Under the pieces are notes generated by a model that was given only the letters and a program-made list of their open reading frames with translations, was not told the DNA's origin and made no database searches. Made by a program: the position numbers and the translations under genes. A stretch of DNA of 34,153 nucleotides from a virus, in IMG/VR virus record IMGVR_UViG_3300037493_006253, positions 1 through 34,153 of that record. One strand, given 5' to 3'. This document shows, one piece after another, positions 1 to 34,153 of this stretch. The stretch's first letter is position 1, and the number at the start of each line of letters is the position of its first letter.

Positions 1-131
1 TTGATGCCCCCGCTGCCATATAACAGGGACTCCTTAAGCGCCCAGAGATTCCCCCTCGCGTTTTCCGTCTCAGTGGAGAACGACACCGACACCATCTTGG
101 TGAAGTAGGTCTTGATCGCCGTCAGCGCCAT
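1..131 (-). CDS. Adhesin-like tail fibre paralogue, N-terminus only (cut by window edge)
   Basis: An ATG at 129-131 opens a frame that stays open to the window edge, giving 43 residues that begin MALTAIKTYFTKM and include NLWALKESLLYG. The start has the same pattern as the gene just upstream (MAITKVKTWQ, then NMWAIKTLLLG), so I read it as a fifth member of the adhesin-like family that fills the left end of this window. It starts 10 nt after the stop of the preceding copy, which implies translation from the same message. Function is inferred only from the family and from its position after the baseplate and fibre genes. The C-terminal part is outside the window. Confidence 0.72.
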   Translation of the reverse strand, partial: MALTAIKTYFTKMVSVSFSTETENARGNLWALKESLLYGSGGI

Positions 132-141
132 ACCATCCTCC

Positions 142-1203
142 TCAGTCCAGCGGTACGGGGTTGCCGTCATTCGGCAACAACAGATCGCCGAACACGAAGA
201 AATCGAAGGTCGCCGTCGGCAGGTACTCACCCGTTGCCATCGCTGCGGGCACAAACCAGAGATCCTCGCGCCGCCCAAACCACCCCGCAATCGCGCCGAA
301 CGCACTCACGCCCACACGCGTCGCGATCCAATTGCCCCCGCCGTCGACCGTCTGCGTGTAATCCAACTGGCCCAGCGCCGCCCGCTCGTAGTAGTTGTTC
401 GCGCACCCCGTCGTCTCGGAGGTATTGGCCACCCCTGTCTGGTAGTCACCTACCCGCGTGACCATGCGGGTCAGGGTATCCGTCTGGCCCCCCTGCAAAG
501 AAAACGTCTCCGCCCGGTAGTATGCCCCCGCTACCGTCGCGATATATGGCTTGTCCCACCACGCTCGACGCCCCGCCACGGCCGCCACCTCGAAGCACCA
601 CACGTAATTCAGGTAATGATCCGCCCCCTCGTGGCATGTCATGCAGATCCGCGTCATCGTGTGATCGGTGGTCCACAGGCAATTAACACCCACTGTTGCA
701 GTCGGACTAGAGTACACCGCCGATCGGGAGTACGCGTATTCTCCTTTATCCAAGATGACCTGCTCGTCACTCGCCGTGGGGCGCGTCGTCGTCGAGCCCC
801 CCGTGAACCCTCCGCCCCAGGAATCGACGAGCGTCATCTTGTGCGTGTTGTTTACCGTATCATTGCACGCGATGCAGATCTGATAACCCTGCCCACTCGC
901 GTTGATCGCCGTCTGGCGCAGCACGATCCACGAGAAATAGCCGCCCGTGGTCTCCGTCCAGCGCACCGCCACGGTATCCGGCCAACGGTCCACGCCATCC
1001 ATGCCACTCGCCCAGACCGCCCCCACGTAGCCGCAACTCCCCACGACGGTCCACTCCGCGCCGAGCAGCAGCGTCTTGATGGCCCACATGTTCGCGCGGT
1101 GCCCCGGCGAGAAGTTCGACTGCCCCGCCTGCGCCACGGGCCGATCTGCCAACGTCACCTGGCGGTACGCCCGCTGCCACGTCTTCACCTTCGTGATCGC
1201 CAT
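142..1203 (-). CDS. Adhesin-like tail fibre paralogue (353 aa)
   Basis: This 353-residue protein starts MAITKVKTW at an ATG 3 nt after the preceding stop. It shares a set of landmarks with the proteins at 2270-3178, 3165-4235 and 4236-5249. These are an N-terminal I-T-x-x-K-T-W motif, an EWTVV segment near residue 50, SWIVL near 91-95, a T-x-D...TRI segment in the middle, a GWFGRREDLWF segment near the C-terminus and a final LLLPNDG. It is rich in Trp, Tyr, Gly and Cys, as extracellular beta-rich adhesins often are. I infer a receptor-binding or fibre-tip role from the position downstream of the baseplate. No catalytic motif is visible. Its base composition is as GC-rich as the bulk of the window, unlike the three AT-richer copies upstream. 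Confidence 0.7.
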   Translation of the reverse strand: MAITKVKTWQRAYRQVTLADRPVAQAGQSNFSPGHRANMWAIKTLLLGAEWTVVGSCGYVGAVWASGMDGVDRWPDTVAVRWTETTGGYFSWIVLRQTAINASGQGYQICIACNDTVNNTHKMTLVDSWGGGFTGGSTTTRPTASDEQVILDKGEYAYSRSAVYSSPTATVGVNCLWTTDHTMTRICMTCHEGADHYLNYVWCFEVAAVAGRRAWWDKPYIATVAGAYYRAETFSLQGGQTDTLTRMVTRVGDYQTGVANTSETTGCANNYYERAALGQLDYTQTVDGGGNWIATRVGVSAFGAIAGWFGRREDLWFVPAAMATGEYLPTATFDFFVFGDLLLPNDGNPVPLD

Positions 1204-1206
1204 CGC

Positions 1207-2073
1207 CTACACCTCGAAGCCCAGGCCGCGCAGGGCCACGTGGACCGTCACGGGGGTGGCCCCCGCGTTGCTGATCCGCCAGTAGAGGGTGCCCCCCGTG
1301 AGCCCCTCGATCCCCGCCGGGTTGCGGTCCACCCAGGGGCCATCCACCGCCGGGTTCCACCGCGCCTCGACCCCCGCGTAGCCGATCTGGTAGAGCAGGG
1401 TCGGCCCCCCCGTGAAGGCCGCGTCCCCCAGCTCGATGTCGACCGCCTCGGAGGCCCCCGCCGTCACCGTCGCCACGAGGCTGTAGATCTCCCCCTCGGC
1501 AATGCCCACGTCGACCGATCCGATCACCACGTCTCCATCCGGCACCACCGCATCGAAGCTGGCCGTCCACTTCTTCGCTAACCCGCCAAGCTCTGCCGCA
1601 AAGGCGAAGAGCTGCCGCGTCTCCCCCGGCGCAAGAACGCTCGCGTTCCACCACGCGATGCTGTAGTCGTCGCGCACGCAGCCCAACACGCGGTAGTCGG
1701 GGTTGACCGGCACCCCGTTCTGCCACAGCTCCAGGGCGGTCTCCGCACTCGCCTTGGCCCCGCTCGTCACGCGCACCACCACCATCCACGCCGGCGTCAG
1801 CGCTAGGGGCACCGCGTGCGTGATCGTCAAGTAGCTCTGGAAGGTGCGGCTCGCCACCACGCAGGGGCCCAGCAGGCGCAATTGATAGCCACCCCCACCG
1901 TCCCCCTCGATCGTCGCCTCGGGCAGCGCCACAAAGGCCCACGCGTTGGCCTCCATGACCCCCAGGAAGGTCGTGTCGATGCTAAGCGCGAAGTCCTGGA
2001 AGGTCTCCCACCAGCTCTGCGCCGTGTCCGTCGGGTAAGGCAGCTTAAACCGTGGAGTCTCCTGGCGTGCCAT
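1207..2073 (-). CDS. Tail fibre/appendage protein with duplicated anchor domain (288 aa)
   Basis: The first ~160 residues are a close copy of the N-terminus of the 536-residue fibre protein at 5259-6869. Both read M-A-x-QETPRFK-[LF]-PYP, then a WWE-x-FQDFA segment, ANAW-x-FVALPEATIE, GGYQLRLLGPC and SIAWWNASVLAPGETR. The remaining ~125 residues differ and look like a small beta-sandwich (ASFDAVVPDGDVVIGSVDVG). I chose the ATG at 2071-2073, which overlaps the TGA of the gene before it and matches the paralogue start exactly; an in-frame upstream extension has no such support. The shared domain probably anchors these proteins to the baseplate while the variable part is displayed. That role is inference. 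Confidence 0.75.
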   Translation of the reverse strand: MARQETPRFKLPYPTDTAQSWWETFQDFALSIDTTFLGVMEANAWAFVALPEATIEGDGGGGYQLRLLGPCVVASRTFQSYLTITHAVPLALTPAWMVVVRVTSGAKASAETALELWQNGVPVNPDYRVLGCVRDDYSIAWWNASVLAPGETRQLFAFAAELGGLAKKWTASFDAVVPDGDVVIGSVDVGIAEGEIYSLVATVTAGASEAVDIELGDAAFTGGPTLLYQIGYAGVEARWNPAVDGPWVDRNPAGIEGLTGGTLYWRISNAGATPVTVHVALRGLGFEV

Positions 2074-2261
2074 CAGGCTCCCGGCTCCTCGACCTTCGTG
2101 AGGATCCCCCCGTAGCCGCCCGCCTGGTTGATCGTCAACTCGACGGTGATCGGCGTACCATCTTCGGTCGCCGTCGGATCCTCGGCGATCTGCGCCACGT
2201 ACTCCGTCATGTAAAACGGCGGGAGCATCCCCGTAGGGATCCAACTGGTACGCGCAACCAT
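2073..2261 (-). CDS. Small conserved-looking protein between fibre genes (62 aa)
   Basis: This short reading frame is preceded by a strong AGGAGGT ribosome binding site about 4 nt before its ATG. It ends in a TGATG overlap with the next gene, which supports real, coupled translation. The protein has a central stretch rich in Thr, Val and Ile (TPITVELTINQAGGYGG) that could form beta strands, and no transmembrane segment. I do not recognise a family. Its place among fibre genes suggests a structural accessory or a fibre chaperone, but the sequence does not show which. Confidence 0.6.
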   Translation of the reverse strand: MVARTSWIPTGMLPPFYMTEYVAQIAEDPTATEDGTPITVELTINQAGGYGGILTKVEEPGA

Positions 2262-2269
2262 GTCACCTC

Positions 2270-3178
2270 CTATAACACCAACGCGGTGCCGTCGTTACCT
2301 AGCACCATGTTGCCAATCACGACCTGTGTCTTGATGTCATTCCCAGGGCCAGGGAAGGTATCCCCCGTCAACAACGGCGTCGGCGCCCACCAAAGATCCG
2401 CAAGGTATCCAAAAAATCCTACTACTAGAGAAGCCGATGAGTAGCAAAACATAGGATATACCGACCAGCTTCCCCCATTGTCTCCCGATGCGCCCACAGT
2501 GCTCGAAAACAAATAAGGTGAGCCAGTCCCAATAGTTACATATTCACTATCGACGACACAACTTGGAGCGTCAAAATCAGCCATCGTCGCTAATTTACGA
2601 CTAATAACCGCCACGTGCGGCTTTGTAAACCATGCTTGCGCTGCCATCGGACGATCAAAAATCGCATATCCCTGTACCGTCGTAGGACCGATGAACCATC
2701 GCGTACACTCAAAATCGGACGAATTAAAGACATTGGCAGAAAACGTCAACAACGCCGACGTCGTCTTCCACCATGTGCCGACCATATACGAAAATGTCGA
2801 CGTGGGCTTATACTGCAATGATCCCCCCGTAAAACCAACCAGTGACACCTCACATTTCACACTTTCTGTGCCACTGGCATACGACCAAAAATTAAACAAC
2901 GCCTGAAAACCCGTCGCGATATGGTCATTCTGCAACAACACCCACGAATGATTCACCCCCTCCGCGCCTGCTACGATATGCGCGGGATTATCCACGCCGA
3001 TGTTATCCCCTGCGCCTGCGGTGTCCACGCCATTGCTAGAGGACACCACCGTCCATCCACAGTTCGCAGCCAGGTGCTTATAGATACGTTCAAACAAGAT
3101 GTTCTGTGCATTGCGTGTAGATGTCCCCGTGGCGGTCAAACGCGTCTTGGTCCACACCTTGCTGTTAGTAATTTCCAT
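2270..3178 (-). CDS. Adhesin-like tail fibre paralogue, AT-richer (302 aa)
   Basis: The likely start is the ATG at 3176-3178 (MEITNSKVWTKTR), which aligns with the I-T-x-x-K-T-W start of its paralogues. Using it, the gene overlaps the end of the upstream gene by 14 nt, and a longer in-frame start upstream is not supported by the family. Landmarks are CGWTVVSSSN near residue 40, NHSWVLLQN at 76-84, SSDFECTRW in the middle, FTKPHVAVI, GFFGYLADLWWAP and NMVLGNDGT at the end. Together with the next two genes it forms a visibly AT-richer block in an otherwise very GC-rich window. I infer a receptor-binding role; the fold is not recognised. Confidence 0.7.
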   Translation of the reverse strand: MEITNSKVWTKTRLTATGTSTRNAQNILFERIYKHLAANCGWTVVSSSNGVDTAGAGDNIGVDNPAHIVAGAEGVNHSWVLLQNDHIATGFQALFNFWSYASGTESVKCEVSLVGFTGGSLQYKPTSTFSYMVGTWWKTTSALLTFSANVFNSSDFECTRWFIGPTTVQGYAIFDRPMAAQAWFTKPHVAVISRKLATMADFDAPSCVVDSEYVTIGTGSPYLFSSTVGASGDNGGSWSVYPMFCYSSASLVVGFFGYLADLWWAPTPLLTGDTFPGPGNDIKTQVVIGNMVLGNDGTALVL

Positions 3179-4235
3179 AAAACGCCTTGCTAGTGCCATC
3201 ACTTCCCAAAAGAAGGCATCCATGCGCGAACAGTCCCATGTCGGAAAGACTTGATGGCACATAGAAATACGGAGACAAACAGCCTACATCCGTGATCCCC
3301 GGGATGGATGTCCCACACCTACCTCTAAATGCAAATGGAATAAAATATAAATCAAACATCTGTCCTAAAATGCCCAAAATAGTCGCATGCCTAGACCAAG
3401 GAATAACAGGGGCAATGCCAATCTTTCCATCTTGAAACACCCTGTTACCACATAAACCTGACAAAGCCGTATCCAACATAGATACGGGCAAAGCCTCCCC
3501 ATGATAACACCGCGCAATACCACTGGATACCGTAGTGGCTGTCCAATCAGTCATGTATGGTATTCTGCCCCCGTACGCATCCGTAACAAGCCAATTCCAG
3601 ACGATCCCTGTCGTCCCCGTTGGATACATGATCGCGATATAGGGCACCGTCAGCCAGGGCGTTGGATCCTGGAGCTTCTCAAAGAACCACGGGCCACACG
3701 ACCCCACCATACTGCCGGTACTATTATGAAACAGCACCCGTGTGCACTCCCCATCGGACGACGTTAACAAAATCGCACTTAAGCTTGTTGCAGTAATATT
3801 GCAATAGTCAAGATTCGTCAGCAAGGTCTGCTCGCTCCCCACTGCCGTGGGGCGCGTGAACCGCGTGCCGTTGCTGTTGTACCCCTGATGCGTGACATAC
3901 GCGCACATGTACTGCTTGTTCGTCGCCGTCGCATTGATCCACTCGAAGCATACCGAGAAATTGGGCGCGATGGCGGGATTCTTAAGCACGATCCACGAGT
4001 GCGCGGACCCCGCCACCGCACAGTAGATGTCCGTTGGCACCTGGAGGTAATCGGTCAGCAACCCGACCAACACCCGGTTGCTCGACGCGACCACGGACCA
4101 GTGCCCCGTCGCCACCATCGCATTCTTTACACCGATGAAAGTTTTGGCCCACGCATCCCCGACCGTCGGCGACACAGTGCCCGTGTAATACCCTAGCCGT
4201 ACCGATGTCCACGTCTTCACCAAAGTAATGCCCAT
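3165..4235 (-). CDS. Adhesin-like tail fibre paralogue, AT-richer (356 aa)
   Basis: This protein starts MGITLVKTWTSV directly after the stop of the upstream copy (zero gap). It carries the family landmarks: GHWSVVASSN near residue 45, VPTDIY near 67, AHSWIVLKN at 78-86, GYNSNGT followed by RPTA, SSDGECTRV, GILGQMFDLYFIP and a final GCLLLGSDGT. The landmarks VPTD, AHSW-[IV]-VLKN and GYN-[ST]-NGT are shared most closely with the copy at 4236-5249, so these two look like the most recent duplicates. The 3' half is AT-richer than its own 5' part, with a visible composition change around 3800-3850. The role as a fibre or receptor-binding protein is inferred from position and family. Confidence 0.72.
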   Translation of the reverse strand: MGITLVKTWTSVRLGYYTGTVSPTVGDAWAKTFIGVKNAMVATGHWSVVASSNRVLVGLLTDYLQVPTDIYCAVAGSAHSWIVLKNPAIAPNFSVCFEWINATATNKQYMCAYVTHQGYNSNGTRFTRPTAVGSEQTLLTNLDYCNITATSLSAILLTSSDGECTRVLFHNSTGSMVGSCGPWFFEKLQDPTPWLTVPYIAIMYPTGTTGIVWNWLVTDAYGGRIPYMTDWTATTVSSGIARCYHGEALPVSMLDTALSGLCGNRVFQDGKIGIAPVIPWSRHATILGILGQMFDLYFIPFAFRGRCGTSIPGITDVGCLSPYFYVPSSLSDMGLFAHGCLLLGSDGTSKAFYGNY

Positions 4236-5249
4236 CTAAAACACCTTGACGATGCCGTTAGGAGCCCCCGTAGCTAGACACCCCATGCGAATCAACCCGA
4301 GTGGGTTTCCAACGGTGGGATACCGAAAACACGCAATGTGCGAAACTGGCGCCATATACAAATCCGCGACTCGCCCCAACACGCCAAACATTCCGTTGGA
4401 ATACCCATTTAAAAAAACAGGATACAACAAGGACACTCCATTAACATCTACTCCGTTCGTCAACGGCGTCCTCCCAACCCATCGCGTATCCCCCATCAAT
4501 ACACTCAACGACAAATTAACCACCTTGGAATCTATCACCGTCAAAGAATAGCGGTACGATTGCGCTTGATTATAGGACCACCCCCCGCCGCCGCCTCTGC
4601 CAACACCAGTTACCGCATTAAACGCCATCAAAACAAAGGGATTAGTCCACGCCGCTTTCGCATTGACTGGCCGTTCAAGCGTAATCGCAGCGCCCCCGTA
4701 AGCGCCCATGTAACCATAATTGTCTCCACAGTACCCATAGTGGGTATTGAACAAACGAAAACACTGACTATCCGAAGAATACAACATCGTCGTCCCACGG
4801 CAATCTGTGGGAAAATCGCAAAAATTAAAATCATCACGTAAAACTTCGGTCCCCTTAGCCGTCGGACTTACAAGGTGCGTGCCATTTGTATTATACCCCT
4901 GCGCACACGCCCTCACCTTTATCGTATAATATTCCACACCATACGTCGTAGGACCACGATCCAACATGAACTCAAACCCTGGCATGAAAACTACATTTTT
5001 CAATACCACCCATGAATGCGCAGTACCTGCAACCCCGTAAACCACATCTGTAGGCACATTCCAATAATCCCCGATACCAGTCCCTAAAGCCGTGCTGTTA
5101 CTGCTTTGCGTAACCGACCACCCCGCGTTTACCAATAAATTCTTCATATTCAACAACATGTTTGCCATGCGCAAATCTGATGTCATCGAAGTCTCCAAAG
5201 ACCTCATGCTAGCCGCAAGCCAGGTATTCTTCAACGTGATCTGGGGCAC
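4236..5249 (-). CDS. Adhesin-like tail fibre paralogue, first of the array (337 aa)
   Basis: This is the first copy to be translated in the paralogue array, 9 nt after the 536-residue fibre gene. It starts MPQITLKNTWLAAS and shows AGWSVTQSSN near residue 42, VPTDVVYGVAGTAHSW at 65-80, GYNTNGT followed by SPTAKGTE, SSDSQCFRL, WTNPFVLMA, a poly-Gly turn (GRGGGGGWSY), GVLGRVADLYMAP and a terminal MGCLATGAPNG. It is AT-richer than the baseplate genes. No enzymatic motif is visible. Several copies of one adhesin in a row would allow either a mixed-subunit tip or alternative receptor specificities; the sequence cannot distinguish these. Confidence 0.72.
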   Translation of the reverse strand: MPQITLKNTWLAASMRSLETSMTSDLRMANMLLNMKNLLVNAGWSVTQSSNSTALGTGIGDYWNVPTDVVYGVAGTAHSWVVLKNVVFMPGFEFMLDRGPTTYGVEYYTIKVRACAQGYNTNGTHLVSPTAKGTEVLRDDFNFCDFPTDCRGTTMLYSSDSQCFRLFNTHYGYCGDNYGYMGAYGGAAITLERPVNAKAAWTNPFVLMAFNAVTGVGRGGGGGWSYNQAQSYRYSLTVIDSKVVNLSLSVLMGDTRWVGRTPLTNGVDVNGVSLLYPVFLNGYSNGMFGVLGRVADLYMAPVSHIACFRYPTVGNPLGLIRMGCLATGAPNGIVKVF

Positions 5250-5258
5250 CGCACTCTC

Positions 5259-6869
5259 CTACTTGTTGTAGACCGCCCACCCAATCGCCAGCCCCGCCTG
5301 GCCCGTCACGGTCACACGCATGGTGTCATCCCCATCGTTGATCGCCAACGCGATGTCCCAATCTGCCGTCCCGCCACTGCTGTCCGTCTGGTCGATCACC
5401 GTGTACGTCGGCGTCACGCGCACCCACGACGACACCCCTGTGAGCGTCCGCGTCGCCACCGCCCGGATCTCCCACACCTTGGTCTTGTTCGTGATCGCCT
5501 CGCGGGCCACCGCCGTCAACGCGAACGAGGTCACGGAGTTGCCGGTCAGCGCGTACCGCGTCGTGGGCACCCCGCCGAGGAAGATCTCCGTCGGCGTGGC
5601 GCTCCCCGTGACCCCCGACCAACAGATCGACCCCGCGCCGATGTACGCCTTGTTGATCGCGTCAATGAGCGAGCTGCACGAGAAGATGAAATCTAGGACG
5701 CCCGTGTTCGTCATCGGCAGGGTGGTCACTGGCCCGAACCCGCCCGTGTAGCGCCCATCCTCCAGCGTCAACTCGTCGTAGGCCTTGAGAGCGAGGGCCC
5801 CGCCCGCCGTCACACCGATCGCGCCATCCGCCGTGAGGTCCAACGTGGTTCCCGCCGAGATCGTCACGTCTGCCTCGGAGGTCACACCCAACGCCCCCGT
5901 CGCGTCTACATCGAGGGTGGTCCCCGCTGTCACCGCGAGCACACCGTCCGAGTAGACGTCCCGCGTGCCCGTGCCCCCTAGCTGGAACGCGTGCCCCGTC
6001 GCATCGTCATTCGTGACCGTGACGGGCGCCCCGCCATCGGGGATCACAATCTCGTTGCCTAAGTCGTAGGCCTCCTGCAACGAGCCCCCGCCCCGCTGGA
6101 GCTTCCAGCACCAATGCAGCAGCACGGGGTCGTTCAGGAAGACCGCGTCCAGGAGGTCAGCGCGCACATAGGCCGCCCGGCCCTCCACCGCGTGCTCCAG
6201 CAGCCAGGCCGTCCCCGACCACTCCGCGATGTCGTTGACCAGGGCCCCGACCCCCCACCCCGCATGCACAGGGGCCGCCGCGTAGTCAAGGATGTACCGA
6301 TCCCCCACCGTCGGGCCCACAGGCGGCGCCACCGTGGGGGCCACGATCGCCAGCACGGCGGGGCGCCGCACGCTGACCTCGCCCCCGCCACCGCCCGCGA
6401 AGGCGAAAAGCGGGCGCGTCTCCCCCGGCGCGAGGACGCTCGCGTTCCACCACGCGATCGAGCAGTCCGCCCGCACGTAGCCCAGCACGCGGTAGTCCGC
6501 CTCGATGGGCACCCCGTTCTGCCGCAGCTCCAGGGCCGTCGTCGCCGCGGCCCGCGCCCCGCTCACCACGCGCACCCCCACGACCCACCCCGGCACGAGG
6601 GCCAGGGGGCTCGCATAGCCGATGGCCACCTGCGTCTGGTAGGTGCGGCTCAGCGCGATGCAGGGCCCCAGTAGGCGCAGCTGGTAGCCGCCCCCCACGG
6701 CCTCGATCGTCGCCTCGGGCAGCGCCACAAAGGTCCACGCGTTCGCCTCCAGGCCCCCCAGCATGGCCGTATCAATGCTCGTCGCAAAGTCCTGGAAGAC
6801 CTCCCACCAGCTCTCCGCCGTGCTGCCCGGATAGGGGAACTTGAACCGCGGAGTCTCCTGGAGCGCCAT
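5259..6869 (-). CDS. Tail fibre protein with DUF2793-like domain (536 aa)
   Basis: Residues 1-160 are the anchor domain shared with the protein at 1207-2073. Residues ~178-236 resemble the phage-tail DUF2793-type repeat (GDRYILDY, then IAEWSGTAWL, then EGRAAYVRAD). Residues ~263-303 contain SLQEAYDLGNEIVIPDGG, a motif pattern seen in many phage fibres. Residues ~300-375 are short repeated beta units rich in Thr, Gly, Asp and Ala (AGTTLDVDATGALGV, AGTTLDLTADGAIGV), consistent with a beta-helical shaft. The C-terminal ~150 residues form another beta-rich domain. The gene starts at an ATG 1 nt after the baseplate gene stop. I read it as the main fibre that links the baseplate to the adhesin array. 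Confidence 0.8.
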   Translation of the reverse strand: MALQETPRFKFPYPGSTAESWWEVFQDFATSIDTAMLGGLEANAWTFVALPEATIEAVGGGYQLRLLGPCIALSRTYQTQVAIGYASPLALVPGWVVGVRVVSGARAAATTALELRQNGVPIEADYRVLGYVRADCSIAWWNASVLAPGETRPLFAFAGGGGGEVSVRRPAVLAIVAPTVAPPVGPTVGDRYILDYAAAPVHAGWGVGALVNDIAEWSGTAWLLEHAVEGRAAYVRADLLDAVFLNDPVLLHWCWKLQRGGGSLQEAYDLGNEIVIPDGGAPVTVTNDDATGHAFQLGGTGTRDVYSDGVLAVTAGTTLDVDATGALGVTSEADVTISAGTTLDLTADGAIGVTAGGALALKAYDELTLEDGRYTGGFGPVTTLPMTNTGVLDFIFSCSSLIDAINKAYIGAGSICWSGVTGSATPTEIFLGGVPTTRYALTGNSVTSFALTAVAREAITNKTKVWEIRAVATRTLTGVSSWVRVTPTYTVIDQTDSSGGTADWDIALAINDGDDTMRVTVTGQAGLAIGWAVYNK

Positions 6870-6870
6870 C

Positions 6871-8997
6871 TTACTTGATCTCGCTGAGCGCGAGCGTCCC
6901 GCGCGTGATGATGTAGCTCGCCGGGGTCATCACGTTGCCGTCCACGTCCACGAAGCCCTCGTGGCCCGGCGCCGCCAGCGTCACGTTCGCATAGTCCATG
7001 CCCTTCGTCGCCGCCTTGATGGTGTCATGGACGAACTGCTTGTAGAGGGGCTGCGCGAAGTCACGCCCCCGTAGGACCTCCAGCAGCGCCTGCTCGATGT
7101 CCGCTAGCACCTCAGCCGCCACGTAGCTCGGCACCACCTTGACCGCCACCGCCACGTCCACCGGCACGAGCATCGCGCTACCGTCCGTCACCTGCACGAG
7201 CTGCGTGACTTCCTTAATGCCGTCAAGGTAGGCCTGGAGCCCATAGATGAGGCCCGCTGCGGGGGCCACGTAGTCCCCATCCCCATTCACGCTCACGATG
7301 GGCACCTGCACGTAGTTCGCCTTGCAATCCGCGTCAAACAGCGTCGAGAGGTGCGCCTGGAGGTCGACCACAACCGCAAGGATGTCCGCCTGGAGCTGCG
7401 CCGCGCTCCCCGGCAAGGGCGCGATGGCGTCAGCCGCATTGCCTACCGTCACCGTCGTGCTGTTCACGAGGGCCGTCAGCGTGGCCAAATACTGCGCTAG
7501 GGTGGCCTGGCCCGTGCCCGTTGGGGTGAGCAGCTGCTGGAGGGTAAACCCATAGCCGTCCAGCTTGGTCGCTGCGGATCCGCCGTTGCTGAGGCTCGTG
7601 CTGATGGTGCCCCCCTGCGCCGCCAGCGTCCGCGAGTAGTTCGCCAGCGTCGTGTCGCTGGGGTAGGTGGTCCTGATATAATTGTCGAGGCTCGTCAGCG
7701 TCGTGCCCATCGCCTGATAGGCCGCGTTCCCCGTCGTCATCTCCACTTGTAGCTGCTGCGCCACCACCCGCACATTGGCCGCCTGAACCTCCAGGGCGCT
7801 CCGCAGGCTCCCCATCTCCGCGAGGAGCGCCTGCATCTCTGCAAGGAGATCCTGTGCCGTAGCGATGTCCGCCGCCGCCTCCGCCTCGGCTGGCCCCACG
7901 AGCAACACGTAATTCGCTAGGTAGCCATCGATCTGCTCGCACTCCCCCACGAGGATCGCATCCTCGGCCGAGGCCCGCACGTTGATCGCATAGCCCTTCG
8001 CCACGCGGCCATAAAGGGGGTCAGAAAAGCCGTTGACCTGCGCCTGGTAATCAGTCTGTGTGATGGCCGCCCCGCGCGCCGCGAAGGCGTAGGGGGCCAG
8101 CTTGCGGGCCTCATCCGGCGACTCGGGATCCGCCCCGCCGCTCGCCCCCAACGGGTTCGTGCAGGCGATCTTGATGGCCGCCCCGCCGACGCTCAGCACG
8201 TCAATCACGCTCGTCACGGTGCCCGCCGCGGCCCGCCCCGTCGCCCCGTGGATCAGCGTGTACTGGATCTTGACATCCGCCCCGGCCTCAGGAATGTTCC
8301 CCGCCACGCCATCCCCACACGCCACGGCAGGAGGATCATAGAGGTAGTCCACCTCGTACTGGTTCGTCGGCGTGAAATCGAGGAAGTCGTGCTCGGCCCA
8401 CTCCGCGCCGTCAATCCACACGCGCACGCTCCCCTGCGCGACCCAGACGCCGTTCGCGGGATCCCCGCCCTGCATGCGGAAGCGCTGGTTCTGCGCCCCG
8501 TCCCCCGTGTAGCCCACGGTCCTCGAGGCGCCCTCGCGGCACGCCACGGTGATCGTCGCGGTGCCCGGCGCCAGGAAGGTCGGCGCCACGGTCTCGAAGA
8601 TTAAGCCCGAGGGGCCCCCAAAGCGAAACCCCGCCTGGAGCTGCGCGGGCGCCGGGATCGCTGGGGTGAACGTCAGGGCGAGGTCGACCGTCGCCGCACT
8701 CGCCGGCCGCATCTTGTAGCCGATCTGCTTAACCAGCTTGGCCACCGCGGAATGCGTGCGCGCCGTGTCGAGGTAGCAGTCGCTCGCCACGCGGTCCATG
8801 TACCAGCAGAGCTGCCCCACCGCGTTCGCCATGAGGTCAATGAGCATGATGCCCACCGCGGTCGAGGCATAGTCGTTGTAGATCGTCGCGTACTCGACCT
8901 TGAGCCGGCGCAGCAGGCTATCGAAGATCGACGCGTAGTCCTTCGCCGCGTACTTCACGGCGTTCAGAGGCTTGCGGTCCGCTACGGGGACTCCCAT
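6871..8997 (-). CDS. Baseplate wedge protein, gp6/J-like, with large insertion (708 aa)
   Basis: The start is the ATG at 8995-8997, preceded by AAGGAG; the in-frame upstream extension is Arg-rich shadow sequence of the gene before it. The N-terminus (KYAAKDYASIFDSLL, then STAVGIMLIDLMANAVGQLCWYMDR) is typical of baseplate J/gp6 proteins, which form the ring that triggers sheath contraction. The family hallmark is at ~286-320 (GGADPESPDEARKLAP, then GAAITQTDYQAQV). Residues ~368-560 are an Ala/Gln/Leu-rich, probably coiled-coil insertion inside the conserved C-terminal part, between NYVLLVG at 362-368 and NYVQVPIVSV at 561-570. The gene lies between gp25-like and fibre genes, as expected. Confidence 0.86.
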   Translation of the reverse strand: MGVPVADRKPLNAVKYAAKDYASIFDSLLRRLKVEYATIYNDYASTAVGIMLIDLMANAVGQLCWYMDRVASDCYLDTARTHSAVAKLVKQIGYKMRPASAATVDLALTFTPAIPAPAQLQAGFRFGGPSGLIFETVAPTFLAPGTATITVACREGASRTVGYTGDGAQNQRFRMQGGDPANGVWVAQGSVRVWIDGAEWAEHDFLDFTPTNQYEVDYLYDPPAVACGDGVAGNIPEAGADVKIQYTLIHGATGRAAAGTVTSVIDVLSVGGAAIKIACTNPLGASGGADPESPDEARKLAPYAFAARGAAITQTDYQAQVNGFSDPLYGRVAKGYAINVRASAEDAILVGECEQIDGYLANYVLLVGPAEAEAAADIATAQDLLAEMQALLAEMGSLRSALEVQAANVRVVAQQLQVEMTTGNAAYQAMGTTLTSLDNYIRTTYPSDTTLANYSRTLAAQGGTISTSLSNGGSAATKLDGYGFTLQQLLTPTGTGQATLAQYLATLTALVNSTTVTVGNAADAIAPLPGSAAQLQADILAVVVDLQAHLSTLFDADCKANYVQVPIVSVNGDGDYVAPAAGLIYGLQAYLDGIKEVTQLVQVTDGSAMLVPVDVAVAVKVVPSYVAAEVLADIEQALLEVLRGRDFAQPLYKQFVHDTIKAATKGMDYANVTLAAPGHEGFVDVDGNVMTPASYIITRGTLALSEIK

Positions 8998-9010
8998 GCT
9001 CAACTCCTTC

Positions 9011-9427
9011 TCACGGCCCGATCGGGGCGCCCTGGATCGGCACCTGCTGCTGGTACACCTGGTTGTTGATCCGGTACACCACGTCGAGCACGATCGCCGT
9101 GTCCTCCAGGCCCACATCCTTGCCCCGGCGCGCCTCGACCGACAATACCTCAGCACGGGGCTCGAACAAAGCGATCGCGCGCGCCGTCACGGCCGCCACA
9201 CGCGCCTGCGTGAGCGGATCTAAGTTGTCAAAGACGAAGGCCTGCAGGCTCGTCCCAAGGGCCCCGCGCATCACGCGCTCCCCCACGCTCGTCGTCATCA
9301 GCGCCTTGATCGAGTTGAACACCACGGCATCCAGCCCCTGCACCATCATGGGGAAGGCCTGGCTCCCCACCCGGAAGGGGTACGCGATGCTCCGCAGCAC
9401 CGTCGGCGTCGTCGTCGGCACCGGCAT
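9011..9427 (-). CDS. Baseplate wedge protein, gp25/GPW-like (138 aa)
   Basis: The protein begins MPVPTTTPTVLRSIAYPFRV and contains GLDAVVFNSIKALMTTSVGERVMRG near residues 30-55, followed by AFVFDNLDPLTQARVAAVTARAI. This is the arrangement of the gp25/gpW baseplate family (inner wedge component, lysozyme-like fold without activity), including the 'I-x-x-x-L-x-T-x-x-G-E-R' pattern. Length is normal for the family. The ATG overlaps the TGA of the small Pro-rich gene before it (TGATG), so the two are translationally coupled, and the J-like gene follows after 13 nt. Confidence 0.88.
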   Translation of the reverse strand: MPVPTTTPTVLRSIAYPFRVGSQAFPMMVQGLDAVVFNSIKALMTTSVGERVMRGALGTSLQAFVFDNLDPLTQARVAAVTARAIALFEPRAEVLSVEARRGKDVGLEDTAIVLDVVYRINNQVYQQQVPIQGAPIGP

Positions 9428-9585
9428 CAGACGGCCGCCTCGTCGGGGTCATCCAGGGGGCACGACGGCAGCTTGGGCAGCGCCGGGATCTTGGGCAGCG
9501 CCGGGAGGTCAAAGGGGAGCCCCGGCATCGGGATCGCCAGCGCCGGCGGCAACGGCAGGGGCGGGATCTTGCACTTCGTCGCCAT
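9427..9585 (-). CDS. Tiny Pro-rich protein, candidate spike tip (52 aa)
   Basis: This reading frame has a near-perfect AGGAGGT ribosome binding site (9591-9597) 5 nt before its ATG and ends in a TGATG overlap with the gp25-like gene, so it is very probably translated. Another ATG lies one codon upstream, but at only 2 nt from the binding site. The protein is dominated by Pro and Leu with tandem short units (IPPLPLPPALAIP, then LPALPKIPALPKLP) and has Cys near each end (residues 5 and 42) before an acidic tail (DDPDE). It sits between the OB-fold spike and the gp25-like gene, where many contractile tails encode a PAAR-type spike tip, and no PAAR gene is seen here. I infer a tip or spike-associated role. 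Two Cys could bind metal or form a disulphide. Confidence 0.7.
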   Translation of the reverse strand: MATKCKIPPLPLPPALAIPMPGLPFDLPALPKIPALPKLPSCPLDDPDEAAV

Positions 9586-9596
9586 CATCAACCTCC

Positions 9597-9616
9597 TTGC
9601 GTACGCGCGTACGCAA
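9597..9616. repeat. 20-bp perfect palindrome of alternating pyrimidine-purine steps
   Basis: TTGCGTACGCGCGTACGCAA is its own reverse complement. Its inner 18 bases strictly alternate pyrimidine and purine, the pattern that favours Z-DNA. On the transcribed strand it begins 5 nt after the stop codon of the spike gene and touches the ribosome binding site of the small Pro-rich gene. As RNA it could form an 8-bp stem with a 4-nt loop. The 18-bp core recurs exactly at 26222-26239. Confidence 0.85.
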
Positions 9617-9621
9617 CACCG

Positions 9622-10590
9622 TTACCCGATCGACACCACCTCGGACAGCTCCTTGTAGAGCATCGGCGGGGGGGTCGGCCCCAGCGTGCTGGGGGCCCCC
9701 GGCGCCGCGCACAGGTGCTGGTGGATCATCGACCACGCCAGGAACTTCATGCCCCGCACCGCGGGCTCGAACACCGGCCCGGCCCCGAGGCAGACCTTGC
9801 CCGCGTTCAGCCACGCCTTGCCCCCCGCCATCACCGTGGCGTCCCCCGGCGCGCTCAGCGTCGCGGCCCTCCCATCGAGCGCCAGCATGGCCCCGCTCTG
9901 GTTCGCCAGCGTGATCTTGTCCTTGCCCAGCGTGAGCCACGCGAGCACCTGGTTGGTGTCGGGGTCCACGTTCATGATCGTGACGCTCGCGTTCTTCGCG
10001 TCAATCGCGAGGTGCGTGCCGCTCTCCGCCATGAGGAGGATCCCGCCGTCCTTGTCCAGCGTGATCACGCTCCCGCTCTCCACCCCGCTGCCGTCGCCCT
10101 TGGCCAGCGTGATGTGCAAGTCCTCAGGCTTGTCGCCGAACCGCAGGTAGTGCCCCGCCGGCGTCTTGAACCCCTTGCGGAAGGCCTCCCCGCTCGCCGT
10201 CAGGGCCGTCCCCGCGGCGTCCTTGGGCAGCCACCCCCCGAGGTACACGGGCACCGTCATGTCCCCGTGCTCGAACATCACCCACACGGTGTCCCCCACC
10301 TCGGGCGGCACGAAGAGGCCGTGCATCTGCCCCGCCGTCCCCTTCGCGAGCCCCGGCCAGCAGGGGAGCGCCCAGTAGCCCTTCGGCACCTCAGCCTCCG
10401 TCGCCATGCCCAGCGCCGGCACCTGGATGCGGCAACGCCCCCGCTTCTCCTCGTCCTTGTTGTCGACGACGAGCCCCGTATAGAGCCCGTAGTAGCGGTT
10501 CGCGTGGTTCTCCAGGCCGTCCGCGTGGATCGCGTCCATCACGTAGCCCGCGGGGTCGTTCTTGCGGCGGCTGTCGGAGAGGTCGAACAT
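9622..10590 (-). CDS. Tail spike/baseplate puncturing protein, gp5/gpV OB-fold type (322 aa)
   Basis: Residues ~33-120 form the OB-fold typical of T4 gp5 N-terminal, P2 gpV and VgrG spikes (YYGLYTGLVVDNKDEEKRGR, then PPEVGDTVWVMFEHGDMTVPVYLGGW). Residues ~130-260 contain the beta-strand-rich region that follows it in these proteins (TPAGHYLRFGDKPEDLHI, SVITLDKDGGILLMAESG, THLAIDAKNASVTI). There is no lysozyme domain, so host wall digestion at entry is not shown here. The last ~60 residues include MIHQHLC and a Pro-rich linker. It lies 3 nt after the hub gene and upstream of the small tip candidate, forming the central spike operon. Confidence 0.85.
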   Translation of the reverse strand: MFDLSDSRRKNDPAGYVMDAIHADGLENHANRYYGLYTGLVVDNKDEEKRGRCRIQVPALGMATEAEVPKGYWALPCWPGLAKGTAGQMHGLFVPPEVGDTVWVMFEHGDMTVPVYLGGWLPKDAAGTALTASGEAFRKGFKTPAGHYLRFGDKPEDLHITLAKGDGSGVESGSVITLDKDGGILLMAESGTHLAIDAKNASVTIMNVDPDTNQVLAWLTLGKDKITLANQSGAMLALDGRAATLSAPGDATVMAGGKAWLNAGKVCLGAGPVFEPAVRGMKFLAWSMIHQHLCAAPGAPSTLGPTPPPMLYKELSEVVSIG

Positions 10591-10593
10591 CGT

Positions 10594-12006
10594 TCAGGCC
10601 TCCTTCATGGGCTGCGCCTGGGTCTGCGTCTGCGCCAGGTTGCTCGTCTGCGTGGAGCCCCACTTCACCAGCTCCAGCACCGTCTTCCAATCCCCCGGCG
10701 CGTAATTGTGCGTGAGCTTGTTCACCACGTAGGTCGCGTTGATCATCGAGCTGCACCCCGCCACCGCCACCACCGCGGCCGGCTGGATCTTGGGCAGGCC
10801 TAGGGTCGTCACCGTGAGCTGGATCGCCATGCGGTCCGCCGCCCCCACGCCCTTCTCCGCTAGTTCCGCCTGCGCCTTGGCCTGCGCTACACCGCCCGGC
10901 GCGGATACCGCCCGATTCGATGGCACGCCCTTCTTGCCACCGGGGTCCACCTTGACGTCCGCCTGCAGATCCCCCCGCTTGTCATCCTGCGCCTCGGACG
11001 CCACAGCGCTCCCCTTGGGGTCGCCCGGCCGCTCCCCGTCCTTCGGCCAGGTCCACAAGGGCTCTAAAACAAGCCCCGTGTCCTTCTCCAGCATGATCGC
11101 CCGCGTCCCCGCCGTGGCCCCCGGCACGGGCACCGCGTCCCACTTGCGGCCCTCCGCCCACATCGCGGCCCCCCCGCTGAACGACACGTCCAGGATCGGA
11201 TACTGCGCTGGCGTCGCCGTGGGGTCGAAGAGCCCGCGCAGCACTAGGCTGTACGTCGTGTTCTGGGTCGCAGAGTACCCCTTGGGGTAGTAGAAGATCG
11301 CCGGCTTAAAGCTCGACACCGAGGCAATCGCGTAGCCGAAGTGAAAGTCTAGGTTCGCCAGGCTCAGGATGCGCCGCACCGTGCGCATCAACGCCATGCT
11401 GCCCATCACCGCGTAGGCCGCCCCCTCCAGGTCCTTGCCCCCCACGCTGATCTGCTTGGACAGCGCGTCCAGCTTCGCCGCCCCCTCCCCCAATGGGATA
11501 GCCGTGTACCCCATGGCTAGCGCCAGCCCCTCCAGGATCGCCTTGGCCGAGGTCAACGCGAGATCCTCGCCTGGCTTCACATACTCCATCTGCCGCGCGT
11601 CCCGGAAGCTCGCCGTGAGCGACCCGCTCAGCTTGTCGCTGCTCAGCGCAAGCCCATCCCCGCCCTTGCCCAGGAACCCCGCGTAGTCCTCGGTGACCTC
11701 CGTCGCGCTCCCCGCCAGGTAGCCCAGGCGCGCCCGCACGAGGTTGTTGAAGTCAAACGCCCCCTGCTCCAGCAGGTAGATGCCCTCCTGGTAGGGGGCC
11801 TCGATCCCGATCGTGAGCCCGTCATGCATCCCCCCCTTGCTCATGGTCACGCTCACCGAGGTCACGAAGGGGCCGCCCATCACGGCATCGCTCGACGGGG
11901 CGTTCCCCGTGGGCCAGCGCCCCACGTCAAAGACCCACTCCTTGCCCGCCTTGTTGCGGATCTCCACCTGCGCGAAGGGGGCAAAGAAGTCTGCGCTCCC
12001 CGCCAT
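10594..12006 (-). CDS. Baseplate hub protein, gp27/gpD-like (470 aa)
   Basis: The order LysM-type protein, this protein, OB-fold spike is that of gpX-gpD-gpV and of T4-like hub modules. The N-terminus (FAPFAQVEIRNKAG, then VTSVSVTMSKGG) resembles the beta-barrel start of hub proteins. A segment near 93-112 (RLGYLAGSATEVTEDYAGFL) fits their strand-turn pattern, with a D-x-x-GFL ending. Residues ~330-400 are a Gly/Pro/Lys-rich linker, and residues ~435-455 (INATYVVNKLTHNYAPGDW) match the common C-terminal hub motif 'Y-x-V-x-x-x-x-H-x-[IY]-x-x-G-x-W/F'. It would form the trimer that joins the tube to the spike. It begins directly after the stop of the preceding gene. Confidence 0.75.
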   Translation of the reverse strand: MAGSADFFAPFAQVEIRNKAGKEWVFDVGRWPTGNAPSSDAVMGGPFVTSVSVTMSKGGMHDGLTIGIEAPYQEGIYLLEQGAFDFNNLVRARLGYLAGSATEVTEDYAGFLGKGGDGLALSSDKLSGSLTASFRDARQMEYVKPGEDLALTSAKAILEGLALAMGYTAIPLGEGAAKLDALSKQISVGGKDLEGAAYAVMGSMALMRTVRRILSLANLDFHFGYAIASVSSFKPAIFYYPKGYSATQNTTYSLVLRGLFDPTATPAQYPILDVSFSGGAAMWAEGRKWDAVPVPGATAGTRAIMLEKDTGLVLEPLWTWPKDGERPGDPKGSAVASEAQDDKRGDLQADVKVDPGGKKGVPSNRAVSAPGGVAQAKAQAELAEKGVGAADRMAIQLTVTTLGLPKIQPAAVVAVAGCSSMINATYVVNKLTHNYAPGDWKTVLELVKWGSTQTSNLAQTQTQAQPMKEA

Positions 12007-12369
12007 CTAGCGCCCCCCCAAGATCCGGTTGCGCACGTAGTCCGCCGCCGGCACGTAGAGCGTCATCCCCGGATAGATCTCGTTGTCCGGCAGGTCGAGC
12101 CCGTTGCGCAGGGCGAGCACCCACCACAGGGCCTCATCCTGGTAGAACTCCAGCGCGATCTGGTCTAGCCGCTTGGCGCGCCCCTCGATCACCACCGCTG
12201 ACTCGTGGTTGGCCACGTCCGGCAGCGCGGGGGGCTCGAACGGCGTGTAGAACCGCACGTAGGCGTCCACCTCGCTGTCGAACACATACTCCTCGGCCAT
12301 GCGGCGCATCGGCGAGGAGACCGGCGCTTGGAGCGTCCGCAGCGTGTTGCCCTTCCCGAGATCCGCCAT
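12007..12369 (-). CDS. Baseplate LysM-like / gp53-like protein (120 aa)
   Basis: The C-terminal half carries a LysM-like core: RLDQIALEFYQDEALWWVLA, then LPDNEIYPGMTLYVP. The wording RLDxIAxxFYxDxxLWWVxA is that of T4 gp53-type and P2 gpX-type baseplate proteins, which link the wedge or hub rather than bind peptidoglycan. Length fits these small proteins. The ATG lies 8 nt after the tape measure stop, and the stop abuts the hub gene, so it belongs to the hub operon. Confidence 0.8.
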   Translation of the reverse strand: MADLGKGNTLRTLQAPVSSPMRRMAEEYVFDSEVDAYVRFYTPFEPPALPDVANHESAVVIEGRAKRLDQIALEFYQDEALWWVLALRNGLDLPDNEIYPGMTLYVPAADYVRNRILGGR

Positions 12370-12377
12370 CGCCTACC

Positions 12378-15300
12378 TCACTTCGGCGGGGGCGCCGCCG
12401 CCCCGTTGCCCTGCGGGATCTGCGCCCACCCGCTGCCCGCCCCCGGCGTCCAGCCCTTGAGCCCCGCCGTGTTGTCCTTGATCTCCGTGAGCACCTTGCG
12501 CGTCTCCACGCCATCCAGCACCACCGCGTTGATCACGCCGTAGAGCCCGCTCATGTCGAGGCTCGACTTGAGGACCTTCTTGTCGTCCTCGGTCAGGATG
12601 CCCGCGTACTGCGCCGTGATCTTCCCGAAGATCTCCTGGTTGATCGGGCTGTTCTTGAACTCCTCCAAGGCCTTGGCCTGGAAGGCGTCGATCGCGAACA
12701 CGGCCGACTGCTCCAGCACCGTCGCGAAGCCCGTCTCGAAGGAGGCCTGCGCTCCCGTGATGCCGTCCATGAGGCACTCCAGGACGTTCGCGCCGGCGTC
12801 CCATAGCACGTAGCCCGACAGCGGCCCCTCCTTCGGGGGGCTGTTGCCGAAGATCTGGTTGCCAATGCTCTTCGTGAAGGTGTCCCCCACGACCTTTGTC
12901 ATCTGCGGCTCGGCCTCGACCACCCCCTTGCCGACCTCGCCCAAGATCGTGATGCCCGCCGCCGCGGCCTTCGCGATCAGCTCCTGCGAGGGCCCCGCCA
13001 CGCTCTGCCCATAGGCCTCAGCGAGCCGCACCTGCAAGTTGTTCGCCTGAATCATCATCTGGTCGATGTCGGCCTGGCTCTTAGTCGCCCATGCCTTCTG
13101 CAGCGTGTCGAGCTGCTCGTACCGGAACTGGTCCTTGCGCTGCTGAACCTGCCACGGAGCGAAGGCCTTGTCTCCAAACGCGCCCGCCTGCTCCTGCGCC
13201 GCGGCCTTCTGCTCGATCTCCGCGGCCTGCATCTGGAAGGCTGGCACCGCCTGGACCTTGGCAAAGGTCGCCGCCATGCGGCCCATGTCGATCTTCTGCC
13301 CCGAGACCTCACTGACGTAATTGCTCCCCTTCAAACGCCCCGTCTCGCCCGCATAGTCCTTCTGAGTGCGCAACGCGTCCTTGAGCGCCCGGTCCATCTT
13401 GGTCACGTCGCCCGTGGTGCCTGTCCGCCCAAAGTCCTCGTTGATGTTCTGCCGGTCGATGCGCGTAGTCTCCTGAAGGCCCTTGACCTTCTTGTACTGC
13501 GCATCGATCTTCGCCGTGGTCTTGGCGATCTGCTCATCAAGCCCCTTGTTTAGGTAGTCAAACCACGCGTTGATCGCCACCACGCCGATCCCCGTGATAA
13601 CCCCCGCGAGCCCGAGCAGACCGGGGCTTGCCTGGGCCGCGGCCCCGATCCCGTTGAACGCCAGGCCCAGGGCGCCCCCCACCACCTTCGTGATGATCAT
13701 CCCCACGCCAGGGATCTGCGCGGCGAGGCCCCCCATCACCCCCACCATCGCCACCTTCCCGAGGACGCCCGTGTTGTCCCACATCTTCCCGAAGAACGCC
13801 TTGATCTTAGCGATCCCCTGATCGATGGGGCCACCCTCGCTCGTGAGATAGGCCCACGCGTCCTCCCCCGCCTGCGCAATAGCCGGCCACACCGACTCCT
13901 TGAACCACGTGGTGAAATCCACCCACCCCGCCTTCACGTGCGGCACGATCTTGTCCCAGATCGCCCACGCCTGATCCTTGATCTTGATCCACAGGGGCTC
14001 GAACTGCTTCCAGATCTCGTCCCGCGTGGCCTGTGGCAGCATGAACCACCCCGCGATGCCCCCGACGATCCCCGCGAAGGGCCCCATGCCCAGGGTCTCC
14101 ATGAGCGGCGCGATCGACTCGCGGACCTTCCCCACGCCGTCCATCGCCAACTCCAGGCCGATCCCGAACTTCTGGGCGTCCTTGGTGTTCATCCCCATCT
14201 GCTTGCCGAAATGGAGCATCACGCCCTTGGCGCCCATCTGGTCGAATACGGAGTACGCCTTGATGAGCGGCCCCCACGTGGCATCGCTGGCCATGGCCTT
14301 GGCCTGCTTGCCCATCTCCTTGTAGCTCGCGATCTCCTCCTTCACGAACCCCTTGACCTCGGGGCGCGTGATCGCGCGGATGCGCGTCTGGAACATCTCC
14401 TTGGCCATGTCGAGGCCCTCCTGCAGGGTGCGCCCGCTGGAGTAGGAGTCGTTCGCGAACTTCTTGAGGGCCCCATCCGCCTTGACCGTGGCCGTGCTCA
14501 TCTTCTCCAGGGCCGTGGCCCCCTGCGTCGTGCTCATGGCCAGGTAGACCGCATTGCTACCGGCCTCCCCGAAGGTCTCCGTGAGGTCGCCAAGGACCGC
14601 AGCGTCGAGCTGCTTCCCGCTCTGCTGCGCGACCTTCATCCACTTGCCCATCTCGGCCATGCCGGCCGCGGAGTCCTGCGAGCCGAGGGCGATCATGCGC
14701 ATCGCCTCCTCGGTCCCCATCCCGAGGGCGCTGAGCTTCGTGAAGATGTCCGGCATCTCCCCGAGGCCTAGCTGCGCGCGCTCCACGGCCACCTGCCACT
14801 CCAGGAACTTGTTGGAGGTCTCCGAGGCCGCCTTCGAGGCCTCCTCCCCGCTGAGCCCCATCTGGTGATAGGCCCCCGCGAGACGCACCGAGGCCTGCAC
14901 CGTGCCCTGGATCTCAGCCGCCGAACGCATGTGCGTGGCCACCTGCTTAGCGAGGATCGTGTTAAGGCCGCCCATCTGATCGCCCATCTGGGTGAACATC
15001 TGCGCGCCGATCCCGCCCTGATTGCCCATGGCGACCATGTACTCCAAGGTCTGCTTGGCCTGCTTGCCCGTGAAGCCCCACGACGCCACGAGGTCCCCGC
15101 CCAGGGCCCCGAGCTGCTCCGTGGCCATGCCCGTGCCCTCGGCGAGCTTCACGAACTCCTGCGTGCTCATCCCCAAAGCATCGAACACGCTCTTCGAGGC
15201 CTCGCCCGCATTGCGCAGGGCCCCCATCGTCTTGACCACGGTCTCCACGCCCACGTTCATGCCGTAGGCCATGCCGCTGGCCTGCCCCGTGAGCTTCTTC

Positions 15301-15704
15301 AGCTCCGCCCCCGTGACGCCCATCATCGCCAGGGCGGGCCGCGCCTGCTGCGCGTAGCTCGCCCCGATGCTCTCCATGCTGTTGCTGAGATTGCCGCTGT
15401 CCTGCGTGAGGCTGCGGACGCCACTCGCGATCGTCGAGAGGTTGAAGCTGTTGACGCGGTTCCTAACGCTATTGGAGAAGGCCCCCGCGAGGCCCTTGGC
15501 CATGCCCCCGACCCCCAGCGCCGCCTTGCCCGCGCCGCCCGCCACGGCCTTGAGGGCCCCCGCGAGCTTGCCCCCCGCCGCGAGGCCGTTCTGCGTGGCC
15601 AGCCCCTTGTTGATCTTGGTGATCGAGTCGAGCGCAGACCCCATGGCCCGGCCCATGCCGTCATCCCGCGCCCCGAAGCTAAAGGCGAACCCGAGCTTGG
15701 CCAT
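12378..15704 (-). CDS. Tail tape measure protein (1108 aa)
   Basis: This is the longest gene of the window and directly follows the tail assembly chaperone pair, as in most phages. The N-terminal ~110 residues are Gly/Ala/Lys-rich, the middle is long and helical with many Met, Ala and Gln, and there are hydrophobic stretches near ~545-565 (GPFAGIVGGIAGWFMLP) and ~650-715 (VAMVGVMGGLAAQIPGVGMI, GLLGLAGVITGIGVVAI) that could insert in the host membrane at ejection. Near the C-terminus the motif NSPPKEGPLSGYVLWDAGANV is the frequent 'SPPxxGPL' end of tape measures. With the usual ~1.5 angstrom per residue, a tail of roughly 160-170 nm is expected (inference). No peptidase or lysozyme motif was recognised. 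Confidence 0.9.
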   Translation of the reverse strand: MAKLGFAFSFGARDDGMGRAMGSALDSITKINKGLATQNGLAAGGKLAGALKAVAGGAGKAALGVGGMAKGLAGAFSNSVRNRVNSFNLSTIASGVRSLTQDSGNLSNSMESIGASYAQQARPALAMMGVTGAELKKLTGQASGMAYGMNVGVETVVKTMGALRNAGEASKSVFDALGMSTQEFVKLAEGTGMATEQLGALGGDLVASWGFTGKQAKQTLEYMVAMGNQGGIGAQMFTQMGDQMGGLNTILAKQVATHMRSAAEIQGTVQASVRLAGAYHQMGLSGEEASKAASETSNKFLEWQVAVERAQLGLGEMPDIFTKLSALGMGTEEAMRMIALGSQDSAAGMAEMGKWMKVAQQSGKQLDAAVLGDLTETFGEAGSNAVYLAMSTTQGATALEKMSTATVKADGALKKFANDSYSSGRTLQEGLDMAKEMFQTRIRAITRPEVKGFVKEEIASYKEMGKQAKAMASDATWGPLIKAYSVFDQMGAKGVMLHFGKQMGMNTKDAQKFGIGLELAMDGVGKVRESIAPLMETLGMGPFAGIVGGIAGWFMLPQATRDEIWKQFEPLWIKIKDQAWAIWDKIVPHVKAGWVDFTTWFKESVWPAIAQAGEDAWAYLTSEGGPIDQGIAKIKAFFGKMWDNTGVLGKVAMVGVMGGLAAQIPGVGMIITKVVGGALGLAFNGIGAAAQASPGLLGLAGVITGIGVVAINAWFDYLNKGLDEQIAKTTAKIDAQYKKVKGLQETTRIDRQNINEDFGRTGTTGDVTKMDRALKDALRTQKDYAGETGRLKGSNYVSEVSGQKIDMGRMAATFAKVQAVPAFQMQAAEIEQKAAAQEQAGAFGDKAFAPWQVQQRKDQFRYEQLDTLQKAWATKSQADIDQMMIQANNLQVRLAEAYGQSVAGPSQELIAKAAAAGITILGEVGKGVVEAEPQMTKVVGDTFTKSIGNQIFGNSPPKEGPLSGYVLWDAGANVLECLMDGITGAQASFETGFATVLEQSAVFAIDAFQAKALEEFKNSPINQEIFGKITAQYAGILTEDDKKVLKSSLDMSGLYGVINAVVLDGVETRKVLTEIKDNTAGLKGWTPGAGSGWAQIPQGNGAAAPPPK

Positions 15705-15726
15705 CGCTATCCTCTTCGCCCCCGGT

Positions 15727-15744
15727 TGCGCATGCGCATGCGCA
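15727..15744. repeat. 18-bp perfect palindrome of alternating pyrimidine-purine steps
   Basis: TGCGCATGCGCATGCGCA is identical to its reverse complement and alternates pyrimidine and purine throughout. It lies 6 nt after the stop codon of the frameshifted chaperone and upstream of the tape measure ribosome binding site. It is a sequence variant (GCATGC in place of CGTACG) of the palindromes at 9597 and 26222, in the same position relative to genes. Confidence 0.85.
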
Positions 15745-15750
15745 GCGCGC

Positions 15751-16784
15751 CTACCGCCGTCGTCGCGCCCGCGCCGTGCTCGCCTCGCGCTGCCCCGCGC
15801 GCCGCTGCTCCATCTCCATCTTCTCCCGCAGCAGCCGCTGGCGCCGGCTGTAGGGCATCGCCATCGCGTCGGTGTAGTTCAACCCCATGTGCTCGATGAG
15901 GGAGAACACATCCGACTCTAGCGCCCCGACGCTGCCGACGGGAAGAAAAAACCCGGCTGTGACACGTCCAGGCTCGCCGTCCACTCATGCTCGCACGCCG
16001 CGCACGCGAACTCCACCTTGTCATCGATCCCGCCCTCGCGCTCATCGAACGCCACCCGTAGGCGCTCGCGATCCCGCAGGGGCAGCGCCTTGAGCGCCCG
16101 GAGGGTCTCCGCCCACCCGCGCTCGCGGTCCAGGGGCCGCCCATCCACGTGCGTCACGCGGGCCGCCAGCGACAGCGTGGCGAGGTCGTCATCGCTGCCC
16201 TTGCGCTTGCGCGCCGCCCACTCCTCGTCCTCCACCCCCATCACGCGCCACACCGCGGTGCGCCCGCTGGGGAGGGGCTCCTCGAAGATCCGCACCGCGC
16301 GATCCGGCATCGCCGTGATCGCCAACTCGCTGAGATCCACCGCGAACGGGGCCTCCTTCCCGCACTTCGGGCAGCCCACCCGCATGTCGTAGAGGTCGCC
16401 CAGGGAGGCCCGCCGCACCGCGATCAGCAGCACCGAGCGGTCCATCGAGGTCAAGACGTGCGCCACCCCCCGCAGGGCCCCACGCCCCGTCACGGTCCCC
16501 AGCTGCACCAGGCAGTTGCCGATCATGCGGTTCAACCGCGCGATCACCGGCCCCTTGCCCGCTAGGATGTCCTCCTCCGTGCCCGACATCTCCTGCACGA
16601 TGTAGGTGAAGTGCACCGTGCCCTCCGCGTCAATATGCCCGCACGGCAGCTCGCCCCCGAGCGTCGTGGCCCGCGGATCGTGCAGGTTCACGCCTGCCTT
16701 CCCCTGCTCGACCACGGGCGCTGGTGCCGGCGCCGCCCCTTCCCCCTGCTCTGCTGGCTGCTCTTCCACGTGCTGCTTCGTCAT
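15751..16784 (-). CDS. Tail assembly chaperone, -1 frameshift fusion product (about 344 aa)
   Basis: The product reads the 288-residue frame from 16784 through codon 280 (ending at 15945), slips back one base and continues from 15945 to the TAG at 15751-15753, adding 64 residues. The added part (GALESDVFSLIEHMGLNYTD, then MPYSRRQRLLREKMEMEQRR and an Arg-rich end) looks like a genuine chaperone C-terminus. It has no independent start with a good binding site (its frame opens only with a GTG inside the upstream gene). This is the arrangement of lambda G/GT and of most long-tailed phages, where the G and GT products guide tube polymerisation on the tape measure. The fusion is inferred from the slippery site and position; the ratio of products cannot be read. 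Confidence 0.75.
15918..16784 (-). CDS. Tail assembly chaperone / T4 gp26-like protein with Cys pairs (288 aa)
   Basis: This is the unshifted product. After a low-complexity Pro/Ala/Glu start, residues ~45-130 (GTVHFTYIVQEMSGTEEDIL, then SMDRSVLLIAVRRASLGDLY) resemble the T4 gp26-type baseplate/chaperone family in which an E-E-x-x-L segment is followed by an 'M-D-R-x-x-L-L-x-x-R' segment. Cys138/Cys141 (CPKCGKEAPF) and Cys261/Cys264 (CAACEHEW) form two CxxC knuckles that could share one zinc ion. The start ATG overlaps the stop of the ribbon-helix-helix gene (ATGA). Being directly upstream of the tape measure and carrying a programmed frameshift points to the chaperone role; a baseplate role is the alternative. 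Confidence 0.78.
   Translation of the reverse strand: MTKQHVEEQPAEQGEGAAPAPAPVVEQGKAGVNLHDPRATTLGGELPCGHIDAEGTVHFTYIVQEMSGTEEDILAGKGPVIARLNRMIGNCLVQLGTVTGRGALRGVAHVLTSMDRSVLLIAVRRASLGDLYDMRVGCPKCGKEAPFAVDLSELAITAMPDRAVRIFEEPLPSGRTAVWRVMGVEDEEWAARKRKGSDDDLATLSLAARVTHVDGRPLDRERGWAETLRALKALPLRDRERLRVAFDEREGGIDDKVEFACAACEHEWTASLDVSQPGFFFPSAASGR
15945..15951 (-). other. Programmed -1 ribosomal frameshift slippery heptamer (T-TTT-TTC)
   Basis: Read on the minus strand in the zero frame of the 288-residue protein, the codons are GGT TTT TTC TTC, so the heptamer T TTT TTC fits the X-XXY-YYZ rule with both tRNAs re-pairing after a one-base slip. The -1 frame is then open for 64 codons to 15751, while the zero frame ends about 27 nt downstream at 15918-15920. 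A short CCCG/CGGG pairing lies just downstream and could act as a weak stimulator. Confidence 0.78.
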
Positions 16785-16990
16785 CCTGCTCCGCCTTCCG
16801 CTGGTTGCTTCTGCTCCGTCAACAAGGACGGGGCCCCCACCGCCCGCAGCCGCGCCTCAACCGCGCGCTCCTCCAGGCAGTACGCGTACATGCGCTCCCG
16901 CACCACGTCGGAGACCGTGCGCCCGGACCGCGCCGCGTGCCGCGTCAGCTCCTCGTAGATGTCCTGCTTGATCTCGACGTTTAACCGCAT
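16781..16990 (-). CDS. Ribbon-helix-helix DNA-binding protein (69 aa)
   Basis: The first ~45 residues match the ribbon-helix-helix (CopG/Arc-like) pattern: a short strand (RLNVEIK), a first helix (QDIYEELTRHAARSG), the turn RTVSD and a second helix (VVRERMYAYCLEE). Such proteins bind DNA as dimers and usually repress nearby promoters. The length is typical and the C-terminal ~25 residues are probably disordered. It lies between the antirepressor gene and the chaperone, and overlaps the chaperone start by 4 nt, so it may control its own operon. An AAGGAG is present but about 10 nt from the ATG. Confidence 0.75.
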   Translation of the reverse strand: MRLNVEIKQDIYEELTRHAARSGRTVSDVVRERMYAYCLEERAVEARLRAVGAPSLLTEQKQPAEGGAG

Positions 16991-17049
16991 GAGGGGGGCT
17001 CCTTGTGTCGATCTTACTCAAGGCCCCCGCCACCCGCAAGTTTCTGGGC

Positions 17050-17976
17050 TCAGGCGTCCTCGGGGGCCAGCTCCGACGCCACGAGGATGGCCGCCTCGCG
17101 CTCTACCTCAACATCCCCCTCGTCAAGGTCGTAGGCCACATCAGGCGGTTCATGCAGTGGTGTCAACCCATCCAGGATCGCCATAACAAAGAACCGCCCA
17201 TAAAAGTATAAACGCCCCTTGCCCGTGATCCGCGTCGTGCGGTCGATCACTTTTGCGCCCTCTTCCGTCTCGCGCACGTGCTCCACGATCACCATGATGC
17301 GCTGCTCGATACTGCGCTGCGTGGGCTCATTGCGCCGAGGCCCCCGCTTGTGCACGAAGCCCTCCTCACGCAGCCACGCAAAGAACACGTTCTGCCCCAC
17401 GCGCTTCGTCGTACCCTGCGTGATCGCCTTCGCCACCTGCCCCACATAGTACGTGGTCGGGGAGTCCATCACGCTCGCCGCAAAGCTCACGAATGGGGCC
17501 GAACGCTCCTGGTAACGCACGAGCTGCTGCACCTGCGCCTCCGCCTCGCGCCGCCCCTTGGCCTCCACGAGCCACGCCTCGGCCGAGGCGATCGGATCGT
17601 TAAAGTCGGGCAGCCCCGGCGGCACCGCGCCCGGCATTTCATACCGCCCCGTCTTGCGGATGCTGGGCAACACCTCCCCGGAGATCCACATCTGAAAAGG
17701 CAAGGCCCTTGGCTTATCGCTTCTCGCCAAAAAGAAATAGAGACCCTGCTCGGAAAGGCAAAGCATCTCGCGTATTCCCGCACTCGTCCCAAACGGTTTG
17801 GGACAACGCCACTGATCTGGAACTTTGGACATCAAACTGTTGATATCGCTGTTCGGCGAATACTCCAACACCTCAGCCACATCCTTCGCCACAAACCATG
17901 GTTCCCCCTCAATTACTTCAATCCGCACCTGATTGCCCTCGAACTCGAACGCCTTTGCGATCGCCCTCTCGTTGCT
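17050..17976 (-). CDS. Phage antirepressor, Bro-N plus KilAC-type domains (308 aa)
   Basis: The start is the ATG at 17974-17976, with AAGGAG (17986-17991) upstream; the longer in-frame start would run through a regulatory gap. Residues ~8-112 are a Bro-N domain (FEFEGNQVRIEVIEGEPWFV, KDVAEVLEYS, LSEQGLYFFLARS, FQMWISGEVLPSIRKTGRYE). Residues ~180-280 look like the KilAC/ANT DNA-binding domain (YYVGQVAKAI, NVFFAWLREEGFV, then TRITGKGRLYFYGRFF). Antirepressors of this type relieve repressors or act as regulators in temperate phages. Here the gene sits alone inside the structural region, isolated from the cassette before it by a terminator, and it is somewhat AT-richer in its N-terminal half, which suggests a moron-type insertion. 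Confidence 0.85.
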   Translation of the reverse strand, partial: SNERAIAKAFEFEGNQVRIEVIEGEPWFVAKDVAEVLEYSPNSDINSLMSKVPDQWRCPKPFGTSAGIREMLCLSEQGLYFFLARSDKPRALPFQMWISGEVLPSIRKTGRYEMPGAVPPGLPDFNDPIASAEAWLVEAKGRREAEAQVQQLVRYQERSAPFVSFAASVMDSPTTYYVGQVAKAITQGTTKRVGQNVFFAWLREEGFVHKRGPRRNEPTQRSIEQRIMVIVEHVRETEEGAKVIDRTTRITGKGRLYFYGRFFVMAILDGLTPLHEPPDVAYDLDEGDVEVEREAAILVASELAPEDA

Positions 17977-17993
17977 CATTACCGTCTCCTTGT

Positions 17994-18035
17994 GTGTTAG
18001 GTGGCCCACCATGGCCACCGCGGCCACCCTAACAC
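17994..18035 (-). promoter_or_regulatory. Inverted repeat in the antirepressor leader
   Basis: The arms are GTGTTAGGTGGCC (17994-18006) and its near-complement (18022-18035), which differ only by one extra base; 15 nt separate them. The inner arm ends 2 nt before the ribosome binding site of the antirepressor gene. There is no T-run, so it is not a simple terminator. It could be an operator for a repressor, or an RNA hairpin controlling translation. Confidence 0.55.
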
Positions 18036-18058
18036 CACTCAGGCGAAATATCGACGAC

Positions 18059-18095
18059 AAAAAAAATGGCCGCTGGTGATGGTGCACCAACGGCC
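18059..18095 (-). terminator. Intrinsic (rho-independent) terminator after the small-protein cassette
   Basis: On the minus strand, an 11-bp stem with a single mismatch (GGCCG-T-TGGTG pairing with CACCA-G-CGGCC, 6-nt loop, 18068-18095) is followed after one base by a run of eight T (18059-18066). This is the only clear intrinsic terminator in the window. It lies ~96 nt after the stop of the histone-like gene and ~80 nt before the antirepressor start, so it separates the upstream late operon from the antirepressor unit. The rest of the 17977-18190 gap holds the inverted repeat and no reading frame that I can support. Confidence 0.8.
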
Positions 18096-18190
18096 GGGCC
18101 AGCCTTGCGACTGTGGGGATCGTACCCGCCTACATATCACAAAAATCTCGATCGTGCAGGAAAAAAAGACTAGGCCTGCGCCCCCGACTG

Positions 18191-19231
18191 CTACCGCGCG
18201 CGCCCCGCTGCCGCCTCACGATCGATCGCGGATCCGCGCTTGGATAGCTCCGCCTCCGCGGCCTTCGCGCGTTGCTTAGCGCGCCCCGCCGCCGCCTCAC
18301 GATCGATCGCCGACCCGCGCTTGGTCAGCTCCGCCTCCGCGGCCTTCGCGCGCTGCTTGCCCGCTGCCTTGGCCTTCAGGCGCGCCTTTGCCGCCGTGAC
18401 GTCCCCCGCGGTGGGCGCCGCAGCTTTCTTCTTGGGACTCCGACTCGCGAGCGCCTTGGCCGCGTGCTTGCTCGGGCCCGTGCCCCCGCCCGCCCGGTGC
18501 GTGGCGATCAGCTTGAGGGCCGCCGCCGCCGCCTTGACCCGCTTCGCGTCCCCCCGCCCCATGCCCTGCTGCATCATGGAGAGGGCCCGCACCAGCTCCT
18601 TGTCGCCACCCTTGCGCGCCGCCTTCAGCGCCTTGCCCACCTTCGCAGTGGTCTCCTGCGCCTTCGCCGTCTGGTAGGCCGCGTGGACCGTGCGCGCGCT
18701 CGCCGCCACGCCCCGCCCAAACGTCTTGAGGCCGCGCCCCGTGGCCCCCAGGGCCTTGCCGAAGCGCGACTTCATGAGCTGCTGGCCCTTCTTCTTGAGG
18801 GCCTTCTTGACCACCTTGAACTTATGCTTGCCCCGCCGCTTGAGGGCGGCCGCCTTGCCGCCCATCACCGCGATCTTGTGCCGCATCGCCGGGGACATCG
18901 CGTCCTTCGTCGCGCCCCAGCCCTTCTTGACCACCTTCGCCACGCCCCGCCCCGCAGCCTTCCCCACCGCGACCCCCGCCCGGCCCAGCCCCTGGGCCGC
19001 CGCCTTGCCGAGGATGCCCGCCATGCGCGTCCCCACGCCCTCGTCAAGTTGCTGGGCCGCCGGCGTCAGGGCCTCCACGCGCACGAGGCCCCCACGCATG
19101 CGCATGCGCGGCCCACGCCCCGGCAGCGCCCCCGCCGCCACGAGCCCCGGCCGGATCGCCCCCGGCCGCCTGCGGGGCATCCGGCTCCCCAGTGGCACGG
19201 GGACCCCCGCCACGTTTGCGCTCGTAATCAT
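18191..19231 (-). CDS. Histone-H1-like Lys/Ala/Arg-rich basic protein with tandem repeat (346 aa)
   Basis: I chose the ATG at 19229-19231 (MITSANVAGV), which overlaps the preceding stop as ATGA. The protein is extremely rich in Lys, Ala, Arg and Gly and almost lacks acidic residues before its C-terminus. It includes KHKFKVVKKALKKKGQQLMK near 135-154 and alternating Ala/Gly/Lys helices (AGILGKAAAQGLGRAGVAVG) near 71-90. The last 55 residues are two copies of a 27-residue charged unit (KQRAKAAEAEL, then KRGSAIDREAAAGRA). The composition suggests nucleic acid binding or DNA condensation, perhaps as a packaged or ejected protein, but no enzyme or known fold is seen. Unlike most genes of this cassette it lacks the shared N-terminal tag. 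Confidence 0.75.
   Translation of the reverse strand: MITSANVAGVPVPLGSRMPRRRPGAIRPGLVAAGALPGRGPRMRMRGGLVRVEALTPAAQQLDEGVGTRMAGILGKAAAQGLGRAGVAVGKAAGRGVAKVVKKGWGATKDAMSPAMRHKIAVMGGKAAALKRRGKHKFKVVKKALKKKGQQLMKSRFGKALGATGRGLKTFGRGVAASARTVHAAYQTAKAQETTAKVGKALKAARKGGDKELVRALSMMQQGMGRGDAKRVKAAAAALKLIATHRAGGGTGPSKHAAKALASRSPKKKAAAPTAGDVTAAKARLKAKAAGKQRAKAAEAELTKRGSAIDREAAAGRAKQRAKAAEAELSKRGSAIDREAAAGRAR
18197..18358. repeat. Tandem 81-bp repeat (two copies) inside the basic protein gene
   Basis: Bases 18197-18277 and 18278-18358 encode two 27-residue copies that differ only in one Thr/Ser residue. The DNA copies are also closely similar with scattered synonymous changes, showing a fairly recent in-frame duplication at the 3' end of the gene. 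Confidence 0.85.
19095..19108. repeat. Coding copy of the GCATGC-type palindrome
   Basis: CGCATGCGCATGCG is a perfect 14-bp palindrome and shares 15 consecutive bases with the intergenic palindrome at 15727-15744. Here it lies inside the N-terminal coding part of the basic protein, where it encodes the R-M-R-M-R run. Coding explains its presence in part, so it may be coincidental. Confidence 0.5.
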
Positions 19232-19947
19232 GCCCCGATGTCCTTCTTCTGGATCGCCCGCCACGCGCTGGGCCCCGCTAGCACAGCCGTTGATTCCTCG
19301 GGCGTGCGCTTGACCTCAAAGCCTACCCGCAACCCCTCGGGCCGCCCCCCGAAGTCATAGGTCCACATCTTGAAGCCCCGGTGCTGGACCTTGATCCACT
19401 TGCGATGGCTAAAGTGCTGAAGGATGTATGCCCCCACCTGCTGCTTGGCATCCAACAACGCGGCCTTCGCCGCCGCACTTATCCCCTGCACGTCCACAAA
19501 GAGGGTCCCCTGCACCCCCTGCACCGTAATTTCTGGCGGCAAGTGCTGCTTGGCCCACTGCACCACGTTGGCTTGCATGGCCTCGACATCCGAGGAGGGC
19601 TCGACCGCCGTCTCCGTGATCGGCGTCAGGACCACAAGGGCCCCGCGCCGATCGCGCTCCACCACGGCCCGCCAGCCAGCCTCGCGCTCAAAGCGCCGCG
19701 CCACCTGCCGCGCCACCGCCGCCGCGTCGTGCCCCTCCAGCACCGCCTGCAAGCCAGCGTCCCCCGCGACGAAGCGGCAAGCCCGCCCCTTGGTCGCGCG
19801 CTCCGCCTCCATCCGCAGAAGGCGTCCCACGCGCCGCGCCTCTGGATCCAGCCCCGCTGCTATCGCCGGGACGCCCGTCTCTTGGACCCGCGCGGCCCGT
19901 GGGGCCGCCACAATCTCGCGCAGTTTGGATGATAGCCGTCCGCGCAT
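19228..19947 (-). CDS. Unknown protein with cassette-type N-terminal tag (239 aa)
   Basis: The start is the ATG at 19945-19947, preceded by GAGGTG 4 nt upstream; the longer frame above it is shadow sequence. The N-terminus MRGRLSSKLREIVAAP resembles the tag of the neighbouring small proteins and contains L-R-E. Residues ~35-110 are a helical, Arg/Ala-rich part (DAAAVARQVARRFEREAGW). Residues ~125-215 look like a compact alpha/beta domain (ANVVQWAKQHLPPEITVQGV, LFVDVQGIS, HRKWIKVQHRGFKMWTYDFG). I do not recognise a family. It is followed by the basic protein with a 4-nt overlap, so the two are probably made together. Confidence 0.7.
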   Translation of the reverse strand: MRGRLSSKLREIVAAPRAARVQETGVPAIAAGLDPEARRVGRLLRMEAERATKGRACRFVAGDAGLQAVLEGHDAAAVARQVARRFEREAGWRAVVERDRRGALVVLTPITETAVEPSSDVEAMQANVVQWAKQHLPPEITVQGVQGTLFVDVQGISAAAKAALLDAKQQVGAYILQHFSHRKWIKVQHRGFKMWTYDFGGRPEGLRVGFEVKRTPEESTAVLAGPSAWRAIQKKDIGA

Positions 19948-19973
19948 AGTCACCTCGTGCCCCCGTAGGGGCG

Positions 19974-20780
19974 CTACTGCTTTGCCTTCACGCCCTTCTT
20001 CGCCGTCGGGCGGAACTTCCCGCTCTTCTTCGTCCAGCCGGGCCGGAACGGCGCCCCACCCCAGGGCCCGCTCCCGTCCTGCGGGTAGAACACGTGCTTG
20101 CCCCCCACGGTGCGCCACACGCCCTTCTTGCCCGGCGGCTTCACGTTCCACACCTTGCCGCCCTTGCCGCTCGGCGTCGTGCTCCACCCCGGCGTCTTGT
20201 ACTCCGCCAGGATGCCCCCGACGATCCCCGCCAAGGCCTCGCTCAGGCGCCGCCCCCCGTAAGTGCTAGCCTCGTGCTTCTTCTTGCCTCGCTTGAGACC
20301 GGGGAGCCCAAGCTGGCCCTTCTGCGGCATCACACCACGGCCCGCGCGGAACTTCCCACCCCGGCCCGCCCAGCCCGGCCGGAACGGCGCGCCGCCCCAG
20401 GGGCCCTCGGGGACATCCCCGCCCGGCTGGTCCGGGAAGAACAGGCGCTTGCCCTTGACCGTGACCCACTTGCCGTCCACGTCCCCGCTCGGGCCCGGCA
20501 TCGTGGCATCCCCGCCCGCGCTCTTGGCCTTCTTGCGCGGAGAGGGCTCGGGCTCGTACTTGCCATCCAGCCGCGATTTAATGTTCGGGAAGTTCGCCTT
20601 GCCCTGGAAGGCGCCACCACGCGGCATCAAGGCGCGGAGCTTGGCCGCCTTAGCCGCGTGGGTGCTCACGGGCTCGCCCGCCGTCGTGCTCTGGTGCGTC
20701 GGCGCCTTGACCTTGGCCGCCTTGCGCGCCTCCCCTAGCATCCCCCGCAGGCCCTCGATCAGTTGTCGCATCGTCCGCAT
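19974..20780 (-). CDS. Tagged basic protein with duplicated W-G-G-A-P-F-R-P-G-W module (268 aa)
   Basis: The start MRTMRQLIEGLRG carries the cassette tag, with a GGAGG-type binding site. Two copies of a ~45-residue module follow. Residues ~102-148 (GKWVTVKGKRLFF, then GPWGGAPFRPGW, then GKFRAG) and ~219-262 (GVWRTVGGKHVFY, then GPWGGAPFRPGW, then GKFRPTAKKG) match. The W-x-T-[VI]-x-G-[KR] start of the module resembles a short motif found at the ends of various phage and polymorphic proteins; that comparison is from memory and weak. Just before copy 2 lies RRLSEALAGIVGGILAEYK, which looks like a second, internal tag. The protein is strongly basic. The module duplication suggests fusion of two tagged cargo genes. 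Confidence 0.75.
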   Translation of the reverse strand: MRTMRQLIEGLRGMLGEARKAAKVKAPTHQSTTAGEPVSTHAAKAAKLRALMPRGGAFQGKANFPNIKSRLDGKYEPEPSPRKKAKSAGGDATMPGPSGDVDGKWVTVKGKRLFFPDQPGGDVPEGPWGGAPFRPGWAGRGGKFRAGRGVMPQKGQLGLPGLKRGKKKHEASTYGGRRLSEALAGIVGGILAEYKTPGWSTTPSGKGGKVWNVKPPGKKGVWRTVGGKHVFYPQDGSGPWGGAPFRPGWTKKSGKFRPTAKKGVKAKQ

Positions 20781-20792
20781 GTGGTCCTCCGT

Positions 20793-21083
20793 TCAATACT
20801 CACTGTGGATCTTATCGAAGTACACGATCTGGGAGTTGTTGCGCCCATCACGGCGCCGTTCTCCGGGTAATCCAATAAAGATCCGCACAAAGGCCCTGCC
20901 CGTCTTGGTCAGCGCCGCCGCCGTTTCAAGCTGCCGCTTTACGACCCCATCCTCGCCCATGACCAAGATCGTGTCGCCAGGCTCGTACTTCTTGTTGAAC
21001 GCCGCCACATCCTCCGCGTCCTCCGCGTTGCCCCGGATCGTGGCCTCCGCCAGCTGCCTAATCAGATCGCGCATCGTCCGCAT
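20793..21083 (-). CDS. Small tagged protein (96 aa)
   Basis: I prefer the ATG at 21081-21083 because the upstream GAGGAG is 8 nt from it and the resulting start (MRTMRDLIRQLAEATIRG) aligns with the neighbour starting MRTMRQLIEGL. The in-frame ATG at 21087-21089 is only 2 nt from the binding site. The tag contains L-A-E followed by Ala. The rest (KYEPGDTILVMGEDGVVKR, TKTGRAFVRIFIGLP, SQIVYFDKIHSEY) looks like a small beta-rich fold. No family was recognised. The 68-nt gap upstream, after the endolysin stop, contains TATAAC but no convincing -35 element. Confidence 0.7.
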   Translation of the reverse strand: MRTMRDLIRQLAEATIRGNAEDAEDVAAFNKKYEPGDTILVMGEDGVVKRQLETAAALTKTGRAFVRIFIGLPGERRRDGRNNSQIVYFDKIHSEY

Positions 21084-21151
21084 GGTCATCGCTCCTCGCG
21101 TTGCTCGCCCTCGTCTCGTTATACCGCGCGCCCCTGCCCCCGTCGCGCTTT

Positions 21152-21817
21152 TCACGCCCGTAGCCCCGCCACCACCTCCAAGAGGTAACGGCCGTCCGCA
21201 TGGCTGGCGAAACTAAAATGATCTACCACCCCAGGTCCCGGCACCGCCGCCGGCCGCCGGTCCCAGCCGGGGATCTTCCGCTGCTGGGCGTTCAGCCCCG
21301 CCGTGGGGAAGGCCACCGGGATCCCTAATTGCCCGCAGAGCCACGGCACGAGGGCCTTGAGCACCGCGAGCTGCACGGGCATCGGCAGCACGTAGGCCTT
21401 GGCCCCGCCCGCCGGCACCCACGTCCACCACTCTGCCGGGATCGTCGGCCCGAACGGCTTGCGCGCGTAGGCCGGCGCGTAAGGGTTGCAGACTTCCACC
21501 CCGATACTCGTGGGGTTGAGTTGGTTCGCATGAACCATCACGGCCGTCCCGAGGTCCCCGTGGCAGCTCAGGCGCCCGTCCGGCCCCAGGATGAGCTGGA
21601 CGCCGTAGCCCTTGCGGATCAACGTGTCCTTGCACCCGCTCGCCGTGTTCCCGCAGGTCTCATGCAAGACAAAGTGCTGGAGGGGCCGCACGCGGGGCTT
21701 GGCCTTAAACGCGGGCTCCCCGTCGTCCAGGTAGTTCGCCGCGCTGCCCCCCGCCACGCGCACGGCCTCCGGCAGGGGCACGCGCGCCCCGAAGATGATC
21801 ACCGCGTTCGACGGCAT
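21152..21817 (-). CDS. Endolysin, N-acetylmuramoyl-L-alanine amidase (221 aa)
   Basis: The protein has the Amidase_2 (zinc amidase, T7 lysozyme-like) layout: LQHFVLHETCGNTAS with His52 as the probable first zinc ligand, GYGVQLILGPDGRLSCHGDL, then VHANQLNPTSIGVEVCNP near 95-112. The C-terminal VVDHFSFASHADGR holds His200 and Asp208, whose 8-residue spacing fits the other two ligand positions. It would cut the amide between N-acetylmuramic acid and the stem peptide to lyse the host. There is no signal peptide, so it depends on a holin; the candidate lies ~4.4 kb upstream at 26243. It starts directly at the stop of the gene before it and interrupts the tagged cassette. Confidence 0.88.
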   Translation of the reverse strand: MPSNAVIIFGARVPLPEAVRVAGGSAANYLDDGEPAFKAKPRVRPLQHFVLHETCGNTASGCKDTLIRKGYGVQLILGPDGRLSCHGDLGTAVMVHANQLNPTSIGVEVCNPYAPAYARKPFGPTIPAEWWTWVPAGGAKAYVLPMPVQLAVLKALVPWLCGQLGIPVAFPTAGLNAQQRKIPGWDRRPAAVPGPGVVDHFSFASHADGRYLLEVVAGLRA

Positions 21818-22150
21818 CTAGCGCCCCCGTCCCATGCGCTGGAACTTCTCCTCGCGGTCCGCCTCGGCCCACCCCTTGGGGTGCCGCTTGATGTACTGCG
21901 TGACGTAGCCCCGCGCCGCGGTCAGCATCGCGTCGACGGTCTTCCCATAGAGGGCGATGACCTGCGCCGCATCGCCGATGGCATCGTCGGGGAACTCCTC
22001 GTCGTAGATGGACAGCTCCCACTCCTCCGGCGCGCGCCCCGGCAGGACCTCGACATGCACCCCCGGCCGCGGCTCCGAGCGGAACCCCTTGCCCGTGCGC
22101 TGCGCCTGGAACGTCACGACCCCCTCGATCAAAGCCTGCATCGTGCCCAT
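21818..22150 (-). CDS. Small tagged protein (110 aa)
   Basis: An AGGAGG binding site 5-6 nt before the ATG gives a confident start: MGTMQALIEGVVTFQAQ. The tag contains L-I-E followed by Gly. The middle (GVHVEVLPGRAPEEWELSIYDEEFPDDAIG) looks like a beta-hairpin followed by acidic turns. The end (DAMLTAARGYVTQYIKRHPKGW, then EEKFQRMGRGR) is helical and basic. No family was recognised. The stop codon abuts the endolysin start. Confidence 0.72.
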   Translation of the reverse strand: MGTMQALIEGVVTFQAQRTGKGFRSEPRPGVHVEVLPGRAPEEWELSIYDEEFPDDAIGDAAQVIALYGKTVDAMLTAARGYVTQYIKRHPKGWAEADREEKFQRMGRGR

Positions 22151-22160
22151 GGGCGTCCTC

Positions 22161-22712
22161 CTACTGCAGCGCGGTGTAGAGCAGGCGGTCCCCTGCCACC
22201 TTACGCTCCACCCGCTCCAGCTCCATCAGGTTGTCGAGCCGCACCCGCACCCGCGCCGGATCGACCTTCACGGCCCGCGCGATCTGCCCCACGTCCAGCC
22301 ACGTCCCCACCATCGCCTTCAGCATGCGCCGCTCGATGCCGTCCAGCTTCGCGGCGGGATCGCTGAAGTCCGTGTCGATCGCCTCGTACTTGGGCCGGCG
22401 CCCCTTGTCCCCCAGGTACTTCAGGGTCACCTCGATCGCGGCCTCCTCGGCCTCAGCCTGCGTGAGCCCCTTCGCGAAGGCATGCCCGCCTACGATGCCG
22501 TCGGGGCTGTGCTCCGCGTCCACATCATCGAGGATCGTCGCGTGCCAACGGTCCGTCTGTGCGTAGTGCTCCAGCTCCACGCTGACCGTCTTCGTGGGCT
22601 TCGCCACCAGCTTCACGTCCGGGCCAAAGCTCGCGTTGCCCAGCTTTTCCGGCTTGAAGATGAACCGATAGCGCCCCGTGAGGCGCTCTAGCAACACACG
22701 CATCGTGCCCAT
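22161..22712 (-). CDS. Tagged protein with C-terminal winged-helix-like domain (183 aa)
   Basis: The start MGTMRVLLERLTGRYRFIF overlaps the stop of the previous gene (TGATG) and shows the cassette tag with L-L-E. Residues ~20-110 are an alpha/beta region (VKLVAKPTKTVSVELEHYAQ, then WHATILDDVDAEHSPDGIVG). Residues ~124-181 read like a winged-helix DNA-binding domain: DGIERRMLKAMVG, WLDVGQIARAVKVDPARVRV, LDNLMELERVERKV, then a final LLYTAL strand. Such a domain at the end of a tagged small protein suggests a DNA-binding cargo, possibly a regulator delivered to the host. This is inference; no DNA target can be named. Confidence 0.72.
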   Translation of the reverse strand: MGTMRVLLERLTGRYRFIFKPEKLGNASFGPDVKLVAKPTKTVSVELEHYAQTDRWHATILDDVDAEHSPDGIVGGHAFAKGLTQAEAEEAAIEVTLKYLGDKGRRPKYEAIDTDFSDPAAKLDGIERRMLKAMVGTWLDVGQIARAVKVDPARVRVRLDNLMELERVERKVAGDRLLYTALQ

Positions 22713-22975
22713 CAGCGCACCGTCTTCCGCGCGTGGCGCAGCTGATTGTCGACCTCCTGCGCGCTGTCCTGTGCCTTCCCGATGTCCCCCGCCGCCTTGA
22801 GCACCGCGCTGTACGCCGGACTCAGGTAGGAGGGGATCTCCTCCATGCGGTCAAAGTCCGCCTTCAGCGAGTGAATCTTGAGGTAGGCATCCCGCAGCAC
22901 CTGCATCACCTCGGCCGGCTTGTGCCAGCCAAAGGCCTGCGCTTGTTCTTCGATCACACGCCTCATGGTTCCCAT
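22712..22975 (-). CDS. Small tagged helical protein (87 aa)
   Basis: I use the ATG at 22973-22975, which is 7 nt from a CGGAGC-type binding site and gives MGTMRRVIEEQAQAFGW, matching the tags of its neighbours. A GTG two codons upstream is possible. The rest is predicted helical (MQVLRDAYLKIHSLKADFDR, VLKAAGDIGKAQDSAQEVDN, RHARKTVR) and could form a small helical bundle or coiled coil. No family was recognised. It overlaps the next start by one base in a TGATG. Confidence 0.7.
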   Translation of the reverse strand: MGTMRRVIEEQAQAFGWHKPAEVMQVLRDAYLKIHSLKADFDRMEEIPSYLSPAYSAVLKAAGDIGKAQDSAQEVDNQLRHARKTVR

Positions 22976-22989
22976 GTCCACGCTCCGTT

Positions 22990-23292
22990 CTACAGTTGAT
23001 TGGCGATCAACATAGCCACCTGCTGCAGCTCATCGTACACGCTCTTGAGCCGCGCCATGCGGTCTGCGTGCTGCTTGGCCGCCAGCGGGTATTCTCCCTG
23101 GCCCTGCGGGAGGTAGTCGCGCCCATGCGGGGCCGCGTCGTCCAGGGCATCCATTGCCTTGCTAACGCCATGACCCGCATCGATCACCTGATCCAACAGG
23201 TCCTTGCCCCTGGTGCCATTCAGGTTCACCTTGGGCCCCACGACCTTCCCTGTGCCACTCGTTGCCTCGATCAGATTCTTCATCGTGCCCAT
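22990..23292 (-). CDS. Small tagged helical protein (100 aa)
   Basis: The ATG at 23290-23292 has GAAGGAG 8 nt upstream and gives MGTMKNLIEATSGTGKVVG; upstream in-frame residues are shadow of the gene before. The tag contains L-I-E followed by Ala. A Gly/Lys-rich linker (GKVVGPKVNLNGTRGKD) leads to a helical C-terminus (LLDQVIDAGHGVSKAMDALD, then HADRMARLKSVYDELQQVAM) similar in style to the 87-residue neighbour, perhaps a diverged paralogue. No known family was recognised. Confidence 0.7.
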   Translation of the reverse strand: MGTMKNLIEATSGTGKVVGPKVNLNGTRGKDLLDQVIDAGHGVSKAMDALDDAAPHGRDYLPQGQGEYPLAAKQHADRMARLKSVYDELQQVAMLIANQL

Positions 23293-23326
23293 GGTCTTGC
23301 TCCTTCGCACAGCCCGCAGGCTGATC

Positions 23327-23824
23327 TCAGTAGTTGTCTTCGTCGAAATCGGTCTTGGAGAGGGCCTCGCCGCCATACTGCTTGGCCGCCTTCTCCGCCT
23401 TGCTGATCGTGTTAAAGATCATGGCATCCGGGTACTCGGGGCTCCACTTCGTCCCCGTCAGGAAGAGCGTCCCGTCCTTGCCCTTCTTGATGACAAGGTA
23501 CGTCTCCTTCTCCTCCATAACCCGCTGCAGACCCTCGATCAGCCGCCGCATCGACCGCGCCGGCGCCCACCCCTCGGCCGCCATCTTGCGCTGCGCCGCC
23601 TTGCTCCACATGCCGCTCGCGCTCGTGGCCTTGAACTCGATCACGAGATCGGCGTAGTCGTTCAGCTCGCTCTGGCTCGGGACGCGCTCGCCAGGGAACA
23701 TCTCCTTGATGTTCTTGCGCGTAAAGTACTCGCGCACCTCGGCGTCCGTGTCGAAGTTCGGCGTATTGCCCGTCAGCCCGGCGATCTCGTCTTCGTGCTG
23801 CTGAAAGCGATCAGATCGTGACAT
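23327..23824 (-). CDS. Small protein with an internal copy of the cassette tag (165 aa)
   Basis: The start is the ATG at 23822-23824 after TGAGGAG; the first 12 residues of the longer frame have no support. The N-terminal ~90 residues are charged and untagged (MSRSDRFQQHEDEIAGL, then VREYFTRKNIKEMFPGERVP). At residues 91-106 the sequence SMRRLIEGLQRVMEEK matches the N-terminal tag of the neighbours, including L-I-E followed by Gly. It is followed by a small beta-rich domain (TYLVIKKGKDGTLFLTGTKW, then AMIFNTISKAEKAAKQYGGE). The internal Met92 has no good binding site close by, so I call one protein, probably a fusion of an untagged and a tagged gene. Confidence 0.72.
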   Translation of the reverse strand: MSRSDRFQQHEDEIAGLTGNTPNFDTDAEVREYFTRKNIKEMFPGERVPSQSELNDYADLVIEFKATSASGMWSKAAQRKMAAEGWAPARSMRRLIEGLQRVMEEKETYLVIKKGKDGTLFLTGTKWSPEYPDAMIFNTISKAEKAAKQYGGEALSKTDFDEDNY

Positions 23825-23834
23825 TGGTGTCTCC

Positions 23835-24290
23835 TCACACGGCCTTGAGGCCGCTCGCAAAGGCGCGGTCCCGCGCCGGTTGTACCCGCTCCGTCCGGTA
23901 GGCCCGGTTGAGGCTCTTGCGGATCACGCTCCGGTCCACGCTGCGCCCCACGTCCGCGAGGGCCGCGCGCATCCGGCCGTCGTCCGCCAGGGCCTCCGCG
24001 TCCCGCAGGCGCCAGCGCGCCGTCCACCAGTAGCCCAGGGGGCTGCGCGTCCACCGCAGGAGGACCCACGGGGTCCCACCCGCCCAGCGGGGGGCCCGCA
24101 CCGTGAGGCGCACCTCGCCCCCGCCCAGGCGCCCCCGGATCGGGGCCCTTAACCGCCCCTGCACCCAGCCCGCCGTGCGCTCTAGGGGCGCCGTCCACCG
24201 CGCAGGCGCATTGGGCCGCACGCGCCCCCCGTGCGTCAGCACGGTCAGCACGTGGTCCAGGGCCAGCTGCACGGCGTCGTCGGGGGTCAT
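23835..24290 (-). CDS. Unknown Arg-rich protein (151 aa)
   Basis: The ATG overlaps the stop of the previous gene (TGATG). The protein is rich in Arg, Trp and Ala, with a helical start (TPDDAVQLALDHVLTVLTHG), a central beta-like part (GGGEVRLTVRAPRWAGGTPW, then VLLRWTRSPLGYWWTARWRL) and a basic helical end (VGRSVDRSVIRKSLNRAYRT). It lacks the N-terminal tag of its neighbours. Very GC-rich sequence makes some of the composition uninformative. I do not recognise a family; a virion or tail-completion role is possible from the location. Confidence 0.62.
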   Translation of the reverse strand: MTPDDAVQLALDHVLTVLTHGGRVRPNAPARWTAPLERTAGWVQGRLRAPIRGRLGGGEVRLTVRAPRWAGGTPWVLLRWTRSPLGYWWTARWRLRDAEALADDGRMRAALADVGRSVDRSVIRKSLNRAYRTERVQPARDRAFASGLKAV

Positions 24291-24634
24291 CAGCGGCCCT
24301 TCATGAAATCGCTATCGGGTTTGTAGTTGCTGGCCGCCGCGGGCGCCCACTGATACGACCGATCCGCCCTGGAACCCATGGGCGTGAAGAACCCATACTT
24401 CCCACCGGGTAGCTTCACGTGGATCTGATCGCCAATCACTTTGACGATCTTCACGCCGTACTCCTTGGCCACCTTTTTCACCTGTTCCAAGCCGTTTGGC
24501 CCGCCCGCTTTGATCACGTTGCAGACGAAGCCCACAAACTTATCCGACGGCGTATCAACCCAATCCAGGGATCCATCGTCTCTCGTGACCACCTCTTCCG
24601 GCATCGCCTCAAGGCGCTCGATCAAAGATCTCAT
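24290..24634 (-). CDS. Small tagged protein (114 aa)
   Basis: The ATG at 24632-24634 follows a strong AAGGAGGAG binding site and gives MRSLIERLEAMPEEVV, the cassette tag; an in-frame start 16 codons upstream is less likely. The protein continues with VTRDDGSLDWVDTPSDKFV, a helix-turn part (NGLEQVKKVAKEYGVKIVKV) and a basic/aromatic end (HVKLPGGKYGFFTP, then QWAPAAASNYKPDSDFMKGR). The length and alpha/beta alternation suggest a small globular domain. No family was recognised. Confidence 0.72.
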   Translation of the reverse strand: MRSLIERLEAMPEEVVTRDDGSLDWVDTPSDKFVGFVCNVIKAGGPNGLEQVKKVAKEYGVKIVKVIGDQIHVKLPGGKYGFFTPMGSRADRSYQWAPAAASNYKPDSDFMKGR

Positions 24635-24661
24635 AGTCTCCTCCTTCACGATCCCACGCTG

Positions 24662-24676
24662 CCCGGCGTCGCCGGG
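24662..24676 (-). promoter_or_regulatory. Perfect GC-rich hairpin after a stop codon
   Basis: CCCGGC-GAC-GCCGGG forms a 6-bp stem with a 3-nt loop, 2 nt after the stop of the 134-residue gene and ~28 nt before the next start. There is no T-run. It may stabilise or punctuate the message. In sequence this GC-rich, short hairpins also arise by chance. Confidence 0.35.
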
Positions 24677-24678
24677 GG

Positions 24679-25083
24679 TCATCGACGACGCTTGTCCCGC
24701 ATGCTATCCGGCGGCCAGTCCATGCGATCCGCCGGGTCGCTCGGCTGCTTGGGCTCCTCATGGCGCACGTCCACCGTGAGGCCGTCGCGCCCCGGCAGCG
24801 TGATGCGCTTGCCCAGCTTCCCATCCAACATCCGCTTGATCTTGGCCTCGGGCACGTTCTCGCGCTCCAGCGCGTCACGGATCTTATCCTCGTCCACCGG
24901 CCACTGCTCGATGGCGCCCTGATGCACGTCGTAGATCTCCTCGTCGCTTAGGTCGGCCACCCACCCCTCGTCCGGGTCCAGCACAAAAGCAGAGACCTTG
25001 ACCCGCGTGTGGCTCGTGACCGTCTCCATGCGCCCCCCGCGCCCCTCGACCAACGCCCGCAGGCGGCTGCTCAACGTACCCAT
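24679..25083 (-). CDS. Small tagged protein with acidic middle (134 aa)
   Basis: An AAGGAGG binding site 4 nt before the ATG supports the start MGTLSSRLRALVEGRGG. This is a variant of the tag with L-V-E followed by Gly; its LSSRLR part resembles MRGRLSSKLRE at 19947. The middle is acidic (FVLDPDEGWVADLSDEEIYD, then QWPVDEDKIRDALERENVPE), with a possible short helix-turn-helix (AKIKRMLDGKLGKRITLPGR), and the end is charged (DRMDWPPDSMRDKRRR). No family was recognised. Confidence 0.7.
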   Translation of the reverse strand: MGTLSSRLRALVEGRGGRMETVTSHTRVKVSAFVLDPDEGWVADLSDEEIYDVHQGAIEQWPVDEDKIRDALERENVPEAKIKRMLDGKLGKRITLPGRDGLTVDVRHEEPKQPSDPADRMDWPPDSMRDKRRR

Positions 25084-25095
25084 GTCGCCTCCTTG

Positions 25096-25704
25096 CTACA
25101 TCCCGCGGCGGTCGCCCGCGGCGTTCTTGCCCGCCGTCGTCAGACTCAGCGCCCCCGCCTTGTTCTTAGCCAGCATCTTCTTGGCCACCAGGGCATCGAT
25201 CTCGTCCGAGGTCACCTTGTTGTCCGCCAACAGCTCCTTCCGGTACGCCGACGTGAAGCCCATCATGGCCAAGATGCGCGCCTCGCGCTCCGTCACGTCC
25301 GTCTTCCCCGGCAGCAGGGGCGCCAACGCGCTCGGATGCACATAGATGCTCGCCGAGGTCCCGTGGTAGCCCGTGGTGCCCACGATCACCGCCCCGTCCG
25401 GCGGCAAGGGATAGCGCTCCTGCACGGTGTCGATCGACCGGCTCGTAAACATGTTGGCACCGCCCCAGGAGCCCTCGGAGGCCTTGTAGACCCCGGTCGC
25501 CAGGTTGACGACCACGGCAAAGCCCTTCTGGCCCTCGCCCGCGTAGGGGTTCAGGTCGACATCCGTGCGCGCTGACACGTGGATGTCCCGGCGCCCGTAG
25601 CCCATGCTCTTCAGGGCCTTCTGCAGGGCCTCCGGCAGCTCCTTCACCGCCACCGCCGTGCCGCCGCTCATCCCCTCTTCCAGTCGCTCCAATAACGCTC
25701 TCAT
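25096..25704 (-). CDS. Tagged protein with possible winged-helix C-terminus (202 aa)
   Basis: The start at 25702-25704 overlaps the preceding stop (ATGA) and gives MRALLERLEEGMSGGT, nearly identical at the protein level to the start of the gene before it (MRALLTRLEEG) although the codons differ. The tag contains L-E-E followed by Gly. Residues ~40-130 look alpha/beta (RRDIHVSARTDVDLNPYAGE, GFAVVVNLATGVYKASEG, GAVIVGTTGYHGTSASIYV). Residues ~135-195 (EREARILAMMGFTSAYRKEL, DEIDALVAKKMLAKN, then LSLTTAGKNAA) resemble a winged-helix or MarR-like end, where a Leu-Thr-x-x-Gly segment follows the wing. Function unknown; DNA binding is inferred. Confidence 0.72.
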   Translation of the reverse strand: MRALLERLEEGMSGGTAVAVKELPEALQKALKSMGYGRRDIHVSARTDVDLNPYAGEGQKGFAVVVNLATGVYKASEGSWGGANMFTSRSIDTVQERYPLPPDGAVIVGTTGYHGTSASIYVHPSALAPLLPGKTDVTEREARILAMMGFTSAYRKELLADNKVTSDEIDALVAKKMLAKNKAGALSLTTAGKNAAGDRRGM

Positions 25705-25937
25705 GGCTTCCTCACCACGCGGTCCATCCGGCCGCGCTCCTTTAGCCCCGCCAGCATCTCGTCCTTCGCCGCCCCCACCCAGACCTGGCCCGTGCTCGGC
25801 GACCACAGGATCTCCTCGCCCGCCGCGTAGGCCCCGCCGCTCCCCGTGCCCGCGCGGGGCGCCGGCTTTAGCTCCAGGGGCAGGCCCTCGCGGCGGATCC
25901 GGAAGCCCTCCTCCAAGCGGGTCAGCAGGGCACGCAT
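25701..25937 (-). CDS. Small tagged protein (78 aa)
   Basis: The start MRALLTRLEEGFRIRREG is the cassette tag with L-E-E followed by Gly. After a Gly/Pro linker, the end GAYAAGEEILWSPSTGQVWV, then GAAKDEMLAGLKERG, matches in spacing the end of the 88-residue protein just upstream (LAYKKGEEVLYYPNDKLILA, then GANKDKAWREFQ). So the two small proteins share a domain of about 30 residues. The start has GAGGC upstream rather than a strong site, and translation is probably coupled to its neighbours. No family was recognised. Confidence 0.7.
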   Translation of the reverse strand: MRALLTRLEEGFRIRREGLPLELKPAPRAGTGSGGAYAAGEEILWSPSTGQVWVGAAKDEMLAGLKERGRMDRVVRKP

Positions 25938-25941
25938 CGCC

Positions 25942-26208
25942 TCAGTAGCCCCCGCCCATGAAGGCCTCGTCGTCCCGCGCCGCCTGGAACTCGCGCCACG
26001 CCTTGTCCTTGTTGGCGCCCGCCAGGATGAGCTTGTCGTTGGGGTAGTAGAGGACCTCCTCGCCCTTCTTGTAGGCCAGGCCCTTGGCGTCGGTTCCCGC
26101 AGCCTTCGCCTTCATGAGGTAGGGATCGCGCCCGCGTCCCCCACGCCCCCCGCCCCACTCCACGATCGTCCGCAGGTCCGCCGCCAAGGCCCGTAAATTC
26201 CGTGTCAT
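25942..26208 (-). CDS. Small protein with weakly tag-like N-terminus (88 aa)
   Basis: The ATG at 26206-26208 is 8 nt after an AAGGAG; a GTG one codon upstream is an alternative at 5 nt. The start MTRNLRALAADLRTIVEWGG is a longer, looser form of the cassette tag with I-V-E. A Gly/Arg-rich linker is followed by a domain (LAYKKGEEVLYYPNDKLILA) shared with the next gene. The end is acidic and Gly-rich. The ribosome binding site touches the palindrome at 26222-26239. No family was recognised. Confidence 0.7.
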   Translation of the reverse strand: MTRNLRALAADLRTIVEWGGGRGGRGRDPYLMKAKAAGTDAKGLAYKKGEEVLYYPNDKLILAGANKDKAWREFQAARDDEAFMGGGY

Positions 26209-26221
26209 CACCCTCGCTCCT

Positions 26222-26239
26222 TGCGTACGCGCGTACGCA
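26222..26239. repeat. 18-bp perfect palindrome of alternating pyrimidine-purine steps
   Basis: TGCGTACGCGCGTACGCA is an exact copy of the core of the palindrome at 9597-9616, 16.6 kb away. It begins 3 nt after the stop of the holin-like gene and overlaps the ribosome binding site of the next gene by one base. Confidence 0.85.
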
Positions 26240-26242
26240 GCG

Positions 26243-26671
26243 TCACTTCTTTTTTTCGACCAACAACCCCGGCTTGAAGCCAGCCACGATCGTGCGATCC
26301 GACGAGATGTCTACACTATCCACGACCCCCTGGTCCGCGACGTCCATGGCGCTCGTGTCCGCCCACTGGGGCTGCGCCGCATCGGGATCGCCCCCCGAGG
26401 CCGCCGGGGCCCGGCTGAGGGCCGCCGTGACCGCCGCCGACACACCCTCGCCCTGCTTGGCCGCCCGGCGCACCGCAATGGCCGCGCCCTGGGTCCCATG
26501 GTCCGCAATGCCCTGCGCGAGGAGCCACGCCCCAACTAGCCCGAGGACCGTCAGCATGGTGGCCTCGTCAATGTGCTTCCCCGTCAGCGCATTGGTCAGG
26601 TACGCCGCCACGCTGAGGAGCATCACGATCAGCTTCCGGCTCTCGATCTTCAGCTTCGCCAGCCACGCCAT
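26243..26671 (-). CDS. Holin-like membrane protein (142 aa)
   Basis: A positively charged start (MAWLAKLKIESRK) is followed by two hydrophobic helices at ~14-29 (LIVMLLSVAAYLTNAL) and ~37-56 (ATMLTVLGLVGAWLLAQGIA), with the short link TGKHIDE between them. A long hydrophilic tail ends in KKK. Two closely spaced helices near the N-terminus fit small phage holins, which make membrane holes at lysis so that the endolysin can reach the wall. The tail of ~85 residues is longer than usual. The endolysin gene is ~4.4 kb downstream in the same direction. AGGTG lies 5 nt before the ATG. Confidence 0.68.
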   Translation of the reverse strand: MAWLAKLKIESRKLIVMLLSVAAYLTNALTGKHIDEATMLTVLGLVGAWLLAQGIADHGTQGAAIAVRRAAKQGEGVSAAVTAALSRAPAASGGDPDAAQPQWADTSAMDVADQGVVDSVDISSDRTIVAGFKPGLLVEKKK

Positions 26672-26679
26672 GGATCACC

Positions 26680-27357
26680 TCATGCAGTCTTGACGAGCGC
26701 CGCGATGCCCAACCCAATGGGCGCCGCTGCCACCATCATGTCCGACTTGCTGGCCCCCAGCACGATCTCCTCGACCGCGTGGGGTTGCAGATCCAGCTCC
26801 ATCATGCTCACGTCCGCCGAGTGCGCGTCGAAGTCGCTCCCCGCCTTGTACCGCGTGGGGAGGCAGTCCCAAAGCACCCAGACGCGCCCCGGCACGAACG
26901 AGGCGCCCTCCCAGGTCTCCAGGGGGGCCGGGAGGTCGAGGTTGTAGCCCCCCGCCTCCTGGAAGGCATTCACGCCCGTGTAGTGGATGAGAAGCAGGGT
27001 GCGCTGCACCATGTCGGAGCCGCGCATCGCCCGCTTCACCCAGTCGTACAGCGTGTCGTCGTTCATGCGGGCCCCGCGCGTCAGCGAGATCGGCCCGCAG
27101 CCGCCCCCCTCGTAGGCCACCGTGGTCCACATGGAGTTGAGCTGCTTGATCTCCCGCGTCTGCAGGGTGATCTCCGGGGCCGTGATGCTCGCGAACCCGT
27201 ACATGGGCGAGCCCAACACGAAGAAGGGGAAGGTCGTCGAGGGGATCAGATCCAGCAGCCAGAAGCGATGCGTCTGCAGCAGGTCGAACATGCGACTCTT
27301 GCTGACCGCCTTAAGCGTACCTCGCACATCGCTAGCCGTCTTCCGCACATCAACCAC
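26680..27357 (-). CDS. Second tail tube-like protein, gp19-like fold (225 aa)
   Basis: After a short basic start, the protein contains RFWLLDLIPSTTFPFFVLG and GFASITAPEITLQTREIKQ near residues 30-70. Then come GGCGPISLTRGARMNDDTLYD and WVKRAMRG near 85-110, the pattern of gp19-type tube proteins in which a Leu-x-Arg-Gly segment precedes 'YDWV'. The C-terminal ~90 residues are another beta-rich part (SADVSMMELDLQPHAVEEIV). I read it as a tube-related protein, perhaps a tube initiator or baseplate-proximal tube like T4 gp54/gp48. The start is GTG, 6 nt after GAGGT. A hydrophobic end (MMVAAAPIGLGIAALVK) is unusual for a tube subunit. Confidence 0.68.
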   Translation of the reverse strand: MVDVRKTASDVRGTLKAVSKSRMFDLLQTHRFWLLDLIPSTTFPFFVLGSPMYGFASITAPEITLQTREIKQLNSMWTTVAYEGGGCGPISLTRGARMNDDTLYDWVKRAMRGSDMVQRTLLLIHYTGVNAFQEAGGYNLDLPAPLETWEGASFVPGRVWVLWDCLPTRYKAGSDFDAHSADVSMMELDLQPHAVEEIVLGASKSDMMVAAAPIGLGIAALVKTA

Positions 27358-27371
27358 TGCCTACCTCATGG

Positions 27372-27393
27372 CCCCGCGCCCCCCGCCGCGGGG
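27372..27393 (-). promoter_or_regulatory. GC-rich hairpin between the two tube genes
   Basis: On the transcribed strand CCCCGCG and CGCGGGG pair as a 7-bp stem around an 8-nt loop, within the 48-nt gap between the tube and the second tube-like gene. There is no T-run. It could lower expression of the second gene relative to the major tube, but in sequence this GC-rich it may be incidental. Confidence 0.35.
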
Positions 27394-27405
27394 AGACCGC
27401 AGGGA

Positions 27406-27924
27406 TCAGACAGCTTCTCCGTTGATAAACAATTGGACCGACTCGACCGCAAGGCCGAACTCCGCGATCGACACGTCCCCGCTCGTCGCATCCATGTCCG
27501 CCGCGATCTTCACGCGAATCGGCACGCACTCCCGGCAGATGTATGTACGCCACGCGTCACTGGCGCCAACCAAGTTCCCTTTGGAGGCCTCTTCTCGTGA
27601 GAAGTGCAGGATTTGAAGGTCAGCGCGATACTCACCACCCTTCGCCGCATTCTGGCCCCAGCGCCAGAAGTCGCTGTCGGACGCCGTGACGCCACGGGTC
27701 ATGGTGACCTCGCTGAACGTCGGGATGCCGCTGAACTTCTGCGTAAAGATCGTCGTGCCCTCGCGGTACTCCACGGCGTCCATCGTCAGCTCGGGGATGC
27801 TCAGCGTGTTGAAGCCCGCCTGGACCTTGAACGCATCCGGCATCGTCGCATAACCGTCCCCAGGGACAAGCTGCACATGATAGCGGAAATTCTGATAAAA
27901 ATCTGTCGAGATTGCCCGTGACAT
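27406..27924 (-). CDS. Major tail tube protein, gp19-like (172 aa)
   Basis: The sequence matches the T4 gp19-type tube family: DFYQNFRYHVQLVPG at the start, AGFNTLSIPELTMDAVEYRE, then GIPTFSEVTMTRGVTASDSD followed by FWRW. This is the common 'E-Y-R-E-G ... x-x-x-L-x-R-G-V-x-x-x-D-x-W-x-W' layout. Residues ~140-168 give the terminal strands (VKIAADMDATSGDVSIAEFG). It would polymerise into the inner tube inside the sheath. The ATG has GGAG 6 nt upstream. It is encoded after the sheath with two small genes between. Confidence 0.82.
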   Translation of the reverse strand: MSRAISTDFYQNFRYHVQLVPGDGYATMPDAFKVQAGFNTLSIPELTMDAVEYREGTTIFTQKFSGIPTFSEVTMTRGVTASDSDFWRWGQNAAKGGEYRADLQILHFSREEASKGNLVGASDAWRTYICRECVPIRVKIAADMDATSGDVSIAEFGLAVESVQLFINGEAV

Positions 27925-27954
27925 GTCTGCTCCTTTTCGTGTCTAGCCCGGCCC

Positions 27955-28410
27955 TCAGCCCGGCAGCGTTTCCGTCCCGATGACGCCCGGCAGCGTCTGC
28001 GACCAGCCCCTGAACACGCACACCGTCACGCGCCCCAGCGCCGTGCAGGCGAGTGAACTCTCCACCTTGAGCTTCCACCCCGGCGGCACGAAAAGCCCGT
28101 TGCTGCCAAAGCGCAAGGAGCCCGTCCCGGCCGCCAAGCTCTCGATTTTGTAGACGATGTTGTCGCCGTCCACGAGGCTCACCGTGATCGTCGGGGAGCC
28201 TCCCGTGGGGAGGTTCCACGCCACGTACTCCACCCGCATGCCCACGCGCGTGTGGGCCGGGAAGAGCCCGCCCTTGGTCCCCGCCGTGAACACCTGGATG
28301 CGCCCGCGCTCGATCGTCTCCTCGGTACCCACGCCATTCGTGGCCGTCCCGTCGATGTGGCCCGAGCCCGCCACCTCGTGCACCACCTGCGTCGCAAATA
28401 CGTCCGTCAT
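27955..28410 (-). CDS. Unknown beta-rich virion-type protein (151 aa)
   Basis: The ATG overlaps the stop of the small gene before it (ATGA). The protein is Gly/Thr/Val-rich, with strands such as RVEYVAWNLPTGGSPTITVS and DGDNIVYKIESLAAGTGSLR, a Pro-turn (FVPPGWKLKVES) and a last part (LGRVTVCVFRGWSQTLPG). This looks like a small beta-sandwich, possibly a tail decoration or tube-associated protein. No family was recognised. It sits between sheath and tube genes. Confidence 0.66.
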   Translation of the reverse strand: MTDVFATQVVHEVAGSGHIDGTATNGVGTEETIERGRIQVFTAGTKGGLFPAHTRVGMRVEYVAWNLPTGGSPTITVSLVDGDNIVYKIESLAAGTGSLRFGSNGLFVPPGWKLKVESSLACTALGRVTVCVFRGWSQTLPGVIGTETLPG

Positions 28411-28643
28411 GGTTCTGCCCTCACCGCCGCCGCCGCCATGTCGGCGACCTCGGCCCGTAGCTCGTCCACCGCGGTTGCCATAGCGTGGTGTTCATACCGC
28501 GCATCATCCAGCCCCAGCGCCACCATCTCGGCCGGCCCGATCATCTTGAGCCGCGCGGCCTCACGCGGGTACTGCGCCGCAAACGCATACGCAGCGACCA
28601 TCGCCGCCTCTAATGCCGGTACTACTTTTTTTCCACGTTTCAA
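28407..28643 (-). CDS. Small Ala-rich helical protein (78 aa)
   Basis: The start is a TTG at 28641-28643, 7 nt after a good CGGAGGG binding site. The frame ends in a 4-nt overlap with the next ATG, which supports translation. The protein is basic at the start (MKRGKKVVPALEAAMVAAYA) and helical with many Ala, then acidic helices (ATAVDELRAEVADMAAAAVR). No family was recognised. The short AT-rich stretch at 28616-28690, including a possible promoter, is unlike the surrounding composition. Confidence 0.6.
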   Translation of the reverse strand: MKRGKKVVPALEAAMVAAYAFAAQYPREAARLKMIGPAEMVALGLDDARYEHHAMATAVDELRAEVADMAAAAVRAEP

Positions 28644-28682
28644 CTTTCAACCCTCCGCTTCAAAAACAGCAACGATCACAAC

Positions 28683-28691
28683 ATTATACCA
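28683..28691 (-). promoter_or_regulatory. Possible promoter, extended -10 (TGG-TATAAT) over the sheath stop codon
   Basis: The last sheath codons read TTG GTA TAA T, which contains a perfect TATAAT preceded by TGG, the extended -10 pattern of sigma-70-type promoters. No good -35 hexamer is seen at 16-18 bp. It could provide extra transcripts for the small genes and the tube. The host is unknown, so the sigma factor rule is assumed. Confidence 0.35.
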
Positions 28692-31233
28692 AGGCCCTCT
28701 GTGAGAAACGGAATACGATGAATTCCGCAGGCTTGTTCGGCGCGAGGCCCACGTCGACGAACATGATGCCCTGGTCCACGGTGTTCTGCGGGTTGTTTGT
28801 CCGGTCGCAGATCACGAAGAAAGCCTCCTTGGGCGAGGTCCCCGCGAAGTAGTTCTGCTGGAAGAGGCCAAGCAGGAACGTGTCGAGCTGGAGCTTCACG
28901 CGGCCCCAGAGCTGCGGGCCGTTATTCTCGAAGACGTGCACGTGGGTCGCGTTGAACACGCTCTTCTCCACGAACTGGAAGAGGCGCGTCATCTGGATGT
29001 AGGGCCACTCGCCGCCCGCGATGTCGAGGGTCTTGGCGCCCCAGATCACGCGGCCCGTCTGCGGCCAGCTCACGAGGCAGTTGAGCTTGTCCTGGTAGCA
29101 GATGCCCACCTGCAACGGGGTGAGGTCGCGCTCCAGGCCGATCTGCCAGCTCAGCGCGCCATCGCCCGTGCCGGCCGGCGCCTTGCCGACGTTCTTGTTG
29201 ATGTCGGTCGTCGCGAAGCGCCCCGCCACGTGGCCGCCGCAGGGCAGGTTGATGGCCGCCTGGGTCACGGGGTCGGTCACGCGGATGTGCGGGTAGTACA
29301 CCGCAGCGTACTTCGTGAAACGGCCCAGCGTGAACTTCTTCCAGTTCACGGCCTCCTGCGGTTCCAGGCCCTCCGGCGCGGTGAAGATCGCGAACTTGTC
29401 CTTGCGGAGCATGGCGTAGTCGATGACGTCCGTGCAGACCAGCTCGTCGGTTTGGAAGTCGGCGACCACGACGCTCATCATCGCGTCCACCTGGTCGAGG
29501 GCGTAGAGGCCCTTGTAGTCCGCGACGAGCGTGGCGCCCGTGACATCGCTGCGGTCGAGGGCCGAGCCGTCCGCGCCGTCGAAGAACTGCACCACCACGG
29601 CCGCGCCGGGCTGCGTGTAGTAGGTCGCGGTCTGCGGCTTCGTGATCGGGGCCTGGGCGGGGTAGGTGTCTGCCGTGGGGCCCGCGGCCGGGTTGCCCGC
29701 GATCTTCCACGTCAGCGTGCAGGCGCCCGTGGTGTAGTCCACGCGGTTCGTGCCATTGCTGTTGAGGGCGTAGGCGCCGCAGGGGCGCTGCAGGCTGAGG
29801 TTGCCGTTGCCATCGTCGATCACGACGGGGCCGTAGTAGAGCTGCGTGATGCGCACCGCTGCCACCCCGTCGAACGTGTCGGCGAGCCCGCTCACGTCAA
29901 GAGCCAGGGCGCCCGTCAGGTAGTTCACGGTACCCACGGTGTCGCCCGTGCAGTTGCCGGCCACGACCACCTTGAGGTTGCCCGCGCCGTCGTCGCCCGC
30001 GATCTTGGCGCCGTCCCCGTCCAGGGTGAAGCTCACGAGCACGCCCGCCGCCACCGAGGTCTTCGCGGTCGAGGTGTTGAGGTGGAGCTGGGTCGGCGTC
30101 GCCGGGGTCCAGGCCCACGTGGTGTCCGTGATGAGCGGGATCGTCGTGATGATCGGCAGCGGGCTGTGCTTGAAGCCGAGCTGCATCGCCAGGGTAGTCT
30201 TCGCCACCGAGGTGCCGATCTGGTACACGAACTCCTTGTTGGCGCCATTGTAGGCCGGGGAGTTGCTGACGTCCCTGGCCGCATAGTGGGTGCCCGCCAG
30301 CTCGGGGGGCAGCTCGCGGTTGAAGGCCACGACCGCGGCGATGTCGGAGCCCGCGCTGAGGTCGTTGAGCACCGTGGCGATGAACTGCGGGCTGCTCGCG
30401 TCATCGAGCACCACCCCCTGGTAGGTCTCGATGGTGTTCCAGCCCTGGATCTTCTCGACGTACTCGTCGATGGTCACGTCAAAGCGCGTGTAGCTCGCCG
30501 TCGCGGCCACGTAGTAGTCGGGGGTCCCGCTTACGACGGCACGATAGCTGTTGCCCGCGAGGCCCGGCCACTTCAGGTCGAAGCGGAAGGTCTCGTAGAC
30601 CCAGCTCGCTGTGAGGAATTGTCCCGCGGGGAAGTCGGCTGGCGTGCCAAAGGTGAGGTACACCTCGCCGGTCTCGTAGTCGATCGAGCCCGTGGTGTCC
30701 ACGCCATCGTCGAACCCGCCCGTGCCCGTGATGGCGAAGGTGCCATCGCCGTTGTCGGTGAAGGTCCCGATCTTCGGCACGACCTCGCCATCCGTCGTAG
30801 TCAGCACCAAGGAGACGGCCAGCGTGTAGGGGCTGGGGCCGTAGCTGCCGTGCGGGACCACGGGGGCCTTGGGCAAGCTGAAGCTGTAGCTCACCGCGCT
30901 GTCGCCCTCCACCACCTCCATACCTTGGACGTCCTTGGTCAGGAAGCAACGCGCCTTCACGGCATCGGCCTCATGCACCACACGCACGAAGTACAGGGTG
31001 GAACCGCCATTCTGGAAGAAGGCAAAGGCCTCCGTCGGGGCCAGCGATGCCGCGGTGAAGTCGCCGAACTTCGCGGTGAACTCCTGGAAGGAGGTCACGA
31101 TGGTCGGCTTGTTCGTGGGGCCCTTCTTGGAGAACCCGATCAGGCCGAGGTTGCTGGTGCTCACGCCCTGGATGGGGCCCGGCCCACTGCTGCGCTCCTC
31201 AATGTACACGCCCGGATAGTTACGCTCTGGCAT
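28684..31233 (-). CDS. Tail sheath protein, enlarged by beta-domain insertions (849 aa)
   Basis: The N-terminus (PGVYIEERSSGPGPIQGVST, then GFSKKGPTNKPTIVTSFQEF) and the C-terminal domain (KYAAVYYPHIRVTDP at 641-655, PCGGHVAGRFATTDINKNVG at 664-683, WGAKTLDIAGGEWPYIQMTR at 731-750, FVDVGLAPNKPAEFIVFRF near the end) are clear sheath hallmarks. The C-terminal domain is the conserved core that binds the tube and neighbours during contraction. The protein is longer than many sheaths. Insertions at ~115-235 and ~395-545 hold three copies of a short beta unit, (N/D)-D/G-x-G-x-(L/F) followed after ~15-25 residues by G-x-(I/V)-(D/N)-Y-x-T-G, at 158-194, 411-446 and 472-508. These probably decorate the tail surface. 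A GGAGGG site precedes the ATG. Confidence 0.93.
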   Translation of the reverse strand: MPERNYPGVYIEERSSGPGPIQGVSTSNLGLIGFSKKGPTNKPTIVTSFQEFTAKFGDFTAASLAPTEAFAFFQNGGSTLYFVRVVHEADAVKARCFLTKDVQGMEVVEGDSAVSYSFSLPKAPVVPHGSYGPSPYTLAVSLVLTTTDGEVVPKIGTFTDNGDGTFAITGTGGFDDGVDTTGSIDYETGEVYLTFGTPADFPAGQFLTASWVYETFRFDLKWPGLAGNSYRAVVSGTPDYYVAATASYTRFDVTIDEYVEKIQGWNTIETYQGVVLDDASSPQFIATVLNDLSAGSDIAAVVAFNRELPPELAGTHYAARDVSNSPAYNGANKEFVYQIGTSVAKTTLAMQLGFKHSPLPIITTIPLITDTTWAWTPATPTQLHLNTSTAKTSVAAGVLVSFTLDGDGAKIAGDDGAGNLKVVVAGNCTGDTVGTVNYLTGALALDVSGLADTFDGVAAVRITQLYYGPVVIDDGNGNLSLQRPCGAYALNSNGTNRVDYTTGACTLTWKIAGNPAAGPTADTYPAQAPITKPQTATYYTQPGAAVVVQFFDGADGSALDRSDVTGATLVADYKGLYALDQVDAMMSVVVADFQTDELVCTDVIDYAMLRKDKFAIFTAPEGLEPQEAVNWKKFTLGRFTKYAAVYYPHIRVTDPVTQAAINLPCGGHVAGRFATTDINKNVGKAPAGTGDGALSWQIGLERDLTPLQVGICYQDKLNCLVSWPQTGRVIWGAKTLDIAGGEWPYIQMTRLFQFVEKSVFNATHVHVFENNGPQLWGRVKLQLDTFLLGLFQQNYFAGTSPKEAFFVICDRTNNPQNTVDQGIMFVDVGLAPNKPAEFIVFRFSQRALV

Positions 31234-31318
31234 CTGTCGATCCCTCCGTCGCCCGCGCCGTCCGGGCGGGCCGTCTTGCTAGTTCCCCGCGCCTCACGCG
31301 CGCGCTGTTGCCCGTCGT

Positions 31319-31762
31319 CTACCGCTTGCGCCGCTGCCCCTCCTCGGGGCTCTCTGCCGCGTCCCCCACCTCCGCTGGCTGCTCCTGGTTCACCGTATCA
31401 CCAGACAGCGGGGCAATCACCTTTTCCCCGGCCGCCACAGCTTGCTCTAGGGCCGTGGGCTCAACCACGCCCACGCTCACGGGGGGCAGATCGGGGTGGT
31501 GCGTGATGCCGCGCTCCGAGAAGTAGCCCGCGAACTTCGTGGGGGTCAGCGCCGTGCCGCCCCCCTCCACCTGCCTGGAGTGCACGCCGGGCTTCACATC
31601 CACAGGCTTGCCACAGGGACGCAGGACCCCGCGCTTCACCATGGACTCCGTGCTCGGCACAAGCTGGTGGATCTCCACCTTGCCGTACGGCGGCACCGCC
31701 ACCGTGTTGCCCATCCCCGTCGCGACCGACTGCACCCGACTGCCCGTATAGAGGTACCACAT
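31319..31762 (-). CDS. Unknown small protein before the sheath (147 aa)
   Basis: The start is the ATG at 31760-31762, which overlaps the stop of the gene before it (TGATG) and has AAGGAG about 10 nt upstream; the longer frame above it is shadow sequence. The N-terminal part (MWYLYTGSRVQSVATG, then GNTVAVPPYGKVEIHQ) is beta-rich, the middle has a Tyr/Phe segment (LTPTKFAGYFSERGI), and the last ~45 residues are acidic and disordered-looking, ending in RRKR. The family was not recognised. It lies between the candidate terminator and the sheath, where small tail or neck proteins are usual. Confidence 0.66.
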   Translation of the reverse strand: MWYLYTGSRVQSVATGMGNTVAVPPYGKVEIHQLVPSTESMVKRGVLRPCGKPVDVKPGVHSRQVEGGGTALTPTKFAGYFSERGITHHPDLPPVSVGVVEPTALEQAVAAGEKVIAPLSGDTVNQEQPAEVGDAAESPEEGQRRKR

Positions 31763-32478
31763 CAGAACTTCGCTCCTTGCCCGCCCGCCGCAGGCCGGTA
31801 GTTGTACATCGCCAAGTCCACGACCTGCAGCGCCGGCCAGGTCTCCGACTCGCAGAGGTCGATCTCCGCCCGCACCGTCCAGGACACCGTGAAGCCCACC
31901 GCGCGGTTCGCGATGTCCGTGAGGTCGGACACGTCCGAGATGTTTAGGTCGCCCGTGTCGTAGTGCCGCACATCGCCCTTGCTGTCGACCACCGACAGAG
32001 CGAACCACGGCGGCTTGCACGCCCGCAAGATCTGCATGAGCATCCGCGTGGCATCCGTGCGCAAGCGCGCAAAGCCCTGCACGTCATAGGCAAAGTTTAG
32101 GGGGTGCGCGTTCCAGCGCTCCGCGTACTGGTCGAAGCCACGCTCCCCCGTGGGGAGGACCACGGGACGCGCCCCCGGCGCCGCAATGCGCTCGGTGCCG
32201 TACCACGGCGCCCGATCGTAGGCCACGTCCATGTTGTTGCGCTTGATCACGTATGACGGCAAGAGGTGGTGCTGGTAGGCGTCATCGGGCGCCCCCCAGT
32301 AGATAGGCACGCGCCCCCCGAGGTAGGCGAGGTCCGTGGGGAGGTCGCGTACGGCCACCGCGTAGGCCTGGCGCTGCGTGCCATCCACGGCATAGCTCAC
32401 CAGCTCGCCGCCGAAGGCCCGCATCACGCCCTCATCAAAGGCGCGGATGCCCACGGTGCTAAACGCGCTCTCGCCCAC
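31762..32478 (-). CDS. Probable tail terminator / sheath-completion protein (238 aa)
   Basis: The gene starts at GTG (MGESAFSTVG), 5 nt after AGGAG. The sequence is alpha/beta with no recognised enzymatic motif. It has VPIYWGAPDDAYQHHLLPSY near 57-76, RAPWYGTERIAAPG near 89, RLRTDATRMLMQILRACKPP near 138, and a C-terminal antiparallel-strand region (RHYDTGDLNISDVSD, AVGFTVSWTVRAEIDLCESE, VVDLAMYNY). Its position directly before the small protein and the sheath is that of T4 gp15-type and other tail completion proteins, which cap the tube and sheath. That assignment is by position and overall layout only. Confidence 0.6.
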   Translation of the reverse strand: MGESAFSTVGIRAFDEGVMRAFGGELVSYAVDGTQRQAYAVAVRDLPTDLAYLGGRVPIYWGAPDDAYQHHLLPSYVIKRNNMDVAYDRAPWYGTERIAAPGARPVVLPTGERGFDQYAERWNAHPLNFAYDVQGFARLRTDATRMLMQILRACKPPWFALSVVDSKGDVRHYDTGDLNISDVSDLTDIANRAVGFTVSWTVRAEIDLCESETWPALQVVDLAMYNYRPAAGGQGAKF

Positions 32479-32498
32479 CTTAACTCCTCACCGCGGGC

Positions 32499-32516
32499 CG
32501 CGCATGCGCGTGCGCA
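32499..32516. repeat. 18-nt alternating pyrimidine-purine near-palindrome
   Basis: The run cgcgcatgcgcgtgcgca alternates pyrimidine and purine at all 18 positions. It contains GCGCA/TGCGC arms around a 6-nt loop, so it is an imperfect version of the palindromes at 9597, 15727 and 26222. It starts 2 nt after the stop of the acidic-tailed gene and lies upstream of the binding site of the next gene, the same arrangement as the others. Confidence 0.75.
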
Positions 32517-32518
32517 GC

Positions 32519-32689
32519 CTACTCGTCGTCCTCGTCCTCGTCTTCATCCTCGTCCTCGTCCTCATCCTCGTCCCCCTCCTCGCCGGTCGCCACCGCGAGC
32601 GCCGTCTGCAACGCGCCGTTCTGGCGCCGCAGCAACTCCGTCTCGATGTCCCCGAGCGTGCGATTCAACTGATCCAACTTGTTCGGCAT
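32519..32689 (-). CDS. Tiny protein with Asp/Glu repeat tail (56 aa)
   Basis: I use the ATG at 32687-32689 (MPNKLDQLNRTLGDIETELL), which has AAGGAG 7 nt upstream; a TTG further up lacks such a site. The first ~38 residues form a probable amphipathic helix, and the end is a pure acidic run of alternating Glu and Asp. The DNA of the tail is a short simple repeat of GAG/GAC codons. The family is unknown. A helix plus acidic tail could serve as an adaptor or DNA-mimic, but this is only a guess. Confidence 0.65.
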   Translation of the reverse strand: MPNKLDQLNRTLGDIETELLRRQNGALQTALAVATGEEGDEDEDEDEDEDEDEDDE

Positions 32690-32728
32690 GATGCGCTCCT
32701 TGGCTGTGCAACTCGACAACAGTCCGCG

Positions 32729-33655
32729 TTAAAACTTCCGGCGTGGCGCAAACGGCGCGATGCGCCGCGTAAAGGCCTCCGCCGCCCCGCCCAGATCACT
32801 TATACCGAGGGAATCCACCTCGGGCAACGAATGCCCCGTCCAACGCCCCGTTTCTACATAACGCACGTAGGCCTTCAGCAACTTCGGGATGGCCTTCCCC
32901 AGGGCCTCCAGCGCGGGACGCCAGTGCGCCTTGCCCTCGCCCCCGCCCAGCCCGAACTCGGCCCGTAGGACCGCCCACGCCACATCCTGGTGGACCTCGG
33001 CCCCCACGCCCTCGCCCGGCGGCTCGACCTTCGCGTTGATCACGCCCATCGCGCGCAGGCTCGACTCGATGAGGTCAGCCTCGCGCCGGCGCTCCGCCAC
33101 GAAGTATGCTACCTCGTCGGGGCGCGCGGCCCGCGCCACGAGCGTCGCGTCCTGGGGGTCCGGCCGGATCGGCAGCCAGTCCGGCGGCCAGGGGCTGTAC
33201 TTGGCCAGCACCTCGACGAAGGGGCGCGCGCCGGGCCGCGGCACCACGAACAGCAGCGTGGTCCCCACCTGCTGCTCCGTGAGCCCCTCGGGCTGCCCCT
33301 CGAAGTACACCGCGACACCCTCCCCCACATCGACGCCCTCCAACAGGGCGATCTGGAGCTGCTCCGCATAGGGGATCGTCCCGAGGCTCGGCGCGCGGGC
33401 GCGCACCTCCTCGCGCAACACGTCGGCCAGCGCCAACAGGAACAGCGCGCGCCCCTTCACCATGCGCTTGGGGTAGAGCGTGAAGAACCGCTTGATGTCC
33501 CGCCCCGTCTGGGGGGCCCACCCGAAGACCGGCACGGGCGAGATGGCCGCGCGGGGGGCGTTCCTCGCCTTGGTCCCCGCCGGGGGACGGATGCGCTTCA
33601 GGGGGACCTTGCGCCCCTTGAACCGCTGCCCCGTACCCGTAAACGCCTTCGCCAC
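32729..33655 (-). CDS. Probable head-tail connector / neck protein (308 aa)
   Basis: The GTG start immediately follows the stop of the gene before it. A helix near residues 55-88 (DIKRFFTLYPKRMVKGRALF, LLALADVLREEVRARAP) resembles the start of HK97 gp10-like and minor tail Z-type proteins, in which a long helix leads to 'RAP'. Further on there is a beta part (GVAVYFEGQPEGL, then VGTTLLFVVPRPGARPF) and a helical end (WRPALEALGKAIPKLLKAYV) that finishes with basic residues (RRIAPFAPRRKF). No enzymatic motif is seen. The neck role is inferred from the position between the head side and the tail terminator. Confidence 0.55.
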   Translation of the reverse strand: MAKAFTGTGQRFKGRKVPLKRIRPPAGTKARNAPRAAISPVPVFGWAPQTGRDIKRFFTLYPKRMVKGRALFLLALADVLREEVRARAPSLGTIPYAEQLQIALLEGVDVGEGVAVYFEGQPEGLTEQQVGTTLLFVVPRPGARPFVEVLAKYSPWPPDWLPIRPDPQDATLVARAARPDEVAYFVAERRREADLIESSLRAMGVINAKVEPPGEGVGAEVHQDVAWAVLRAEFGLGGGEGKAHWRPALEALGKAIPKLLKAYVRYVETGRWTGHSLPEVDSLGISDLGGAAEAFTRRIAPFAPRRKF

Positions 33656-34153
33656 TTATGCGCCCTGGGCCTGCACTTTTGGCTTGCGTTTCTTAGGCGC
33701 GTGTGCCTGCGCCTTGAGCGCCCGCCGCGTCTCGTGCCCCTTGACCGCCGCCGCGCTGCGCTTGGCCGCCACCTGCTGCACCGCCAGGGCCTTAGCCGCC
33801 TTCTTCTGCGTGCGCTGCGCGCTGATCAGCTTCGCCGCCATCTTGACGCGGCCCTCGCGCTGCTGCTCGGCCGGCTTCAGCCGCTCCATCCCCATGCGCC
33901 GCGAGGCGCCCTTGAGGTGCTGGCGGATGCCCTCCATCATGCTCTGGCGCTTGGTGCGCTTGGGCCGGAAGCCATAGTGGCGCTTTACCTGATTCTTCCA
34001 AAAGCGCATGGCCTGCTCGTAGTTTGGCTTGCCCCTCGCCACGATCCGCCCCTCAGTCGCCATGCGCGCCACCGCGCTCCACCAAAAGGCCGCGGAGTCC
34101 GGGAACGGGATCTGCGCGGGGTCGATCAGGTACCACGGGGGCTGCAGGTAACG
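33656..34153 (-). CDS. Unknown basic protein, C-terminal part (cut by window edge)
   Basis: The frame is open from the window edge at 34153 down to the TAA at 33656-33658, giving 165 residues. The upstream residues YLQPPWYLIDPAQIPFPD and AAFWWSAVARM read as real protein, so the GTG at 34070-34072 is probably internal and the true start lies outside. The visible part has KPNYEQAMRFWKNQVKRHYG and FRPKRTKRQSMMEGIRQHLK, then a long Lys/Ala/Gln-rich tail ending AHAPKKRKPKVQAQGA. The strongly basic end could bind DNA or an acidic partner. Function is not recognised; as the first gene on the head side it may be a virion or neck component. Confidence 0.66.
   Translation of the reverse strand, partial: RYLQPPWYLIDPAQIPFPDSAAFWWSAVARMATEGRIVARGKPNYEQAMRFWKNQVKRHYGFRPKRTKRQSMMEGIRQHLKGASRRMGMERLKPAEQQREGRVKMAAKLISAQRTQKKAAKALAVQQVAAKRSAAAVKGHETRRALKAQAHAPKKRKPKVQAQGA

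Follow-up and report, generated by a model that had tools for sequence, protein, structure and literature searches.

The window analysed here is the whole of a 34-kb viral sequence (34,153 nucleotides), in which the tail genes in question lie on the minus strand. In the order of transcription, genes for a probable tape measure protein, a LysM/gp53-like protein, a hub protein and a spike protein are followed by the gene for a 52-residue Pro-rich protein and then by gp25 and gp6/J genes. The probable tape measure protein (12378..15704, 1108 aa) was named from its size and position alone and has no family match. The gp53-like small wedge protein (12007..12369) shows a weak LysM match, and the baseplate hub protein (gp27/gpD-like, 10594..12006) matches phrog_196 and phrog_52. 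The gpV/gp5-like central spike (9622..10590, 322 aa; PF04717, E 2.5e-16) has its Phage_base_V OB domain at residues 37–120 in the Pfam search, and its residues 290–292, encoded at 9715..9723, form an HQH (HxH) apex motif. Beyond the Pro-rich gene (9427..9585) lie the genes for the gp25-like (9011..9427; PF04965, E 1.2e-11) and gp6/J-like (6871..8997) baseplate wedge proteins. For the latter the conserved MGVPV was taken as the start, the longest ORF beginning upstream of it, at 9156. Near-identical sister contigs of 161 and 168 kb (spike 98% identical) and of 56 kb (spike 95% identical) were available for comparison. A BRO-N/KilAC antirepressor-like gene (17050–18090, minus strand; phrog_130, E 2.6e-57) is also found among the tail genes, with a T4_baseplate-like gene (15918–16784) on one side and the tail sheath gene on the other. 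The sheath gene (28684–31233, minus strand) encodes an unusually long protein of 849 aa.

The 52-residue ORF runs on the minus strand from an ATG at 9585–9583 to a TGA at 9429–9427 and encodes MATKCKIPPLPLPPALAIPMPGLPFDLPALPKIPALPKLPSCPLDDPDEAAV. The protein consists of an N-cap (MATKCKIP), one repeat of about 36 aa, a C-cap (SCPLD) and a tail of seven residues, with cysteines at positions 5 and 42. A preliminary description of this DNA had pointed to a strong ribosome binding site, to a stop/start overlap with the gp25-like gene and to the units IPPLPLPP and LPALPKIPALPKLP with flanking cysteines. All of these proved exact: a Shine-Dalgarno sequence AAGGAGG (9592..9598, minus strand) precedes the ATG by 6 nt, the two genes share one base (TGATG), and the cysteines are C5 and C42. 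A second in-frame ATG one codon 5′ of the start is absent in the sister contigs. A perfect 20-bp palindrome, TTGCGTACGCGCGTACGCAA (9597..9616, minus strand), is located between the spike stop codon and the Shine-Dalgarno sequence, just 5′ of the latter. A 6-bp stem with a GCGC loop can be drawn in 3/3 sister alleles, with G-U pairs and one two-sided change; the folding energy of this hairpin is not better than that of shuffled sequences.

The gene is kept in the three sister contigs (L002–L004) with scattered substitutions, both synonymous and non-synonymous: six and four, respectively, between the window and L004, two and five between the window and L002/L003. Since these counts are too few for a firm dN/dS, the gene call leans on synteny and on the family described below. 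Pro-rich frames are common in the GC-rich window, where a loose filter retains 20 stop-to-stop frames, and PxφPxCPφD is seen a single time there, against a mean of 0 in Markov-1 simulations. Collapse of a longer gene during assembly is unlikely because a single repeat is seen in all four contigs and no exact repeat within the window gene is longer than 17 nt.

Relatives were searched for by scanning IMG/VR with the back-translated C-terminal motif PxφPxφPxCPφD. The scan returned 94 stretches, about 45 of which are distinct family proteins in uncultivated phages. These share an MSxC start, a proline about every third residue and CP[LI]D at or near the C-terminus, and the window protein likewise begins with M-x(2-4)-C and carries C-P-[LI]-D in its C-terminal part. 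Both cysteines and the final Pro-x-Asp are invariant among 37 aligned three-repeat members. The upstream neighbour is a Phage_base_V protein in 25/43 members, many of the remainder being cut by contig ends, and the downstream neighbour is GPW_gp25 in 29/43 and Sheath_initiator in 2/43; Pfam searches on its neighbours place the window gene in the same slot, after a gpV-type spike and before a gp25-type gene. The similar Pro-rich small proteins that the preliminary description had mentioned in baseplate clusters of other myoviruses thus have a counterpart in these approximately 45 relatives, and the short genes that it had proposed to look for between gpV- and gp25-type genes are numerous. Two neighbouring ORFs were noted in passing. 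A 238-aa ORF directly upstream of the Pro-rich gene of L059 (3975–4691) resembles by eye a chitosanase-type hydrolase, and an ORF in the gp25 slot (probably L016, 417–2003) contains an intein/HNH domain (Intein_splicing, E 1.6e-16).

To avoid circularity, loci were also gathered by spike similarity alone. A Pro-rich gene comes next to the spike in 16/16 relatives of the window spike, three of which are the sister contigs. In a second spike group (n = 11), the four closest spikes have the Pro-rich gene next to them and the other seven do not. The 52-residue ORF is a real gene: the other Pro-rich stop-to-stop frames of the window would fit a chance frame in GC-rich DNA, a reading refuted by the comparative evidence (ribosome binding site, conserved termini, retention in sisters, syntenic Pro-rich genes at every spike-first locus, three-repeat homologues) and left with next to no probability. 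As judged from termini and gene order, it is a short member of an apparently unnamed Pro-rich family encoded by many uncultured contractile-tailed phages.

Direct homology searches with the 52-residue protein or a three-repeat member against Pfam, PHROGs, NCBIfam and PDB gave no match. A tblastn search in phages with the same queries also gave none, BLAST low-complexity filtering having probably masked the query. A PHROG with no assigned function, phrog_31248, weakly matches 7/37 members (best 1e-8), which composition may explain, and a profile search of PDB yielded nothing beyond chance matches of low-complexity or leucine-rich type. No paper describing a Pro-rich spike-companion family was found in a literature search. 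The family appears to be unnamed: apart from the weak matches to one unannotated PHROG, it was found neither in Pfam or NCBIfam nor in a solved structure or a paper. It is absent from the near-spike loci of RHph_TM40, LIS04, DP-2017a, IME392, NCTC12673, GXN1 and S-CREM1, the cultured phages whose spikes are nearest. The single occurrence of the motif in 299 Pseudomonadota genomes was judged to be due to chance, and L112, L113, L079, L103 and L104 were excluded as chance or pure composition.

Self-comparison revealed three tandem repeats (unit of 32–45 aa, typically about 36) in 40/43 complete members. Of the other three, L083 has two repeats and two distinct sister sequences have one each. The window protein departs from the usual form in carrying one repeat and is a third one-repeat sequence beside these two. 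Scans in which the motif was kept fixed and only the length was varied found three one-repeat records (all from the window clade), one two-repeat and 12 three-repeat records. An ungapped alignment matches the window protein, up to CPLD, to the final repeat of three-repeat members. Its best ungapped 30-mer against L100 scores 135, as compared to 61 ± 9 (maximum 86, n = 200) for shuffles in which non-Pro residues were permuted and Pro positions kept fixed. In a tree of the spikes, those of the one-repeat clade fall into one supported group, and the rows closest to it are spikes from phages with three repeats; the enclosing node is weak (73/53). The window clade has likely lost two repeats. Repeat number does change in nature, since L083 (4366–4620) and L015 (2847–3224) have identical spikes and Pro-rich genes of two and three repeats, respectively. 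The difference is exactly one 41-codon repeat, a natural in-frame deletion. Assembly collapse is an unlikely cause of the L083 form because exact repeats within the L015 gene do not exceed 12 nt. The two-repeat L083 counts against a strict three-fold rule.

The preliminary description had regarded the peptide as unlike PAAR tips and had seen no PAAR protein. Indeed, the 52-residue protein matches no Pfam family, the PAAR profile (PF05488) included, and no PF05488 gene was detected in the window. A separate PAAR gene elsewhere in the genome, named there as evidence against its proposal, was likewise undetected in the 161-kb and 168-kb sister contigs. PF05488 was not detected in 25 phage records (19 carrying the family and a six-record check with more large contigs; sizes including 161–177 kb), and the same detection was positive in Listeria phage LIS04. 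In 12 phage records, Tox-PAAR-like (PF13665) gave no match and its positive control matched, whereas DUF4280 (PF14107) gave 0 matches with a positive control that likewise gave none.

The premise that a tip is missing is nevertheless weakened by the spike itself. H290 and H292 are invariant in 18 aligned spikes of the group, and HxH is found in 26/33 rows of a wider spike set (one row, L014, being read in the wrong frame). In the spikes of P2, phi92, Mu and Milano, HxH binds iron and the apex is formed by the spike itself (PMC10811340); those of P2, Mu and Milano make their own apex with no PAAR (PMC10811340). Being a Phage_base_V protein that has HxH close to its C-terminus, the window spike is classed with the HxH iron type (P2 gpV, Mu gp45, Milano gp27), the iron being predicted from the motif. 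Because HxH spikes form their own iron apex, a lack of PAAR is what one would expect and is hardly informative on the peptide. Some spikes beside family members have no HxH, so that no single apex geometry covers them all.

We propose, tentatively and at a little under an even chance, that the Pro-rich protein is a virion component which lies on the three-fold baseplate axis and attaches to the spike trimer at the C-terminal spike apex or close to it. Spike, hub and central-axis baseplate parts are three-fold symmetric (PMC10811340). The model draws on the fixed slot beside the spike, the spike-first loci and the predominance of three repeats; presence in the virion, location at the apex, three-fold pseudo-symmetry, the role of the Cys pair and stoichiometry are all inferred. 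By homology the spike is trimeric, and the typical three-repeat chain would lay one repeat on each spike chain. The terminal cysteines, one before the first repeat and one after the last, would then meet and close a ring, by a disulfide or a metal, and the one-repeat form of the window clade would do the same job as three copies. Against this model, an iron-type apex made by the spike itself does not require an extra tip. AlphaFold2 monomers of three-repeat members (pTM 0.16 and 0.19) were uninformative and too poor for fold searching. A more specific version, which we hold to be possible and rather doubtful, is that these proteins form a PAAR-independent second class of spike-apex protein, in which a three-repeat chain ring-closed by its two terminal cysteines matches the spike trimer and the one-repeat form of the window assembles as a homotrimer.

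The synteny and the three repeats would suit any three-fold part, and it is unlikely, without being far-fetched, that the protein sits on the three-fold axis away from the apex, its extended Pro-rich strands lining or stapling the hub lumen, the spike collar or the end of the tape measure. The HxH apex already present on the spike would fit such a site, as would the contacts between Pro-rich segments of a tail spike protein and of wedge proteins in Milano (PMC10811340). However, the gene always adjoins the spike, not the hub or the tape measure, and its slot is the PAAR slot in LIS04; binding at the apex is preferred over other three-fold sites because of this position.

An assembly factor outside the virion, encoded beside its client and aiding the folding of the spike trimer or its loading into the hub, appears improbable. 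A small low-complexity protein encoded beside the spike behind a strong ribosome binding site, for which AlphaFold finds no stable fold alone, would suit this role, but trimer-matching tandem repeats and two invariant cysteines would be unusual in a chaperone, and no dedicated chaperone is known to be required by the gpV- and gp5-type spikes of model phages. We give equally little credence to a true membrane-piercing tip that replaces PAAR, with the peptide as the leading point of the spike. The gene occupies the position of the PAAR gene of LIS04, and PAAR was detected there and in none of the 25 records, but self-capping HxH spikes make that absence uninformative. Of the two options offered by the preliminary description, a different type of membrane-piercing tip and a spike-associated peptide, the latter is the better supported.

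Contractile tails, tailocins and T6SS all depend on a device at the tube's front end, and PAAR caps and iron-loaded self-capping spikes are the known solutions. That an apparently unnamed Pro-rich partner recurs next to the spike across many uncultivated phages points to a third component, one that gene callers and profile searches miss because it is short and of low complexity. The three- and one-repeat forms lead to a clean, testable prediction of stoichiometry. If the PAAR-independent class is real, they would represent a natural conversion between a pseudo-three-fold monomer and a true trimer.

The window spike resembles the self-capping iron spikes (P2 gpV, Mu gp45, phi92 gp138 and Milano gp27) in its OB domain and C-terminal HxH. 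A Pro-rich companion encoded between the spike and gp25 genes is not known from P2, Mu, phi92 or Milano. Slot proteins of 228–310 aa likewise directly follow the spike in L137, in the bacterial L144, in Alishewanella phage Slickus01 and in Xanthomonas phage PhiXhv-12. In L137, Slickus01 and L144, these proteins carry at the N-terminus a Cys-x(33-36)-Cys stretch with some prolines, similar to the C5-x36-C42 of the window protein. They differ in a long, mostly helical-looking remainder, and their relation to the Pro-rich family is a lead, with no demonstrated sequence similarity. Hydrophobic proteins of this size were noted after the spike at L137 4026–4712, L144 1498–2268 (a bacterial genome), L007 7527–8381 and L110 7692–8624; the first three have the N-terminal Cys-x(33-36)-Cys and belong to no Pfam family. 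As opposed to PAAR (PF05488), the Pro-rich family has no PAAR motif or detectable homology to it, carries two end cysteines instead of a His/Cys zinc site, and is found beside spikes with their own HxH apex. PAAR proteins (T4 gp5.4, T6SS PAAR and the product of the LIS04 PAAR gene) are nevertheless also small, and their genes immediately follow that of the spike. A single PAAR chain of pseudo-three-fold shape caps the spike trimer, an arrangement that the three tandem repeats of the Pro-rich family would parallel.
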